DNA from: Streptococcaceae bacterium ESL0729
Lineage (GTDB): Bacteria > Bacillota > Bacilli > Lactobacillales > Streptococcaceae
DNA length: 64,000 bases
NCBI GenBank assembly: GCA_029391995.1
Contig: CP113924.1
Span: 1-64,000, forward strand
Reading direction: 5' to 3'
Below are positions 1 to 64,000 of this stretch, in pieces. How positions within the stretch are numbered: position 1 is the first letter of the stretch; every line of letters starts with the position of its first letter. A program made the position numbers and the translations under genes. Under the pieces are notes generated by a model. The model ran no database searches. It saw nothing but the letters and a program-made list of their open reading frames with translations, and had not been told where the DNA came from.

Positions 1-4
1 TTTT

Positions 5-1384
5 ATGAAACTAAACAAACTTGAGTTGCAGTTTTGGAATAAAATTAAGGCCCTGGCTAGGGAAAATATTAAACCTGCAGCTTACGAGTATTTTATTGAA
101 ACTGCAAGGCTCTTAACTGTCGACAATAAGGAGGCTAAAATCCTTGTTGAGACTACCTTCCAAGAACCATTTTGGCAGGGACAAGAAGACCTGATAACAA
201 CTGCAGGCTTTGAAGTTTATGGTGATAAGATAACTTTTACCCTTCTTGCCTCAGATAAGATTACTGATGATGAGCTGGCTCTTTATGAAACAACAAGAGA
301 AGAAGCTAAAAACCCTAGTGGAAGTGCCTTGGATTCTGGCCTTGATGAAAAGGCTAATATGGGAATTAGATCTGATTATACCTTTGAAAATTTTGTCCAA
401 GGGGAAGGGAATAAATGGACCTTAGCTGCTGCTATCGCAGCCAGTGACTCTCCTGGTAAACTATATAATCCTTTATTTATCTACGGGGGTGCAGGCCTTG
501 GGAAAACCCATCTAATGCATGCCATTGGTAATGAAATACTAGAGGATAATCCCAAAGCTAAGGTAAAGTATGTCTCAAGCGAAACCTTTGTCAATGATTA
601 TGTAAATGCAACCAGAAAAAATAAGATGGATGTTTTTACTAATACTTATCGAAATCTTGATCTACTACTTCTTGACGACGTTCAATTCTTTAGCGGCAAA
701 GAAGGAACCCTTAATGAATTCTTCTCAACATTCAATGCCTTATACGACAAGGAAAGCCAAATTGTTCTTACTAGTGACAGACTTCCACAGGAGCTTAATA
801 ACCTAGAAGAGCGTCTAGTTTCACGCTTCTCGTGGGGACTTACAACTGATATTACTCCCCCAGACTATGAAACAAGAATGGCCATCCTGCTAAATCTAGC
901 TGAGAAGTCTGATATCCATTTTGATGATAAAACCTTGGGCTATATTGCCGGACAAATTGATTCAAATATTAGGGAACTTGAAGGGGCCTTCAACAGAGTT
1001 GAGTTCGTCACCAAAACGTCCAACCTTTCAGCAGCCAATATTGAGATGGCTGAAAAGGCTCTTGAAGGACTTAAGGCTAAACCCAATGCAGTTAAAACAC
1101 TTGTGGCTACCGAAGAAATCCAAGCAGCGGTAGCCCGTCATTATGATATAAGTGTTGAAGATATCTTAGGTCGCAAACGTGTTAAGCAAATAGCCTTCCC
1201 CCGTCAAGTAGCCATGTATCTTAGTCGAGAGCTTACTGACAATAGCCTGCCCAAAATTGGAACTGAATTTGGTGGTAAGGATCACACAACAGTTATGTAT
1301 GCCTACGACAAGATCAAAGATTTGATGAAAGTTGACTCTGATTTGCAAAAAGATGTCGATAGCATTAAAAGTAGTCTAAAATAA
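5..1384 (+). CDS. dnaA: Chromosomal replication initiator DnaA
   Basis: DnaA binds 9-bp boxes at oriC, oligomerises with ATP and melts the origin. The 459-residue protein has the family length: an N-terminal DnaB-interaction domain (about residues 1-80), an AAA+ core with Walker [10 protein letters not shown] near residue 161 and Walker [10 protein letters not shown], and a C-terminal DNA-binding helix-turn-helix with the DnaA signature [15 protein letters not shown] near residue 423. The first ATG is only 4 bases into the window, so its ribosome site cannot be seen, but the N-terminus aligns with what is expected. It is followed by a DnaA-box cluster and dnaN, as in most Firmicutes, so autoregulation by DnaA is likely. 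Confidence 0.97.
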
Positions 1385-1385
1385 G

Positions 1386-1490
1386 CCTGTGGAAAACTAG
1401 CTGACTTATCCCAAGCTTATCCACAATTAATCCACAGGATAAATCCTTTTAAATCAAGGGATTAGATCACTTATCCCAAGTATCCACAGG
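1386..1490. promoter_or_regulatory. DnaA-box cluster in the dnaA-dnaN intergenic region
   Basis: The spacer holds a consensus box TTATCCACA at 1417-1425 and near-matches TAATCCACA at 1428-1436, GTATCCACA at 1480-1488 and, inverted, TTTTCCACA at 1388-1396. Two copies of CTTATCCCAAG (about 1405 and 1470) repeat around them. AT-rich sequence follows before dnaN. In bipartite Gram-positive origins such a cluster lies downstream of dnaA; the upstream half is outside this window. It may also carry the dnaN promoter and DnaA autoregulation. Confidence 0.8.
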
Positions 1491-1551
1491 ACTTATTACT
1501 ATTACTATTCTACTTATACTTAATATATATATAAAAAAGGAGTTTAAAAAT

Positions 1552-2694
1552 ATGATTAATTTTTCAATCAACAGAAGTGCCTTCTTAAATTCATTAAAAA
1601 TTGTTAAACTTGCCATTAGCTCAAAAGTTGTTATTCCATCTTTGTCAAAAGTAAAAATTTCAGTTGATGCAGAAGGTCTAACCTTGACTGGTTCAAATGG
1701 ACAAATCTCAATTGAGCATTTCCTTTCAAAGGACGATGAAAATGCTGGAATGTTTATCAATGGTGTTGGTAGTATTCTCCTAGAGGCTTCTTTCTTTGAT
1801 AGTATTGTTTCAAACCTTCCAGAAGTAACCTTTGAATTTAAGGAACTTGAACAAAACCAAGTCCTCCTTACATCAGGCAAATCTGAAATTACCCTAAAAG
1901 GACTTGCTTCTGAAAATTATCCACGGATCCAGGAGATTCCGACAGATAATCCTTTGAAGATAAATGTTGGCCTTCTAAAAAATATTTTCTTAGAAACAGC
2001 CTTTGCTGCTAGTACCCAAGAAAGTCGTCCCATCTTAACTGGTGTCCATCTAACTCTTTTAGAAAATAAAAAATTAAAGGCCGTGGCAACTGATTCGCAC
2101 CGTCTCAGTCAAAGGGTGGTTAATTTGGACAAATTAAGCGAAAATTTCGATGTGGTTATTCCAAATAGGTCTCTAAGCGGATTTAAGAGCGTTTTTTCAA
2201 ACGATAATGATGATGTTGAGGTATTCCTTTCAAGTAGCCAAGTGCTCTTTAGAAACGAAACTACGAGCTTCTACACACGTCTGGTCGAAGGAACTTATCC
2301 AGAAACAAATCGTTTAATCCCAAATGACTCAGACTATACCCTTGATTTAACCTTTAATACAGCGGCCTTAAGACATACTATGGACCGTGCTCGCCTGTTA
2401 AGTAATGCCACTCAAAATGGTACTGTGAAACTTACAATCGCAGATAACAAAATTATCGCCTCTGTTAACTCACCAGAAGTGGGAAGTGTTCATGAGGAAA
2501 TTGATGCCCTTAAATATCACGGAGATGATCTTGTAATCAGTTTTAATCCACAGTTTATGATTGATGCCCTAAAAGTCATCCAGGACGCTGAGGTACGTAT
2601 TAGATTCATCTCAGGCGTTCGTCCCTTTACTCTAGTACCAAATAGTGAGGGAATTGATTTCATTCAGCTTATAACTCCAGTGAGAACAAATTAA
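1552..2694 (+). CDS. dnaN: DNA polymerase III beta subunit (sliding clamp)
   Basis: This is the ring-shaped processivity clamp that tethers DNA polymerase and recruits repair factors. The 380-residue length is normal for the family, with three repeated clamp domains of about 125 residues and the conserved C-terminal segment ending in LITPVRTN that forms part of the peptide-binding groove. The ATG is preceded by AAAAAGGAG at a good distance. It lies 167 bp after dnaA and ends in its own hairpin terminator, so it is separated from rexB. Nothing is unusual about it. Confidence 0.97.
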
Positions 2695-2718
2695 GACTTA
2701 AGAGCAAATATGTTAGAA

Positions 2719-2747
2719 TAAGACTAAGAAATTAGTCTTATTTTTTA
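2719..2747 (+). terminator. Rho-independent terminator after dnaN
   Basis: The hairpin AAGACTAA-GAAA-TTAGTCTT (2720-2739) is followed by ATTTTTTAT, a standard intrinsic terminator separating dnaN from rexB. Confidence 0.85.
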
Positions 2748-2762
2748 TGGAATGAGGTAGAC

Positions 2763-5700
2763 ATGAAGATAATTTATACGGATATATACAATGATTTAAC
2801 AGGCGAGCTCATTAGGAGGGCCAAGGAGATTATGAATCAGGGAAAGAAGATTTTTTACCTGGTTCCATCATCCCTCTCTTTTGAAAAGGAGAAGGAAATC
2901 CTTGAAGCTTTTTCTGAGGGCAGGGATACTGCTCTTTTTGATTTAACGGTTTCCCGCTTTAAGCAACTGCCCTGGTATTTTTCAAAGTCGTCGACCTATG
3001 AAGACAAAATTGAACTTACCAAGGTTGGAAAAACCATGCTTTTTAAAAAGATTATTAAAAGTTTTTCCAAAAAAGAGCTGCCCCTTTATTTCTCGATGAA
3101 TTCTAGTGCACCTTTCCTTGATTCACTAGTAGATTTACACCAAGAAATGGAAAAATCTAATCTGACGAGTCAAGATTTACTGTCAAGTCAAGATGATGAA
3201 AAAATGAGAGAGTTAGCAAAAATTATCGATTGCTTTAATTTAGAGCTTGCTGAAAAATATGCTAACTATTCTAAGCTTGATAGCTTCATTGACGATCTTG
3301 TAAATGACAAATTTACTAATAATTTACAGGATTTGGTTATTGTAATCGATGGTTATTCTAGGTTTTCAGCTGAGGAAGAAAGACTTATATCAGTGTTAAG
3401 TCAAAAGGTTTCAAGCCTTATAATAGGTACATATGCAAGCAAAGAATCCTTTACAAGCACCTTCTTACAGGGAAGTGTCTATCAAAATTCAGTAGAGATG
3501 ATGCTTAGATTCAAGAATTATTTTTCAGCAGAACTTGAATATTTTGTAAATGATGATGTAAATCCAATCTTTACTCAAATTTCTAAAGCTTGGGAGAATG
3601 AAAATGACCCAACTTCGACAAAAACATATAATCTCAAGCTAGAAAATCTTGAAAGTGAACGTGTAAAGCTTTGGCAAGCTGTAAACCAAAAAGAAGAGAT
3701 TGAATATGCAGCCAAGGAAATTAGACAACTTGTTAGTAAAGGTGTTCGCTACAAGGATATTGAAGTTTTAGTTGGTGATTCAGATAATTATCAAATAAAA
3801 TTGGAACAAATTTTCTCCATGTATGAAATTCCAATCTTTTATTCCAATGAAGAGTCGATGCGAGATCATCCGCTCATTACTTTAATTGAGAATATTATCA
3901 GGCTTAAGCGTTATAACTATAATTTAAATGACGTTATCAATCTCTTGAAGGCTCAGATCTATTTTCCCCTTCCTTATAATTTAGATGATGTCTATGATTT
4001 TGAATTCTACCTGGCAGCAAATAATATTAATGGAAGAAAGAACTACCTTAGTGACTTTACAAGTATTTTTGACCAGGATGATCTTTTTAGGATAAATGAG
4101 CTGAGAGAAGGACTTTTTGGGGAAAATTCTCCCTTACAAAAAATAACTACTTATAATAGAAGAAAACTTGCAAAAAATGTCGTAAAAGACTTTAAAGATT
4201 TCCTAAAAGATGCCTCAGTTATCCAGATTATGGACAGGTTATACACAGAAGCTGAGGATAACAATGACTTTGCCACAGCAAATCGCCACCAACAGGTGTG
4301 GGATTTGATGCTTCTTAGTATGGAAGAGTTTTTGGCAGTTTTTGATGGGCAAAAGCTAACCATGGAAGAGTTCCTAGACCTGCTTTACTCAGGTCTTGCA
4401 GCAGCTACTTACCGAGGTATTCCAGCTAATGTTGATGTTGTAAAGGTTAGAGACTGTGGGCTTGTTGAGCCTAGGAGTTCTAAATATGTCTATGTTTTAG
4501 GTCTTAGCCAAAATAACTTTCCTAAAAGTAAAACAAATACAACCCTATTATCTGATGATGACAGGCTAAAAATTAATGAATCTTTAAAAGATAATAACAG
4601 GCCTGGGGATAATGTTAGTAAGTTTATTGATCAATTGAGCCAAACAAGTAGTGCTAAGAATATTTATAATGCCCTATCCCTTTTTAATTCTGCAACAGAA
4701 AAGTTAGTTTTGTCTTATCCACAGGTGTATGATTCTAGCCAGGAAGATTTTTCTCCCTATCTTAAGTTTTTGGTGGATATGGGGATAAAAGTCCAGGTAA
4801 AAGGTGGAATAAATCTTGCGTCTGGTCTTGAGGAGATAGGTAATTATCCGGGTCTTTTAGCTAATATTGGTAAGTTAGAGCGTTTGATGCAAGACGAAAC
4901 ATCTCTTAAGGCCAAGGATTCGTCCACAAGATTAGCCTTCTGGCGGAGTTTGACAAGGATTTTAAAAAATAATCCCCAATATAATAAGATTATTGAGGGA
5001 GCAAGGGATGAAATAAAACCAAGTAAAATTTCAAAGGAGGTAGTGGATAGTTTTTACAAGGATAAGATATATGCCTCAGTTTCTTCATTTGAGAACTTTT
5101 ATAATTGCCAATATAAGTACTTTATTAACAATACTCTACTATTAAAAGAACTTGAAACCTTGTCACTTGATTCTAGGATTTCTGGAAACTACTTTCATGA
5201 AGTTTTTGAACGCTTAATGCTTATTGGGCCTAACTCTCAAAATTTTGATAAGAGCCTTAAGGCTTCATTAAAGGAGGTCTATTCAGAAAGAAATTACCGC
5301 TACTATTTTCAAAATGAAACGGGGAAATATCTTTATCAAAATCTAATTGATATTATTGAGCAGACATCAACCATGCTCTTAAGTGTTGTAAAAGAGGGCA
5401 ATATCAGTCCAGAGAAGTTTGAGGAGACATTTGGTTTTCCACAATCTAGGCTTACTGATTATTCGGTTAAAATTGATGAAAATCACGACTTAAAATTAAG
5501 AGGTAAGATTGATAGAATTGACAAGATATCAGATAAAATCGGAATCATTGATTATAAGTCGGGTAATTTATTCTTTGATTTGAATAAGGCCTTTAGTGGT
5601 CAAAGTTTACAGTTTATGACTTATTTAGATATCCTAAGAAGGAATTATTCAAGTGATATTTGGGGTGCAAGCTACCTAAGGCTACAAAATCCAGAATTTA

Positions 5701-6089
5701 ATCTCAAGGATTTAGTAAGTCTTGATGACCTACCAAGTAAGCTTCTCAAGGAGATGTCCTACAAGGGAATTTTTAATGGAGATGACCTTCCTTATCTAAG
5801 AGATACAAAGCTCTATGATATAGGTAGAAATAATTATTTTTCCAAGCAGGAAATTGATGACTTGATTGGCCATAATGAAATTCTTTATAAGAGAGCGGCA
5901 AGAAGTCTTTTGGATGGTGAGCTTGAAATAAATCCAGTTGCTGATAAAAGTAAGGTTTTGGGATGCGAATATTGCAATTTGAAGGCGATTTGTAAATTTG
6001 AACCAAATATCCATATGAATTACACCAGGCAGATCGGTAAGCAATCAAGGGAAGATATATTTAAGGAGATTTCAGATGACAGAGCTTAA
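2763..6089 (+). CDS. rexB: ATP-dependent helicase/nuclease subunit RexB (AddB family)
   Basis: RexB pairs with RexA to form the RecBCD/AddAB-type enzyme that resects double-strand breaks and loads recombinase. The 1108-residue protein lacks a Walker A motif at its N-terminus, as is normal for RexB and unlike Bacillus AddB. The C-terminal RecB-like nuclease shows DRIDKISDKIGIIDYKSG, and the cysteines of the iron-sulfur clasp are present (one in NFYNCQYKYF near residue 785 and CEYCNLKAIC near the end). It overlaps rexA by 14 bp, which implies translational coupling. Placement right after dnaN is characteristic of Lactococcus. Confidence 0.95.
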   Translation: MKIIYTDIYNDLTGELIRRAKEIMNQGKKIFYLVPSSLSFEKEKEILEAFSEGRDTALFDLTVSRFKQLPWYFSKSSTYEDKIELTKVGKTMLFKKIIKSFSKKELPLYFSMNSSAPFLDSLVDLHQEMEKSNLTSQDLLSSQDDEKMRELAKIIDCFNLELAEKYANYSKLDSFIDDLVNDKFTNNLQDLVIVIDGYSRFSAEEERLISVLSQKVSSLIIGTYASKESFTSTFLQGSVYQNSVEMMLRFKNYFSAELEYFVNDDVNPIFTQISKAWENENDPTSTKTYNLKLENLESERVKLWQAVNQKEEIEYAAKEIRQLVSKGVRYKDIEVLVGDSDNYQIKLEQIFSMYEIPIFYSNEESMRDHPLITLIENIIRLKRYNYNLNDVINLLKAQIYFPLPYNLDDVYDFEFYLAANNINGRKNYLSDFTSIFDQDDLFRINELREGLFGENSPLQKITTYNRRKLAKNVVKDFKDFLKDASVIQIMDRLYTEAEDNNDFATANRHQQVWDLMLLSMEEFLAVFDGQKLTMEEFLDLLYSGLAAATYRGIPANVDVVKVRDCGLVEPRSSKYVYVLGLSQNNFPKSKTNTTLLSDDDRLKINESLKDNNRPGDNVSKFIDQLSQTSSAKNIYNALSLFNSATEKLVLSYPQVYDSSQEDFSPYLKFLVDMGIKVQVKGGINLASGLEEIGNYPGLLANIGKLERLMQDETSLKAKDSSTRLAFWRSLTRILKNNPQYNKIIEGARDEIKPSKISKEVVDSFYKDKIYASVSSFENFYNCQYKYFINNTLLLKELETLSLDSRISGNYFHEVFERLMLIGPNSQNFDKSLKASLKEVYSERNYRYYFQNETGKYLYQNLIDIIEQTSTMLLSVVKEGNISPEKFEETFGFPQSRLTDYSVKIDENHDLKLRGKIDRIDKISDKIGIIDYKSGNLFFDLNKAFSGQSLQFMTYLDILRRNYSSDIWGASYLRLQNPEFNLKDLVSLDDLPSKLLKEMSYKGIFNGDDLPYLRDTKLYDIGRNNYFSKQEIDDLIGHNEILYKRAARSLLDGELEINPVADKSKVLGCEYCNLKAICKFEPNIHMNYTRQIGKQSREDIFKEISDDRA

Positions 6090-9000
6090 ACTCACAAAAG
6101 AACAAACCCAGGCCATAACAGATAGTGGCCAAAATATCCTTGTATCTGCTAGTGCGGGAAGTGGTAAGACCTTTGTAATGGTTGAAAGAATTATTGGTAA
6201 AATTCGGCAGGGAATTAGGATTGAAGATCTTTTTATTTCAACCTTTACAGTTAAGGCTGCTAGTGAATTAAGAAGCCGGATTGATAAGAAGTTACGGGAA
6301 GAGCGGAGGTTATCAAAGGATCCTGTCGAAAGGCAGTTGTTTACACAAGCTTTACAGGGTCTTGATACAGCCCACATTGGTACCACTGACGCTTATACTA
6401 GCTACATCTTAAAACAGTTTTACTATACCATTGATCTTGATCCCAATTATAGGCTTATGGCCGACAAGGCCGAACAGGATGTCCTAAAAGAAGAAACTTT
6501 CACAGCTCTTTTTGAAGATTACTTAGCTGGAAGTGATCAGCTGGCTGAAGACTTGAGGATGTGTAAAGATAGGTTTACAGCCCTAGCAAAAAATTACTCA
6601 AATGACCGTAATAATAAGGGTTTTAAAGAAGTAATTTACAAGATTCATGCTTTTTCAGAAAGTACTGAAGACCCGAGAGCTTGGCTACAGCACAACTTTT
6701 TACAGGCAGCCAATGATTACCTAAAATTTACTGATCTACCCGATTCATTTTTTGAAGAATGGAAGAAGGATGTCTATGATTTTATCACCTTGATGGAATT
6801 TTATAAGGACAGTGACCTTTTTACTACCAAAAAACAGCTTGAAAAGGTTAATTCATTTTTTGATGAACTACCAAGACTAGTTAAGGCTATGGTTAACAAT
6901 GATTTAGAATCCTTTGGACAAATTTTTTCTGGCTTGGATTTTGATATCCGCTTTGGAAAAACAGACGATGAATTAATCAAGGAAAAAAGAGAGGAATTTA
7001 AGGCACAAAAAAATAGTCTAGTTGGTAGTAAAAGTAAGCCTGGATCAATTTTAAAATTTATAAATAATCTTAACCATCCATCTTTGGTTGAAGAATTCAG
7101 TAGTAAAGCTTTGCCTCTGCTGGAAGACTTGCAGAAGGTAGCTCTCGCCTTTTATGATGCTTACTTAAAAGCAAAATTAAGGGAGAATCTCTTGGAGTAT
7201 GCCGATATCAATCATTTGGCCTTGAAAATTCTTAAAGAGAATGAGAGCATCAGAAAAACTTTAGCAGACAAGTACAATGAAATTATGATTGATGAGTATC
7301 AGGATGCTAACCAGGTCCAAGAGGCCTTGTATCAACTTATAAGTAAGGGGAATAATCTCTTTATGGTTGGTGACATTAAGCAATCGATTTACAGCTTTAG
7401 GCAGGCTGATTCAAGCTTATTTCTTTCTAAATATCTTTCTTATGGACAGAATGTAGGAGGTAAGCTGATTAGGTTGAAGGAAAATTTTAGAAGTAAGGTT
7501 GAAGTTTTAAGTTTTACCAATAGTTTTTTTGAATCACTCATGGATGAGAAGCTAGGTCAAATGGACTACGGGGAGGAAGAGAAGCTAGTTTTTGGATCAA
7601 ATGAATTTTCCAAGGATGAAGATCCTAGTAATTATCCAGAATTGCTACTCTATCATGAAGAAAAGGACTCCCCTGCTCCTAAAAGTAGCGAAAGTTTAGA
7701 AAATCAATCAGCAGTTAAAAATGAAATTATGGTAATTGCTAATAAAATTAAGGAATTACGAGCACAGGGCAAGGATTATAAGGAGATGGTAATTCTTGTT
7801 CGGAGCAAAAGCAATAATAATGAAATTGAAGATATTTTAACAGCTATGGGTATTCCTGTTATTCTTGACGAAGGTCGCAATAATTACTTGGAGTCAATGG
7901 AAGTTAGGATCATGCTTGAAAGCTTGAGGGCAATTGATAATCCCCTTCAAGATATTTCCTTGGTTGCCCTTTTAAACTCACCCATGTTTGATTTTACAGA
8001 AGATGACCTTTTTAGAATTTCTTTACAATCAGAGGATAATCTGCCCTTTTATCGTAAATATCAGCTGGTTCTTGAAGATAGTGGGCAAAGGATGGATTTG
8101 ATTGAGGGTAGGCTAAGAGATAAATTGCAGTCCTTTGATCAATTTTTTAGTAAATGGATTACAATGTCTAGTAAAGTTTCTTTACATAAATTAATTTGGA
8201 AGATTTATGAAGATACTTATTATTACGAGTATGTTGGTGCCATGGAGAATGGTAGCCTTAGGCAGGCAAATTTACAAGCTTTACTAACTAGAGCAAGTAG
8301 TTTTGAAAAAAATGGTTATAAAGGGCTTTACCGCTTCATCAAAATGATTGATAAGTTCTTAGAGCACAACAATGATCTTGCCAGTGTAAATATTGACCTG
8401 CCAGATAATTCTGTAAGGGTGATGACCATCCACAAGAGTAAAGGTTTAGAATTTAACTATGTTTTCCTGATGAAAGTTGAAGGCAGGTTTAATGAAAAAG
8501 ACTTGAATGGTAAGATTATTTTATCCAAAGAAAAAGGGCTTGGTAGTCAGTATAAGGCCAATTTTACAGACCGAGTAACGACAGATTTTCCCTTTGCTTT
8601 AGTTAATATAGAAACTTTAGCCTATAAACTTAACCGGGAAGAGAATCTTCGTAATTCCTTGGCGGAGGAGATGAGGATACTTTACGTAGCTTTTACAAGA
8701 ACTGTAAAGAAACTTTACATAGTATCAGCAATTTCAGAAAATAAGCTGAAGACCAAGTATCAATCTGCCCATCTGGAACAATCAAAGCTGGATTTTAAGT
8801 CCAGAAAGAATGCAAAGTCTTATCAGGACTGGTTGCTTGCTTTACTTTATGCCTATGAAGGTCAAGGGCTTCTTGATATCTTTGAAGGGAAAAAGCTTGT
8901 TTCTGATCAACTGAAACTTATAATTAATCTTATAGATTTTAGTGATGGACAGGAGGTCACTCATGTTGATGGTTCTTTTGATGAAATCAAGCAAGAGCTT

Positions 9001-9726
9001 AAAGAATTTGATGATGAGCTGCTCTACCTTGATGATGTAAAGGAAGCCAGGAGGATTTTAGATTCAGCTGATGAGATGAATGAAAAATATAAAAGAGCCA
9101 TAAATCTTCCAACCATTCAAACACCTAGTCAGATTAAGAAAAGATATGAAAAAATAATTGAAGTAGAGCCAATAATCAATATGAGGCAGGAAGCTTTACA
9201 CAAGTTTACACTTGATGTAAATGATAAAGTTAGCCCCAGTGAGTTGGGAAGTGCGGTCCATGAATTTATGCAGTTAGTTGATCTTGATGACACGAGCTTA
9301 AATGGATTGAAGGATACTTTAGCTAGAGTAGCGGCAAGAAAAGCTGTCAAGAAGGTCATTGATTTAGAAAAAATATCCACCTTTTTTACCAGTGATTTTG
9401 GTCAATTTATGATTGAAAATAAGGATAAATTAACTAGGGAAGCACCATTTTCAATGCTGAAAACTGACTCTCAAGCTAGTGAGCAATACTTAATTCGGGG
9501 AATTGTGGATGGTTTTATTAAGCTTAAAGATAAAATTATTCTTTTTGACTACAAGACTGATCGATTTACGAGTAATAGGCAAATTCCTAAACTTGAAGAT
9601 CGTTACAGGGTTCAAATGGAACTCTATGAGCAAGCTTTGAAAATGAGCTACAAGATTGAAAAGGTAGAAAAATACTTAATTTTACTAGGTGGACCAGGTC
9701 ATGTTATTACCCATAAAATGGACTGA
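6076..9726 (+). CDS. rexA: ATP-dependent helicase/nuclease subunit RexA (AddA family)
   Basis: RexA is the UvrD-type helicase and nuclease subunit of the RexAB recombination enzyme. In 1216 residues it has Walker A SASAGSGKT near residue 28, motif II IMIDEYQDAN near residue 405, motif VI in LYVAFTRTVKKLY, and a C-terminal RecB-family nuclease with SELGSAVHEF and ILFDYKTDRF. It starts inside the end of rexB with AAGGAG upstream (6064-6069). In L. lactis this enzyme recognises the Chi sequence GCGCGTG. No terminator is obvious downstream. Confidence 0.95.
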   Translation: MTELKLTKEQTQAITDSGQNILVSASAGSGKTFVMVERIIGKIRQGIRIEDLFISTFTVKAASELRSRIDKKLREERRLSKDPVERQLFTQALQGLDTAHIGTTDAYTSYILKQFYYTIDLDPNYRLMADKAEQDVLKEETFTALFEDYLAGSDQLAEDLRMCKDRFTALAKNYSNDRNNKGFKEVIYKIHAFSESTEDPRAWLQHNFLQAANDYLKFTDLPDSFFEEWKKDVYDFITLMEFYKDSDLFTTKKQLEKVNSFFDELPRLVKAMVNNDLESFGQIFSGLDFDIRFGKTDDELIKEKREEFKAQKNSLVGSKSKPGSILKFINNLNHPSLVEEFSSKALPLLEDLQKVALAFYDAYLKAKLRENLLEYADINHLALKILKENESIRKTLADKYNEIMIDEYQDANQVQEALYQLISKGNNLFMVGDIKQSIYSFRQADSSLFLSKYLSYGQNVGGKLIRLKENFRSKVEVLSFTNSFFESLMDEKLGQMDYGEEEKLVFGSNEFSKDEDPSNYPELLLYHEEKDSPAPKSSESLENQSAVKNEIMVIANKIKELRAQGKDYKEMVILVRSKSNNNEIEDILTAMGIPVILDEGRNNYLESMEVRIMLESLRAIDNPLQDISLVALLNSPMFDFTEDDLFRISLQSEDNLPFYRKYQLVLEDSGQRMDLIEGRLRDKLQSFDQFFSKWITMSSKVSLHKLIWKIYEDTYYYEYVGAMENGSLRQANLQALLTRASSFEKNGYKGLYRFIKMIDKFLEHNNDLASVNIDLPDNSVRVMTIHKSKGLEFNYVFLMKVEGRFNEKDLNGKIILSKEKGLGSQYKANFTDRVTTDFPFALVNIETLAYKLNREENLRNSLAEEMRILYVAFTRTVKKLYIVSAISENKLKTKYQSAHLEQSKLDFKSRKNAKSYQDWLLALLYAYEGQGLLDIFEGKKLVSDQLKLIINLIDFSDGQEVTHVDGSFDEIKQELKEFDDELLYLDDVKEARRILDSADEMNEKYKRAINLPTIQTPSQIKKRYEKIIEVEPIINMRQEALHKFTLDVNDKVSPSELGSAVHEFMQLVDLDDTSLNGLKDTLARVAARKAVKKVIDLEKISTFFTSDFGQFMIENKDKLTREAPFSMLKTDSQASEQYLIRGIVDGFIKLKDKIILFDYKTDRFTSNRQIPKLEDRYRVQMELYEQALKMSYKIEKVEKYLILLGGPGHVITHKMD

Positions 9727-9803
9727 TTTACATGTGAGTAAATTGATTTTTTAGTTAGTTTATAGTAAAATTAACATGCTAATCTTAGGGGGAGGCCAGA
9801 TAA

Positions 9804-9998
9804 ATGACATATGATTTAGGTGATTTTGTTGAAATGAAAAAACCTCATGCCTGTACAGTTAAATCGACTGGGAAAAAAGCAAATCGTTGGGAGATTATTA
9901 GAATGGGTGCAGACATTAAAATTAGATGTACCAATTGCAATCATATCGTTATGATGGGTCGCCATGATTTTGAAAAAAAATTAAAAAAGGTTTTATAA
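9804..9998 (+). CDS. DUF951 family small zinc-ribbon-like protein
   Basis: This 64-residue protein matches the DUF951 family found beside ychF throughout Firmicutes. Visible features are the opening YDLGDFVEMKKPHACTVK stretch and a CTNCNH pair that looks like half of a zinc site, followed by a basic tail. Its function is unknown; the family resembles small RNA- or DNA-binding OB/SH3-like folds, which is inference. GGGGGAGG lies just upstream of the ATG. It sits 35 bp before ychF and is probably co-transcribed with it. Confidence 0.88.
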   Translation: MTYDLGDFVEMKKPHACTVKSTGKKANRWEIIRMGADIKIRCTNCNHIVMMGRHDFEKKLKKVL

Positions 9999-10033
9999 GT
10001 TAAAGATTAAATAGATAGTAATAGGAGACAAGA

Positions 10034-11152
10034 ATGGCTTTAACAGCTGGTATTGTTGGTCTACCAAATGTTGGTAAATCAACGCTTTTTAATGCAATTA
10101 CACAGGCAGGAGCAGAGGCTGCAAACTATCCGTTTGCGACAATTGACCCAAATGTTGGGATGGTTGAAGTACCTGATGCTCGCCTGCAAAAATTAACTGA
10201 ACTAGTTAAACCTAAAAAAACGGTTCCAACAACTTTTGAGTTTACTGATATTGCGGGTATCGTCCGTGGTGCCAGCCGCGGTGAAGGTTTAGGGAATAAA
10301 TTTTTAGCAAATATTCGTGAAGTTGACGCAATCGTCCACGTGGTTCGTGCCTTTGATGATGAAAATGTTATGCGTGAACAAAACCGTGAGGGTGACTTTG
10401 TTGATCCTATGGCTGATATTGAGACAATCAATCTTGAGCTCATCTTAGCTGACCTTGAGTCCGTTAATAAACGAATTGCCCGCGTTGAAAAGATTGCTCG
10501 TACGACAAAAGATAAGGATGCTCAAGCTGAGTTTGCTGTTCTTGAAAAAATAAAACCAGTTCTTGAGGACGGAAAATCAGCAAGAACAATTGAATTTAAC
10601 GAGGACGAAGAAAAGGTTGTTAAGGGATTGTTCCTTCTTACGACTAAGCCCGTTCTTTATGTAGCAAATGTTTCTGAAGATGAGGTGGCAGATCCTGAGG
10701 CTATTGATTACGTTAAACAAATCCGTGATTTTGCAGCGACTGAAAATGCTGACGTGGTCGTGATTTCTGCCAAGGTTGAAGAAGAAATTTCAATGCTTGA
10801 TGAGGAAGAAGAAAAGCTAGAATTTTTAGAAGCGATTGGTCTTACTGAATCAGGTGTTGATAAGCTAACTCGTGCAGCTTATCACTTGCTAGGTCTTGGA
10901 ACCTACTTTACAGCTGGTGAAAAAGAGGTTCGTGCCTGGACCTTTAAACGTGGTATGAAAGCACCACAAGCTGCTGGAATTATCCATAGTGACTTTGAAA
11001 AAGGATTTATTAGAGCAGTAACCATGGCTTACGACGATCTTTTACAATACGGGAGCGAACGAGCTGTTCGTGAAGCAGGACGTCTGCGTGAAGAAGGAAA
11101 AGAATATGTTGTCCAAGATGGAGACATCTTAGAATTCCGTTTTAACGTTTAA
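10034..11152 (+). CDS. ychF: Redox-regulated ATPase YchF (Obg-family)
   Basis: YchF is a ribosome-associated P-loop ATPase of the Obg group that influences stress responses and translation. At 372 residues it has the family length, with G1 GLPNVGKST near residue 8, G3 DIAGIVRGA, the NVSED region that replaces the GTP-specifying NKxD motif (as expected of an ATP-preferring member), and a C-terminal TGS domain ending in GDILEFRFNV. Codon use is highly biased, as in strongly expressed genes. A 14-bp hairpin follows it. Confidence 0.96.
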   Translation: MALTAGIVGLPNVGKSTLFNAITQAGAEAANYPFATIDPNVGMVEVPDARLQKLTELVKPKKTVPTTFEFTDIAGIVRGASRGEGLGNKFLANIREVDAIVHVVRAFDDENVMREQNREGDFVDPMADIETINLELILADLESVNKRIARVEKIARTTKDKDAQAEFAVLEKIKPVLEDGKSARTIEFNEDEEKVVKGLFLLTTKPVLYVANVSEDEVADPEAIDYVKQIRDFAATENADVVVISAKVEEEISMLDEEEEKLEFLEAIGLTESGVDKLTRAAYHLLGLGTYFTAGEKEVRAWTFKRGMKAPQAAGIIHSDFEKGFIRAVTMAYDDLLQYGSERAVREAGRLREEGKEYVVQDGDILEFRFNV

Positions 11153-11161
11153 TAATTAAGT

Positions 11162-11191
11162 AAAGAGGTTTACATTTATGTAAACCTCTTT
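11162..11191 (+). terminator. Long hairpin after ychF
   Basis: A perfect 14-bp inverted repeat AAAGAGGTTTACAT / ATGTAAACCTCTTT with a two-base loop lies between ychF and pth. The T-run is short and is part of the stem, so termination may be incomplete. It contains the palindrome TTTACATTTATGTAAA, which recurs in the recO terminator. Confidence 0.65.
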
Positions 11192-11212
11192 GTAAATATA
11201 CAGGAGAAAATC

Positions 11213-11785
11213 ATGACAAAAATGATAGTTGGATTGGGAAATCCGGGAAGTAAGTATAAGGATACAAGACATAATGTTGGGTTTATGGTTGTAGACGAAT
11301 TAGCCAAAGAAAATAATTTAACCTTTACAAGGGATAAGACTTTTGCAGCTGATATAGCAACAACTTTTATTAATGGTGAAAAAATTTACCTGGTAAAACC
11401 TGTAACTTTTATGAATGAATCAGGTAAGGCAGTCGGTCCTCTTCTTTCTTATTATGGTTTAGATAACGAGAATCTTCTTGTTATTTATGATGATTTGGAT
11501 ATGGAACCTGGAAAGATTCGCCTTAGGGCTAAGGGTTCAGCAGGAGGCCATAATGGGATTAAAAGTATTATAGCTCATACAGGTAGTCCTGTCTTTAACC
11601 GTATTAAAATCGGAATAGGTCGTCCCAAGCACGGGATGAAAGTTCCTGATCATGTTTTAGGGAAATTTGATACAGATGATAGTATTGCAATTGATTTAGC
11701 TATAGAAAAAGCCTGTCAAGCTTGTGTTGACTATATAAAGGATGATGATTTTATAGCTTGTATGAATAAGTATAATGGTAATTGA
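11213..11785 (+). CDS. pth: Peptidyl-tRNA hydrolase
   Basis: Pth cleaves peptidyl-tRNA released by abortive translation, recycling tRNA. The 190-residue protein shows the bacterial Pth signatures: [18 protein letters not shown] with the catalytic His, [18 protein letters not shown] with the catalytic Asp, and GGHNGIKSI. The ribosome site AGGAG precedes ATG. It lies directly against mfd, and this pth-mfd pairing is conserved across Firmicutes. Confidence 0.96.
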
Positions 11786-11786
11786 T

Positions 11787-14700
11787 ATGGATTTGATAAA
11801 TTTTTTAAATGATAATAGAAGTTTACAAAATTGGCAATCTAAGTTTACAAGTTTGTCAAGGCAGCTTATCTTGGGTCTATCAGGAAATATAAAATCCTTA
11901 ATTATGGCCAATGCCTATAAGAACAATCCTAAAAAATATGTAATTATAACAGATAGCCAGTATCATGCAAGTGAACTTTATGAGGAATTAACAGCTCTTT
12001 TGGGGGAAGAACATGTCAGTCAATTTTTTTCTGATGATAATGTTTATGCAGAATACGCTATTGCAAGTAAGGACCGACTTGCATATAGATTGGCAGCCCT
12101 TGATTTTTTAACGGACCCTCAAAAGGAAGGTTTTGTAATTGTTCCTTTTTTGAGTATGAGACAGCTTCTGCCCCAGGTTGACGCTTTTAAAAAGACTTGT
12201 CAAGTTATTGAAGTAGGTCAGGAATATGATTTAAGGACCTTAGTTAGCCTCTTAAGTCATATAGGTTATGATAAAACTCAAAGGGTTATGGCTCCAGGTG
12301 AATTTTCTCAAAGGGGAGATATTCTTGACATTTATCCCTTGGATGCTGATTATCCAGTAAGAATTGAGTTTTTTGGTGATGAAGTAGATGGCATTAGATT
12401 TTTTGATGTGGAGAGTCAACGTTCTTTACAACAAATTGACAGTTTTGAAATAAAGGCTGCCAGTGATTTCATTTTAGATGATGCTGAATTTTCTAGGGGT
12501 CTTAAAAAGCTTAAAGAAGTTCATGAAAAAACGACAGATTTAAAGGTCAGATCTTACTTGGAAGAGATTATTGCTGCTTCAAAGAATAGTCACTATCATA
12601 GAGATTTACGAAAATTTTCAGAGTTTTTCTATGAAAAAAAGACAAGTCTTCTTGATTATTTTCCAAAAAATATTGAGATTTTTATTGATGATTTTCAAAA
12701 AATAAATGAGATGAACAATAAAATTAATCTTGAACTGGGTGATTTTATTGTCGGTGAAAAAAACCTTAATCACCACATAGATGGACAGGAATATCTAGCA
12801 GATACCATGCCCAAGGTTCGAAATTATAAGCCTGCAACTTTTTTTTCAAACTTCCAAAAGGGTCTAGGTAATCTTAGATTTGATGCTATTTATAATTTTA
12901 ATCAACATAGCATGCAGGATTTTTTTGGCCAACTACCCCTCCTTACCGCTGAAATTGCAAGATTTATAAAAAATAAGTACACAGTTGTTCTTCTAGCTAG
13001 CCCTCAAAAATACGGGAAAATGGAGGAAGCTCTTAGGGATGAGGGATTAAAATTTAAAGAGGTTGCTGAAGATAATCTGGGAAAAAATCAAGTAAACTTG
13101 ATTTCATCAACAGTAATTTCTAAGGGTTTTAATTTTTTAGATGAAAAATTAGTGGTAATTACTGAGGCTGAGATTTTTGGAAAGGTTCGGAAGAAAAAAA
13201 TAAGGCGTTCAAGTAAAATTTCAAATGCTGAACGTTTGAAAGATTATAATGAACTTGAGATTGGCGACTTTGTTGTCCACAAAAATCATGGTATAGGTAA
13301 ATACTTAGGAATTGAGACCATTGAAATTGGTGGGGTTCATAGGGATTATTTAACCATTCAATATCAAAATTCAGACAGGATATCTGTTCCCATTGATCAA
13401 CTTGACATGCTAACCAAATATACAGCAAGTGAAGGTAAGGCACCTAAGATAAATAAGTTAAATGATGGTCGCTGGAAGCGAACTATGAAGACTGTAAACA
13501 AGCAGGTTGAGGACATATCTGATGATTTAATTAGACTTTATGCCATTCGTCAAAGTCAAAAAGGGTTTGCCTTTTTACGGGATGAAAAAGGTGAATCTGA
13601 ATTTGATAATAATTTCTCCTTTGTCGAAACTGAAGACCAGCTGAGAAGTGTCAATGAGATTAAAAAGGACATGGAAAAAGACAGACCGATGGACCGTTTA
13701 TTGGTCGGTGACGTTGGTTTTGGGAAAACAGAGGTGGCCATGAGAGCGGCCTTTAAGGCGGTAAACAATCACAAGCAGGTAGCAGTTCTTGTTCCGACAA
13801 CAGTCCTTGCTGAGCAGCACTATAAGACTATGCTAGATCGTTTTAATGAATTTGGTGTTGAAATAGCAGTTCTTTCCCGCTTTCAAACCAAGGCCCAACA
13901 AACTAAAATCCTTGACGACTTAAAAAAGGGAAGAATTGATATCATTGTTGGAACCCATCGAATTTTATCCAAGGATGTTGAGTTCTTTGACCTTGGTCTC
14001 ATGATAATTGATGAGGAACAACGGTTTGGTGTAAAGCACAAGGAACGACTAAAGGAATTGAAATCCCAGGTTGATGTTTTGACCCTCACAGCTACCCCAA
14101 TCCCAAGAACTTTACACATGTCGATGCTTGGGATACGTGATCTTTCAGTCATTGAAACTCCACCTACTAATAGATATCCTGTCCAAACCTATGTAATGGA
14201 GCTTAATTACGGGGTAATTCGTGATGCCAGCCTTCGTGAAATAAGTAGGGGAGGTCAAGTTTTTTACCTTTACAATAGGGTTGACACCATTGAACAAAAG
14301 GTGAATCAACTATCAGAATTAATTCCTGAGGCAAGAATTGGTTATGTACATGGTCAAATGAATGAAGTCCAACTAGAAGATACCCTACTTGACTTTATTA
14401 ACGGGGAATATGATATCTTAGTTACAACAACCATTATTGAAACGGGTGTTGATATCCCCAATGCCAATACTCTATTTGTTGAAAGTGCTGATTATATGGG
14501 TCTTTCCCAACTTTACCAGCTGAGGGGACGCGTTGGTCGGAGTAACCGGATAGCCTATGCTTACTTTATGTATGATCCAAGTAAGCAGTTGACAGAGGTC
14601 AGTGAAAAGAGACTAGACGCTATTAAAGGCTTTACTGAGCTTGGTAGTGGATTTAAGATAGCTATGAGAGACCTATCAATTAGAGGTGCGGGTAATCTGC

Positions 14701-15308
14701 TTGGGGCTGAGCAGTCAGGTTTTATTGAAAGTGTTGGTTTTGACCTCTACAGCCAGCTTCTTGAAGAATCTGTCAATAATCGCCTCGGTCGAAAAAATTC
14801 TAAGCCAATGACTAGTGCTGAAATTAATATTGGTATTGACGCCTTTATTCCATCAGAATATATTACCGATGAAAGGCAAAAAATTGAAATATACAAGAGG
14901 ATTAGAGAAATTTCTAGCCGTGAAGACTATGAAAATATCCAAGATGAGTTAATTGATCGTTTCGGGGAGTATCCAGATCCAGTAGCCTACTTACTTGAAG
15001 TTGGTTTATTAAAACACTATGCTGATAATGCTCTTGTTGAAAAAATTGTGAAGAAGGTTGATGTAATTATTTACACTATGTCTAGCTTGGCAAAAAATAC
15101 CTATCTTCCACAAGATTATTTTGATGCCCTATCTAAGACTGATTTACCTGTAAAAATTGGAGATGAGGGTGGAGTTATGGTACTTCGCTTTGATATAAAG
15201 AAGATAAAAAGTGTAAACTACTTGACTGAACTTGTAAACTTTACTGAAAGATTAAGTGAGATTAGGGACGGTAAGCAACCTAGAAAAACCACAGCAGGAG
15301 AGGATTAA
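11787..15308 (+). CDS. mfd: Transcription-repair coupling factor Mfd (TrcF)
   Basis: Mfd removes RNA polymerase stalled at DNA damage and recruits UvrA. The protein has UvrB-like N-terminal domains, an RNA polymerase interaction domain (DFVVHKNHGIGKYLG), and a RecG-like translocase with Walker A GDVGFGKTE and the DEEQ box IIDEEQRFG, then a TRCF C-terminal domain; about 1173 residues, the family length. I prefer the ATG at 11787, giving MDLINFLNDNRSL as in streptococcal orthologues, over the ATG at 11775 which overlaps pth; neither has a strong ribosome site. It abuts the flippase gene. Confidence 0.94.
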   Translation: MDLINFLNDNRSLQNWQSKFTSLSRQLILGLSGNIKSLIMANAYKNNPKKYVIITDSQYHASELYEELTALLGEEHVSQFFSDDNVYAEYAIASKDRLAYRLAALDFLTDPQKEGFVIVPFLSMRQLLPQVDAFKKTCQVIEVGQEYDLRTLVSLLSHIGYDKTQRVMAPGEFSQRGDILDIYPLDADYPVRIEFFGDEVDGIRFFDVESQRSLQQIDSFEIKAASDFILDDAEFSRGLKKLKEVHEKTTDLKVRSYLEEIIAASKNSHYHRDLRKFSEFFYEKKTSLLDYFPKNIEIFIDDFQKINEMNNKINLELGDFIVGEKNLNHHIDGQEYLADTMPKVRNYKPATFFSNFQKGLGNLRFDAIYNFNQHSMQDFFGQLPLLTAEIARFIKNKYTVVLLASPQKYGKMEEALRDEGLKFKEVAEDNLGKNQVNLISSTVISKGFNFLDEKLVVITEAEIFGKVRKKKIRRSSKISNAERLKDYNELEIGDFVVHKNHGIGKYLGIETIEIGGVHRDYLTIQYQNSDRISVPIDQLDMLTKYTASEGKAPKINKLNDGRWKRTMKTVNKQVEDISDDLIRLYAIRQSQKGFAFLRDEKGESEFDNNFSFVETEDQLRSVNEIKKDMEKDRPMDRLLVGDVGFGKTEVAMRAAFKAVNNHKQVAVLVPTTVLAEQHYKTMLDRFNEFGVEIAVLSRFQTKAQQTKILDDLKKGRIDIIVGTHRILSKDVEFFDLGLMIIDEEQRFGVKHKERLKELKSQVDVLTLTATPIPRTLHMSMLGIRDLSVIETPPTNRYPVQTYVMELNYGVIRDASLREISRGGQVFYLYNRVDTIEQKVNQLSELIPEARIGYVHGQMNEVQLEDTLLDFINGEYDILVTTTIIETGVDIPNANTLFVESADYMGLSQLYQLRGRVGRSNRIAYAYFMYDPSKQLTEVSEKRLDAIKGFTELGSGFKIAMRDLSIRGAGNLLGAEQSGFIESVGFDLYSQLLEESVNNRLGRKNSKPMTSAEINIGIDAFIPSEYITDERQKIEIYKRIREISSREDYENIQDELIDRFGEYPDPVAYLLEVGLLKHYADNALVEKIVKKVDVIIYTMSSLAKNTYLPQDYFDALSKTDLPVKIGDEGGVMVLRFDIKKIKSVNYLTELVNFTERLSEIRDGKQPRKTTAGED

Positions 15309-16781
15309 ATGTCCAAAAGGATTAAAGGGGTAAATATTTTAATTATATCTAGCTTAGTTGGGAAGATCCTATCAGCCATCTACCGCTTTCCCTACCAAAA
15401 TATAGTAGGTGATTTGGGGTTTTATGCCTACCAACAGGTCTACCCATTTTATGCTATTGTTACCTGTCTTAGTCTTACAGCCCTCCCTAATTTCCTATCA
15501 AGTTTACTTAATACCTCAGAAAAGCCAGATGAGGTAAGGGGTCAATTCTTCCAAGTAACCCTTTTTCTTTCAATCGCAGCTTTTGTTATTCTATCTCTCT
15601 TCGCCCTACCTCTGGCCAAGGCCATGGGTACAGTAAATTTAGCCTTGCCTTTGGTTTCATCGGTTCTTCCTTTGCTATTAGTACCTTTTTTATCCCTTTA
15701 CAGGGGTGTAAATCAGAGTAAACTTGACATGCAGACAACAGCCATTTCTCAGTTACTTGAGCAGCTTGTCAGGGTGTCAATGATAATTTTGGCTGCTACA
15801 AGTTTTATTAGCTTCAATAAAGATGTTTACCTGGTAAGCTCCCTAGCTATGCTGGGAAGTTTCTTTGCTGGTTTGGTAGCTTTAATTTATTTGATGTCAA
15901 AATCGAACTTAAAGGTTAAGGATTTGTTCAAATCTTTTTGGAAGATTGATGACAAGGTAAAAATTATTAGGGAATTTGGTCTATCATCGCTAGTCTTTGT
16001 CTTTTTTATGATTTATATGTTAATTTTTCAATTAATTGACGTATTTATTGTTAAAGATAGTTTGGTTGCTGGCGGCTATAGCAGTGAGCAGGCAGAGATT
16101 TTGAAAGGTATTTATGATAGGGGGCAGCCATTTTTACAACTTGGTCTGGTCTTTGTTACATCAATTTTTACTAGTGCTCTACCTAAGCTTAGCTTAGAAA
16201 AAGATGATGGCTATCTTAAAACGATATTTGACTTGGTTGTCTACCTATCGATAACTTTAACTGTTGGTTTGTGTCTTCTTTTACCCCAGATGAATGAGGT
16301 TTTATTTAAGACTAATAGTCAGCCAGAGGCCTTGATTATTTTTTCAAGTCAGGTTGCTTTTGTTGGGATTATTCAGTTTTATCACCACCTGTTATTTCTT
16401 GAAGGAAAAAATAAGATGTCAGCTTTGATTCTTCTGGTCGGTCTTCTTGTTAAGTTGAGTCTGACTTCCTTTCTTACAAAAAGTTATGGTCTAAGCGGAG
16501 CAAGTTCTTCAAGTCTTATCAGTTTACTGATAATTTTGATTCTTTATATTTTTGTAAGTCGCAAGTTTCCCAAGCAAATATTTAATTTTAACTACTGGAT
16601 ATCTCTAGCTTTGATGGTTTTTCTCATTTATTTTGGTTCAACCATGTTTCACGTGGAACATCGAATTCTTCAAGCCTTTAAGGTTTTCTTGATAATTGTT
16701 ATATCTGCCTTAGCTTTTTTAATCTCCTGTAAAAAACTTAATGCTTTTTCAAAAAGCTTGTGGGATGAAATAAATCTCTAA
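15309..16781 (+). CDS. Polysaccharide/lipid flippase of the MATE-like MOP superfamily (SpoVB/YtgP-like)
   Basis: The 490-residue integral membrane protein has about 12-14 hydrophobic segments and begins with the MOP-type stretch GVNILIISSLVGKILSAIYR followed by FPYQNIVGDLGFYAYQQVYP. Members of this group export lipid-linked sugars, including lipid II precursors (YtgP/MurJ-like); the exact substrate cannot be read from sequence. Its place between mfd and rqcP matches the position of spoVB in Bacillus. The start immediately follows the mfd stop with AGGAG inside mfd. The gene also carries a chromosomal parS site near its 3' end. Confidence 0.85.
   Translation: MSKRIKGVNILIISSLVGKILSAIYRFPYQNIVGDLGFYAYQQVYPFYAIVTCLSLTALPNFLSSLLNTSEKPDEVRGQFFQVTLFLSIAAFVILSLFALPLAKAMGTVNLALPLVSSVLPLLLVPFLSLYRGVNQSKLDMQTTAISQLLEQLVRVSMIILAATSFISFNKDVYLVSSLAMLGSFFAGLVALIYLMSKSNLKVKDLFKSFWKIDDKVKIIREFGLSSLVFVFFMIYMLIFQLIDVFIVKDSLVAGGYSSEQAEILKGIYDRGQPFLQLGLVFVTSIFTSALPKLSLEKDDGYLKTIFDLVVYLSITLTVGLCLLLPQMNEVLFKTNSQPEALIIFSSQVAFVGIIQFYHHLLFLEGKNKMSALILLVGLLVKLSLTSFLTKSYGLSGASSSSLISLLIILILYIFVSRKFPKQIFNFNYWISLALMVFLIYFGSTMFHVEHRILQAFKVFLIIVISALAFLISCKKLNAFSKSLWDEINL
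16645..16660. other. parS centromere site (ParB binding)
   Basis: The 16-bp sequence TGTTTCACGTGGAACA reads on the other strand as TGTTCCACGTGAAACA, a perfect match to the bacterial parS consensus TGTTNCACGTGAAACA. It lies within the flippase coding sequence 16.6 kb from dnaA, in the expected origin-proximal zone. Confidence 0.9.
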
Positions 16782-16819
16782 AAAATTTTTGTAGATAATT
16801 TTAAACTAATATTTTTTTG

Positions 16820-16828
16820 TGTTATAAT
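16820..16828 (+). promoter_or_regulatory. Extended -10 promoter giving a predicted leaderless rqcP mRNA
   Basis: TGTTATAAT (TG at 16820-16821, TATAAT at 16823-16828) is an extended -10 element. A transcript would start about 7 bases later, which is the A of the rqcP ATG at 16835. No Shine-Dalgarno sequence is present upstream of that ATG. Confidence 0.6.
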
Positions 16829-16834
16829 CTAGTC

Positions 16835-17119
16835 ATGAGATTAGATAAATTTTTAAAAGTAAGTAGACTTATCAAAAGACGTACTGTCGCTAAAGAGGTA
16901 GCAGATAAGGGAAGAATAAAACTAAATAGTGTACTAGCTAAGAGTTCAAGTACTGTTAAGTACGGAGATCTTTTGACCATTCAATTTGGTAATAAAGTTG
17001 TTGAAGTGCGTGTACTGGAAACAAAGGATAGCACTAAAAAAGAAGATGCTAGTAAGATGTATGAGTTGATTAGCGAGACGAGGTTGAATCAAGATGACCA
17101 AGAAAAAGAAGGTTGTTAG
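16835..17119 (+). CDS. rqcP: S4-domain ribosome quality-control protein RqcP (YabO/Hsp15-like)
   Basis: RqcP binds stalled 50S-peptidyl-tRNA complexes and acts with RqcH in alanine tailing of incomplete peptides. The protein (94 residues) begins [19 protein letters not shown], the classic S4 RNA-binding fold, with DKGRIKLN downstream. An upstream in-frame TTG would add six residues, but the S4 domain starts at this ATG. It overlaps divIC by 26 bp. The predicted promoter leaves no 5' leader, so translation may be leaderless. Confidence 0.9.
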
Positions 17120-17492
17120 ACTCAATAATGATTATACCAATATGCAGATGATTAAAAAGGGAAAATTAATTAGGGGAAGGCTTCTAACCCGTAGGCATAT
17201 GGGCATTATTTTAGTTGTTTTTACTGTGCTCTTGTCTTTTGCAGCCCTTAATCTTGTGTCAGGTTACCAAGATTTGAGGAGAAATATTGCCCTTGAAAAG
17301 ACTTACGAGGAAGAAAATAACAAGCTTACCCAGACGATTGCTCTTAAGGAAAAGCAGGTTATTAAGCTACAAGATGACGATTATGTTGCCAAGTATGCAC
17401 GGGCTAAGTACTTCTATTCAAGAGACGGGGAGCTAATTTTTAACATACCTGAGTTAATAAGTCACTCCAATACAAGTAAAGAAAATGAATAA
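17094..17492 (+). CDS. divIC: Cell division protein DivIC (FtsB family)
   Basis: DivIC is a bitopic septal protein that forms the FtsL-DivIC-DivIB complex. The 132-residue protein has a basic cytoplasmic N-terminus, one transmembrane helix (about residues 38-58), a coiled coil (about 60-90) and the conserved FtsB-type segment [23 protein letters not shown]. It starts inside rqcP and overlaps the following S1-like gene by 8 bp, so the three genes are translationally linked, as in streptococci and Bacillus. Confidence 0.93.
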
Positions 17493-17781
17493 AAGAAGAT
17501 ATGAAATTTCCAATATAACGAGATTTGGCATCTTTGTTGGCCTAGATAATGGTCGGACTGGGCTTGCCAGATGGGTAAATGTCCCTAAAAAAGGAGTTTA
17601 TCACAAGGGTGACTTGGTCCTAGTTGATACTTTAGAAGAAGATTCTAACGGCAAGATTAGCCTTGCTATTTTGCCAGAGACTTTTTCCCAGAAGTATGAT
17701 GATTTTCTAGAAACTTCCTATGAAGTTCTGTTAGATGTTCAGGAAAAAAATAAGGAAATTAGAAAAATATTAGATAAGTAA
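17485..17781 (+). CDS. Small S1-like RNA-binding protein (YabR position)
   Basis: This 98-residue protein starts with ISNITRFGIFVGLDNGRTGLARW, which resembles the first half of an S1 OB-fold domain, followed by a GDLVLVDTLEED strand and a charged C-terminal helix. In Bacillus the gene after divIC is yabR, an S1-domain protein, so the position supports the assignment, although the domain is divergent. The stop codon is built into a terminator stem, so the rqcP-divIC unit ends here. Confidence 0.65.
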   Translation: MNKRRYEISNITRFGIFVGLDNGRTGLARWVNVPKKGVYHKGDLVLVDTLEEDSNGKISLAILPETFSQKYDDFLETSYEVLLDVQEKNKEIRKILDK

Positions 17782-17826
17782 AACATCAACTTTTGATTGT
17801 CAGAAGTTGATGTTTTACTTGTTTTG
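17778..17826 (+). terminator. Terminator ending the rqcP-divIC operon
   Basis: A 15-bp inverted repeat, GTAAAACATCAACTT (17778-17792) and AAGTTGATGTTTTAC (17804-17818), is followed by TTGTTTT. The stop codon of the preceding gene lies inside the stem. Confidence 0.85.
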
Positions 17827-17841
17827 AAGTGAGGGATTTTT

Positions 17842-19137
17842 TTGAATAAAACAAGATATCTGCTATTACTTGCTCTTTTTTTACTTGTAGTTTGCGGGGG
17901 CTATACTTACTGTAAATTTAAGGAAAAAGCAGCATCCGCAACAGAAATGACAAGTGATCTAAATAGGTACTATCAAGCCATACCTGAGCAAGCTAGTGTG
18001 TTTACAGATACTTTTACATACGTTGACAAAGACTTGACAAGTAAAGGTCAGATGATTGAGGCCTTTACCAATTTAAAAATAAAATCATTGATGACATCAA
18101 ATTCAGGTCTGATGTTGTTTCAGCTAGAGGATAATTCCTTTATACCGGCTTTGAAATCCATCGTTTATCCTAATAATATAGGCTATAAAAAGTTAGTTAA
18201 TGAAATTAAAACAATTAAAAACCAGACAGAAACATATAAAATACCCCAAGAAAATAAAGATTATCTTTACGATGTTGTAAATGATAGTGTAAATATAAGT
18301 TTACAACAGGAGGTTGAAATTGACAAGGAAGTTTTCGTATCTTTTGTAAATCAAGGTCAACTCATCTGGATTAAAAAAAATCGGTTGGAGAATCTAAGTC
18401 CTAATTATGAAAGACTTCAAAAATTATTAAATGAAAATTATGATAGCGAAAATTTTTCAATTTACATCCAGGATTTAGCTTCAGATGAGAGTGCCTCAAT
18501 AAATCCAGACCAGCTCATGTATTCGGCCAGTCTGGCTAAACTTCCTATCCTATATTGGGTACAAAAGCAGATTGCAGAAGGGCTTGACTCCAATAAAGCC
18601 TATCAATATGTAAATGCTGTGAATGAAGGAGCTTTCTCCTTTCAACCAGCAGGAAGTGGATTTTTAAGTAAGACGGCAGACAATAAGGAATATAAGTTAT
18701 CAGATCTAATTACCTATACTGGAAAACGTTCTGATAATGTTGCTAGTAACTTGTTGTCCTACTACCTGTGTGAGAATAATAAGGAGTTGTTCAATGAAAG
18801 TATAAGTTTGCTTGCTGGTAGAAGATGGAATTTAGAAGATAGGCAGGCTTCAAGTAGGATGACAGGCAAGTTGATGGTCGAACTATATAAGCTTGGTGGT
18901 CAGAGCTATCAAGCCCTTAAACATACTGATTTTGACAATCAAAGAATACCTAAATATTTACCAAGTAACATAAGCATTGCCCATAAAATTGGTGAGGCCT
19001 ATGATTTTCACCATGATGTGGCGATAGTTGAAGCTCCTAAAGCTTACCTTATAAGTGTGGAGACGCAAAATGATGTAGATATTGATGATATTAGTAGGCT
19101 GTCAAAGGAAGTTTATGAAATTTTGGTGGGAGAGTAG
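17842..19137 (+). CDS. Class A beta-lactamase-fold serine hydrolase, membrane anchored
   Basis: The 431-residue protein has an N-terminal signal anchor (hydrophobic residues about 6-22) and a C-terminal class A beta-lactamase-like domain with SLAK (S-x-x-K, near residue 229), SDN (near 297) and a KIG in the place of KTG (near 382). All catalytic motifs are there, so it may be an active D,D-peptidase or esterase acting on the cell wall; resistance to beta-lactams is not implied. The start is TTG with GTGAGGGA seven bases upstream. A homologue occupies the same site between divIC and tilS in streptococci. Confidence 0.82.
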   Translation: MNKTRYLLLLALFLLVVCGGYTYCKFKEKAASATEMTSDLNRYYQAIPEQASVFTDTFTYVDKDLTSKGQMIEAFTNLKIKSLMTSNSGLMLFQLEDNSFIPALKSIVYPNNIGYKKLVNEIKTIKNQTETYKIPQENKDYLYDVVNDSVNISLQQEVEIDKEVFVSFVNQGQLIWIKKNRLENLSPNYERLQKLLNENYDSENFSIYIQDLASDESASINPDQLMYSASLAKLPILYWVQKQIAEGLDSNKAYQYVNAVNEGAFSFQPAGSGFLSKTADNKEYKLSDLITYTGKRSDNVASNLLSYYLCENNKELFNESISLLAGRRWNLEDRQASSRMTGKLMVELYKLGGQSYQALKHTDFDNQRIPKYLPSNISIAHKIGEAYDFHHDVAIVEAPKAYLISVETQNDVDIDDISRLSKEVYEILVGE

Positions 19138-19140
19138 GCG

Positions 19141-20382
19141 ATGGATAATCTAAAGGATAGTTTCCTTAAGTTAGCAAAAGATAGGAATTTGTTTGGAGAA
19201 CACCAGAAGGTTTTAATAGCCCTTTCTGGAGGAGTGGATTCCCAAACCCTCTTTAATCTACTTTACAGCTTGAAAGATGACCTTGGAATTGAACTTGGTG
19301 TAGCTCATGTAAACCATAAGCAGAGGCAGGAAAGTGACCTAGAAGAACGTATTTTGATGGAGCGGATGCATGATTTATCCATCCCTATCTTTACAAAATC
19401 ATTTACAGGTAAATTTACCGAAGAAGCTGGTCGTAGCTTTAGATATAGCTTCTTTAAGGACCTTATGTTTACACATGAGTTTACAGCACTAGTAACAGCT
19501 CACCATGCAGACGATGTAGTTGAAACAGTCTTAATGAAGCAGATTAGAGGCAATCGCTTGCGTCATCTTGGTGGGATTAGGGAAAGGCAGGATTTTGGTG
19601 GAGGAGAGTTAATCAGGCCCCTTTTAAGTTTTAGTAAATCTGATTTTGAAACAAGGGATTTTTTTGATGACTATACTAATAGGGAAAATCTATACTTGCG
19701 AAATCTTATTAGAAATCAAGTAATACCACAATTAGAGGATATAAATCCATCATTTAAGGACGGTCTTTTATCCTTAGTAAAAGAGATTAATATGTCTTTA
19801 GAGGTAGTTGAAGAAAATATTGCAAAACTTGGCCTTTCTAGTGACAAGGTTAATCTAGCTATTTTTATGGATCAAGGAGAGGCTTTAAGGAATTTTATTC
19901 TACAGGATTATCTGGAAAAATTTCCTGATTTAAAGGTTGGTAGGCGGCAGTTTGATGAACTTTATCAAATGCTTATAAGGCCAGGACAATTTACAGTCAA
20001 TGTATCTAAGGATTATAAGTTGATTAAGGATAATGATAATTTTTACTTTAAGAGGCAGGATCAATCTCTTGAGATTAAGCAATTTGTAGTTACAAAAACA
20101 AGGCCTACGGGGACTTCCTATGAAAAACTCTATATCCCCAAAGATGCTGACTTTTCCACAAGAAATAGGCAGGCTGGGGATAAAATTTTAATCAATGGCG
20201 TTAACAAAAAAATTAGGCGTTATTTTATTGACCAAAAAATCTCCCTGCTTGAGCGTGAACATGCCCAAATTATCGAAGTAAATGGGGAGGTTTATGGTAT
20301 CTTGGGGATGGTTACAAGTGATTTGAGTAAATCCCTTAAAAATGATAAAATTAGGGATACTTTATACTACTATGAGAGGTGA
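19141..20382 (+). CDS. tilS: tRNA(Ile)-lysidine synthase TilS
   Basis: TilS adds lysine to C34 of the CAU-anticodon tRNA-Ile so that it reads AUA. The 413-residue protein carries the PP-loop SGGVDS (residues 29-34), the conserved AHVNHKQR stretch and a C-terminal TilS domain with RQAGDKI and KKIRRYFID. It begins three bases after the preceding gene and runs into hpt with four bases between, the conserved tilS-hpt-ftsH order. Confidence 0.95.
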
Positions 20383-20386
20383 GAAG

Positions 20387-20926
20387 ATGTTAGAACAAGA
20401 TATAAAGAAAGTATTATTTTCAGAAGAAGAGTTGCAAGAGAGAGCTGTTGAATTGGGGGCAGTTTTAACTGCAGATTACCAGGATAAAAATCCCCTAGTC
20501 GTTGGAATCCTTAAGGGCTCTGTCCCATTCTTAGCAGACCTTACCAAGAGGATTGATGCCCATCTTGAAATGGACTTCATGGTTGTTTCAAGCTACCACG
20601 GGGGAACTTCTTCAAGTGGTGAGGTTAAGCTAATCAAGGACCTTGACACAAGTGTTGAAGGGCGTGATATCCTAATCGTTGAGGACATCATCGACACAGG
20701 TCGCACACTTAAGTATCTGGCTGAGCTTCTTGAGCACCGTAAGGCTAACTCTGTTAAGATCGTAACCCTTCTTGACAAGCCTGAAGGACGTGTTGTTGAT
20801 ATCGAAGCTGACTACGTTGGTTTCAATGTTCCAAATGAATTTGTAGTTGGATATGGTCTTGACTTTAACGAAAACTACCGCAACCTTCCATACATTGGTG
20901 TTCTTAAAGAAGAAGTTTACCAATAA
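20387..20926 (+). CDS. hpt: Hypoxanthine-guanine phosphoribosyltransferase
   Basis: Hpt converts hypoxanthine and guanine with PRPP to IMP and GMP. At 180 residues it has the bacterial HPRT length, with the PRPP-binding loop [11 protein letters not shown] near residue 97 and the substrate segment [16 protein letters not shown]. The ATG at 20387 follows GAGAGGTGAGAAG; an upstream in-frame start at 20342 would overlap tilS by 41 bp and adds non-homologous residues. Codon bias is strong. Confidence 0.95.
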
Positions 20927-21078
20927 ACAAGACTTAAGTACCATAGTTATTTAAGATTTTATATTATAAAATTTATATATTTGATAAGTAACCAGGGGCA
21001 TTTATGGTGCTTATAATTGGAATTTCATAAGAATTCTGTCATAATATAAAAAAATTAATGTTTTAGAAAAGGAAATAA

Positions 21079-23106
21079 ATGAATAACAATAGGAAAAACA
21101 ATGGTTTTGTGAAAAATTCCTTTTTGTATGTCCTACTTGTCATTGCTGTAGTATTTGGTCTTAATTGGTTTTTAGGTGATACTTCTACTTCAGTAAATAA
21201 GGTGGATTATACGGAATTTGTTAAAGAGCTGAAGGCTGGCGAAATTGAAAATATTAGTTACCAACCTTCTAGCGGACTTTTGGAAATCAAGGGTGATTAC
21301 AAGTCAGAAAAATCTGTAAAAACTGACTCTGAGCTTAAGCTATTTGGCTCATCTAATGTCAAGGTAAGTAAGTACAGGACTCTTGTATTATCAAATGACT
21401 CAACAATTTCTGAAATTCAACAGCTATCAAATGATGCAGGAGTTGAGATTAAAGTCATTCCTGAAAGTTCAAGCGGTGTATGGCTTAGCTACCTAATGTC
21501 ATTTTTACCATTGATTCTTCTAGTTGGTTTCTTCTACATGATGATGGGTGCCAATGGTGGTGGCCGTGGTGGTGCAGGAAATGCCATGAACTTTGGTAAA
21601 TCTAAGGCTAAACAGCAAGACGGAGCTGCTGTTAAGGTTCGCTTCCAAGATGTGGCTGGAGCTGAAGAGGAAAAACAAGAGCTTGTTGAGGTTGTTGAAT
21701 TCCTTAAAAATCCTAAGAAATTTACAGATCTTGGTGCCCGTATTCCTGCAGGTGTCCTTCTTGAGGGCCCTCCAGGAACTGGTAAAACCCTACTTGCTAA
21801 AGCTGTGGCTGGTGAGGCTGGTGTTCCATTCTTCTCAATTTCAGGTTCTGACTTTGTTGAGATGTTTGTCGGAGTTGGTGCGAGCCGTGTCCGTGATCTT
21901 TTTGAAAATGCCAAGAAGAATGCCCCAGCCATCATCTTCATTGATGAAATTGATGCAGTCGGTCGTCAGCGTGGTGCTGGTATGGGTGGTGGAAACGATG
22001 AGCGTGAGCAGACCCTCAACCAACTTCTTGTTGAGATGGATGGATTCCAAGGGAATGAAGGCATTATCGTAATCGCTGCAACCAACCGTAGTGATGTGTT
22101 GGATCCGGCCCTCCTTCGTCCAGGACGTTTTGACCGTAAAATCTTGGTTGGAGCACCTGACGTTAAGGGACGTGAAGCAGTTCTTCGCGTTCATGCTAAA
22201 AACAAACCACTTGGACCGGATGTTGACCTCAAGGTTGTAGCCCAACAGACTCCAGGTTTTGTGGGTGCTGATCTTGAAAACGTACTTAATGAAGCAGCTC
22301 TTGTGGCAGCTCGCCGTGATAAAAAAGTAATTGATGCTAGTGATATTGATGAGGCCGAAGACCGTGTAATCGCAGGTCCTGCCAAACGTGATAAAAAGGT
22401 ATCTGCTAAGGAACGTGAGATTGTGGCCTACCACGAGGCTGGACACACCATTGTTGGACTTGTTCTGTCAAATGCAAATGTTGTTCACAAGGTAACAATT
22501 GTTCCACGTGGCCGTGCTGGTGGTTACATGATTTCTCTGCCAAAAGAAGATCAAATGCTCCTATCTAAGGAAGATATGCAGGAACGTCTTGCAGGTTTAC
22601 TTGGAGGACGTAGTGCAGAAGAGATTATTTTCAACCAGATTACGACTGGTGCTTCAAATGACTTTGAACAGGCAACACAACTTGCCCGTGCCATGGTTAC
22701 CCAGTACGGAATGAGCGATCTTCTTGGTACCGTTCAGTACGAAGGAAATCAATCAGTATTCGTGGGTCGTGACTATGGTCAAACTAAGGGTTATAGTGAA
22801 GCGACTGCAGTTGCCATTGATGAAGAAGTTCGTCGTATCGTTGCGGAAGCTCATGAACAGGCCCTTCAAATCATTGAAGACAACCGTGAAGCCCATAAAA
22901 ATATTGCTATGGCTCTCCTTAAATATGAAACTCTTGACGCCCGTCAAATTATGAGTATCTATAAGACAGGTAAGATGCCGGCTGACTTTGTTGATGATGA
23001 ACCTGAGGTTGCACAAACTTATGAAGAAGCTAAGGCTGAATCTGATAAGATTGACCACGACCGTCAAGTTACTGAAGAAAAAGAAACAGGAGAAGCAACT
23101 GATTAA
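21079..23106 (+). CDS. ftsH: ATP-dependent zinc metalloprotease FtsH
   Basis: FtsH is the hexameric membrane AAA+ protease that degrades misfolded membrane and regulatory proteins. In 675 residues it has two transmembrane helices (about 14-32 and 134-155), Walker A GPPGTGKT near residue 231, Walker [12 protein letters not shown], the second region of homology, and the zinc-binding HEAGH near residue 451. The C-terminus is acidic. It lies 152 bp after hpt with an AT-rich promoter region, and no CtsR operator was recognised. A terminator follows. Confidence 0.97.
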
Positions 23107-23125
23107 TATCAGTTGCTTTTTTTTA
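23094..23125 (+). terminator. Terminator of ftsH
   Basis: The stem AGCAACTGAT / ATCAGTTGCT with loop TAAT is followed by a run of T. It begins within the last codons of ftsH. Confidence 0.9.
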
Positions 23126-23253
23126 TGGTCTTAGCCATCGACATATTATCTTGTTTTTTAATTTTATTTATAGTAAAATTGAGGATACCTTTAAACTGTG
23201 TGAATATTATGGAAATATCGCAATGGAGGAATTTTTTTTAAGAGGAATAATTT

Positions 23254-24648
23254 ATGAACATCTTTCGTAAGAAGAATCTAAGTTCTGGAAAAACTGAGAT
23301 GAAAAGGCATTTAAGAACCTTTGATCTTATCTTTCTTGGGCTTGGAGCAGTAGTTGGTAGTGGGATATTCACTATCACAGGTATTGGAGCAGCTGAATAT
23401 GCAGGACCAGCCCTTGTTATATCAATTATCATTGCAGCCCTTGCTGTTGGTATTTCAGGTCTTTTTTTTGCTGAATTTGCTTCACGCTTGCCAGTAATTG
23501 GAGGACCTTATGGTTATCTATATGCTATTTTTGGAGAATTTATAGCTTGGATAGCTGGATGGCTTGTCATCATGGAGTTTTTATCAGCCGTCTCAGGAGT
23601 TGCTAGCGGTTGGGCATCTTATTTAAAGGGTCTTTTCCATATTAGTTTACCAAAGGCCCTAAGCGGACCTTTTAATCCGTCTGAAGGAACTTATATTGAC
23701 ATTTTACCTGTCCTAGTTATTGTTTTAGTAACTGCTATTGTTCTTATGAACTCAAAGGTTGCCCTTCGTTTTAATGGTGCCCTTGTTGCCCTTAAATTTT
23801 CAGCCCTAGCTCTTTTTATCATTGTTGGTATTTTCTTTATTAAACCTGAAAATTGGTCTAATTTTTCACCTTATGGTTGGGGATCATTTTTTGGAGACCC
23901 TAATCAAAATAAGGGAATTTTAGGTGGGGCTGCCATTATGTTCTTTGCCTTTTTAGGATATGAATCAATTGGGACAGCTGCTGATGAAGCCATTGAACCT
24001 CAAAAATCGGTTCCCCGTGGTATAGGTGGGGCCTTAGCTATTGTAGCCCTTCTTTATATCGTTGTAACCCTTATTCTTACGGGTATGGTTAATTATACAA
24101 AATTAAATGTAGCAGATCCCCTAGCCTTTGCTCTTCGCCATGTGGGTATGTCATGGGCTGCCAACTACATCTCAATTGTTGCTATTTTGACCCTGGTTAC
24201 AGTTTGTATTTCAATGATTTTTGCTCTTGCTCGAATGATTTATGGAATTAGCCGGGATGGGCTTATTCCAAAAAGTTTTAGTAAAATTTCTGAAAAAACT
24301 AAGGTGCCAACAAATGCAACCTTGCTTGCAGGATTTGTATCTGCAGTAGCAGCAGGTATTAGTAGCTTAAATCAGCTGGCAGAATTTGTAAATATTTGTA
24401 CCCTAGCCTACCTTATTCTTTTAGCCCTTGGAATTATTAAGTTAAGACATGACCAAGGTCTTCCTGAAAAGGGACAGTTTAAGACACCTTTAGTTCCCCT
24501 TTTACCAATTATTTCAATTGTTATTTGTGTAAGTTTTATGAGTCAATATAGCTTGATCACTTGGATTGCCTTTGGTGTTACCTTAGTCATTGCAACAATT
24601 ATCTACTTTACCTATGGTTACAAGCATAGTGAGCTTAATAAAAAATAA
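23254..24648 (+). CDS. APC-family amino acid permease (cationic amino acid transporter type)
   Basis: The 464-residue protein has about 12 transmembrane segments. It opens with LRTFDLIFLGLGAVVGSGIF, the APC substrate-binding helix 1 with its GSGIF motif, and carries the FAFLGYESIGTAADEAIEPQ stretch typical of the CAT/YfnA subgroup. Transport of basic amino acids or serine/threonine is plausible; the substrate is not readable. It stands alone between ftsH and the convergent YitT genes, sharing a bidirectional terminator with them. Confidence 0.88.
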   Translation: MNIFRKKNLSSGKTEMKRHLRTFDLIFLGLGAVVGSGIFTITGIGAAEYAGPALVISIIIAALAVGISGLFFAEFASRLPVIGGPYGYLYAIFGEFIAWIAGWLVIMEFLSAVSGVASGWASYLKGLFHISLPKALSGPFNPSEGTYIDILPVLVIVLVTAIVLMNSKVALRFNGALVALKFSALALFIIVGIFFIKPENWSNFSPYGWGSFFGDPNQNKGILGGAAIMFFAFLGYESIGTAADEAIEPQKSVPRGIGGALAIVALLYIVVTLILTGMVNYTKLNVADPLAFALRHVGMSWAANYISIVAILTLVTVCISMIFALARMIYGISRDGLIPKSFSKISEKTKVPTNATLLAGFVSAVAAGISSLNQLAEFVNICTLAYLILLALGIIKLRHDQGLPEKGQFKTPLVPLLPIISIVICVSFMSQYSLITWIAFGVTLVIATIIYFTYGYKHSELNKK

Positions 24649-24682
24649 AAAAGTTTGGAAGATTTCTTCCAAACTTTTTTAT
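24647..24682. terminator. Bidirectional terminator between permease and YitT genes
   Basis: A 16-bp stem with A-run, GTTTGGAAGA, two-base loop, TCTTCCAAAC and T-run serves both the rightward permease and the leftward yitT-like gene whose stop lies at 24683. Confidence 0.88.
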
Positions 24683-25558
24683 TTAAAATAATTTTTTCTT
24701 ACGAATATTATAGGTAAAGCCACTTCCAATTACCTCGTGAACATTAATGACTGAGATGAAGGCATTTGGATCAACATCAAGCATGAGATTTTTAACGCGG
24801 GGGATTTCTTCTGGTGACAGGACAATGTAGATGACTTTTTTATCAGTCCCAGAGTAAACTCCTTCGCCATTTAAAAATGTAGCACCGCGGTCAATTTCAT
24901 TGACGAGCTTAATACCAGCTTCTTCGGCCTTATTTGATATGATAATCATTCCTCGGACAGCATAACCACCATTTTGAATGATTTCGACAGCCTTGCTGTA
25001 AACAAAGCTTGCTATCAAGGTATACATCATATGCTTAACATCAATATAAGAAAGGCTTGCCACAAGGACAATGATATCAATGAATAGTAGGGCTTGACCC
25101 AGTTGAACACCTTTTTTAATCTCCAAAACCTTTGCAATAATATCAGAACCACCAGATGTTCCACCGAAGCGAAAGATTATTCCAGTCCCAACACCAGCAA
25201 AGGTTCCTGCAAGAATACCTGCAACCAGAAAATCACCGTCAACGTTAATGGAAAGGTCAAATTTTTGGAAGTAGTAGATGAAAATTGACATGACGATGGT
25301 TGAATAGATGGTGTAGGCGATAGATTTTTTACCCAGATACTTGTAGCCTAAAATGAAAGGCGGAATATTTAAGATAACCCGGGTGAAGGCTGGGTTTATT
25401 CCTAGCAAAGCGTGGATGATTAGGGTTATCCCACTGACACCACCCTCAGCTAGTTGGTGTGCCATATTGAATTCAACAAATCCAAAGGCATAAATGGCTG
25501 TCCCAACTGTAACCATAAGAATGCTTACGGGATCAAAGATTGAATTGTTTTTTTTCAT
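24683..25558 (-). CDS. YitT family membrane protein (DUF161 + DUF2179)
   Basis: The 291-residue protein has about five transmembrane helices followed by a cytoplasmic C-terminal DUF2179 domain (about residues 205-285) with the ISVINVHEVIGSGF ending. The internal GTSGGSDIIAKVL motif is characteristic of the family. No transport or enzymatic function is established for the family. It is next to a second YitT paralogue in the same direction, 32 bp away, so the two may be one transcription unit. Confidence 0.88.
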   Translation of the reverse strand: MKKNNSIFDPVSILMVTVGTAIYAFGFVEFNMAHQLAEGGVSGITLIIHALLGINPAFTRVILNIPPFILGYKYLGKKSIAYTIYSTIVMSIFIYYFQKFDLSINVDGDFLVAGILAGTFAGVGTGIIFRFGGTSGGSDIIAKVLEIKKGVQLGQALLFIDIIVLVASLSYIDVKHMMYTLIASFVYSKAVEIIQNGGYAVRGMIIISNKAEEAGIKLVNEIDRGATFLNGEGVYSGTDKKVIYIVLSPEEIPRVKNLMLDVDPNAFISVINVHEVIGSGFTYNIRKKKLF

Positions 25559-25590
25559 AATAGTCCTTGAGATTTTTAAAATATTAGGGC

Positions 25591-26487
25591 TTATCCTTCG
25601 TCAAAATTTCCGAGAATTTTAACATTTTCAGATATTGAAACAAAGGCATTTTCATCAACTTTTTTCATGTTATTTTTGAAGTATGAAAATTCTGCCCTGG
25701 TAATAATTGTAAGTAGGATGGTCATTTCATCGTGGCTATAGGCACCCTCAGCATTGTTTATGATGGTAACTCCCCGGTGTAATTTATTCTGGATAAAGTC
25801 AGATACTTGATGGGATTTTTTGGTAACAATCATAACCTGCATCTTCTTTTGCTTGGTGTAAATAGCATCCGTTACCCTACTTGAGACAAAAATGGTGAAA
25901 AGTGAGTAAAACATGTACTTCCAGCCAAAGAGAACTCCAGTAATAAGCACGATTACGGCATTAAACATGAGGGAGATGTGACCGACATTTCGGCCAGTTT
26001 TTTTGCGAATGGCAAGACTTATAATGTCTGTTCCCCCGCTTGAAATTCCATTTCTAAAACTATAACCAATCCCAGCTCCCATGATAAGTCCACCAAAGAT
26101 AGCGTTGATTATTGGATCTGTTGTTAGGACAACCTCAGGTATTATCTGCATGAAGATAGAGCTTAGGGTTACTGTTAAGATAGTATAGAGGGTAAATTTA
26201 TGACCAATTTTCTTCCAGGCTAAAATAAAGAGGGGAAGATTTATGGCATAAAGGGTAACCGACACAGGAATGGTGAAGCCCAACAGCCTATGGCTTAGGG
26301 TTGAAAGAATCTGGGCAAGCCCAGTCGCTCCAGTTGAATAAACATGACCCGGAACGAAGAAGAAATTGACTGCAATACTGGATAGGATGGCATAGACAAT
26401 TGAGGCTGAGAATTTTTCAGTAAACTGCTCTATTGTATTCTGGGCTCTAATATCTTCTGAACTTTGTTTGGTAAATGGTATTTTCAT
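25591..26487 (-). CDS. YitT family membrane protein, second paralogue
   Basis: This paralogue (298 residues) has the same layout: N-terminal cytoplasmic part, five membrane helices with ISSGGTDIISLAIRKKTG, and a DUF2179 tail ending VSISENVKILGNFDEG. I place the start at 26487, five bases after the aspS stop, because the longer version beginning at 26532 would overlap aspS by 41 bp. It is presumably transcribed through from hisS-aspS. Confidence 0.85.
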   Translation of the reverse strand: MKIPFTKQSSEDIRAQNTIEQFTEKFSASIVYAILSSIAVNFFFVPGHVYSTGATGLAQILSTLSHRLLGFTIPVSVTLYAINLPLFILAWKKIGHKFTLYTILTVTLSSIFMQIIPEVVLTTDPIINAIFGGLIMGAGIGYSFRNGISSGGTDIISLAIRKKTGRNVGHISLMFNAVIVLITGVLFGWKYMFYSLFTIFVSSRVTDAIYTKQKKMQVMIVTKKSHQVSDFIQNKLHRGVTIINNAEGAYSHDEMTILLTIITRAEFSYFKNNMKKVDENAFVSISENVKILGNFDEG

Positions 26488-26491
26488 AGGC

Positions 26492-28243
26492 TTATTCTTT
26501 ATCTGCCTTGACTTCCAGGTGAAGCTCCTCAAGTTGTTTTGGTGCTACAAGACTTGGTGCTTCGGTCATTGGGTCGCTTGCCTTATTGTTTTTCGGGAAG
26601 GCGATAACTTCACGGATGTTGTCTTTCTTAGCTAGAAGCATAGCAAGACGGTCAAGACCAAGTGCTAGTCCTCCGTGTGGTGGGAATCCGTAGTCGAGTG
26701 CTTCAAGAAGGAAACCAAATTGCTCGCGGGCATCTTCTTCGCTGAAGCCTAGGGCTGTAAACATTCTTTCTTGAAGTTTGCGAGTGTTGATACGGAGGCT
26801 TCCTCCACCAAGTTCATATCCGTTGAGGACAACATCGTAGGCAACGGCACGTACCTTTTCAAGGTCTGACTCAAGGAACTCTTCACTTTCCTTAGTTGGA
26901 AGTGTGAATGGGTGGTGGGCTGACATGAAGCGTCCTTCTTCTTCACTGTATTCAAACATTGGCCAGTCGATTACCCATAGGAAGTTGAATTTGTCAGTGT
27001 CAATTAGGTCAAGCTCTTTAGCAAGACGGCTTCTTAGGGCACCAAGTGTGTTGTTTGCCACATCTAGTTCGTCAGCAACAAAGAGGATTAGGTCTCCGTT
27101 TTCTGCCTTAAGTTCTCCTAGGAGTTCAGGAGTCTTGTCAGTTAGGAATTTAGCAACTGGTCCAGTTAGGGCGTCGCCGTCAACCTTAACCCAGGCAAGA
27201 CCTTTTGCACCAAACTGCTTAGCAAATTCAGTCAGCTTGTCGATGTCCTTACGCGAGTATTTGTCTGCAGCACCTTTTGCAAGGATTGCCTTAACTGCAG
27301 GAGCTTCTGAGAAGACCTTGAAGTCAACAGTTTTTGCAAGGTCAGAGATGTCTACAAGTTTCATATCAAAACGTGTGTCAGGCTTGTCGCTTCCGTAGAA
27401 GTTCATAGCATCATCATAGCTCATGCGTGGGAATGGAAGTTGCACGTCGATGTTAAGTGCTTCCTTCATAACTTTTGCAAGAAGTCCTTCAGTTAGGTCC
27501 TGGATATCTTGGTCGTTTAGGAATGAAGTCTCAAGGTCGACCTGTGTGAATTCAGGCTGGCGGTCACCACGAAGGTCTTCGTCACGGAAACATTTAACGA
27601 TTTGGTAGTAGCGGTCAAATCCAGCATTCATAAGGAGCTGTTTAGTGATCTGTGGGCTCTGTGGAAGGGCATAGAAGTGTCCCTCAGAAACACGGCTTGG
27701 TACTAGGTAGTCACGGGCCCCTTCTGGAGTTGACTTAGTAAGAACTGGTGTTTCCACATCGATAAAGTCAAGGTCGTCTAAATAGTGACGGATTGATTTA
27801 GTGATCTGGTGGCGCAGTTTGAAGTTGTTAAGCATTTCCGGACGACGGAGGTCAAGGTAGCGGTAACGAAGACGAGTTTCGTCACTTGCGTTCATGTCGT
27901 CAGTGATCTCAAAAGGAGTTGTTTTTGAGGTATTAAGAATTGTAAGGGCAGAAACTGCAAGTTCAACTTCACCAGTTGGGACCTTGTCGTTTGTACTTGT
28001 ACGGCGGACAACCTCACCAGTAACCTCGATAACGTACTCATTACGGAGTGACTCAGCAGTAGCCATAACCTCGCTTGATACGTGTTCAGGGTTGATGACA
28101 AGTTGCATGATTCCTTCGCGGTCGCGTAGGTCGATGAAGATTAGACCTCCAAGGTCACGGCGGCGTCCAACCCATCCCTTAAGGGTGATTGTTTCACCAA
28201 TATTTGCACTGCGTACTTCTCCTGCGTACATGGTTCTTTTCAT
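26492..28243 (-). CDS. aspS: Aspartyl-tRNA synthetase
   Basis: AspRS charges tRNA-Asp. The 583-residue bacterial-type enzyme has an N-terminal OB anticodon-binding domain ([19 protein letters not shown]), the class II catalytic core with [16 protein letters not shown]-type motif 2 and a GAD insertion, and motif 3 [12 protein letters not shown]. Its ATG overlaps the hisS stop (ATGTAATG), indicating translational coupling. It is controlled with hisS by the upstream T-box. Confidence 0.97.
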
Positions 28244-29529
28244 TACATTTTCTCCTCTAATTCATCAAAAATTTTCCCAAAGTCTTCACTGATCTCTGAG
28301 ATAGTTGTTGTTACTTCCTTGCGGCTTTCGTTGTTCTTAACCTTGATTACACCACTTTCAACCTCAGACTCACCAAGGGTGATAACCATTTTGGCCTTGT
28401 AGGCTTCAGCACTCTTGAACTGGGCCTTGATTTTGCGTCCAAGGTAGTCGCGGTCTGCTTTAAATCCTTGGTTGCGTAGACTTTCAACAAGCTTAAGGGC
28501 TGGAAGGTTTGCTGCTTCGCCAAGCACGATAACATAGGCGTCAAGTGAGTTGGCTGTTGGGATTTCAATTCCCTGCTCTTCCATAACTAGAAGAATGCGT
28601 TCCATACCAAGACCAAACCCAAAAGCGGGAGTTTCAGGGCCGTTGAAGTATTCAACAAGTCCGTCATAGCGTCCACCAGCACAGATGGTAAGCTCAGTCC
28701 CCTTAACGTCAATCATAAATTCAAAGATTGTGTCGTTGTAGTAGTCAAGACCACGGACCATGGTTTGGTCGATGATGTAGTCGATATTTAGAGCTTCAAG
28801 CATGGCACGAACCTCAGCAAAGTAGGCACGTGACTCGTCAGTCAGGTAGTCAAGAACCTGTGGAGCATCCTTAATGATTTCGCGGTCGCCGTTGTCCTTG
28901 CTGTCAAGGATACGAAGCGGATTTTCCTTGAGGCGGCGTCTGCTATCCTCAGAAAGTTGACCCTCAAAAGGTGTCAGGTAGTCGACTAGGGCTTTGCGGT
29001 AGTTGGTGCGACTTTCCTTGTCCCCAAGGCTATTTAGGTGGAGTTTGATTCCCTCAATCCCCAGTTGATCAAAAAGGGCGTAGGCCATGGTGATGGTTTC
29101 AACGTCAGTTGCTGGATTTTTTGAACCAAAGCATTCGACACCGATTTGGTGGAACTGGCGGAGGCGTCCAGCCTGCGGGCGTTCATAGCGGAACATTGGG
29201 CCTGTATAATAAAGCTTAACGGGCTTTTGAACCTCTGGGGCAAAAAGCTTATTCTCAACATATGAGCGAACAACTGGCGCTGTTCCTTCAGGACGAAGGG
29301 TGATATGACGACCCCCCTTGTCCTCAAAATCATACATCTCCTTGGTGACGATGTCACTGGTGTCTCCGGCACTGCGGCTGATTACTTCGTAGTGCTCAAA
29401 AATGGGCGTGCGAATCTCCTGGTAGTTGTAGCTTGAGAAGACAAGGTTTGCTGTCTCTTCTAAAAACTGCCATTTTGCACTTTCGCCAGGCATAATATCT
29501 ACGGTGCCTTTTGGTCTTTGTAGCTTCAT
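28243..29529 (-). CDS. hisS: Histidyl-tRNA synthetase
   Basis: HisRS charges tRNA-His. The 428-residue class II enzyme starts [17 protein letters not shown] and has motif 2 ([21 protein letters not shown]), the histidine-specific [13 protein letters not shown] stretch and [12 protein letters not shown] as motif 3, with a C-terminal anticodon-binding domain. AGGAAG precedes the ATG. A T-box leader sits directly upstream, so expression is expected to rise when its cognate tRNA is uncharged. Confidence 0.97.
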
Positions 29530-29694
29530 AATACTTCCTTTCTATAGAAAAAGCCCTTGGATTAATCCAAGGACGTAAAATACGTGGTGCCACCTTTTTT
29601 CACAGGGGTATCCTGCCTCATAAGCTGTAACGTTGCTAGCGATAATAAGTCACGGATGGGTTGTATCCTTTCAGCCAGGGGACACTCTCTGCTA
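29530..29694 (-). ncRNA. T-box riboswitch leader of hisS-aspS
   Basis: On the minus strand the leader has AGAGAG of stem I, the GCTGAAAG element, the T-box sequence AAGGTGGCACCACG (about 29584-29597) and a terminator CCTTGGATTAATCCAAGG followed by GCTTTTTC (29549-29572). Stem I closes with CTAGC/GCTAG. I could not place a histidine specifier with confidence; GAC (Asp) occurs where the specifier loop is expected, so the leader may sense tRNA-Asp. Confidence 0.9.
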
Positions 29695-29699
29695 GGGAT

Positions 29700-29728
29700 A
29701 TTGTAACAAATGATTGGTCATTCCTCAA
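29700..29728 (-). promoter_or_regulatory. Promoter of the hisS T-box transcript
   Basis: Minus-strand TTGAGG (29723-29728), a 17-base spacer and TACAAT (29700-29705) form a sigma-A promoter starting the leader at about 29693. Confidence 0.7.
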
Positions 29729-29761
29729 GGTTAAAATTTTTATTTTTTAAGAAAGATGCAG

Positions 29762-29820
29762 TTTGTAAAGTAAAAATACTTTACAAAACTCTTGTATTTG
29801 TTTCAAAAACATGTTAAGAT
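29762..29820 (+). promoter_or_regulatory. rpmF promoter with an upstream 11-bp inverted repeat
   Basis: TTGTAT (29792-29797), 17 bases, TAAGAT (29815-29820) is a good promoter for rpmF-rpmG. Just upstream, TTTGTAAAGTA (29762-29772) and TACTTTACAAA (29777-29787) form an inverted repeat with a four-base centre that could be an operator or a hairpin. Confidence 0.55.
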
Positions 29821-29885
29821 ACTAAAGTATTTGAATTTAAGGGCCCAGTGCCTAGTCAAAGAATATAATAAAAGGAGACATACAC

Positions 29886-30056
29886 ATGGCAGTACCAGCA
29901 CGTCGTACTTCAAAATCTAAAAAAAATAAACGCCGTACTCACTACAAAATTTCAGCTCCAACTGTAACTTTTGATGAGACTACAGGTGATTACAACCGTT
30001 CGCACCGTGTATCACTTAAAGGATACTACAAGGGTCGTAAAGTTACTAAGGATTAA
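29886..30056 (+). CDS. rpmF: 50S ribosomal protein L32
   Basis: The 56-residue basic protein [19 protein letters not shown] matches L32 of lactic acid bacteria. It lacks the CxxC zinc pairs, so it is the zinc-independent form. AAAGGAG lies upstream, and rpmG follows after 12 bases, forming a two-gene ribosomal operon with a strong terminator. Confidence 0.95.
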
Positions 30057-30068
30057 TAGGAGGCTAAT

Positions 30069-30218
30069 ATGCGCGTAAACATTACTTTGGAACACAAAGA
30101 ATCTGGTGAACGTTTATATCTGACTCAAAAAAATAAACGTAACAACCCAGACCGTCTTGAACTTAAAAAATATTCTCCAAAACTACGTAAACACGTTGTT
30201 TTCAAGGAAGTTAAATAA
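30069..30218 (+). CDS. rpmG: 50S ribosomal protein L33
   Basis: The 49-residue protein begins [17 protein letters not shown] and contains [18 protein letters not shown], the L33 signature. Like its operon partner L32 it has no cysteine pairs, so it is a zinc-independent L33 version. TAGGAGG is at an ideal distance from the ATG. Another L33 gene may exist elsewhere in the genome, as is common in this group. Confidence 0.95.
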
Positions 30219-30226
30219 TAATAAAG

Positions 30227-30260
30227 ATAAAAGCCTATCAAAAGATAGGCTTTTATTTTA
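30227..30260 (+). terminator. Terminator of rpmF-rpmG
   Basis: A perfect 13-bp stem ATAAAAGCCTATC / GATAGGCTTTTAT with loop AAAA ends in TTTTA. Confidence 0.9.
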
Positions 30261-30274
30261 GAAAGGGAAGGCTT

Positions 30275-30454
30275 ATGACAAGAGAAGAGTTTGAAGGAAG
30301 AATTAGGGAAGAGCTTAAGATGCCATTTTTTAAGCTCCAATTAGAAGGCCATACTTATTCAGAAGAAGAGTACCAAGCTTTCAAAAGGGATTTACTTGAT
30401 TATTATAAGGATTATGTCCAAGATCTTGATACGGATTTTCAAGGTGGTCTATAA
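30275..30454 (+). CDS. Small acidic hypothetical protein
   Basis: A 59-residue reading frame (MTREEFEGRIREELKMPFF...DTDFQGGL) starts with ATG 11 bases after AGGGAAGG and ends inside the next terminator. It is rich in charged and aromatic residues and has no membrane segment. I do not recognise a family. It has no promoter of its own that I can see and may depend on readthrough from rpmG. The good ribosome site and neat fit between two terminators suggest a real gene. Confidence 0.6.
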   Translation: MTREEFEGRIREELKMPFFKLQLEGHTYSEEEYQAFKRDLLDYYKDYVQDLDTDFQGGL

Positions 30455-30496
30455 GCATAAAAAAAGACGTGTAAACTACACGTCTTTTTTTATGCT
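30454..30496. terminator. Bidirectional terminator between the small ORF and acpP
   Basis: A 20-bp perfect stem (30454-30473 with 30477-30496) with A-run and T-run flanks a three-base loop. It contains the stop codons of both converging genes. Confidence 0.9.
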
Positions 30497-30732
30497 TTTT
30501 TATCTGCAATGTAGTCGATAACATTTCCGATTGTAATAATCTTTTCAGCATCTTCATCAGAAATTTCAATGTTAAATTCATCTTCAAGAGCAAGAGTAAA
30601 TTCCATGATTGAAATTGAGTCAGCGTGGAGATCATCAACGATATCTGTATCTACTGTGATCGATTCTGGATCCACTTCTAAATTTTCTACCAAGGTAGTT
30701 TTAATCTGGTTAAAAATTTCTTCTTTAGTCAT
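30490..30732 (-). CDS. acpP: Acyl carrier protein
   Basis: The 80-residue acidic protein has the phosphopantetheine attachment serine in [12 protein letters not shown] (Ser39) and the four-helix ACP pattern. It overlaps plsX by 8 bp, and the PlsX-ACP pairing is a conserved fatty acid/phospholipid module: PlsX uses acyl-ACP. In lactic acid bacteria this is a second ACP besides the one in the fab cluster, which is known for the genus rather than shown here. It may serve phospholipid synthesis. Confidence 0.92.
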
Positions 30733-31735
30733 TTATCTCTTCTTCACTTTCTTTTTGATAATATTTTACAAGTTGTCCAACGACATCACTTTCAAGCATC
30801 TTATTAATTTGCTTAATGGTTGAGTAGATGGCTTCACCAGAAGATGAACCATGAGCTTTGATTACTGGTGATTTTAGCCCGAATAGGACAGCTCCACCGG
30901 CTTTTTCGTAATCCATCTTATCCTTAAGACCCATTAGGCTATCTTTAAGAAGGAGCCCTCCAAGTTTTCCAGAAATTCCGCCCTCTTTAATGGCTCCTTT
31001 AAGGAGTGTCATGATGTTACTTGCAGTACCTTCCATGGTCTTTAAGACAGCATTCCCTGTAAAACCATCGGCCACAATGACGTCAGCAAGGCCTTCTTGG
31101 AGGTCACGAGCTTCGATATTACCTACAAAGTTAATGCTCTTGTCTTCTTTGAATAGCTGGTAAGCCTCCTTGAGGACTGGTGTTCCCTTTGAAGCTTCCG
31201 TTCCATTATTTAAAAGTCCCACTCGAGGATTTTTGATGTCCCTGACATTTTTTGCATAAAAACTTCCAAGGGTTGCATAGTCACGCAGCTGCTTGGCAGT
31301 GTTTTCAGTGTTGGCACCAAGGTCAAGCATATCAAAGCCCCGACCATCTAAGCTTGGGAGTGTAGACATTAGAGCAGGACGCTCAACCTGTTTGATTCGT
31401 CCCACAACAAAGATTCCACTTGCAAGCAGGGCTCCAGTATTTCCCGCTGATAAAAGGGCATCAGCTTCCCCGTCTTTTACTGCTTGAGCAGCACGAACCA
31501 TACTTGAGTCTTTTTTACGACGGATGGCCTTCACGGGCTCATCATCACCTTCAATTTTTTGGCTGGTATGGACAATTTTTATATTTTTATCATCAACTAG
31601 GTGTTCCCTAATCTTTTCTTCATCACCAAAAAGAATAAATTCTAAATCTGGAAAATCCTTTTTAGCTAACTTTACTCCGTCAATAATAGCTTTTGGAGCG
31701 TGGTCACCACCCATCGCATCAATAGCAATTCTCAT
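30725..31735 (-). CDS. plsX: Phosphate acyltransferase PlsX
   Basis: PlsX converts acyl-ACP and phosphate into acyl-phosphate, the donor for PlsY in phosphatidic acid synthesis. The 336-residue protein begins [20 protein letters not shown] and contains LGANTENTA and [16 protein letters not shown], all family signatures. A small perfect hairpin (AGATAAAA/TTTTATCT at 31757-31777) lies in its 5' leader. No FabT-like operator was recognised. Confidence 0.95.
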
Positions 31736-31807
31736 AATTTCTCCAATTTTTTAAGTAGATAAAAGAGTTTTTTATCTGGCATTCTGCTTCTGTGTTAGAA
31801 GAGTCTA

Positions 31808-32608
31808 TCACAAATTTACTAATTTTTCAATTTGACCAATTGTAGCTTCATCATTACAGTGACCAATTTGATACTTACAAATATCCTTAACTTCGTCACG
31901 GGCATTTTCTGTAGCATAAGAGTGGCCAACATAGCTAAGCATCTCAAGGTCGTTTAAGTTATCACCAAAGGCTGCCATATCTGCTGGATCAATGTTTAAT
32001 TTTTCAGCCAAATGACTAAGGCCAAGGGCCTTATTAACATGACCGGCCATGATATCAATCGATTCAAAACCAGTAGTAACTCCCCGGTAAGGCTTGATTC
32101 TTTCATTCACCCAGTCCTGGGCATTAAGAACGTGCTCTCTAGGGAAGGTTACCATAACCTTTAAGACGTCATCTTTGAGATCATCAAAATTATCAATTAA
32201 TTTAACATTTGAATAATATTTCTTGAAGTGGCTGATAATCTCATCATCTGCCGATTCAAGAATATAGGCTGATTCCTTACCAGATAAGGAAATACTATCC
32301 CTATTAACGTGTGGATGATTGGCTAAAATCTTGGTGATTTTTTTATATTCATCGGGATTCATCTTATTTTCATAAAGAATCTCGCCACCATACTCAACAA
32401 TACTTCCATTTTCAGCAATGAAGGCTACCTGATCTGTAAAATCAGAAAATAGGTCCTTGAGGCTGGCAAGCTGTCGCCCACTTGCCGCAGCAAAAATGAT
32501 TCCCTGATTTTTAAATTCTTCTAAAACATGTCCCAGGCGTTTTTTATCAAAACTCCCATCTTCCTTGAGGAAGGTACCGTCCATGTCGGTTGCAACTAGC
32601 TTAATCAA
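31808..32608 (-). CDS. HAD-superfamily Cof-type phosphatase
   Basis: The 266-residue protein has the HAD nucleophile motif DMDGTFLKEDG near the N-terminus, a Cof-type cap domain, and a C-terminal FGDNLNDLEML motif with the metal-binding aspartates. Cof-type enzymes dephosphorylate sugar phosphates, pyridoxal phosphate or flavin precursors with broad specificity; the substrate cannot be assigned. It lies 45 bp after the ABC-F gene in the same direction and before plsX. Confidence 0.88.
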   Translation of the reverse strand: MIKLVATDMDGTFLKEDGSFDKKRLGHVLEEFKNQGIIFAAASGRQLASLKDLFSDFTDQVAFIAENGSIVEYGGEILYENKMNPDEYKKITKILANHPHVNRDSISLSGKESAYILESADDEIISHFKKYYSNVKLIDNFDDLKDDVLKVMVTFPREHVLNAQDWVNERIKPYRGVTTGFESIDIMAGHVNKALGLSHLAEKLNIDPADMAAFGDNLNDLEMLSYVGHSYATENARDEVKDICKYQIGHCNDEATIGQIEKLVNL

Positions 32609-32653
32609 ATCTATCTCCCTTAAAATTTTGAGAACAAGGTCCGACTAATTACC

Positions 32654-34276
32654 TTAGTCCTTCCAAAGTTCCTTAACCTTACCTTGAACTTCTTTGTTTT
32701 CAAGGAATTCGTCATAAGTTTCATCAATTCGGTCAATAACCCCGTTTTTAGAAAGAACAACGATATGGTTGGCTAGGGTGTTGATAAATTCGTGGTCATG
32801 GCTGGCAAAAAGAATACTTCCCTTGAAGGCTTTAAGGCCGTCATTTAGGGCAGAGATTGACTCTAGGTCCAAGTGATTAGTTGGGTCGTCGAGAACAAGG
32901 ACATTAGACTTAAGCAGCATGAGCTTACTTAGCATAACGCGGACTTTTTCTCCCCCACTTAAAACATTAACGGACTTATTAACTTCTTCTCCTGAGAAAA
33001 GCATACGCCCAAGGAAACCACGGAGGAAGGTATTGTCATCTTCTTCCTTGCTTGCAAACTGACGAAGCCAGTCAAGGATAGTTTCTCCACCAGCGAAGTC
33101 ACGTGAGTTATCTTTTGGTAGGTATGACTGACTTGTTGTAACTCCCCACTTGATTTCACCAGTGTAGTCGATGTCACCCATAAGTGCACGCATAAGAGCA
33201 GTAGTTTGGATGTCATTTTGCCCAATAAAGGCTGCCTTGTCACCTGGTTTAAGAATGAAGCTAATATTATCAAGGATTACTTCGCCATCAATTTCGATGC
33301 GGAGGTCCTTAACAGATAAAAGGTCATTTCCGATTTCACGTTCTGGTTTGAAGTTGATAAATGGATATTTACGGCTTGAAGGAACGATTTCTTCAAGTTC
33401 AATTTTATCAAGCATTTTCTTACGTGAGGTTGCCTGTTTAGATTTAGAGGCATTGGCTGAGAAGCGGGCAACGAACTCTTGCAGCTCCTTGATTTTTTCT
33501 TCAGCCTTACGGTTTTGGTCCCCTTGAAGCCTTGCTGCAAGTTCACTAGATTCCTTCCAAAAGTCGTAGTTACCAACATAAAGCTTGATTTTACCAAAGT
33601 CAAGGTCGGCCATGTGGGTACATACCTTGTTTAGGAAGTGACGGTCATGGGATACGACGATTACTGTGTTTTCAAAGTTAATTAAAAATTCCTCAAGCCA
33701 GTTGATGGCTTGAATATCAAGACCATTGGTCGGCTCGTCTAGTAGAAGAACGTCAGGTTTACCAAAAAGAGCTTTGGCAAGAAGAACCTTAACGTGCTCA
33801 CCGGCTGTAAGGTTGGCCATAACGTCATTGTGTAAGTGCACTGGGATTCCCAGGTTTTGTAGAAGGGAAGCAGCTTCACCTTCAGCCTCATATCCACCCA
33901 TTTCTCCAAATTGTGCCTCAAGTTCTGCTGCACGCATGAAGTCATCGTCAGTTGATTCTGGATTCATGTAGATGGCATCTTTTTCAGTAGCAATCTTTGA
34001 AAGAGCCTCGTTACCAGCCATAACCACGTCAAGTGGAGTCTGCTCCTCATAGTCAAAGTGATTCTGACGAAGGACAGAAAGGCGTTCGTCTGGTCCAAGA
34101 GATACATGACCTGTAGTAGGTTCGATGTCTCCAGCAAGGATTCTTAGGAAGGTTGATTTACCAGCACCATTGGCACCAATAAGTCCATAACAGTTCCCTG
34201 GATTAAATTTTATGTTTACTTCATCGAAAAGTTTGCGGTCTGAAAATTGTAGACTAATATCATTAACTGTAAGCAT
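32654..34276 (-). CDS. ABC-F family ATPase with a degenerate second Walker A
   Basis: ABC-F proteins bind the ribosomal E site and modulate translation or antibiotic resistance; they lack membrane domains. The 540-residue protein has two ABC domains joined by a basic linker (about residues 240-290). Domain 1 has Walker A GANGAGKST and signature NLTAGEHVK; domain 2 has signature LSGGEKVRV and Walker B VLVLDDPTNHLD, but its P-loop reads GQNDIQTTA, lacking the lysine. The layout resembles the YkpA/YbiT subgroup. ATTTTTTCTCCT provides a ribosome site on the minus strand. Confidence 0.88.
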   Translation of the reverse strand: MLTVNDISLQFSDRKLFDEVNIKFNPGNCYGLIGANGAGKSTFLRILAGDIEPTTGHVSLGPDERLSVLRQNHFDYEEQTPLDVVMAGNEALSKIATEKDAIYMNPESTDDDFMRAAELEAQFGEMGGYEAEGEAASLLQNLGIPVHLHNDVMANLTAGEHVKVLLAKALFGKPDVLLLDEPTNGLDIQAINWLEEFLINFENTVIVVSHDRHFLNKVCTHMADLDFGKIKLYVGNYDFWKESSELAARLQGDQNRKAEEKIKELQEFVARFSANASKSKQATSRKKMLDKIELEEIVPSSRKYPFINFKPEREIGNDLLSVKDLRIEIDGEVILDNISFILKPGDKAAFIGQNDIQTTALMRALMGDIDYTGEIKWGVTTSQSYLPKDNSRDFAGGETILDWLRQFASKEEDDNTFLRGFLGRMLFSGEEVNKSVNVLSGGEKVRVMLSKLMLLKSNVLVLDDPTNHLDLESISALNDGLKAFKGSILFASHDHEFINTLANHIVVLSKNGVIDRIDETYDEFLENKEVQGKVKELWKD

Positions 34277-34447
34277 TTTTTCTCCTATAAATGTAGATAT
34301 ATTCTTTTATTTTACAGGTTTTTTAGTTAAAAGTAAATCTCAGGGCATTATTATAGGGAAAGGACACTCTCTCTAGGAGAGCATGAAGAAGCTAGAATCT
34401 TACATTTTTGTAAGTCTCAATTTTTTCCAATGTGGTATAATGAGAGC
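34277..34447 (+). promoter_or_regulatory. dlt promoter region with a repeated 14-mer
   Basis: An extended -10 element TGGTATAAT ends at 34441, only six bases before the dltX ATG, predicting a leaderless or near-leaderless transcript. The 14-mer GAGAGCATGAAGAA occurs at 34377-34390 and again at 34442-34455 across the dltX start, 65 bp apart. The first copy follows a small CTCTC/GAGAG hairpin. Confidence 0.5.
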
Positions 34448-34597
34448 ATGAAGAAAATACAGACATTTTTTACTGGCAACCGTATTGCTAATTTTACGGC
34501 TAGAACAGTACTATATTTTGTTATCCTTGTGGGACTACTTTATCTATACCACTATTCGGGAATAGGCCAGGGTGGCTTCTTGTATAATGAATTTTAG
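34448..34597 (+). CDS. dltX: DltX, small membrane protein of the teichoic acid D-alanylation system
   Basis: This 49-residue protein has one transmembrane helix (about residues 20-38) and ends in GGFLYNEF, the conserved C-terminal DltX motif thought to take part in D-alanine relay to teichoic acid outside the cell. It sits immediately upstream of dltA, the usual place. The ATG lies almost at the predicted transcription start. Confidence 0.9.
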   Translation: MKKIQTFFTGNRIANFTARTVLYFVILVGLLYLYHYSGIGQGGFLYNEF

Positions 34598-34609
34598 GAG
34601 GAGGAAACT

Positions 34610-36079
34610 ATGATAGATAATATGATTAAAACTATTGATAGCCATGATGCAGGAAGTCCTGTTTATGATTATTTGGGTCAAGTATATAGCTATGGTGACT
34701 TAAAGGAGAAATCTGATCAGCTTGCTGCTCATCTACTTGGGCAAAACTTGCCTAAAGAAGCTCCAATTATGGTTTATGGTGGCCATCAGTTTGAGATGAT
34801 TGTAGCCTTTTTGGCTTCAGTTAAAGCAGGACATGCCTATATTCCTGTTGATGTGAATTCATCGATTGAGCGAATTGAAGGAATTATTGAGGTTGCAAAT
34901 CCTGCAGCTCTTATTCCCGTCAATGAGCTTCCCCTTGAGATTGATATTCCAGTCATTGAATTAACTGATGAGATATTTGTGGGAAGTCCTGTAATTGATC
35001 CGACAAATTTTGTCAAAGATGATGAAAATTACTACATAATCTTTACTAGCGGGACAACAGGCAAGCCAAAGGGCGTGCAAATTAGCCATAACAATCTTTT
35101 AAGCTTTACAAACTGGATGCTTGCTGATTTTAATCTGCCTGAAAAACCGGTAACTTTGGCTCAACCACCATATTCTTTTGACCTGTCAGTCATGGACTGG
35201 GCACCAACCTTAGCCTTAGGAGGAGTTTTAAAGGCTCTCCCTAAAGAAATAGCAGATGACTTTGCTCGATTCTTTGCCCTTCTTCCAAAAATGAATTTAC
35301 AGGTTTGGGTGTCAACTCCGTCATTCTCTGAGATTGCCATGCTGTCACCAGAGTTTAATCAAGCTAATTACCCAGAGCTTAAGCACTTCCTTTTCTGCGG
35401 TGAAGAGCTTACGGTTGGTACTGCTAAAAAACTTAAGGAACGCTTTCCTGCGGCACAAATCTTTAATACCTACGGGCCAACTGAGGCAACTGTAGCTATT
35501 ACTGAGATTGAGATTACAAGTGACATCATTGAATCAAGTGAGCGTTTGCCGATTGGTCGTGTTAAGCCTGATACTAAGATTCATATTGTTGACGGTGAAA
35601 TCGTCATCGCAGGTCCTGGAGTTTCAAAGGGTTATATGAATAACCCAGAGAAAACAGATGAAGCCTTTTATGAAATTGACGGGGTTCCTGCTTATAAAAC
35701 TGGGGATTTAGGTAAATTTGATGAAAATGGCATCCTCCACTACGGTGGTCGTAAGGACTTCCAGATTAAGCTTCATGGTTACCGAATTGAGCTTGAAGAG
35801 GTAAACCACTTCCTTAACCTGTCAAAATATGTCAAGTCAGGTGTGGCTGTTCCTAAGTACGGAGCTGACCACAAGGTTCAAGCCATGATTGCTTACGTGG
35901 TACCTGAAGCAAATGATTTTGAAAAAAATATTGAATTGACAAACGCCATCAAGGCAGAGCTTAATGAGTTGATGATGCCCTACATGGTGCCAAGTCGTTT
36001 CAAGTATGTAGACAGTCTACCAATTTCTCCAAATGGAAAAATTGACCTTAAGGCTGTAATTGCTGAGGTGAACAAGTAA
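34610..36079 (+). CDS. dltA: D-alanine--poly(phosphoribitol) ligase / D-alanyl carrier ligase DltA
   Basis: DltA adenylates D-alanine and loads it on DltC. The 489-residue AMP-forming enzyme has the adenylation core IIFTSGTTGKPKGVQ (A3), FNTYGPTEATVA (A5) and YKTGDLGKFDENG (A7), with the catalytic lysine region NGKIDLKA at the C-terminus. GGAGGAGG lies 5-7 bases before the ATG at 34610. The stop overlaps the dltB start (TAATG). Confidence 0.97.
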   Translation: MIDNMIKTIDSHDAGSPVYDYLGQVYSYGDLKEKSDQLAAHLLGQNLPKEAPIMVYGGHQFEMIVAFLASVKAGHAYIPVDVNSSIERIEGIIEVANPAALIPVNELPLEIDIPVIELTDEIFVGSPVIDPTNFVKDDENYYIIFTSGTTGKPKGVQISHNNLLSFTNWMLADFNLPEKPVTLAQPPYSFDLSVMDWAPTLALGGVLKALPKEIADDFARFFALLPKMNLQVWVSTPSFSEIAMLSPEFNQANYPELKHFLFCGEELTVGTAKKLKERFPAAQIFNTYGPTEATVAITEIEITSDIIESSERLPIGRVKPDTKIHIVDGEIVIAGPGVSKGYMNNPEKTDEAFYEIDGVPAYKTGDLGKFDENGILHYGGRKDFQIKLHGYRIELEEVNHFLNLSKYVKSGVAVPKYGADHKVQAMIAYVVPEANDFEKNIELTNAIKAELNELMMPYMVPSRFKYVDSLPISPNGKIDLKAVIAEVNK

Positions 36080-37293
36080 TGCTTGATTTTTTACATAAGA
36101 TACCGAACTTCGAGGCTTATGGGAATCCACAATACTTTTTCTATCTAGCTATTGCCCTCATTCCAGTAGCAATTGGAATTTACCGCCAGAAGAGATTTCA
36201 CCTCTATGAGGCCTTGGTACAATTTGTTTTTATCTTCCTGATGTTTACAGGAGGGAAAGTTAACCAAGGTTTAGCTCTTCTTGCCTATATTGTATGGGAA
36301 TTTGTGATTGTAGGCTCTTATTTGACCTATAGGAAAAATGCAAATAGGACTTGGGTCTTCTATCTGATGACCGTTCTTTCAATCCTTCCCCTAGCAATTG
36401 TTAAGCTTTCTCCAGCTCTTTTAGGTCACAATTCCCTATTAGGTTTTATCGGGATAAGTTATTTGACCTTTAGATCGACTGGGATGGTTATGACAGCAAG
36501 GGACGGTGTGATATCAGGCTTTAATCCTTGGATGTTCTTTAAATTCGTCCTATTTATGCCGACCTTTACAAGTGGGCCCATAGACCGTTATGAGCGTTTT
36601 GAAAAGGACTATGATAATCTACCAACTAAAGATGAATATCTGGATATGATTCAGAAGGCTGTCTGGTATATCATGGTTGGTTTCCTTTTTAAATTCATAA
36701 TCGCTTATGTCTTAAAAGATATTGCCATGCCTTATGTCGAGGACCGAGCCCTATCTCGTGGTGGCTTTTCTTGGTCACTTCTTGGATACATGTACGTTTA
36801 CGGGCTTGATCTCTACTTTGACTTTGCTGGTTATTCCCTCTTTGCCGTGGCAATCTCATATATCTTTGGGATTAAGTCACCAATGAACTTTAACAGACCC
36901 TTTATTTCAAAGAACTTAAAGGATTTCTGGAACAGATGGCACATCAGCCTAAGCTTTTGGTTTAGGGATTTCGTCTTCATGCGTTTGACCTTTACCCTGA
37001 TGAAGAAAAAAGTCTTCAAGAGCCGTGTTACTACAGCAAACGTTGCCTACATCCTTAACATGCTTCTCATGGGATTTTGGCACGGGGTTACTTGGTATTA
37101 TATAGCTTATGGACTCTTCCATGGTCTAGGACTTGTTGTTAATGATGCCTGGCTTCGCTATAAAAGAAAACATAAAAATCAAATTCCACACAATAAATTC
37201 ACGGAGATTTTTGCAATCTTCCTAACGATTCAGGTGGTCTTTGTGGGATTCTTGATATTCTCAGGATTCCTTGATAAACTATTTTTTAAATAA
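36079..37293 (+). CDS. dltB: D-alanine export protein DltB (MBOAT family)
   Basis: DltB is the membrane-bound O-acyltransferase that passes D-alanine from DltC across the membrane. The 404-residue protein has about 11-13 hydrophobic segments and the MBOAT regions FMPTFTSGPIDRYERF, LKDFWNRWHISLSFWFRDFVF and MGFWHGVTWYY with the essential histidine. It is translationally coupled to dltA and followed after 23 bases by dltC. Confidence 0.96.
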   Translation: MLDFLHKIPNFEAYGNPQYFFYLAIALIPVAIGIYRQKRFHLYEALVQFVFIFLMFTGGKVNQGLALLAYIVWEFVIVGSYLTYRKNANRTWVFYLMTVLSILPLAIVKLSPALLGHNSLLGFIGISYLTFRSTGMVMTARDGVISGFNPWMFFKFVLFMPTFTSGPIDRYERFEKDYDNLPTKDEYLDMIQKAVWYIMVGFLFKFIIAYVLKDIAMPYVEDRALSRGGFSWSLLGYMYVYGLDLYFDFAGYSLFAVAISYIFGIKSPMNFNRPFISKNLKDFWNRWHISLSFWFRDFVFMRLTFTLMKKKVFKSRVTTANVAYILNMLLMGFWHGVTWYYIAYGLFHGLGLVVNDAWLRYKRKHKNQIPHNKFTEIFAIFLTIQVVFVGFLIFSGFLDKLFFK

Positions 37294-37316
37294 GAAAATT
37301 TGAGAGGAAATATAAT

Positions 37317-37556
37317 ATGGAAAACGTAAGAGATGGAATTATTGAAATCATGACTGAGGTTTCAGGAGAAGATGTAACTTCAATGATGGATGAAAACTTC
37401 TACGATAATGGATTACTTGATTCAATGGCAACAATTGAAGTGCTTATGAGCATTCAAGATGAGTTTGGAGTGACAATTCCTGTTCTTGGATTTGTCCGTG
37501 AAGAGTGGGATACACCAAACAAGGTCATTGCTAAAGTTACGGAGATGCTTGGATGA
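37317..37556 (+). CDS. dltC: D-alanyl carrier protein DltC
   Basis: The 79-residue acidic carrier has the phosphopantetheine serine in GLLDSMATIEVL (Ser36). It receives D-alanine from DltA and delivers it to the DltB complex. GAGAGGAAATATA lies upstream of the ATG, and its stop overlaps the dltD start (ATGA). Confidence 0.96.
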   Translation: MENVRDGIIEIMTEVSGEDVTSMMDENFYDNGLLDSMATIEVLMSIQDEFGVTIPVLGFVREEWDTPNKVIAKVTEMLG

Positions 37557-38827
37557 GACTAATAAAACGCCTGTGGTGGATTTTTGGTCCCTTATTGCTT
37601 GCTGCAGGTCTTTTATTTGCTTTACTTGTTTTTACCAAGTCTGACGGTAGATTTTCTGAGAAAATTTTAACACGTGCAGCTTCATCCCTTGAAACACGTA
37701 TTTTTAAGGGGCGGGCCCACAAGCATGCAGCCTTCACAGACGAAAGTAAAAACTATGTTCCCTTCATGGGTTCAAGTGAGTTGACACGTTTTGACTCCTT
37801 TCACCCATCTGTTCTTGCAGACAAGTATAAAAGAGACTACACCCCCTTCCTTCTAGGATATATGGGAACCCAGTCTTTTGCCCAATATTCAGCCATGCAG
37901 CCAATAATTAAAGATTTAGCCGGTAAAAAGGTTGTCTTTAGTATTAGTCCCCAGTGGTTTGATCCCAAAAGTCAAAGTAAGGCAGCCTTTCAGACCTTTT
38001 ACTCAAAACTTCAAGGAATATCATTTTTAAATAATGCAACAGCTTCGCAAGAAGATATTTATGCAGCCAAAAGATACCTTGAGATGGATATTCAAAATGG
38101 TGGTCTCTTCAAGCAGATAGCTGACGGAAAGCCACTTTCTGATTTGCAAAAGAAGAAGAGTGTCTTTGAAGAAAATATCTTGGCCAATGAGGATTTACTT
38201 TTTTCTCATTTCGATATGACGGATAATTATGACAAGAAGATTCTTCCAAGAGAGGCTGATCTTCCCGATACTTATGACTATAATGTCTTGGATCAACTAG
38301 CTATTAAGGAAGCTAAGGCCAATACGACCAATAATAATTTTGGCATTAAGAATAGCTTTTATAATGAGCGTCTGAGGGAAAGTGTCGGTAAACTTAAGGG
38401 TACTCAGGCAGGCTTTGACTATACAAAGTCAGTTGAATACAACGACTTCCAGTTGGTTTTAAATGAATTTGCTAAAAATAATGTCGAAGTCCTCTTTGTA
38501 ATTCCACCCATTAATCAAAAGTGGATTGACTACACAGGTCTTCGCCCTGAAATGTACCAAGCAACTGTTAAGAAAATCAAGTATCAGTTAGAGTCACAAG
38601 GCTTTACCCATATTGCTGACTTATCCCATGCTGGTGTAAATGAATATTACATGCAGGATACCATTCATATTGGTTGGCGGGGTTGGCTTGATTTAGATAC
38701 CTATATCAACCCCTTCTTGACAGGAAGCACTGGAAAATCAACCTATAATCTAAATAATACAGAGTTTCTTTCAAAAAATTGGGCAACCATGGACCCAGCA
38801 GATATTACAGACTTTAAGGAAAATTAA
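37553..38827 (+). CDS. dltD: D-alanyl transfer protein DltD
   Basis: DltD is a membrane-anchored extracellular SGNH-type esterase/transferase that attaches D-alanine to lipoteichoic acid. The 424-residue protein has an N-terminal anchor (about residues 8-26), the FMGSSELTRFD block with the catalytic serine and the C-terminal DTIHIGWRGWLDLD with the Asp/His pair. It closes the dltXABCD operon. Confidence 0.95.
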   Translation: MRLIKRLWWIFGPLLLAAGLLFALLVFTKSDGRFSEKILTRAASSLETRIFKGRAHKHAAFTDESKNYVPFMGSSELTRFDSFHPSVLADKYKRDYTPFLLGYMGTQSFAQYSAMQPIIKDLAGKKVVFSISPQWFDPKSQSKAAFQTFYSKLQGISFLNNATASQEDIYAAKRYLEMDIQNGGLFKQIADGKPLSDLQKKKSVFEENILANEDLLFSHFDMTDNYDKKILPREADLPDTYDYNVLDQLAIKEAKANTTNNNFGIKNSFYNERLRESVGKLKGTQAGFDYTKSVEYNDFQLVLNEFAKNNVEVLFVIPPINQKWIDYTGLRPEMYQATVKKIKYQLESQGFTHIADLSHAGVNEYYMQDTIHIGWRGWLDLDTYINPFLTGSTGKSTYNLNNTEFLSKNWATMDPADITDFKEN

Positions 38828-38854
38828 TCAAATAAGAGATTGGCGGAGGGACAG

Positions 38855-39562
38855 ATGCGTTTGTTGAAAAATCTATTTTTAGATAAAGAAGCAGAAGAAA
38901 AATCTCCTTTGGCTAATCCAGCGATTTTTATTCCTGGAAGCAGTGCTGGAAAAAATCGTTTTGATTTGACCTTTAAAATGCTTGGCATTAATCCTAAGGA
39001 TGTTTTGAAGCTTAAGATAAATGCAGATCATGTTATTTCCTGTACGGGATCTTATCGAGGTTATATTGTAATTTCCTTTGATGATAATCGGGATGGGCAT
39101 AAAAATATACAAAAACAGGCTGAACTTTTGGATTCAGCCTTTGCCTATTTGTCAAGCAAGTATAATTTTCATGAATTTAATGCCATTGGTCATTCCAATG
39201 GAGGTCTCAATTGGACTATTTTCTTGGAAAAATATTTTAATAAGTATCATAAAAAAATCAACAACCTGGTGACAATCGGCAGCCCCTTCAATCTTAATCA
39301 CGGACGCGGTCGTAAATCCCCCATGCTCATTAATTTGATAGCTGGTAAAAAGAAGCTTCCAAGATACATGAATGTTTACACGATTGTAGGACTTGATGAT
39401 AGCCTGGTCAAGCCTCACAGTGCTTATTCAGCCATAGATGTCTTTTACAAAAGAGTGGCGAATTTTACACAGATAAGTTTATCAGGCTTTAAGAGTCACC
39501 ACTCTATCTTGCCTCACAATCAGGATACGGTGAATCTTTTGGCAAAAATTTTACAAATTTGA
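38855..39562 (+). CDS. Alpha/beta hydrolase (DUF915-like) at the end of the dlt operon
   Basis: The 235-residue protein has an alpha/beta-hydrolase fold with the nucleophile elbow GHSNGG (Ser near residue 114), an early IFIPGSSAGKNRF oxyanion segment and a late SHHSILPHN histidine region. It lacks a signal peptide. I start it at ATG 38855, after GGCGGAGGG, rather than the upstream TTG at 38840. The 27-base gap to dltD makes co-transcription likely. A link to cell-envelope ester chemistry is inference only. Confidence 0.8.
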   Translation: MRLLKNLFLDKEAEEKSPLANPAIFIPGSSAGKNRFDLTFKMLGINPKDVLKLKINADHVISCTGSYRGYIVISFDDNRDGHKNIQKQAELLDSAFAYLSSKYNFHEFNAIGHSNGGLNWTIFLEKYFNKYHKKINNLVTIGSPFNLNHGRGRKSPMLINLIAGKKKLPRYMNVYTIVGLDDSLVKPHSAYSAIDVFYKRVANFTQISLSGFKSHHSILPHNQDTVNLLAKILQI

Positions 39563-39567
39563 CTTTG

Positions 39568-39596
39568 TTGACGATAATCTAAATTAAATATATAAT
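39568..39596 (+). promoter_or_regulatory. Promoter of the trpS T-box transcript
   Basis: TTGACG (39568-39573), a 17-base spacer and TATAAT (39591-39596) make a near-consensus sigma-A promoter with transcription starting about 39603. Confidence 0.85.
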
Positions 39597-39602
39597 TTCG
39601 TT

Positions 39603-40868
<1,266 letters not shown>

Positions 40869-40871
<3 letters not shown>

Positions 40872-40906
40872 AGTAAAAAAGAGCAGAATTGCTCTTTTTT
40901 ACTTTA
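40869..40906 (+). terminator. Terminator of trpS
   Basis: A stem of about 17 bp (AAGTAAAAAAGAGCA with TGCTCTTTTTTACTT, loop GAAT) begins at the trpS stop codon and includes a T-run. Confidence 0.88.
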
Positions 40907-40945
40907 CACTTTACATTCTAAATGCTTATATAATAAGGAGTTATA

Positions 40946-40961
40946 TATGTAAATTTACATA
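40946..40961. repeat. Perfect 16-bp palindrome near trpS and the XRE gene
   Basis: TATGTAAATTTACATA is a perfect palindrome downstream of trpS and just past the end of the convergent XRE gene. Several extra TTTACA half-sites surround it (40903, 40910, 40964). It could be an operator or only a remnant. Confidence 0.4.
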
Positions 40962-40973
40962 GATTTACAGTTA

Positions 40974-41594
40974 TTAAAAAAGGTGAAATACATATGCTAA
41001 GGTCCAAATTAAGGGAGTAATGATACCCCAGAAGATTAGCATAATTGGGCGGGCAATATCATCTTTCCACCAGAGAAATTTATCACTTTTAGCCTGCTTG
41101 CTGGACTTGTAGTGTCCCACTGTTAAAGGATATTTTCTATCCAGTCGTGGTTGCCACAAGCTTAGTCTGATATATTTTAAGAGGGGCCAGAGAGCTAAGA
41201 AGGCAAATAACCAGAAAAGAGCACTAAATATTTGAAGAAGATTATTATTAATAAAGGATAAAGAAGCTCCAAGTCCAAGCATAAGGACGAATAAAAGAAG
41301 TTTTAAAATATCAAAAAGCTTATCTTCTCCCTCCCTTTGAAGCATTTGCTTGGAAAAATTTTGTGAGTATTCTTCAAGTTCTTGGTTTTTATTTTGCCCC
41401 TCATCTTGCTCGAATAAATCAATAATTTCAACATCTAGGGCACGAGCTACTGACTTTAGGGTTTCAAGGCTTGCATCATCTCCACCTTCTAGGCGTTGAA
41501 TGGTCCTGATACTAAGACCACTTTTTTCAGCCAAGGCTTCTTGGGTTAGTCCTTGCCCCTTCCTTAGTTGGGCTATGGTTGTCTTATTTTTCAA
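40974..41594 (-). CDS. XRE-family regulator fused to a membrane domain
   Basis: The protein (206 residues) has an N-terminal helix-turn-helix (about residues 4-60: LRKGQGLTQEALAEKSGLSIRTIQRLEGG) and a C-terminal part with about three transmembrane helices. The best start is TTG at 41594, nine bases after a perfect AAGGAGG; a longer reading from ATG 41633 has no ribosome site. Membrane-tethered XRE proteins of this kind sense envelope or bacteriocin signals in some Gram-positives, which is inference here. Confidence 0.8.
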   Translation of the reverse strand: MKNKTTIAQLRKGQGLTQEALAEKSGLSIRTIQRLEGGDDASLETLKSVARALDVEIIDLFEQDEGQNKNQELEEYSQNFSKQMLQREGEDKLFDILKLLLFVLMLGLGASLSFINNNLLQIFSALFWLFAFLALWPLLKYIRLSLWQPRLDRKYPLTVGHYKSSKQAKSDKFLWWKDDIARPIMLIFWGIITPLIWTLAYVFHLF

Positions 41595-41716
41595 TTTAAA
41601 AATCCTCCTTGATTTATTGAGACAATTGTACAATTTTTAAGACTTAAATAATAGGACAGTAGCCTGTCAATAGGCTGACAGTTTGCCGCCAGCTACAATC
41701 TAGCTATAATACAGTA

Positions 41717-41752
41717 AAAACTAGCTTTACATTCATGTAAAGCTAGTTTTTA
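41717..41752 (-). terminator. Terminator of recO
   Basis: A 16-bp stem AAAACTAGCTTTACAT / ATGTAAAGCTAGTTTT with a two-base loop lies at the recO stop. Its inner part TTTACATTCATGTAAA (41726-41741) nearly equals the ychF hairpin core. Confidence 0.8.
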
Positions 41753-42508
41753 ATCTTTCATGATATTAAACCACTTGTCCATTTCATCAAGAAATTTTTT
41801 TGATTTCAAGTGAAGTCCTACATACTCGTCATAAAGTTCATTTACAAACTCCCGAATTTTCTTTTTAAGCTCTGGCTTAAGGCTAATACTTTCTAGTTTA
41901 TCAAGATCAACCCTTGTAAAGATGTTTACAAAATATAAAACATTAGGATCCAGGTGACTCCGTCTTTCATCTTCAAAAAAATGATTGGGACAAAGGGCCC
42001 CGCTGTATTTAAAGGAAAAATCAAGGGGAAGGTCTCGCCTATGACAGAAGGCACATTCTGAAAAGTTAAGCTCGATTCCAAAGTGAGGTAGGAGCTGAAT
42101 TTCAAAGATATTTGTAATGATTTCTGGGTCAAATCCCCCTTCAATCAGATCAATGCTTCTAGTTAAAAACTTGTAAAGGGGTTTGTCAACTTGATTGTCA
42201 GGGAGAGCTGCGTCGGCAAGAGCCATCATATAGGTTGTATGGGCATTTAAGAAGATATCTTCTGCTATCTTTTTATGAAAATTTGGATGGCTGAGGTCTT
42301 TGATGAAGGAGAAACCATTGCCGTTGATTTGTAAAATCATCTCCGATTCGCAGGCAGGTTGGAGGGCACCGTTAATCTTAGACTTGGGGGCATTTTTAAT
42401 AAAAAACATCCTCTTGCCAAAATCAGCGGTAAATATCTTGGCCAGTTTATCCTTTTCCCGGTAGTTTCTAGTATATAAAACCAGAGCCTGACACCGATCT
42501 TCTTTCAT
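41750..42508 (-). CDS. recO: DNA repair protein RecO
   Basis: RecO binds single-stranded DNA and, with RecR, loads RecA on gaps. The 252-residue protein has an N-terminal OB fold (QALVLYTRNYREKDKLAKIFTADFGKRMFFIKN) and a helical C-terminal domain containing a four-cysteine zinc module (CAFCHRRDLPL...CPNH). It lies 21 bp after araT in the same direction, the araT-recO order known in lactococci and streptococci. Confidence 0.93.
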   Translation of the reverse strand: MKEDRCQALVLYTRNYREKDKLAKIFTADFGKRMFFIKNAPKSKINGALQPACESEMILQINGNGFSFIKDLSHPNFHKKIAEDIFLNAHTTYMMALADAALPDNQVDKPLYKFLTRSIDLIEGGFDPEIITNIFEIQLLPHFGIELNFSECAFCHRRDLPLDFSFKYSGALCPNHFFEDERRSHLDPNVLYFVNIFTRVDLDKLESISLKPELKKKIREFVNELYDEYVGLHLKSKKFLDEMDKWFNIMKD

Positions 42509-42529
42509 AAAATTACCTCAATTGATCTA

Positions 42530-43705
42530 TTACTTGCCTTCTTCTTTGATATATTCTTCAAGTCGTGTCATGGCAGTCTTAATGGCTTCCATACTAGCAG
42601 CATAGCTGATTCTGATGTATCCTTCACCGAGTTCACCAAAGGCACTTCCAGGGATAAAGGCCACTTGTTTTTTCTGGGCAAAATCAATCAGGAAATTGAA
42701 AGAGTTTTGCTCAAAACCTGCAGGAATCTTTGCAAAGATATAGAAGGCACCATCAGGCTTAATGATTTCAAAGTTCATCTTTTGCATCTTATCCATGATG
42801 TAGTCTCGCCTTTTAATATATTGTTCAACCATGGGTTTAGCATCATTTTTTCCGCCAGTTAAGGCTTCAATGGCTGCATACTGGGCATTTGTAGTAGCAG
42901 CTGTCACCAAATACTGGTGGGTTTTGACAAGTTCCCTGGTTAGATTTCTTTGGGCTAGGATAAAGCCAATCCTCCAGCCAGTCATGGCGTGAGATTTTGA
43001 AAGCCCGTTAATGACAATTGTTTGATCGGGCAAGAATTCTCCGATTGAAACATGACTTTGACCCGTGTAATTAAGCTCGGCATAGACTTCATCACTAATA
43101 ACAAAAATCTCGTGCTTCTTAAGTACTTGAGCAAATTCTTCGATTTGTTTTCTTGAATAGGTCATGCCAGTAGGGTTTGCAGGATAGTTAAGGATGATTG
43201 CCTTAACCTCACCCTTGTTGTCATCAAGGGCCTTTTCAAGAACTTCAGGGGTTAGAACAAAATTTTGAGGCCTTGTATCAATAGGTACAACTTGGCCGCC
43301 AGCTAAGGTGATGATGGGTTCATAGCCTGGATAATTGGGAGCAGGGATTAAGACCTTGTCACCTTGGACCAAAATTGATAAAAGACTTGCTGAGAGGGCC
43401 TCTGTAGCACCTACAGTGACTAAAATTTCATCTTCAAAGGAATAGTTTAAATTATATTTTTCCTTCATAAAGGTAGAGATGGCCTCGCGAAGCTTAAGTA
43501 GACCGCTCATGCCAGTGTAGTGACTGTGATTGTCGTTAATGGCCTGAATGGCCTTTTTCTTGACATCATCTGGGGTATTAAAATCAGGCTCACCCAAGGT
43601 TAATTTTATAATTCCAGGAATTTTTGAGACCTCTTGGTCGAATTGTCTGATTTCTGAAACAGCGATTTTATCTAAATTTTGATTGAAACGATTACTTAAA
43701 TCCAT
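42530..43705 (-). CDS. araT: Aromatic amino acid aminotransferase AraT (class I, PLP)
   Basis: AraT transaminates aromatic amino acids, leucine and methionine and starts flavour-forming catabolism in lactococci. The 391-residue fold-type I enzyme begins MDLSNRFNQNLDKIAVSEIRQFDQ and has the PLP-lysine motif INGLSKSHAMTGWRIGF, plus YPANPTGMTY. Substrate range is inferred from close family resemblance and the araT-recO neighbourhood; an aspartate-like transaminase is the alternative. A CodY-like box sits 40 bp upstream. Confidence 0.88.
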   Translation of the reverse strand: MDLSNRFNQNLDKIAVSEIRQFDQEVSKIPGIIKLTLGEPDFNTPDDVKKKAIQAINDNHSHYTGMSGLLKLREAISTFMKEKYNLNYSFEDEILVTVGATEALSASLLSILVQGDKVLIPAPNYPGYEPIITLAGGQVVPIDTRPQNFVLTPEVLEKALDDNKGEVKAIILNYPANPTGMTYSRKQIEEFAQVLKKHEIFVISDEVYAELNYTGQSHVSIGEFLPDQTIVINGLSKSHAMTGWRIGFILAQRNLTRELVKTHQYLVTAATTNAQYAAIEALTGGKNDAKPMVEQYIKRRDYIMDKMQKMNFEIIKPDGAFYIFAKIPAGFEQNSFNFLIDFAQKKQVAFIPGSAFGELGEGYIRISYAASMEAIKTAMTRLEEYIKEEGK

Positions 43706-43744
43706 AAGAACTCCTTGCTAGGTATTTTAGAGAAATTTTATCAG

Positions 43745-43759
43745 TATTTTCAGAAAAAT
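43745..43759 (-). promoter_or_regulatory. CodY-like box upstream of araT
   Basis: TATTTTCAGAAAAAT matches 13 of 15 positions of the lactococcal CodY box AATTTTCWGAAAATT. In L. lactis araT is known to be CodY-regulated, which makes the site credible. Confidence 0.65.
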
Positions 43760-43804
43760 TCAACAATTTATTCTTGTTGCCTTTTCAATTAATGAGAATA
43801 ACAA

Positions 43805-43830
43805 AAAAACCCCAACCGAAGTTGGAGTTT
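43805..43830 (-). terminator. Terminator of tRNA-Glu
   Basis: Read on the minus strand: CCAAC-TTCG-GTTGG with flanking pairs, followed by GGTTTTTTTG. Confidence 0.85.
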
Positions 43831-43836
43831 ATAAGA

Positions 43837-43908
43837 TAGTCCGTACGGGATTCGAACCCGTGTTACCGCCGTGAAAAGGCGGTGTCTTAACCCCTTGACC
43901 AACGGACC
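43837..43908 (-). tRNA. tRNA-Glu (UUC)
   Basis: The 72-base minus-strand sequence folds as a cloverleaf with acceptor stem GGTCCGT/ACGGACT, anticodon loop CTTTTCA with anticodon TTC and T-arm GGTTCGAATCC. CCA is not encoded. An extended -10 promoter TTTACA-16-TATAAT lies upstream (43949-43976), with an ACCGTT/AACGGT inverted repeat in the 5' precursor (43919-43940). Confidence 0.96.
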
Positions 43909-44076
43909 AAATCTTTACACCGTTTCGTTTCCTCAACGGTACTTTCTTATTATACAATCTTTTTGGATTTTGTAAAGTCTTTTTTTAAATTTTTTTTATT
44001 TTTTTTAAAAAAGGTTTATAATAAAGAGGATTTTGTCTTTTCTGTTTAAAAAGGAGTATATTAAATAGTCAAATTC

Positions 44077-44105
44077 TTGAAATGAAATAGATTTAGTGGT
44101 AGTAT
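44077..44105 (+). promoter_or_regulatory. Promoter of the 6S-like RNA
   Basis: TTGAAA (44077-44082), 17 bases, TAGTAT (44100-44105) would start transcription near 44111, at the 5' end of the predicted RNA. Confidence 0.6.
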
Positions 44106-44107
44106 AT

Positions 44108-44313
44108 AGGCATAGAAGAGGTACTGGAATGTACGAACTAACTCATCTTTTTTGACCGACTAAATCGTATTGCTTAGGGATTCGACGACATCTTACAGTA
44201 TGCATACCGTACATCCGGGAGCGACTTTAGTAAGAGCAAGAAGCCCACCTTGTCTATTAGGCGGGTTCAATACACGGGTTAGTATCCGGCATTCAATCAG
44301 TGCCTTGTTTTTT
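44108..44313 (+). ncRNA. ssrS: Probable 6S RNA
   Basis: A roughly 200-base untranslated region closes with AGGCA (44108) and TGCCT (44305) then a T-run. Nested pairings GAATG/CATTC, ACTAACTC/GGGTTAGT and GTATTG/CAATAC give one long interrupted hairpin with a large internal bubble, as in 6S RNA, which mimics an open promoter and binds RNA polymerase. It has its own promoter. It is not tmRNA, RNase P RNA or SRP RNA by conserved elements. Assignment rests on fold and neighbourhood beside tRNA genes. Confidence 0.6.
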
Positions 44314-44324
44314 ATAAAAAATTC

Positions 44325-44352
44325 TTGAAATTTATATTTCAAGTGCTATAAT
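44325..44352 (+). promoter_or_regulatory. Promoter of tRNA-Lys
   Basis: TTGAAA (44325-44330), 16 bases, TATAAT (44347-44352) with an extended TGC. Confidence 0.8.
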
Positions 44353-44378
44353 AACATAGTAAATTAAATATTTATCAA

Positions 44379-44451
44379 GCCTCCTTAGCTCAGTTGGTAG
44401 AGCAGTGGACTCTTAATCCATGGGTCGCAGGTTCGAATCCTGCAGGGGGCA
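44379..44451 (+). tRNA. tRNA-Lys (CUU)
   Basis: The 73-base cloverleaf has acceptor stem GCCTCCT/AGGGGGC, D-arm AGCTCAGTTGGTAGAGC, anticodon loop CTCTTAA with anticodon CTT, and T-arm GGTTCGAATCC. CCA is not encoded. A short stem CTCAG/CTGGG and an eight-T run (44460-44482) terminate it. Confidence 0.97.
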
Positions 44452-44541
44452 TCGTAAAATCTCAGTTAGCTGGGTTTTTTTTGTATTTAGTTGTTATTAA
44501 TATTATATTTAAATTATAGAATTATTTTGGAGGATATCGAC

Positions 44542-45864
44542 GTGAAAGATATAACATTCGAAGAAGCAATAGATAATATAAAAAATATACCCGTAGAATT
44601 GGAACCTCTATCTCTGTTTGATGTTAAAAGCTTGCTTTTTGATTGGTATATAGAAGGGAAAGAAAGTAATTGCTTATCTCAAGAATATGGCATAGTTGAT
44701 AGATTTTATTTATTATTCTCAAAAGTGAATTTTCCTTCGGGTTGGAATTGTAGCCGTTGTGATGAAGAACTATTGGGATCTTTTCCATCAAAGACTTCAT
44801 TAATTTATAAATTAGGAAAAATAGAGCCATCATCTAAATTGAGTTTTAATGATGTTATAGGAAGATGTAAAAATTGTGGTCATATAGAGGAATCATCATG
44901 TACGTGTATGTACTGTGTAGCTGAAAGGAATCGTTTGTTGGATGAAAAGTATATTGCTGTAAAAAATATAGAACCTTCAATTCCAACCTTCGAACTTGAT
45001 GATTTATGCATTGGTGATTACATAGACATGATTTCCTGGTTAAGGACATCATGGTCAAGTGATATGACTTATGTGGAGTCATTTGATTCAAGAGATGTAA
45101 GTATCGAGGATAGAATTTATAATGATTTTAGTAAGGAGCTAGAAGTTATAGATAGGCTCTGGGAGCAAGATTTCATTACTGTCGATTCGAGTAGTCCAAT
45201 TTCAGCATTTTCCTATAAAAGGCAAGATGGAGTATTACAAGTTAAAAGTTTTTTTATCAAAAGTGTAAACTGGAAGTTGAGAACGGCTTTCGAATCGGTG
45301 TCGAAGCATCGGTTCCTTTACCCTAATTGGGGAAAATATTTTAGAGGGGAATGTTTTCATGACAATTTAATGAACCCAATAGTTCAGCAAATTGCATATG
45401 ATAATGTTCAGGATTTATATTCCCTTTGGAAAAATGCAGTTCTTGATGAAGCTATCGAATATTTCAAATATAAATGCAAAGAATTGGGTTTAGATGCAGG
45501 GGCAGGAATAAATCCAGGGGAAAAAACCATAGCTATGTTCAAAAATCTTTTAGAACGCTGGACATTAAGTGACGTGTTTTATTTTATTTGGTCTGCTAGC
45601 AGAGACGCATTAGCCTATAAAGTAAGTGCAGGGGTATCTTCTGCACAAGCTGCCAATTCTATTAAGGGAAAAATTGAACGTCTTTCTACCAGAGCAGACC
45701 AGAATAACTGGACTCTTAAGGAATTTGAGAGGATTAAAGATTTACCATTGTCTATCGCACCTTATATACTGTATTGCGAAATTCTTCAACTTCCACGAGA
45801 AGGTTTGCATACTGTACCGAATGTGGAATATATTTATAATAAATTTTATCCAGAACTACTTTAA
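44542..45864 (+). CDS. Unrecognised Cys-rich accessory protein
   Basis: I do not recognise this 440-residue protein. The GTG at 44542 follows GGAGG by eight bases; a longer reading from TTG 44491 overlaps the tRNA terminator. Visible are three cysteine clusters that could hold zinc: C70-x2-C73, C109-x2-C112 and C120-x-C122-x2-C125. A soluble, helix-rich C-terminal half follows (WTLSDVFYFIWSASRDALAYK). No signal or membrane segment is seen. Its codon use and low GC differ from neighbours. It lies directly after tRNA-Lys and before a broken ABC gene, so it is likely acquired; a defence or phage-related role is possible but not shown. Confidence 0.75.
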   Translation: MKDITFEEAIDNIKNIPVELEPLSLFDVKSLLFDWYIEGKESNCLSQEYGIVDRFYLLFSKVNFPSGWNCSRCDEELLGSFPSKTSLIYKLGKIEPSSKLSFNDVIGRCKNCGHIEESSCTCMYCVAERNRLLDEKYIAVKNIEPSIPTFELDDLCIGDYIDMISWLRTSWSSDMTYVESFDSRDVSIEDRIYNDFSKELEVIDRLWEQDFITVDSSSPISAFSYKRQDGVLQVKSFFIKSVNWKLRTAFESVSKHRFLYPNWGKYFRGECFHDNLMNPIVQQIAYDNVQDLYSLWKNAVLDEAIEYFKYKCKELGLDAGAGINPGEKTIAMFKNLLERWTLSDVFYFIWSASRDALAYKVSAGVSSAQAANSIKGKIERLSTRADQNNWTLKEFERIKDLPLSIAPYILYCEILQLPREGLHTVPNVEYIYNKFYPELL

Positions 45865-45879
45865 TAAATGTATACTTAA

Positions 45880-46014
45880 AGTAAGATAATCCTTTTCACC
45901 TCCCATAATCTATCTGAGGTTTTTGATATCAGTGATGAGGTCTATTTGTTGACGAGAAGTTCCCTTGATAGGATTTCTAGTTTGAAGGAAGCTCGTGAGG
46001 CCATCTTGCATTGA
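45880..46014 (+). pseudogene. C-terminal remnant of an ABC transporter ATPase
   Basis: Translation of this stretch gives KIILFTSHNLSEVFDISDEV and continues about 20 residues to a stop at 46012-46014. The TSHN H-loop followed by a short tail is the end of an ABC ATPase after Walker B. No start codon, P-loop or signature remains; a stop codon lies just upstream at 45877. The rest of the gene was presumably lost when the preceding accessory gene arrived. Confidence 0.7.
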
Positions 46015-46085
46015 GAATTTTTCCTATTTTTTAATATCAAAAGAGAATTAAATAGTCATTAATCCATAAAAATAGAACCTTATTT

Positions 46086-46114
46086 TTGACAGTTTTCTGA
46101 TTTAGTAATACACT
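46086..46114 (+). promoter_or_regulatory. Promoter of the small charged protein gene
   Basis: TTGACA (46086-46091), 17 bases, TACACT (46109-46114). An alternative -10, TATAGT, follows at 46120. Confidence 0.6.
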
Positions 46115-46151
46115 TCAATTATAGTAAAAATAATTTAATGGAGGCTCTACC

Positions 46152-46337
46152 ATGGAAACATTACGTGATGGACTAAAGGAAAACCGTGAATCTTTTGACC
46201 GTGCTAAGGAAAAAAGACATGAAGAAACAACAATTGATATTAATCGTAAACATGTGGCTGAAGAAACCGCCCGTAAAAAAGAAAAACATGAAGAGCGTGA
46301 AGTTGTAAGGCGTGCCAAGGAAGAAGAAAAAGATTAA
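46152..46337 (+). CDS. Small highly charged helical protein
   Basis: The 61-residue protein is more than half Glu, Lys and Arg and is predicted to be one long helix (ENRESFDRAKEKRHEETT...). AATGGAGG is well placed before ATG, it has its own promoter, and a strong terminator follows. Function unknown; the composition resembles stress-related or nucleoid-like small proteins, which is only a resemblance. Confidence 0.7.
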   Translation: METLRDGLKENRESFDRAKEKRHEETTIDINRKHVAEETARKKEKHEEREVVRRAKEEEKD

Positions 46338-46344
46338 GAAGAAG

Positions 46345-46373
46345 GCAAATAAAAGGGGCTTGCCCCTTTTTTT
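46345..46373 (+). terminator. Terminator of the small charged protein gene
   Basis: AAAAGGGGC-TT-GCCCCTTTT followed by further T. Confidence 0.9.
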
Positions 46374-46464
46374 CTAGCCTTATTAAGCTTACTTGCCTTT
46401 AATTAAGGGGAATCTGTTATAATAAAAGGAAGAGTTTAGAAAATTATTTTAAAAGGGGGATGAT

Positions 46465-47916
46465 ATGTCTTTTTCGACATTTTTAAGTATTATAACGGCA
46501 CTAATTACCATTAATTCGATTCTTGCAATTATTACCATTTTTAGAAAGCCAAGATCGATCGCAAGTATCTTTGCCTGGCTCATGGTTCTTGTTTTTCTAC
46601 CCGGTATCGGCTTTTTCACCTACCTTTTTCTAGGCCGGGGGATTGATAAAACAACAGTCCACAGGTTTGAGGATGAAAATAGGGAAGACTTAAGTCATAT
46701 CGCAGCCAAGATTGCACAAAATAATAGTAAGTTTAAGAAGAAGGAGATGAATCCTCAGGAGCGTCAGCTGAAACGGTACTTCAACAATGTAGAGCGAACT
46801 CCCTTGTGCCGAGGTAATGACGTTAAATTCTTCTTGGACGGTCAGTCAAAGTTTAAGGCTCTTTTTGAGGATATAAGACGCGCCAAAAGTAGTGTGCACG
46901 TTGAGTACTATGCTTTTTTCCCCGATAAAATCGGAACAATCTTTAGGGACCATCTGATTGATAAGGCCCGTGAAGGTGTGGAGGTCAGAGTGATTTATGA
47001 CCCCTGGGGAGGGCATACAAGGAGAAGTTTCTTTAAACCCCTTGAAGAGGCAGGAGGTAAGGTAATTCCCTTTATTACCGCTCGGGACGTCCTTAGAAAT
47101 ACTAGGCTTAACTACCACCTCCACCGCAAAATAGTAGTCATTGATGGCCAAATTGGTTGGACTGGTGGTTTTAATGTGGGAGACCAGTATATTTATGGGA
47201 GTAAAAAATTTGGTTTTTGGCGGGATACTCACGGAAGGATTACGGGGACTGGGGCCTTTGGTCTCCAGGAAACCTTTATTCGTGACTGGAATGTGTCAGT
47301 CAAAAGGCCTGAGGATAAGCTTAAAAGGCTTGATCAGTATTTTGTGGTTCCCAAGGAAGGAACAGGAGATGTTGACGTTCAGATTGTGTCAAATGGGCCA
47401 GAAAATCCAAGTAAGGTTTTAAGGACAGGATTTATCAAGATGATTATGGATGCAGAAGATTATATTTGGATTCAATCTCCTTATTTGATACCAGATGATC
47501 CCATGATTACAGCCCTCGTTTCTGCTGCCAAATCAGGGGTTGATGTAAGAATTATGATTCCTGACATGCCAGATCACCCTTTTATTTTTAGGGCAACCCA
47601 GTACTATGCCAACTTCCTCCATAAACACGGGGTAAAAATTTACAACTATACCAATGGTTTTATTCATTCTAAGACCTTGGTAACAGATGATAAGCTGGGT
47701 GTTTTTGGGACCAGTAATCAAGATATTAGAAGCTACGAGCTTAATTTTGAGATGAGTGCCTTTTGCTATGATGAGGATATTGCTAGGCAGATGGCTGAGA
47801 CCTTTAAAAATGACATTAAGAAGTCTGAGCTTTTAACGGATGAGATTATCGCCAATCAGTCCCTCTGGTTGAGGTTTAGACAAAATTTCTCAAGGCTTTT
47901 AAGTCCAATATTATAG
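46465..47916 (+). CDS. cls: Cardiolipin synthase
   Basis: Cls joins phosphatidylglycerol molecules to make cardiolipin. The 483-residue protein has two N-terminal transmembrane helices (about residues 5-25 and 35-55) and two phospholipase-D HKD motifs: HRKIVVIDGQIGWTGG near residue 220 and HSKTLVTDDKLGVFGTSN near 401. AAAAGGGGGATGAT precedes the ATG. It converges with dusB through a bidirectional terminator. Confidence 0.95.
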   Translation: MSFSTFLSIITALITINSILAIITIFRKPRSIASIFAWLMVLVFLPGIGFFTYLFLGRGIDKTTVHRFEDENREDLSHIAAKIAQNNSKFKKKEMNPQERQLKRYFNNVERTPLCRGNDVKFFLDGQSKFKALFEDIRRAKSSVHVEYYAFFPDKIGTIFRDHLIDKAREGVEVRVIYDPWGGHTRRSFFKPLEEAGGKVIPFITARDVLRNTRLNYHLHRKIVVIDGQIGWTGGFNVGDQYIYGSKKFGFWRDTHGRITGTGAFGLQETFIRDWNVSVKRPEDKLKRLDQYFVVPKEGTGDVDVQIVSNGPENPSKVLRTGFIKMIMDAEDYIWIQSPYLIPDDPMITALVSAAKSGVDVRIMIPDMPDHPFIFRATQYYANFLHKHGVKIYNYTNGFIHSKTLVTDDKLGVFGTSNQDIRSYELNFEMSAFCYDEDIARQMAETFKNDIKKSELLTDEIIANQSLWLRFRQNFSRLLSPIL

Positions 47917-47948
47917 AAAAAAAGAAGTCCCGAGGACTTCTTTTTTTA
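47917..47948. terminator. Bidirectional terminator between cls and dusB
   Basis: AAAAAAAGAAGTCC-CGA-GGACTTCTTTTTTT, a 14-bp stem with runs on both sides. Confidence 0.9.
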
Positions 47949-48944
47949 TTTAATGGCTTGTAAGTAATCATCAAAGATTTGGTTGATTTCAGCTTGGCTT
48001 TCAGCCTGATTGATGGCAACCTTGACCTTGGCAGCACGGGGGGCACCTTTTAGGTAGTAAGCCGCATGCTGGCGGAACTCACGGGAACCGATATCTTCAC
48101 CCTTCAGGTCAATCAATCGACTCAAATGAAGTCTTGCAATATTGATTTTTTCTTCAACAGGTGGCTCTTCTAAGAGCTCTCCAGTCTTAAGGTAGTGGTT
48201 GGTCCTGTGGAGCATCCAAGGGTTACCAAGGGCCGCACGCCCAATCATAACGGCGTCACAGCCAACCTCATCAATCATTTTTTTAGCCTCCTCAGGTGTG
48301 CGAACGTCGCCATTTCCCATGAAAGGAATGGTTAATTTGTCAGCCACCTTGGCTAAAATATCCCAATCAGCATGCCCTTCATACATTTGAACTCTTGTTC
48401 TTCCGTGCATGGCAAGGGCTGAGGCACCAGCAGCTTCAGCTGCTAGAGCATTTTCGACAGCATAGAGGTGGTCAGTGTCCCAGCCTGTCCGCATTTTGAC
48501 AGTTACAGGAATATCGACAGCACTTGTCACTGCTGATACCATCTCATGGACCTTATTTGGATCAAGGAGCCAGCGGGCACCTGCTTCAGCCTTTGTCACC
48601 TTGGGTACGGGACAACCCATATTAATATCAATCATATCAACTGGAGTATTTTCTTGAACGAATTTAGCAGCTTCAACAAGAGTTTCCTTGTCACCACCAA
48701 AAATTTGCAGGCTGATAGGATGTTCTTTTTCATCCATTTCAAGCATGGAAAGAGTTTTCTTATTGCGGTGTTGGATACCCTTGTCTGAAATCATTTCAAC
48801 AACGACAAGACCAGCTCCAAATTCCTTGGCAGTCATCCTGAAGGCCTTGTTGGAAATTCCAGCCATTGGGGCTACAACAACCCGGTTGGGGATTTCAACA
48901 TCTCCTATTTTCCAGGGTGAGTTGTATTTACTATCCATTTGCAT
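47946..48944 (-). CDS. dusB: tRNA-dihydrouridine synthase (DusB family)
   Basis: The 332-residue FMN enzyme reduces uridines in tRNA D-loops. It shows VVVAPMAGISNKAFR, the catalytic-cysteine stretch DINMGCPVPKV, KMRTGWD and GNGDVRTPEEA, all Dus signatures. AAAGGAGATTATCA precedes the ATG. It overlaps hslO by 14 bp; the hslO-dus pair is typical of lactic acid bacteria. Confidence 0.93.
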   Translation of the reverse strand: MQMDSKYNSPWKIGDVEIPNRVVVAPMAGISNKAFRMTAKEFGAGLVVVEMISDKGIQHRNKKTLSMLEMDEKEHPISLQIFGGDKETLVEAAKFVQENTPVDMIDINMGCPVPKVTKAEAGARWLLDPNKVHEMVSAVTSAVDIPVTVKMRTGWDTDHLYAVENALAAEAAGASALAMHGRTRVQMYEGHADWDILAKVADKLTIPFMGNGDVRTPEEAKKMIDEVGCDAVMIGRAALGNPWMLHRTNHYLKTGELLEEPPVEEKINIARLHLSRLIDLKGEDIGSREFRQHAAYYLKGAPRAAKVKVAINQAESQAEINQIFDDYLQAIK

Positions 48945-49806
48945 TGATAATCTCCTTTAGGTCTTCTTCAGTGAATTCATAGTGTTTATTACAGAACTGG
49001 CAGGTGACGTCTGCCCCGTGGTCTTCTTCAATCAGAGCTTCAAGTTCTACGCGACCAAGACTTGCAAGACCATCAGCGAAACGCTCGCGTGAGCAGTCGC
49101 ATTGATAAGTCAGGGGACTTTCGTCAAGAATCTTGTAGGCATCACTTCCGTAAATGGCAGTAAGCATTGAGGTAAATGGATCATCTTCTTCAAGAATAGT
49201 TGAAATGGCAGGCATTTTTTGAACATGTTCTTCAAAACGCGTAATCTCATCTTCTGTTGCATCTGGCATAACTTGGAGGAGAAAACCACCTGCAACCTTA
49301 ACGCTTCCGTCTTCATTAAGAAGAACATTTAGGCCGACAGCACTTGGAGTTTGCTCACTTACGGTAAAGTAGTAGGCCAAGTCCTCACCAATTTCTCCAG
49401 TAACAAGTGGTACCTGCCCAGTATAGGGATTTTTAAGTCCCATATCTTTTACAACGGCAAACCAGCCTGGGGCAAGAATTGGTCCCACAATAACCTCACC
49501 AGTTGAATTTTTCTTATAGTCAATCTCAGTGTTCTTCATATAGCCTTTAACATGACCATGGGCGTCAGCTATGGCAATAATTGGTCCTACGACCTCACTG
49601 TCAGGCAAGATACGCAGAGTAATCTTGTCTTTTCCCTTTTGGTTGGCTCCAAGAATTAGAGCTGAAATTAGGGTACGACCTAGGGCCACAGTTGAGGTAG
49701 GCCATGTTTGATGTATTTTTTGAGCCACTTGAACAGTTTCTGTGGCGTCTAAAATAAAGGCCCGAAAGTGTCCATTGTCTGATATTGTTTTAATTATTTT
49801 ATCCAT
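48931..49806 (-). CDS. hslO: Redox-regulated chaperone Hsp33
   Basis: Hsp33 is a holdase activated by oxidation of four zinc-bound cysteines. The 291-residue protein begins MDKIIKTISDNGHFRAFILD and ends with the cysteines in CDCSRERF and TCQFCNKHYEF. I choose ATG 49806, preceded by TAAGGAG, over the longer frame starting at 49881. It is co-transcribed with dusB. Confidence 0.94.
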   Translation of the reverse strand: MDKIIKTISDNGHFRAFILDATETVQVAQKIHQTWPTSTVALGRTLISALILGANQKGKDKITLRILPDSEVVGPIIAIADAHGHVKGYMKNTEIDYKKNSTGEVIVGPILAPGWFAVVKDMGLKNPYTGQVPLVTGEIGEDLAYYFTVSEQTPSAVGLNVLLNEDGSVKVAGGFLLQVMPDATEDEITRFEEHVQKMPAISTILEEDDPFTSMLTAIYGSDAYKILDESPLTYQCDCSRERFADGLASLGRVELEALIEEDHGADVTCQFCNKHYEFTEEDLKEIINANG

Positions 49807-49950
49807 GATTAATCTCCTTACTTGTAAGATTATTACAAGGTATTCTAACACATTTTGGCTACTTTTACCTGAAATCAACATTGATTTAATCTTTTTGACT
49901 AAAATGATAAGAAAGATATGGCTTTTTTTGATATAATAAACTGTAACTAA

Positions 49951-51261
<1,311 letters not shown>

Positions 51262-51273
51262 AATATTCCAAGT

Positions 51274-51300
51274 AAAAAGGAGCTTTCTCCTTTTTATTTT
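51274..51300 (+). terminator. Terminator of purA
   Basis: AAAAAGGAG-CTTT-CTCCTTTTT followed by ATTTTATT. Confidence 0.88.
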
Positions 51301-51321
51301 ATTCTTTTCAAGTAAAAGCCC

Positions 51322-51350
51322 TTGACGAAGCTTCAAAATTAAGGTAAGAT
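51322..51350 (+). promoter_or_regulatory. Promoter of rplM-rpsI
   Basis: TTGACG (51322-51327), 17 bases, TAAGAT (51345-51350). Confidence 0.75.
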
Positions 51351-51356
51351 AATAAG

Positions 51357-51440
51357 CGGTATTGTTTACCACCATTTTTTGGCCCCGGAAACCGAAAAAT
51401 AATAAGTGCAAGGAACGGCACACACGTAAACAAAGACAGA
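51357..51440 (+). ncRNA. L13 ribosomal protein leader
   Basis: The 5' leader of rplM carries a GC-containing structured stretch (GGTATTGTTTACCACC, then GGCCCCGGAAACC and a GTGCAAGGAACGGCAC hairpin) in the position of the Firmicutes L13 leader, which mediates autogenous control by L13. Identification is from position and general pattern. Confidence 0.6.
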
Positions 51441-51457
51441 AAATAATAGGAGATATC

Positions 51458-51904
51458 ATGAACAAAACTACATACATGGCTAAGCCAGGTGAAGTTGAGC
51501 GCAAATGGTACGTTGTTGACGCAACTGATGTACCTCTAGGACGCCTTTCAGCAGTTGTTGCAAGCATCTTACGCGGAAAAAACAAACCAACATTTACACC
51601 ACACACTGACACAGGTGATTTCGTTATCGTTATCAATGCTGAAAAAATCAAACTTACTGGTAAAAAAGCAACTGATAAGATCTACTACCGTCACTCAATG
51701 TACCCAGGTGGTCTTAAATCAACTACAGCAGGTGAATTACGCGAAAACAAACCAACTCGCCTAATCGAAACTTCTGTAAAAGGTATGCTTCCACACAACA
51801 CTCTAGGACGTGCTCAAGGTATGAAACTTAAAGTGTATGCAGGTAGCGAACACAACCACCAAGCACAAAACCCAGAAGTGCTTGATATCACAGGCTTAAT
51901 TTAA
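51458..51904 (+). CDS. rplM: 50S ribosomal protein L13
   Basis: The 148-residue protein begins [20 protein letters not shown] and has the L13 stretch [31 protein letters not shown] precedes ATG 51458; a longer frame from 51362 lies within the leader and is not used. It is followed after 13 bases by rpsI. Confidence 0.97.
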
Positions 51905-51917
51905 GGAGGGCTGAACA

Positions 51918-52310
51918 TTGGCACAAGTACAATATCTCGGCACAGGACGCCGTAAAAACTCAGTAGCTCGTGTACGTTTAGTACCTGGTACTGGTAAAAT
52001 CACAGTAAACAAAAAACCTGTTGAAGAATACATTCCACATGCTGACCTACGTTTAGTAATCAACCAACCATTTGGTGTTACTCAAACTGTTGGTGCATAC
52101 GACGTTTTAGTTAACGTTAACGGTGGAGGATATGCTGGACAATCTGGTGCTATCCGTCACGGTATCGCACGTGCTCTTCTTGAAGTTGACCCTGACTTCC
52201 GTTCAGAACTTAAACGTGCTGGACTTCTTACACGTGACGCTCGTATGGTTGAACGTAAGAAACCAGGTCTTAAGAAAGCTCGTAAAGCTTCACAATTCTC
52301 AAAACGTTAA
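51918..52310 (+). CDS. rpsI: 30S ribosomal protein S9
   Basis: The 130-residue protein begins [20 protein letters not shown] from a TTG start seven bases after AAGGAGGG and ends with the conserved [12 protein letters not shown]. The last 49 bases form part of an integration site: a mobile element inserted here and rebuilt the end of the gene, so the encoded protein is intact while its natural terminator has been moved 6.3 kb away. Confidence 0.97.
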
Positions 52311-52311
52311 T
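52261..52311 (+). repeat. Left attachment repeat (rpsI 3' end)
   Basis: The 51 bases from AACCAGGTCTTAAG to AAAACGTTAAT are identical to 58530-58580. They cover the final 49 coding bases and stop of rpsI. Confidence 0.95.
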
Positions 52312-52369
52312 CAATTCCTTATTGTATCAACGTTTACAAGGACTTTTTGGTTCAAGTTGGTTCAAATTA

Positions 52370-53416
52370 TCAATTTGACAAAGAACTTAAGAGATTTAAA
52401 GCATCGGCATCTTGCTGGTGCTTTTTTTCTGGCATCAATTCAAGATAATAGTTTTGTGTTGTTTGGATATTGATATGTCCCAAGCGTTTTGAAACATAGG
52501 CGATATCAATATCTTGTGAAAATAGAAAAGAAGCATGTGTGTCTATTAAGCCATGGAAGGTAGTTTTTTGGATATCTAGTTTTTTCAGCAATCTGGCAAG
52601 TTTAGCAGATTGTTGAAAGCCGTCAGAATCAAAAAAATATCCATTATACTTAACTGGGAGAGAATTTAGAACATCGTATACTTCTTGATTAATGGAAATA
52701 TCTCGTTTTGAGTTTTTGGTTTTTAAAGAAGTATCTTCAGAAGTTGGACTAAGAGAGCACCTGACATGAATGCCATATTCAAAGAGGTCTTCTGGGCGTA
52801 TACCTAAGAGTTCTCCACGTCCCATGCCAGTCTCTAAGGCAAGAAGTACAAGGACGTTAAACTCTTTTTCTGGATGACTAATGACGTAAGTATGTAATTT
52901 CTTAAATTCTGTAATGGAGAGCGCACGGTTTCTCTTATCTAGAACCTTTCCTCGTGTTTTGACTAAATTAGCAAAATCGGTAGCAAGATAGCCACGAGCA
53001 TAAGCATCGCGTAGTGCTGTTTTGATTTTCAATAATACTTCATGAGTAGTTTTTCGAGAGTAGGTTTCTGCATACTTATCTATTTTTCGTTGAACTACAA
53101 TATCATTCAAATCCTTTAACTGTATATCGCCAAATAATTTCTTCACTACTTGAGAAGTTCTTTGATAATTTTGAAAAGTTGTTTCTTTTACGTCATTTTT
53201 CTTTATGATGTAAATCCAGTTTTCAAAGAAATCAGCAAAAGTTGTTGTACGTTCTGCTAACTGTTTTCCATTTCCTTTCTCTAATTCATTTTCTAAGGCC
53301 CAGCGAGTTGCATCTTTCTTAGTGCCAAATGATTTTGTCAATTTCTTATGTTGACCATGGTTGTAAAGTGAAATCTGAGATCTGTATGAGTTACCACGTT
53401 TAATTATACTAGGCAT
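52370..53416 (-). CDS. int: Tyrosine recombinase (phage-type integrase), catalytically degenerate
   Basis: The 348-residue protein has the layout of lactococcal phage integrases: an AP2-like N-terminus, a SAM-like core-binding domain (about 60-140) and a C-terminal catalytic domain. His314 of RLGH and Tyr324 are present, but the first catalytic Arg (TGMRRGE in relatives) is Gly199 (codon GGA at 52820-52822) and the HxxR arginine is Ile291 (codon ATA at 52544-52546). Each is a single-base change from AGA. Integrase activity is therefore doubtful. Confidence 0.92.
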   Translation of the reverse strand: MPSIIKRGNSYRSQISLYNHGQHKKLTKSFGTKKDATRWALENELEKGNGKQLAERTTTFADFFENWIYIIKKNDVKETTFQNYQRTSQVVKKLFGDIQLKDLNDIVVQRKIDKYAETYSRKTTHEVLLKIKTALRDAYARGYLATDFANLVKTRGKVLDKRNRALSITEFKKLHTYVISHPEKEFNVLVLLALETGMGRGELLGIRPEDLFEYGIHVRCSLSPTSEDTSLKTKNSKRDISINQEVYDVLNSLPVKYNGYFFDSDGFQQSAKLARLLKKLDIQKTTFHGLIDTHASFLFSQDIDIAYVSKRLGHINIQTTQNYYLELMPEKKHQQDADALNLLSSLSN

Positions 53417-53522
53417 TTATAACAAATCATTTCACTGAAAGATGGTTGATAAATGCTAGTTGAATACATTGCCAATTCTACATGGCGCAAAGTATCTAAT
53501 AAACCATCATACGATTTTTTAG

Positions 53523-53876
53523 CTAGATAGAGTGCGTCTTAATAAAGTTGATGAGGGAAGTAACAGTGTAGCGCTCTTGTCTCCCAATCATAAAACGTTC
53601 TAACTCATCGTTTGCGCGAACGAATTTATCAAAAGATTTTGGATTAATCCCTAAGAACTGAGAAGCTTGTTCTCTAGTAAGCAGGTAGGGTAATTCATAA
53701 GTAGTTATAGTATTTTCCATTTCGTCAATATCTTCATATAACCATTTCAGTTCTTGTCTTCGTTCAGAATCGAAATCCATTTTTTTCGTTTTTTGTTTAG
53801 GAGTAATAATTGCTTCATATTCATAAATTTCTGTGTACGTGGGAGTTTCAATGATTTTTTGATTGTAGGCTTTCAA
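53523..53876 (-). CDS. Excisionase-like helix-turn-helix protein
   Basis: The 117-residue protein has an N-terminal variable part and a C-terminal winged-helix like HTH_17/excisionase segment, LTREQASQFLGINPKSFDKFVR...YTVTSLINFIKTH (about residues 66-115). Location beside the integrase in the same direction supports a role in excision control or as a small regulator. The ribosome site AGGAGTGATGG is suitable. It could alternatively be a transcription factor for the element. Confidence 0.75.
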   Translation of the reverse strand: MKAYNQKIIETPTYTEIYEYEAIITPKQKTKKMDFDSERRQELKWLYEDIDEMENTITTYELPYLLTREQASQFLGINPKSFDKFVRANDELERFMIGRQERYTVTSLINFIKTHSI

Positions 53877-53949
53877 AGACCATCACTCCTAGATAACTGT
53901 TCAGTTGTCAATGACCGATGAGATAAGCAGACACTTTTCTCCTGATGTT

Positions 53950-54094
53950 GGTCTATAAATAAAGTTAAGAGAAAATCCTGCTGCGCGGTCTTTCCAAACC
54001 GCTCGCTTGCAGAAGAATTCTTAACGCCGAAACCGGCTTTAGGCTTGGTGCCCAGCCAGCTCCGCCTAAATTTTTCTACAAGCGAGCAGTGAAA
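53950..54094. other. GC-rich inverted-repeat region of the element
   Basis: In an AT-rich element this segment is GC-rich and contains nested inverted repeats: GCGGT/ACCGC around 53985-54003, GCTCGCTTG (54001-54009) with CAAGCGAGC (54079-54087), and TTTAGGC (54038-54044) with GCCTAAA (54064-54070). No gene is present. It resembles a transfer origin, replication origin or structured RNA of a small mobile element. Confidence 0.5.
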
Positions 54095-54451
54095 TTAGTG
54101 GGTGGGAGTGTTTTCGCCTTTTTTGTTTACGAGCTTTACAGAGTCAGCAGTGGCTGATAATCCATAGTTAATGAAACGTCCATTCACTTGCGCCCATGGT
54201 CTGATTGCTGAATTGTCAAAAGTAATTGTGGATAACCCTCGTTGTGCTAATTCATCATTTGAAATTATTGGTGCTTCTGCGGTAGTCGCTACTTTTACTG
54301 AGATTTTTTCATAACGTACTTTCGTTAAAATACACTCATAGCTCCAGCTTAAGATTTCGCCCTCCTTTTGCCATCTTGCAACACTAACGACTAGATATTC
54401 TGATTCTAGTTTACTTTTTGGTAACTCTAGGTCGGTAATTTTGATTCCCAT
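54095..54451 (-). CDS. Unrecognised element-encoded protein
   Basis: The 118-residue soluble protein begins MGIKITDLELPKSKLESEYLV and is beta-rich, with alternating hydrophobic residues and no membrane segment or cysteine pairs. It lies beside the GC-rich inverted-repeat region, facing away from the regulator. Small beta-rich proteins next to transfer regions occur in integrative elements, but I cannot name a family. GGAAAG precedes the ATG. It is transcribed divergently from the XRE gene. Confidence 0.65.
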   Translation of the reverse strand: MGIKITDLELPKSKLESEYLVVSVARWQKEGEILSWSYECILTKVRYEKISVKVATTAEAPIISNDELAQRGLSTITFDNSAIRPWAQVNGRFINYGLSATADSVKLVNKKGENTPTH

Positions 54452-54469
54452 AATATAGCTTTCCTTTAA

Positions 54470-54532
54470 TATACGACTTTTTATACGGTGTCAATAGAAA
54501 ATGGCGAAAAAATATATACGAAAATTTATACG
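54470..54532. promoter_or_regulatory. Paired TATACG direct repeats, probable operator
   Basis: TATACG occurs at 54470, 54482, 54515 and 54527, that is two pairs each with a 12-bp step (TATACGACTTTTTATACG and TATACGAAAATTTATACG), 33 bp apart, in the divergent promoter region upstream of the XRE regulator. Confidence 0.6.
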
Positions 54533-54541
54533 GGTGATACA

Positions 54542-55012
54542 ATGGAAGAAACGACATGGAGGAATCAGCAGATGTTTGAATTATTGCAGCCAGATAAAGT
54601 CAAGGTTGGCCAGCGAATCAAAGAAATCAAGGAGTCGATGAATCTTTCTTTTACAGAGTTAGGGAATCGCCTTGGATTAAAGAAGCCAACGATCAGTGCC
54701 TACGTTCAGGGATACACATTGGCGCCAATCGTTGTAATCAAGCAATTATCTAGTATCAGCAGAAAAACCGTTGGGTGGTTTTATTACGGTGATATAGATG
54801 AATATATCGCAGATTATTTGCGATTAAAAGGTCAATATGAAATTCTTAAAGACCATCCAGAAATCGTTCAAATAATCAAAGACAAATTTTATACTGGCGA
54901 TTTCAAAAATTCTGGTTGGGAGAATGAAGTTGGCTACCCAGAAGAAATCTTTATTGATGACTTTTTTATGAGATACAACAGACGTTCATCAAACAAGAGC
55001 TACAGGAATTAG
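54542..55012 (+). CDS. XRE/cI-like regulator, N-terminal part before a frameshift
   Basis: This frame encodes an XRE helix-turn-helix (VKVGQRIKEIKESMNLSFTE...LGLKKPTISAYVQGY, about residues 18-60). An in-frame GTG start at 54488 is also possible but would cover the operator-like repeats. It ends in an unrelated tail after a six-T run (54962-54967), beyond which the -1 frame continues in the same style. The intact protein of about 296 residues would be an element repressor. See the next entry. Confidence 0.75.
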   Translation: MEETTWRNQQMFELLQPDKVKVGQRIKEIKESMNLSFTELGNRLGLKKPTISAYVQGYTLAPIVVIKQLSSISRKTVGWFYYGDIDEYIADYLRLKGQYEILKDHPEIVQIIKDKFYTGDFKNSGWENEVGYPEEIFIDDFFMRYNRRSSNKSYRN

Positions 55013-55431
55013 CAGCCAATGAAATAGATGGCTTGCCTTTTGTGGATGATTTGTTGCAGGCGAAAAAGGATGAAGCAATCTTAGTAATCACCACTAATAT
55101 CTTTGAATTTATGGATGTAGCTGGAGAATTCAATTATGGTGACAAAGATACTATGATAAAACTAATCAAAGAAGAAGTTGCCAAGTTTGATTTTTCTTCG
55201 AATGGTATATTTGAAGATCAATATTTGATTGGAAAATTAATCAATATACTGGCGGATAATCAGCAGACGGGCCAGTTGATTAATAATCTGTCCGAAGAAT
55301 TGACGGATAAATCATTTACAGGGATGTTTGGTGGGGAAGAGTTGATAGAGACGATTCAGACGTTGCGGCCGGCTTTGATTAAGTTGTATGGGGAAGTTAG
55401 TGCTGATCAGGTTGAGGATTGGTTTGGGTAG
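54961..55431 (+). pseudogene. C-terminal part of the XRE regulator in the -1 frame
   Basis: The frame is open from 54961 and reads FYEIQQTFIKQELQELAANE and on to EDWFG at 55431, with no ATG or ribosome site at its beginning (only TTG 55033). Joined after DDFF of the upstream gene by slipping one base back in the T-run it gives a continuous acidic helical protein. This is a frameshift mutation, a phase-variable tract, a programmed -1 shift or a sequencing error. Confidence 0.65.
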
Positions 55432-55834
55432 TAAGTTGTTCACGAGTTGGAACAAAATTTTTATCGTGAGTAAAATCATTGCAGAAAACTATAATAGATA
55501 TTTTGAATACTATTTCCTTTTTATTTGTCTATAACAACCATATTTGAGGTATAATTTCTTTAAGTGTGAAAAATGATTACTTATTAATATTTGTGAAATT
55601 ATGGATAAAGTATACGGGAGTTTAAAGTATTAGTTTTATTGGATATGCCATCATTAACAGGACAACAAATCTCGGAGGGGGGTAATTCTGACTAATCATT
55701 TATTTAGTCGGAAATTTTCTATGAAGCAGTTCCCCTGACTAAAGAAAAAATAAATCATAAACAGTTTTGGTGGCATATGAGTGTAGTAAATATTTATGTT
55801 AAGCGATTATTATTTTAAGAAAGGAAAGTTTAGG
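55432..55834 (+). other. Non-coding stretch upstream of the AAA ATPase gene
   Basis: No convincing gene is present. Promoter-like TATAAT elements lie at 55490 and 55549. At 55676-55742 AGGGG and CCCCT flank an inner GACTAA/TTAGTC hairpin, giving a possible structured RNA of about 65 bases, and GACTAA recurs just after it. A short open stretch before 55690 has no ribosome site. Confidence 0.4.
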
Positions 55835-58369
55835 ATGCTCAATGAAATTGTTGAATGGATTAAGAAACAGCCTTATTGGCAACAACATTTAGGAAACCTG
55901 ATATTTGCGAATGGAAATTTAGATGATGCTGGATTAGAAACAGTATATTTACTATTCAAGCAAGAATTTGATTTGGTGAAACAACCTCTTCAAAAAGAAA
56001 ATTTGCCTTTCTTAATAGAAAAAGATATAAGTGAATCTGCTGAAAATTATACATGGGATGGGGTATCAAACATAACTGGCGTAAACGCGCTTAGCTCTAA
56101 GGAATCTCTAAGTGTGGGTAGCCAAATCACATTAATCTATGGAGAAAATGGAACAGGTAAGTCAGGATATACTAGACTCCTAAACAATGCTTTTTTATCT
56201 AGAGGAGATAAAAATATAATCTCTAATATTTATAGTGATGCAAATGAAGAGATTAGTGCCAATTTTCATTTTACTGATCAAACTGGAAAACAGTCCGTTA
56301 TAAATTTTCCAAAAGAAAAAAATAGAGTTTTGTTCAATGATGTGGCAGTTTTTGACACAGTCAGTGCTATGAACGATTTGACAAAAGAAAATGAAATTAG
56401 TTTTGCACCCTTAGAGTTTAGATTTTTTGAGGATTTAATGACTGGTTTTGCATATGTCAAGAAGAGTCTGGAAACGGATATAAAAAAACTACAAGGTGAA
56501 AATCCGTTTATTATTTATTTTAAGGAAAATACGCCGACAAGAGAATTAGTGTTATCTTTGAACAAAGACACAGACTTAAACAATTTGAAACAAAGAGTAA
56601 CGCTATCGGAAAATCTAGAAATAGATTATAAAGAAAAAATGAAAAGAAAAGCAATTTTATTAGGCTTGAATGTCAATAAGAAAGTGGCCGAATATAATCA
56701 GTACAAAACAAATTTGAAGCAACTTGAAGAAAAAGTTAAAACATTAAATGAGAAGTTTTCCTCGAATAGATTGCAAAAAACAAGGGAGTTATTGGTATCA
56801 AAAGAGGAGTTAGAGCAAATATGTGATAAGGAAGGTTTGAAGCAATTTAAAGAGGATAATATATATTTACTTGGGTCAAGCGAATGGAAAAATTTTATTC
56901 AGGCGGCTGACACATATTATAAAGCTATTGAACAAGAAATTGAACATTGTATTTTTTGTGGTCAATCATTAGAACAGGTATACCTAATTGATAAGTATTG
57001 GAAGTTTTTATCTAGTGCAGCAGAAAAAAATTTAAGTATAGCAAACAAAAATATCGATAAAATAACGGATGACTTTTTATCATTAGATACAAAGCTAATT
57101 GTCAATGATTCGAAATTAGAAGAATGGTTGAAGGAAGAATATCCAGGTCATTTACAAATAATTTTTGATGCGGAGCTAAAATTTGAAGAGATAAAAAATA
57201 ATATAGTGGAAAATCTGAGCTCTAACAATTTAGACTTTCAAATTAAGAGTAAAGATATCAGCACTGATAGTTTTAATGAAATTTACAACCAACTTAACCA
57301 AAAGATTACAGAATTAAATCAGGAGAAAGTTGCTCTTGAATTGAAGGAAATAAAGAAATTTGAAGAAGAATATGATGATATTCAAAAGTTAGAGGGTTTG
57401 CTACCTCAAATTAATAATTACATTCTGAAGTTGAGGTGGATTGATAAGGCACAAAGAGTTAACCCTTCAACAAATAGAATCACGGCATTTCAAAATAAGT
57501 TATTTAAGAAATACGTTACTCAAGAATATGTTGATAATTTTAAGATGGAATGCAGAAATTTGCAGACGAATTTTTCTGCACAAATTGTTCAACGAGGACG
57601 AAAAGGAACTACGCTTAGCAAATTGACTGTTCAAGGTAAAAGACCTATTGAAATATTGAGCGAAGGTGAGCAAAGATCGATTGCTCTCGCCAATTTTCTG
57701 GCTGAAATGAAATTGAACCCCAATAATAATTGCTTAGTTTTTGATGATCCTGTTAGTTCTTTGGATTACAAAAGGCGAGAAGCGATTTCAAGACGTCTTG
57801 TCGAAGAAGCTAAGTGCAAACAAATTGTTATATTTACACATGATATTACTTTTCTATTAAGTATTCAGCAGTGTTGTGATAAGGAGAATGTCTCTTATCA
57901 AACTACAACGCTCAGAAAGTTCCAAAATGAAGCGGGGTTTGTACAGAATAATGTACCGTGGATTGGAATGACCGTGAAGAAAAGGATTTCGTATCTTAGA
58001 AATGAGTTGCAAAATGTAGAAAAAACGTATAAGTTATTGCAATCTGGAAATATAGATAAACAAGATGAGTATGAAAAAAGTGCCAAACTATGGTGTGAGC
58101 AGCTTAGAGAAACTTGGGAACGGATGATTGAGGAGATTTTGTTTAATAACTCTGTTCAAAGATTTCACCCTGCAATTCAGACACAAAGGTTAAAGAATGC
58201 TTTATTTACAAAAGATTTATATCAAGAAGTTGAAAATGGAATGAGTAATTGTTCCAATTGGGTTCATGATAGAGCAGCAGGATTAGGAGAAGCTATCCCT
58301 ACTCCAGATGAGTTGCAGGATTATCTGACGGCGTGTGATTCTTTTCAAAAATCGAATAAACCTAAATAA
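55835..58369 (+). CDS. AAA_13-type ATPase with central CxxC (RloC/PrrC-like), candidate defence effector
   Basis: The 844-residue protein has an ABC/SMC-like ATPase split by a long coiled coil. Walker A GENGTGKS is near residue 103, then a coiled coil (about 240-560) with CIFCGQSL near residue 372 in zinc-hook position, signature SEGEQRSIAL near 609, Walker B CLVFDDPVSSLD near 634 and FTHD near 668. The C-terminal 100 residues (LRETWERMIEEILFNN...CSNWVHDRA) carry Arg, Glu and His that could form a nuclease site as in the anticodon nucleases PrrC and RloC. GGAAAG precedes ATG 55835; an ATG at 55796 is possible. Its function as defence is inferred from family and island context. Confidence 0.82.
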   Translation: MLNEIVEWIKKQPYWQQHLGNLIFANGNLDDAGLETVYLLFKQEFDLVKQPLQKENLPFLIEKDISESAENYTWDGVSNITGVNALSSKESLSVGSQITLIYGENGTGKSGYTRLLNNAFLSRGDKNIISNIYSDANEEISANFHFTDQTGKQSVINFPKEKNRVLFNDVAVFDTVSAMNDLTKENEISFAPLEFRFFEDLMTGFAYVKKSLETDIKKLQGENPFIIYFKENTPTRELVLSLNKDTDLNNLKQRVTLSENLEIDYKEKMKRKAILLGLNVNKKVAEYNQYKTNLKQLEEKVKTLNEKFSSNRLQKTRELLVSKEELEQICDKEGLKQFKEDNIYLLGSSEWKNFIQAADTYYKAIEQEIEHCIFCGQSLEQVYLIDKYWKFLSSAAEKNLSIANKNIDKITDDFLSLDTKLIVNDSKLEEWLKEEYPGHLQIIFDAELKFEEIKNNIVENLSSNNLDFQIKSKDISTDSFNEIYNQLNQKITELNQEKVALELKEIKKFEEEYDDIQKLEGLLPQINNYILKLRWIDKAQRVNPSTNRITAFQNKLFKKYVTQEYVDNFKMECRNLQTNFSAQIVQRGRKGTTLSKLTVQGKRPIEILSEGEQRSIALANFLAEMKLNPNNNCLVFDDPVSSLDYKRREAISRRLVEEAKCKQIVIFTHDITFLLSIQQCCDKENVSYQTTTLRKFQNEAGFVQNNVPWIGMTVKKRISYLRNELQNVEKTYKLLQSGNIDKQDEYEKSAKLWCEQLRETWERMIEEILFNNSVQRFHPAIQTQRLKNALFTKDLYQEVENGMSNCSNWVHDRAAGLGEAIPTPDELQDYLTACDSFQKSNKPK

Positions 58370-58529
58370 TAGGTGTTGTATTGAATGATCAATCTCGACT
58401 CGCGAATTTTTTGGAAATTGACACCATTGCTTTCAAACAATCTGAAAAAAAGTGGAATTTTTGCTAATAGTATAGCTTAAATTCGTTGACATTAAAGCTT
58501 TTTCAAGCGAATTCAAAAACAATCAGTCG
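58370..58529 (+). other. Right end of the element, non-coding
   Basis: No gene is seen. AATTCGTTGA and TCAAGCGAATT (about 58480-58512) form an imperfect inverted repeat 20-50 bp from the right core and may be a recombinase arm or accessory-protein site. Confidence 0.4.
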
Positions 58530-58580
58530 AACCAGGTCTTAAGAAAGCTCGTAAAGCTTCACAATTCTCAAAACGTTAAT
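58530..58580 (+). repeat. Right attachment repeat (copy of rpsI 3' end)
   Basis: Identical over 51 bp to 52261-52311. No S9 reading frame precedes it, so it is the displaced original 3' end. Confidence 0.95.
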
Positions 58581-58623
58581 ATTGCTGGTTCTTCTCCTCG
58601 AGAAGACACAGGATTATATATGT

Positions 58624-58656
58624 TCAAACACCCACCTTTGGTGGGTGTTTTTTTGC
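58624..58656 (+). terminator. Original rpsI terminator, displaced
   Basis: AAACACCCACC-TTT-GGTGGGTGTTT followed by TTTT lies 45 bases past the right repeat, where the rplM-rpsI operon would have ended before insertion. Confidence 0.85.
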
Positions 58657-58733
58657 TCCCAACCAAGTAAATAATTTAGTTATAAATATTTTTTTGATAT
58701 AATAATGCAAATTTGAAGATGGAGAATTGATAT

Positions 58734-59192
58734 ATGTGTTTGATATGCGACAGGATAGAGCTGATAAAAGATGGTAGTAATCCTTACTTCGTAAGGGAGC
58801 TTACGGCGGGTTATGTCGTCTTGGGGGACAGCCAGTATTTCAGGGGCTATACGATTTTTTTATGCAAGAATCATAAGAGTGAACTTTTTGACCTAGATCC
58901 TGAATTTAGGAGGAAATTTTTAGACGAGATGTCTCTTGTTGGGGAGGCTGTTTACAAGGCTTTTGAGGCTGAAAAAATGAACTATGAACTCCTGGGTAAT
59001 GGAGATAGCCACCTTCATTGGCATCTTTTTCCAAGGATTTCTGGAGATATTGGAAATTACGGCAATAAGGGAAAGGGCCCTGTTTGGTGGTACCCTATGG
59101 AGAAAATGTACGACGATTCAAATACACCAAGTGATGAAGAGTTGAATGCTTTGAAGGATAAATTGTCAAAGGAGTTGGATAAGCTTTTTTGA
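58734..59192 (+). CDS. HIT-family nucleotide hydrolase/transferase
   Basis: The 152-residue protein carries the histidine triad HLHWH (His93, 95, 97) and an N-terminal CLIC pair. HIT proteins cleave dinucleoside polyphosphates or AMP derivatives. The alpha-helical insert and DSHLHWHLFPR spelling fit the Ap4A-hydrolase-like group. ATGGAGAATTGAT precedes the ATG and TATAAT lies at 58698-58703. It ends at a bidirectional terminator facing a lipoprotein gene. Confidence 0.88.
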   Translation: MCLICDRIELIKDGSNPYFVRELTAGYVVLGDSQYFRGYTIFLCKNHKSELFDLDPEFRRKFLDEMSLVGEAVYKAFEAEKMNYELLGNGDSHLHWHLFPRISGDIGNYGNKGKGPVWWYPMEKMYDDSNTPSDEELNALKDKLSKELDKLF

Positions 59193-59223
59193 TGACTCAA
59201 ATATATTAAGAAGGCTTTTTTAC

Positions 59224-59258
59224 AATTAAAACCCCATCACTATTAATGATGGGGTTTA
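59224..59258. terminator. Bidirectional terminator between HIT and lipoprotein genes
   Basis: AAACCCCATCA and TGATGGGGTTT form an 11-bp stem with a seven-base loop, with A-rich and T-rich flanks. Confidence 0.88.
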
Positions 59259-59264
59259 AGTTAT

Positions 59265-60347
59265 TTAGTTATTTCCAGAATTTTTCCTGGCGTAATCAAT
59301 AGCATTTTGGCAAGCATTAATAAAGGTTCCACTAGTGTCCCTTCGAACTCTTTTAGATCCTGTGTCATAATTTTCCTTGTCTGTCATATAATCACGAAGA
59401 AGCTCTTCTTTAGTAAAAAGATGGCGGGTTACATCAAGGAAGGAATATCCACTTTGTGCACTTTGATTTACTACACCAAGCACAGGTGTCACACCTCTAT
59501 CATCCATAGCAAGCTGAAAATAAGGATGTCCAGATCCAGCCCCACTTGAAATTTGGAAGAAGACGTTATTGCTGGCATCCACTACATATACCATTCCAAG
59601 TCCCATCATTCCTTTGTAATTTTTCACGCGGGAATCAACGGTATTTGCAAACAGAAGCATCCTAGTTTCAACAGGCAGGGCATCAAATGTCTTGTTGGCC
59701 TCCTCTCCAGTAATCAGGGGTATATTTTCAGCTTGTTTTCCTAATGAGTTGGGTGAAATCATCTCGTCAAACTGTTTTTTAAGAGCTCCACTCATATCTT
59801 GAACTACATGTCCAGCAGCCTTGTCATAGTTTACCTGGTCGCTGTAATAATCATCTAACATTTCCTCTTTGGTAAAAAGGTGCCTGGTAACATCTATGTC
59901 TTGTATAGTTACTTGATTTTGGTATTGATTTTTATTGACTCCATCAACTGGAGTTATCCCATTATCATCCATGTATAACTTGTAAATAGTCATTCCTGAA
60001 AAACTATCAGATTCATTTGTTAAATTGATGTAAACATCTTGGCCGTCAATAGCATAAGTTAGTGTATATCCATCAATACCTGGATTATTTTTAATGCTAG
60101 AACTCACAGTATTAGCAAAAAGTATCATTCGCACGGTAACAGGTAGAGTATCAAATTTATCAGTAATTTCTTTTTGCGGATCATCCTTAGAATTTGTACT
60201 ATCTGTACTTACCATATTATCGCTAACAACTTCACTGCTGCTAGATGTACTTGAGGAGCTTTCAATTTGGACGTTTTTCTCTTTGGAACAGGCTGTGAGG
60301 ATTAAAAGTATTAGTGGTAACAGTAAGTATGGATTTCGTTTTTTCAT
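59265..60347 (-). CDS. Lipoprotein with a tandemly duplicated domain (DUF4767-like)
   Basis: The 360-residue protein has a lipoprotein signal peptide ending LLILTAC (lipobox, Cys20), a Ser/Thr-rich linker, and two copies of a domain of about 115 residues. Copy 1 (about 69-190) and copy 2 (about 215-345) share FDxLPVxxRMxLFANTV, YxMDDxGxTPVxGV and DVTRHLFTKEExLxDYxxDxxNYD. The function of the family is unknown; it is anchored outside the membrane. Internal duplication is clear by eye. Confidence 0.85.
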   Translation of the reverse strand: MKKRNPYLLLPLILLILTACSKEKNVQIESSSSTSSSSEVVSDNMVSTDSTNSKDDPQKEITDKFDTLPVTVRMILFANTVSSSIKNNPGIDGYTLTYAIDGQDVYINLTNESDSFSGMTIYKLYMDDNGITPVDGVNKNQYQNQVTIQDIDVTRHLFTKEEMLDDYYSDQVNYDKAAGHVVQDMSGALKKQFDEMISPNSLGKQAENIPLITGEEANKTFDALPVETRMLLFANTVDSRVKNYKGMMGLGMVYVVDASNNVFFQISSGAGSGHPYFQLAMDDRGVTPVLGVVNQSAQSGYSFLDVTRHLFTKEELLRDYMTDKENYDTGSKRVRRDTSGTFINACQNAIDYARKNSGNN

Positions 60348-60433
60348 AACTTTCCTCCAGTTGAAATTTATTATTATTTTTACTATAAAATAATAATTTA
60401 AAAAAGTAAATTATTACCTGGCTAGGCTAATAA

Positions 60434-60462
60434 TTGAATAAACTTGTAAGTTCAAATATAAT
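60434..60462 (+). promoter_or_regulatory. Promoter of the Nudix gene
   Basis: TTGAAT (60434-60439), 17 bases, TATAAT (60457-60462). Confidence 0.75.
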
Positions 60463-60501
60463 AGACCAAACTACTTATTGGTATATAGAAAGGAGCATCT
60501 T

Positions 60502-60984
60502 ATGAAAAAAACTAGTCATTTTGGTGTGTACGGGGTTTCCTTTAATAGCAAGGGCGACCTTCTTTGTATCGAGAAGACTTTGGGTCCGTACAAGGGGCGT
60601 TTTGACCTTCCAGGTGGCAGTCAGGAGGCGGGCGAGGGGCTTACGGAAACCCTTATGAGGGAGATTTTGGAGGAAACGGGCTTTACCCTTTTAACTTACT
60701 CAAACCCAAGAATCTATGATGCCATGGTGAAGGTTGAAAATGGCGATTTTTTCGTCCACCATATTATGGCCCTTTACGATTTTAAAATTAATGAGGCCAT
60801 CCCGCAACAATCACTTCCACGCCTTGTAGAAGATGGTCTTAATGACTCCCAGGCAATTAAATGGCTTCCCCTTGATCAGATAACCTTAGATAATTCATCA
60901 CCTCTTGTTCTGAAGGTAAAAGATGAAATTTTAGGAAATCCTGTCCTGGATAAGAGTATTTATGACGGGTGGGAGGTTAAGTAA
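60502..60984 (+). CDS. Nudix hydrolase
   Basis: The 160-residue protein has a complete Nudix box GGSQEAGEGLTETLMREILE followed by ETGF, so it should hydrolyse nucleoside diphosphate derivatives with Mg2+. The substrate is unknown. I use ATG 60502, behind AAAGGAG, rather than the upstream start at 60478. Its stop runs into a bidirectional terminator that is one end of a 118-bp duplicated segment. Confidence 0.9.
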   Translation: MKKTSHFGVYGVSFNSKGDLLCIEKTLGPYKGRFDLPGGSQEAGEGLTETLMREILEETGFTLLTYSNPRIYDAMVKVENGDFFVHHIMALYDFKINEAIPQQSLPRLVEDGLNDSQAIKWLPLDQITLDNSSPLVLKVKDEILGNPVLDKSIYDGWEVK

Positions 60985-60987
60985 AAT

Positions 60988-61020
60988 AAAAACTACCAAA
61001 ATTATTTGGTAGTTTTTATT
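60988..61020. terminator. Bidirectional terminator after the Nudix gene
   Basis: AAAAACTACCAAA-ATTA-TTTGGTAGTTTTT with runs on both sides. Confidence 0.88.
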
Positions 61021-61102
61021 TAGTCTATTTCTTTTATAAAATTGCCAATCTGTTTAACAATCTCTGTCACAAGAGCATTACCCATAAAGAACATACGCAT
61101 GC
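61020..61102 (-). pseudogene. 3' remnant of a cytosine methyltransferase gene
   Basis: On the minus strand this reads MRMFFMGNALVTEIVKQIGN followed by FIKEID and a stop, which is the C-terminus of the methyltransferase at 61806 with Lys-to-Gln and Asp-to-Asn changes. Nothing upstream continues the frame, so it is a severed tail. Confidence 0.88.
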
Positions 61103-61159
61103 AATTGGATTCCATTGAATAAAATAGTGTTATTTTTTTTAATATTATAGGTAAAGTCC

Positions 61160-61188
61160 TTGATCTTTAATATTTTGACGGATATAAT
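61160..61188 (+). promoter_or_regulatory. Promoter of the DUF4062-like gene
   Basis: TTGATC (61160-61165), 17 bases, TATAAT (61183-61188). Confidence 0.7.
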
Positions 61189-61229
61189 AGACGGTAGATA
61201 TTACAAATATACATATGTAGGAGGAATTT

Positions 61230-61772
61230 ATGCCTAAAATTTTTAGTGAATATAACATAACTTTATCTTGTCCTAATGATATTAAGGATGAGAAAAAGGT
61301 AATTGAAAGTGCTGTAGAGGATTTTAATATTTACATAGGGCAAACATACAATATAAGATTACGATTATCGCACTGGTCTACTGATGCCTATCCTGAAAGT
61401 GGCGGGGAGCCGCAGAAACTATTAAACAAACAATTCATTGATGATTCGGATGCACTTATTTGTATTTTTTGGAGTCGTTTTGGAACCCCAACTAGCTCTC
61501 ATGAATCTGGAACAGTAGAAGAATTTGAAAATGCAATTAATAGTGGTAAACAAGTATTTATATATTTTTGTGATATCCCAAAAAAGATTTCAAAAATTGA
61601 CACGCAGCAATTAGATAAAGTAAACGATTTTCAGAGAAAAATAGAAAAAGACAAGCATATATTTTATAAATCTTATGAAAGTATTGAAGAGTTTGAACGT
61701 TATATTAAAAAAGATATAAGTTCATACTTTATCAAAAAAAATAACCTTGAGAATGATAATAGTAAAAATTAA
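61230..61772 (+). CDS. DUF4062/TIR-like protein, candidate defence gene
   Basis: The 180-residue protein begins with the NITLSCPNDIKDEKKVI block and has HWSTDAYPESGGEPQKLLNK, SDALICIFWSRFGTPT (about 73-88) and SGTVEEFENA (93-102), the pattern of DUF4062 domains, which have a TIR/deoxyribosyltransferase-like fold. Here the domain stands alone with a charged helical tail, unlike the large NLR-like proteins that usually carry it. GGAGG precedes ATG. It sits between the 118-bp repeats beside a restriction system; the gene stop overlaps the second repeat by two bases. Function unknown. Confidence 0.78.
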   Translation: MPKIFSEYNITLSCPNDIKDEKKVIESAVEDFNIYIGQTYNIRLRLSHWSTDAYPESGGEPQKLLNKQFIDDSDALICIFWSRFGTPTSSHESGTVEEFENAINSGKQVFIYFCDIPKKISKIDTQQLDKVNDFQRKIEKDKHIFYKSYESIEEFERYIKKDISSYFIKKNNLENDNSKN

Positions 61773-61888
61773 TAAAAACTACCAAAATTACTTGGTAGTT
61801 TTTATTTAGTCTATTTCTTTTATAAAATCGCCAATTTTTTTAACAATCTCTGTCACAAGAGCATTACCCATAAAGAACATACGCATGC
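61771..61888. repeat. 118-bp direct repeat, copy 2
   Basis: This copy includes a terminator and the intact 3' end of the methyltransferase gene; see copy 1 at 60985-61102. Confidence 0.95.
61774..61806. terminator. Bidirectional terminator between DUF4062-like gene and methyltransferase
   Basis: AAAAACTACCAA-AATTAC-TTGGTAGTTTTT, the second copy of the duplicated terminator. Confidence 0.88.
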
Positions 61889-63071
61889 GGTCGGTTACTG
61901 GTTTTATTTGTCCATTTGCATCCTTCTTTAGTGCAGTCCAATCTTTAGGGAAATCTTGTAAGCCTTCAGCTTCGATTGGGGTGAGAAGGCGGTAGCGGTT
62001 ATTTCTGTAAATTAGGTGTGTTGACCTATTTACAGATCCTTCTGATGTAAGCATGGTACGTCCTGGTAATTCTTCACTATCATAAGGCGACATTCCACCT
62101 TCTGAAAAGATGTAAGAATGTCCATCGGCCGATGTTCTTTCAATTTTTTTAGGTCCTCTGAGGTATTTGAATTTTTCTAATTTCTCAGAATCAGTTAGAT
62201 AGTATTTTTCAGCAACATCAACCTCATCTTGAAGAACATGACCCAGGGTAAGCCTTGTCCCATCATAATCGGCTGCTGTTTCAATTGTATAATACTTACC
62301 GTGCCTCATAATCCCAGTATTCCAGACTTGACCTGTAAAGTTATCTGAAACTTCGACGATATCCTCAGGAAGCTCATAGAAGGCACGGCGATCTTTTACG
62401 GCTAAATTTTTGACAGGAAACTGACTTGCAAAAAGTCCATCGTGGAAAATATAATTGTCATAGTTGTTTTCAATGAATACATTATCTGTATTTTCGAAAT
62501 CTGAATCAATTTTTTGTGCAAAACTCGTATCATTTCGGTAAACGAAGAAGAAAACTCTCCTTCGCCTCTGACTACGTCCATATTCAGCTGCATTGATAAC
62601 TCGCCATTCGACTGAATAATTAAGGTCATCAAAGGCCTTAAGCATTATAGCAAAATCACGTCCCCTTTGTTTTGATGGTGATTTTAAGAGGCGATCGACA
62701 TTTTCAAGGATTAAGTATTTAGGTTTTATAATTTTTGTGGCTCTTATAATATCCCAAAAAAGAACCCCTTTTTTTCCTTCAAGTCCCATCTCATTTTTTT
62801 TCGTCCGAGCTACGGAATAATCTTGGCAGGGAAAACCACCGACAATCATATCAGCGTCCATTGCCTTGAATTCTTCATCTGTAATATCAGAAATACTGAT
62901 ATTTATATTTTCGCTATCTTCAAAGTGATAGTTATATACTTCGTACGCGTCTTGTGATTTTCTCGATGGCTCCCATTGGTTTGACCAAAGGGTTTTAAAT
63001 ATATTAGAATCAGAATTTTCAAGACCTATTCTGAATCCACCTACTCCTGCGAATAGTTCTAGAATTTTCAT
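61806..63071 (-). CDS. DNA (cytosine-5) methyltransferase, GATC type (M.Sau3AI/LlaKR2I-like)
   Basis: The 421-residue C5-methyltransferase has motif I ELFAGVGGF (residues 5-13), motif IV GGFPCQDYS with catalytic Cys82, motif VI ILENVDRLL (121-129), motif VIII SQRRRRVFF, motif IX YRLLTPIEAEGLQDFP and motif X MGNALVTEIVKKIGDF. Specificity for GATC is inferred from the divergent Sau3AI-like endonuclease. Complete and probably active. Its 3' end is duplicated 786 bp away. Confidence 0.93.
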   Translation of the reverse strand: MKILELFAGVGGFRIGLENSDSNIFKTLWSNQWEPSRKSQDAYEVYNYHFEDSENINISISDITDEEFKAMDADMIVGGFPCQDYSVARTKKNEMGLEGKKGVLFWDIIRATKIIKPKYLILENVDRLLKSPSKQRGRDFAIMLKAFDDLNYSVEWRVINAAEYGRSQRRRRVFFFVYRNDTSFAQKIDSDFENTDNVFIENNYDNYIFHDGLFASQFPVKNLAVKDRRAFYELPEDIVEVSDNFTGQVWNTGIMRHGKYYTIETAADYDGTRLTLGHVLQDEVDVAEKYYLTDSEKLEKFKYLRGPKKIERTSADGHSYIFSEGGMSPYDSEELPGRTMLTSEGSVNRSTHLIYRNNRYRLLTPIEAEGLQDFPKDWTALKKDANGQIKPVTDRMRMFFMGNALVTEIVKKIGDFIKEID

Positions 63072-63185
63072 ATTATTATCTCCGTTTATAGTTTATTAGT
63101 ATATTATATAAAAGTTATTCTGAAAGATCAAGGAATTTATATTTAAATATATAATAAGAATATTCATCAAAAAATAATCTTTAAA

Positions 63186-63196
63186 TTTGCTATAAT
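63186..63196 (+). promoter_or_regulatory. Extended -10 promoter of the restriction gene
   Basis: TTTGCTATAAT with TATAAT at 63191-63196, about 28 bases before the ATG. Confidence 0.65.
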
Positions 63197-63224
63197 TAAG
63201 AAAATATTTTAAGGGGATGAGAAT

Positions 63225-64000
63225 ATGGATAGCTATTTATTTGATTACGATGATGGAAGTGTTGATAGTGTGGTTGAATATTCAAAAAAGCTTATTGGAA
63301 AAAAGTTTAGTGAAATTATTGATGAATATGAAAAAAATCCTTATGAGAGCTATGAAAATCGTTCTTTAGATATAGTGTGTGAGGATAAGGTAGCTACTTA
63401 TATTAATCCAAAATCAAAGGGGCAGTACGGTAACTATATGGAACGGTATTTTTATGGTTATGAACCTAATAATGACCGTGGAGCTGATTTTCCAAAGATT
63501 GGTGTTGAACTCAAGATTACACCTTTTAAGGTCAATAAAAATGATAGTATGAGTGCCAAAGAACGGTTAGTTTTGACAATCATTAATTATATGACTGAAA
63601 ATTTGGATGATTTTTATGGTACCCATATGTGGGAAAAATGTGAAAAAATCCTTCTTCTTTTTTATAATGGTCTGACAAAAGAACGTACTGTGACTGAGTA
63701 TGTTATTGAAAAGGTCTTTTTATACGAATGGTTTGAAGAGGATATGGAAGTAATCCTAGAGGACTACAAAAATATCACGGATAAAATTAAAGCTGGGCGG
63801 GCTCATGAGCTTTCAGAATCAGATGGTAATTACCTTTCTACATGTACCAAGGGTGCTGGAAAAGGAAAAGATTTACGTGCTCAGCCCTTTAATGATATTT
63901 TAGCCAAACAAAGGGCCTGGGAGTTAAAATCAAGTTATATGACATATTTGATTAAGAATAAAATTTTTAATCAAGAAGATCAGGAAAGTGTTGTTAAGAA
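63225..64000 (+). CDS. Sau3AI-like type II restriction endonuclease (partial)
   Basis: The frame is open from ATG 63225, behind AAGGGGATGAG, to the window end (258 codons). It has the Sau3AI/MutH-type PD-(D/E)xK site in NDRGADFPKIGVELKITPFK, and KGKDLRAQPFNDILAKQRAWELKSSYM downstream. Relatives such as Sau3AI and LlaKR2I cut before GATC and are about 490 residues, so roughly half is missing here because the window ends. It is divergent from the methyltransferase. Confidence 0.9.
   Translation, partial: MDSYLFDYDDGSVDSVVEYSKKLIGKKFSEIIDEYEKNPYESYENRSLDIVCEDKVATYINPKSKGQYGNYMERYFYGYEPNNDRGADFPKIGVELKITPFKVNKNDSMSAKERLVLTIINYMTENLDDFYGTHMWEKCEKILLLFYNGLTKERTVTEYVIEKVFLYEWFEEDMEVILEDYKNITDKIKAGRAHELSESDGNYLSTCTKGAGKGKDLRAQPFNDILAKQRAWELKSSYMTYLIKNKIFNQEDQESVVK

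Follow-up and report, generated by a model that had tools for sequence, protein, structure and literature searches.

One kind of defence system consists of a single gene lodged in a tRNA-linked hot spot. TnsD/TniQ target selectors are DNA-binding proteins with zinc and HTH parts, and the 3′ side of glmS is the Tn7 site. DnaD, a primosome protein of the Bacillota (PF07261 region), has a winged-helix-like domain and, after it, a helical bundle. One member of the family described here is in print as a hypothetical protein. This is the 401-aa ORF32 of the Psychrobacter plasmid pP62BP1 (locus L013), listed with no function in the sections of the publication cited here (PMC3346939). It differs from the protein analysed below in adjoining an XRE gene, oriV and repB, and in being without the second metal site. 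Narrow word searches of the literature found nothing on the family, which does not prove that it is unpublished.

The window is the whole 64,000-nucleotide stretch of DNA that was analysed, and the coordinates of its features are collected in the table. An earlier note on this DNA had described a 440-residue protein directly 3′ of a tRNA-Lys, and the gene was found as described. It begins with GTG at 44542, 90 bp 3′ of the tRNA-Lys, and ends with TAA at 45862-45864, with all 440 codons intact (ORF listing). A Shine-Dalgarno sequence, GGAGG, graded strong, is present at 44529-44533, 8 bases upstream of the GTG. The same note had called the composition atypical; this stands in a mild form. GC of the longest ORF at the gene is 0.331 (0.337 from the GTG), against a mean of 0.387 (sd 0.039) for the 42 window ORFs of at least 150 codons, among which its codon-usage distance ranks 13th. 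Upstream of the tRNA-Lys, the RF00013 match is full-length (44118-44307, 42.9 bits, E 1.7e-7), under the gathering score of 46.4; this likely 6S RNA gene is strongly conserved in the three other genomes of the genus. The terminator consensus scan gave 2 sites versus 1.3 expected in shuffles, and the hairpin at 44461-44474 has a sequence unlike that of the congener G002. Elsewhere in the window, a T-box leader (39589-39808, +) and a ribosomal protein L13 leader (51358-51436, +) were detected above their Rfam gathering scores.

Table. Features at and around the tRNA-Lys slot, in window coordinates.
Feature	Position	Strand	Basis
Likely 6S RNA (ssrS) gene upstream of tRNA-Lys, fixed left flank	44118..44307	+	Rfam RF00013
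tRNA-Lys (CTT), left border of exchanged segment	44379..44451	+	ARAGORN, Rfam; same order in L059-L061
Exchanged segment, 1427 bp, standing for 1774 bp of the G002 ABC operon	44460..45886	+	BLASTN breakpoints, local alignments
Terminator-like short hairpin behind tRNA-Lys, then T8	44461..44474	+	Consensus scan
Family gene, 440-aa protein	44542..45864	+	ORF; alignment; AlphaFold model
Codons of metal-site region C70..C125 (CxxC, CxxCxH, CxCxxC)	44749..44916	+	Invariant columns of A6; counts in 25 members
ABC ATPase gene remnant, last ~42 of 203 codons, without own start	45887..46014	+	DNA 84% identical to L059; translation
Small charged 61-aa ORF, right flank of site, conserved in G002	46152..46337	+	
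Presumed cardiolipin-synthase-like gene (named by sequence likeness), right flank, fixed in 4/4 genus genomes	46465..47916	+	

The slot was compared with the corresponding loci of the three other genus genomes. Against G002 (locus L059), DNA identity by BLASTN is 89% up to 44459 and resumes at 84% from 45887. In G002, an intact permease-like ORF of 376 aa and an ATPase of 203 aa (PF00005, E 2.4e-14) come after the tRNA-Lys; next are the small ORF and presumed cardiolipin-synthase-like gene also found in the window. The ATPase remnant in the window aligns with L059 from its base 3787 onward (84% DNA identity). The earlier note had counted the last 45 codons of an ABC ATPase there; 44 open codons follow the family gene, ending at 46014, and approximately 42 of them align with the C-terminus of the G002 protein. 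A replacement at a tRNA-linked site had been proposed, and the comparison bears it out: the operon of permease and ATPase is whole in G002, and the window still carries its tail end. In G001 and G003 the slot is occupied by three other genes, which we take from sequence likeness to be HAD-phosphatase-like, GDPD-like and MFS-like (L060:2470-5493, L061:2626-5649).

Searches of the three other genus genomes did not detect the window segment, with 40 of the 80 and of the 83 candidates scored in G001 and G003, respectively; a protein search in which all candidates were scored agrees that the gene is in none of them. The ABC permease is present in one of the four genus genomes, with a good match only in G002 among nine genomes searched and weak matches (26-27%) in G009. 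The ABC operon is therefore itself accessory, and the event was an exchange of cargo at a variable site rather than the loss of a core gene. The tRNA-Lys slot is a variable site, the ABC operon is an earlier cargo whose tail was left as a scar, and the comparison shows that a single gene of a horizontally spreading family replaced most of that operon. Four congeners thus have three contents beside the likely 6S RNA and tRNA-Lys genes, a clean case of cargo exchange in which the scar of the lost operon can still be read. Long direct repeats were not found at the segment ends by local alignments and a repeat search, and attachment-site repeats were rejected, the longest shared word being 11 bp. 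The gene would have entered through recombination, with joints at the tRNA-Lys end and within the ATPase gene, and not through an integrase that makes direct repeats.

The earlier note could name no known family for the protein, and the library searches gave the same outcome. PADLOC and NCBIfam gave no matches, the best Pfam E was 0.38, and PHROGs matches had E of at least 0.097 (best 0.097). In PADLOC-DB 2.0.0, no family was matched by the window protein at E <= 1 or by seven homologues at E <= 0.1. At the level of sequence, the intact gene, the real replacement, the accessory status and the absence of the family from the libraries searched are certain.

Twenty-four further members were collected from five phyla (Bacillota, Pseudomonadota, Actinomycetota, Bacteroidota and Spirochaetota), 15 of them on plasmid records, together with one broken copy and four matches in other genomes. 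The plasmid members came from tblastn, in which a fourth query brought no new ones; a genome scan with a three-sequence alignment gave nine members (L029 being an N-terminal piece) and the broken copy L028. Identity to the window protein is 20-28% for the 15 members aligned directly. Three queries matched none of 50,697 phage records, and two queries found no relative in viral_contigs. Weak matches in G165 (E 8.9e-4) and G126 (E 3.3e-4) were treated as spurious; neither appeared in the search of 398 phylum genomes.

An ordinary housekeeping protein, such as a ribosomal zinc protein of the bL32 type, that had gone unrecognised through divergence was also considered. Weak bL32/bL32m matches do fall at the ribbon (E 0.38, 0.0064, 0.034); they span the Cys region only, and the Pfam one is below its cut-off. 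The earlier note would have been refuted by a gene that is core in all relatives; the gene is not core, occurring in its own genome only among 98 relatives, and likewise only there among 398 phylum genomes. Among 398 genomes of the class it was found in six, including its own genome, L117, L118, L120 (a C-terminal piece) and L121, and was missing from the other 392. A housekeeping protein is very unlikely and was rejected on this absence from relatives and class genomes.

A tree was made from 22 rows with a midpoint root, leaving out L016, L019 and the L029 piece. Its topology departs from taxonomy. Plasmids of Methylophaga and Psychrobacter cluster with those of Streptomyces (96/95, midpoint root), Trichococcus clusters with an Exiguobacterium plasmid and Kurthia (100/100), and Brachyspira and Saprospiraceae lie among Bacillota (91/93, not starred), Brachyspira grouping weakly with Clostridium (82/66). 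The window protein sits on a long branch without placement.

Along the protein, an HTH-like N-terminus is followed by two Cys/His sites, a winged-helix-like domain (about 150-245) and a helical bundle (about 286-415). The first ~60 residues were judged HTH-like by eye; PF02796 (HTH_7) reached only E 0.13, in one of nine members. Three zinc-binding Cys clusters had been proposed. They are present as motifs (CxxC, CxxCxH, CxCxxC), but their conservation suggests two metal sites. In the A6 alignment of nine sequences, C70, C73, C109, C112, H114, C120, C122 and C125 are invariant, which suggests predicted sites at C70/C73/C109/C112 and H114/C120/C122/C125, the pairing of ligands being deduced from the alignment. 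The ribbon CxxC..CxxC occurs in 23 of the 25 members and the second site CxxCxH..CxCxxC in 16 of 25, so that the conserved Cys/His ligand sets by which zinc-binding proteins are recognised are present, with the metal predicted. The two members without the ribbon (L016, L019) both have a different, longer N-terminus. The family protein likely binds metal and nucleic acid. No catalytic motif was recognised by eye in alignments A3 and A6, and an enzyme was provisionally rejected on this informal inspection.

AlphaFold models were obtained for the window protein (pLDDT 77.3, pTM 0.59) and for the last 281 residues of the homologue L023 (pLDDT 90.7, pTM 0.87), the latter comprising the winged-helix-like part and the helical bundle. 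Foldseek returned nothing at E <= 0.001 in PDB or BFVD. In the VIA ranking, DnaD heads the list for both models. For the window model, 9a5c_B gave Z 8.0 over 140 residues with an rmsd of 19.2, and 2i5u gave Z 6.9 with 72 of 77 residues at 2.3 A; for the better L023 model, DnaD reached only Z 5.7, level with AAA-lid bundles. The rows under DnaD (Z 6.2 or less) include winged helices, AAA-lid bundles and helical repeats of designed proteins, and winged-helix chains recur among the structural neighbours of the middle domain. The family and DnaD may share the order of winged-helix-like domain then bundle, but the family has an additional HTH-like and zinc N-terminus, and sequence support for a relationship is absent. 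PF07261 (DnaB_2) gave no match at E <= 1 within HMMER's filters for the window protein or any of the nine A6 members, although the same model detects DnaD in 19 of 20 relatives. An hhalign comparison of the family with DnaD of the relatives (recovered sequences of 150-290 aa) gave a probability of 1.5% over 32 columns. Membership of the DnaD family is not supported by these profiles, and with Z 5.7 for the better model DnaD is taken as an analogy at most.

This top structural row for both models is one of the points consistent with a rival explanation, in which the protein is a replication or maintenance accessory of plasmids or phage-plasmids, a near-origin DNA binder, perhaps DnaD-like, whose chromosomal copies are stranded or domesticated. 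The neighbourhoods of several copies fit such replicon maintenance better than defence, since the gene lies near replication genes in Psychrobacter, Thiothrix and Saprospiraceae. In all four Psychrobacter plasmids the order is fixed as gene, XRE gene and rep, the starts of the gene and of rep being 844-866 bases apart. In the parts of the pP62BP1 publication cited here, oriV is placed between the XRE gene and repB, upstream of repB, and the XRE gene is discussed as possibly part of the REP region (PMC3346939). The second neighbour in Thiothrix is a replication gene. In L026 (Saprospiraceae), D5_N/DUF5906 primase-helicase-like and DUF6371 genes precede the family gene on its own strand. L006 is carried by a plasmid that also encodes phage tail, holin and amidase proteins, and has ParA and integrase-like genes next to it; reading of the L022 sequence points to the same neighbours, with PF00589 at only E 8.1e-5, below cut-off. 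The origin-linked copies are the best argument against a defence role. Against the replication explanation, the copies in the window, Trichococcus and Kurthia are whole, although no adjacent replication gene was recognised; the Psychrobacter plasmids are one related group; and the DnaD profile searches gave no support. On balance we regard a replication or maintenance role as possible but unlikely.

Product names within 6 kb of the family gene were used to count defence genes, with distances on the Psychrobacter plasmids measured around the circle. They were present at six of the 15 plasmid loci (L012, L013, L015, L016, L017, L018) and were of restriction-modification, BREX, AbiEii and Dnd kinds. 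As controls, 10 segments (282 kb) elsewhere on seven of these plasmids contained none; four of these seven plasmids carry defence genes near the family gene. Toxin-antitoxin and DUF4238 genes were left uncounted on both sides, as were RES and SLATT genes near the family gene and lone methylases, group II intron reverse transcriptase, Fic and PLD-like genes in the controls. Three further loci have defence neighbours, namely L020 (type I R-M, KwaB-like), L025 (MmeI-like) and L117 (AbiJ_NTD4, DNA methylase), giving nine of 27 loci, with none recognised at 18. The 27 loci comprise the 15 plasmid loci, L020-L027, L117, L118, L120 and L121, leaving out the window, L028 and L029, and were read to unequal depth. 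The PADLOC neighbour scan (leaving out L028, L029 and L117-L121) tallied proteins and not loci, and its families are those among the top 25 listed; SoFic, DrmD, PDC-S45 and other models near L020-L027 had no locus placement and were uncounted. At E 1e-10, PADLOC also matched proteins of the six control segments scanned, so enrichment for defence is not established. At L020:8296-9875, between the type I R-M genes and the family gene, a KwaB-like protein (PF16162, E 1.2e-6) and a membrane-protein-like ORF are possibly a Kiwa-type pair.

The family gene resembles tRNA hot-spot defence systems in being solitary, patchy in distribution and exchanged at a tRNA, and at some loci it lies among restriction, BREX or Abi genes; it differs in matching no PADLOC model, and a protective role here is putative. 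Defence is somewhat more likely than replicon maintenance, the balance being tipped by intact copies that stand alone at chromosomal exchange sites. The reading we prefer, at a probability of about 40%, is that the gene is a single-gene mobile cargo encoding a DNA-binding protein that acts as a defence factor against phages or plasmids. More generally, and tentatively, an undescribed mobile stand-alone DNA-binding family (HTH, double zinc site, winged helix, bundle), common to plasmids, phage-plasmids and chromosomal hot spots across five phyla, may block competing mobile elements without an enzymatic domain. The protein would hold two metal ions and bind nucleic acid through its HTH-like N-terminus, zinc ribbon and winged helix, while the C-terminal bundle may serve pairing or partner contacts. 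In the weakest step, it would act alone against phages or plasmids, attaching to DNA that invades or replicates and preventing replication or expression; this binding-and-blocking mode is proposed because no conserved catalytic motif was recognised. If true, an unannotated family joins the genes with which mobile elements fight one another or run their own replication. Phage challenge, hinted at by the earlier note, is a reasonable though unproven choice as the right test.

A transcription regulator of some host or island function, or cargo drifting without benefit, would have no direct role in defence or replication. All recognised modules are of nucleic-acid-binding kinds, the neighbours vary widely (arsenic genes, for example, lie within about 7 kb in L005, L019, L118 and L120), and broken or partial copies occur (L028, L120), as would suit such a gene. 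Against this, the window copy is unbroken, its Shine-Dalgarno sequence is strong and its metal ligands are conserved; no constant target gene accompanies the family in the loci read, and we consider this explanation improbable. The arsenic-resistance genes of L120 were identified by eye, and arsR is the divergent neighbour in L118.

Links to mobile elements are frequent in the family. The start of L007 comes 35 bases after an integrase gene. Duplicated tRNA-Ser genes, integrases and a zeta-toxin-like gene adjoin the L117 copy; at L117:7180-8400, two similar tRNA-Ser(TGA) genes bracket the zeta-toxin-like gene, with integrase genes on both sides. L021 immediately follows the 3′ end of a glmS-like gene with SIS and GATase domains, and L020 is 3′ of one at some distance, with restriction and KwaB-like genes between. 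With these two relatives and its zinc and HTH parts the family is like TnsD/TniQ; unlike them, it has no TniQ match in Pfam, and transposase genes were not recognised by eye in the L020 and L021 ORF lists. CoiA-family competence-protein genes were noted within about 6 kb in three plasmids: L003, L012 and L014 (L094).

A simple Cys/His pattern suffices to recognise most members of the family. In the Pseudomonas aeruginosa plasmid homologue WP_153183989.1 (L007:7752-9107) the annotated start is approximately 116 codons too late; read from its true frame, the protein is 451 aa long and contains the HTH-like part and both metal sites.
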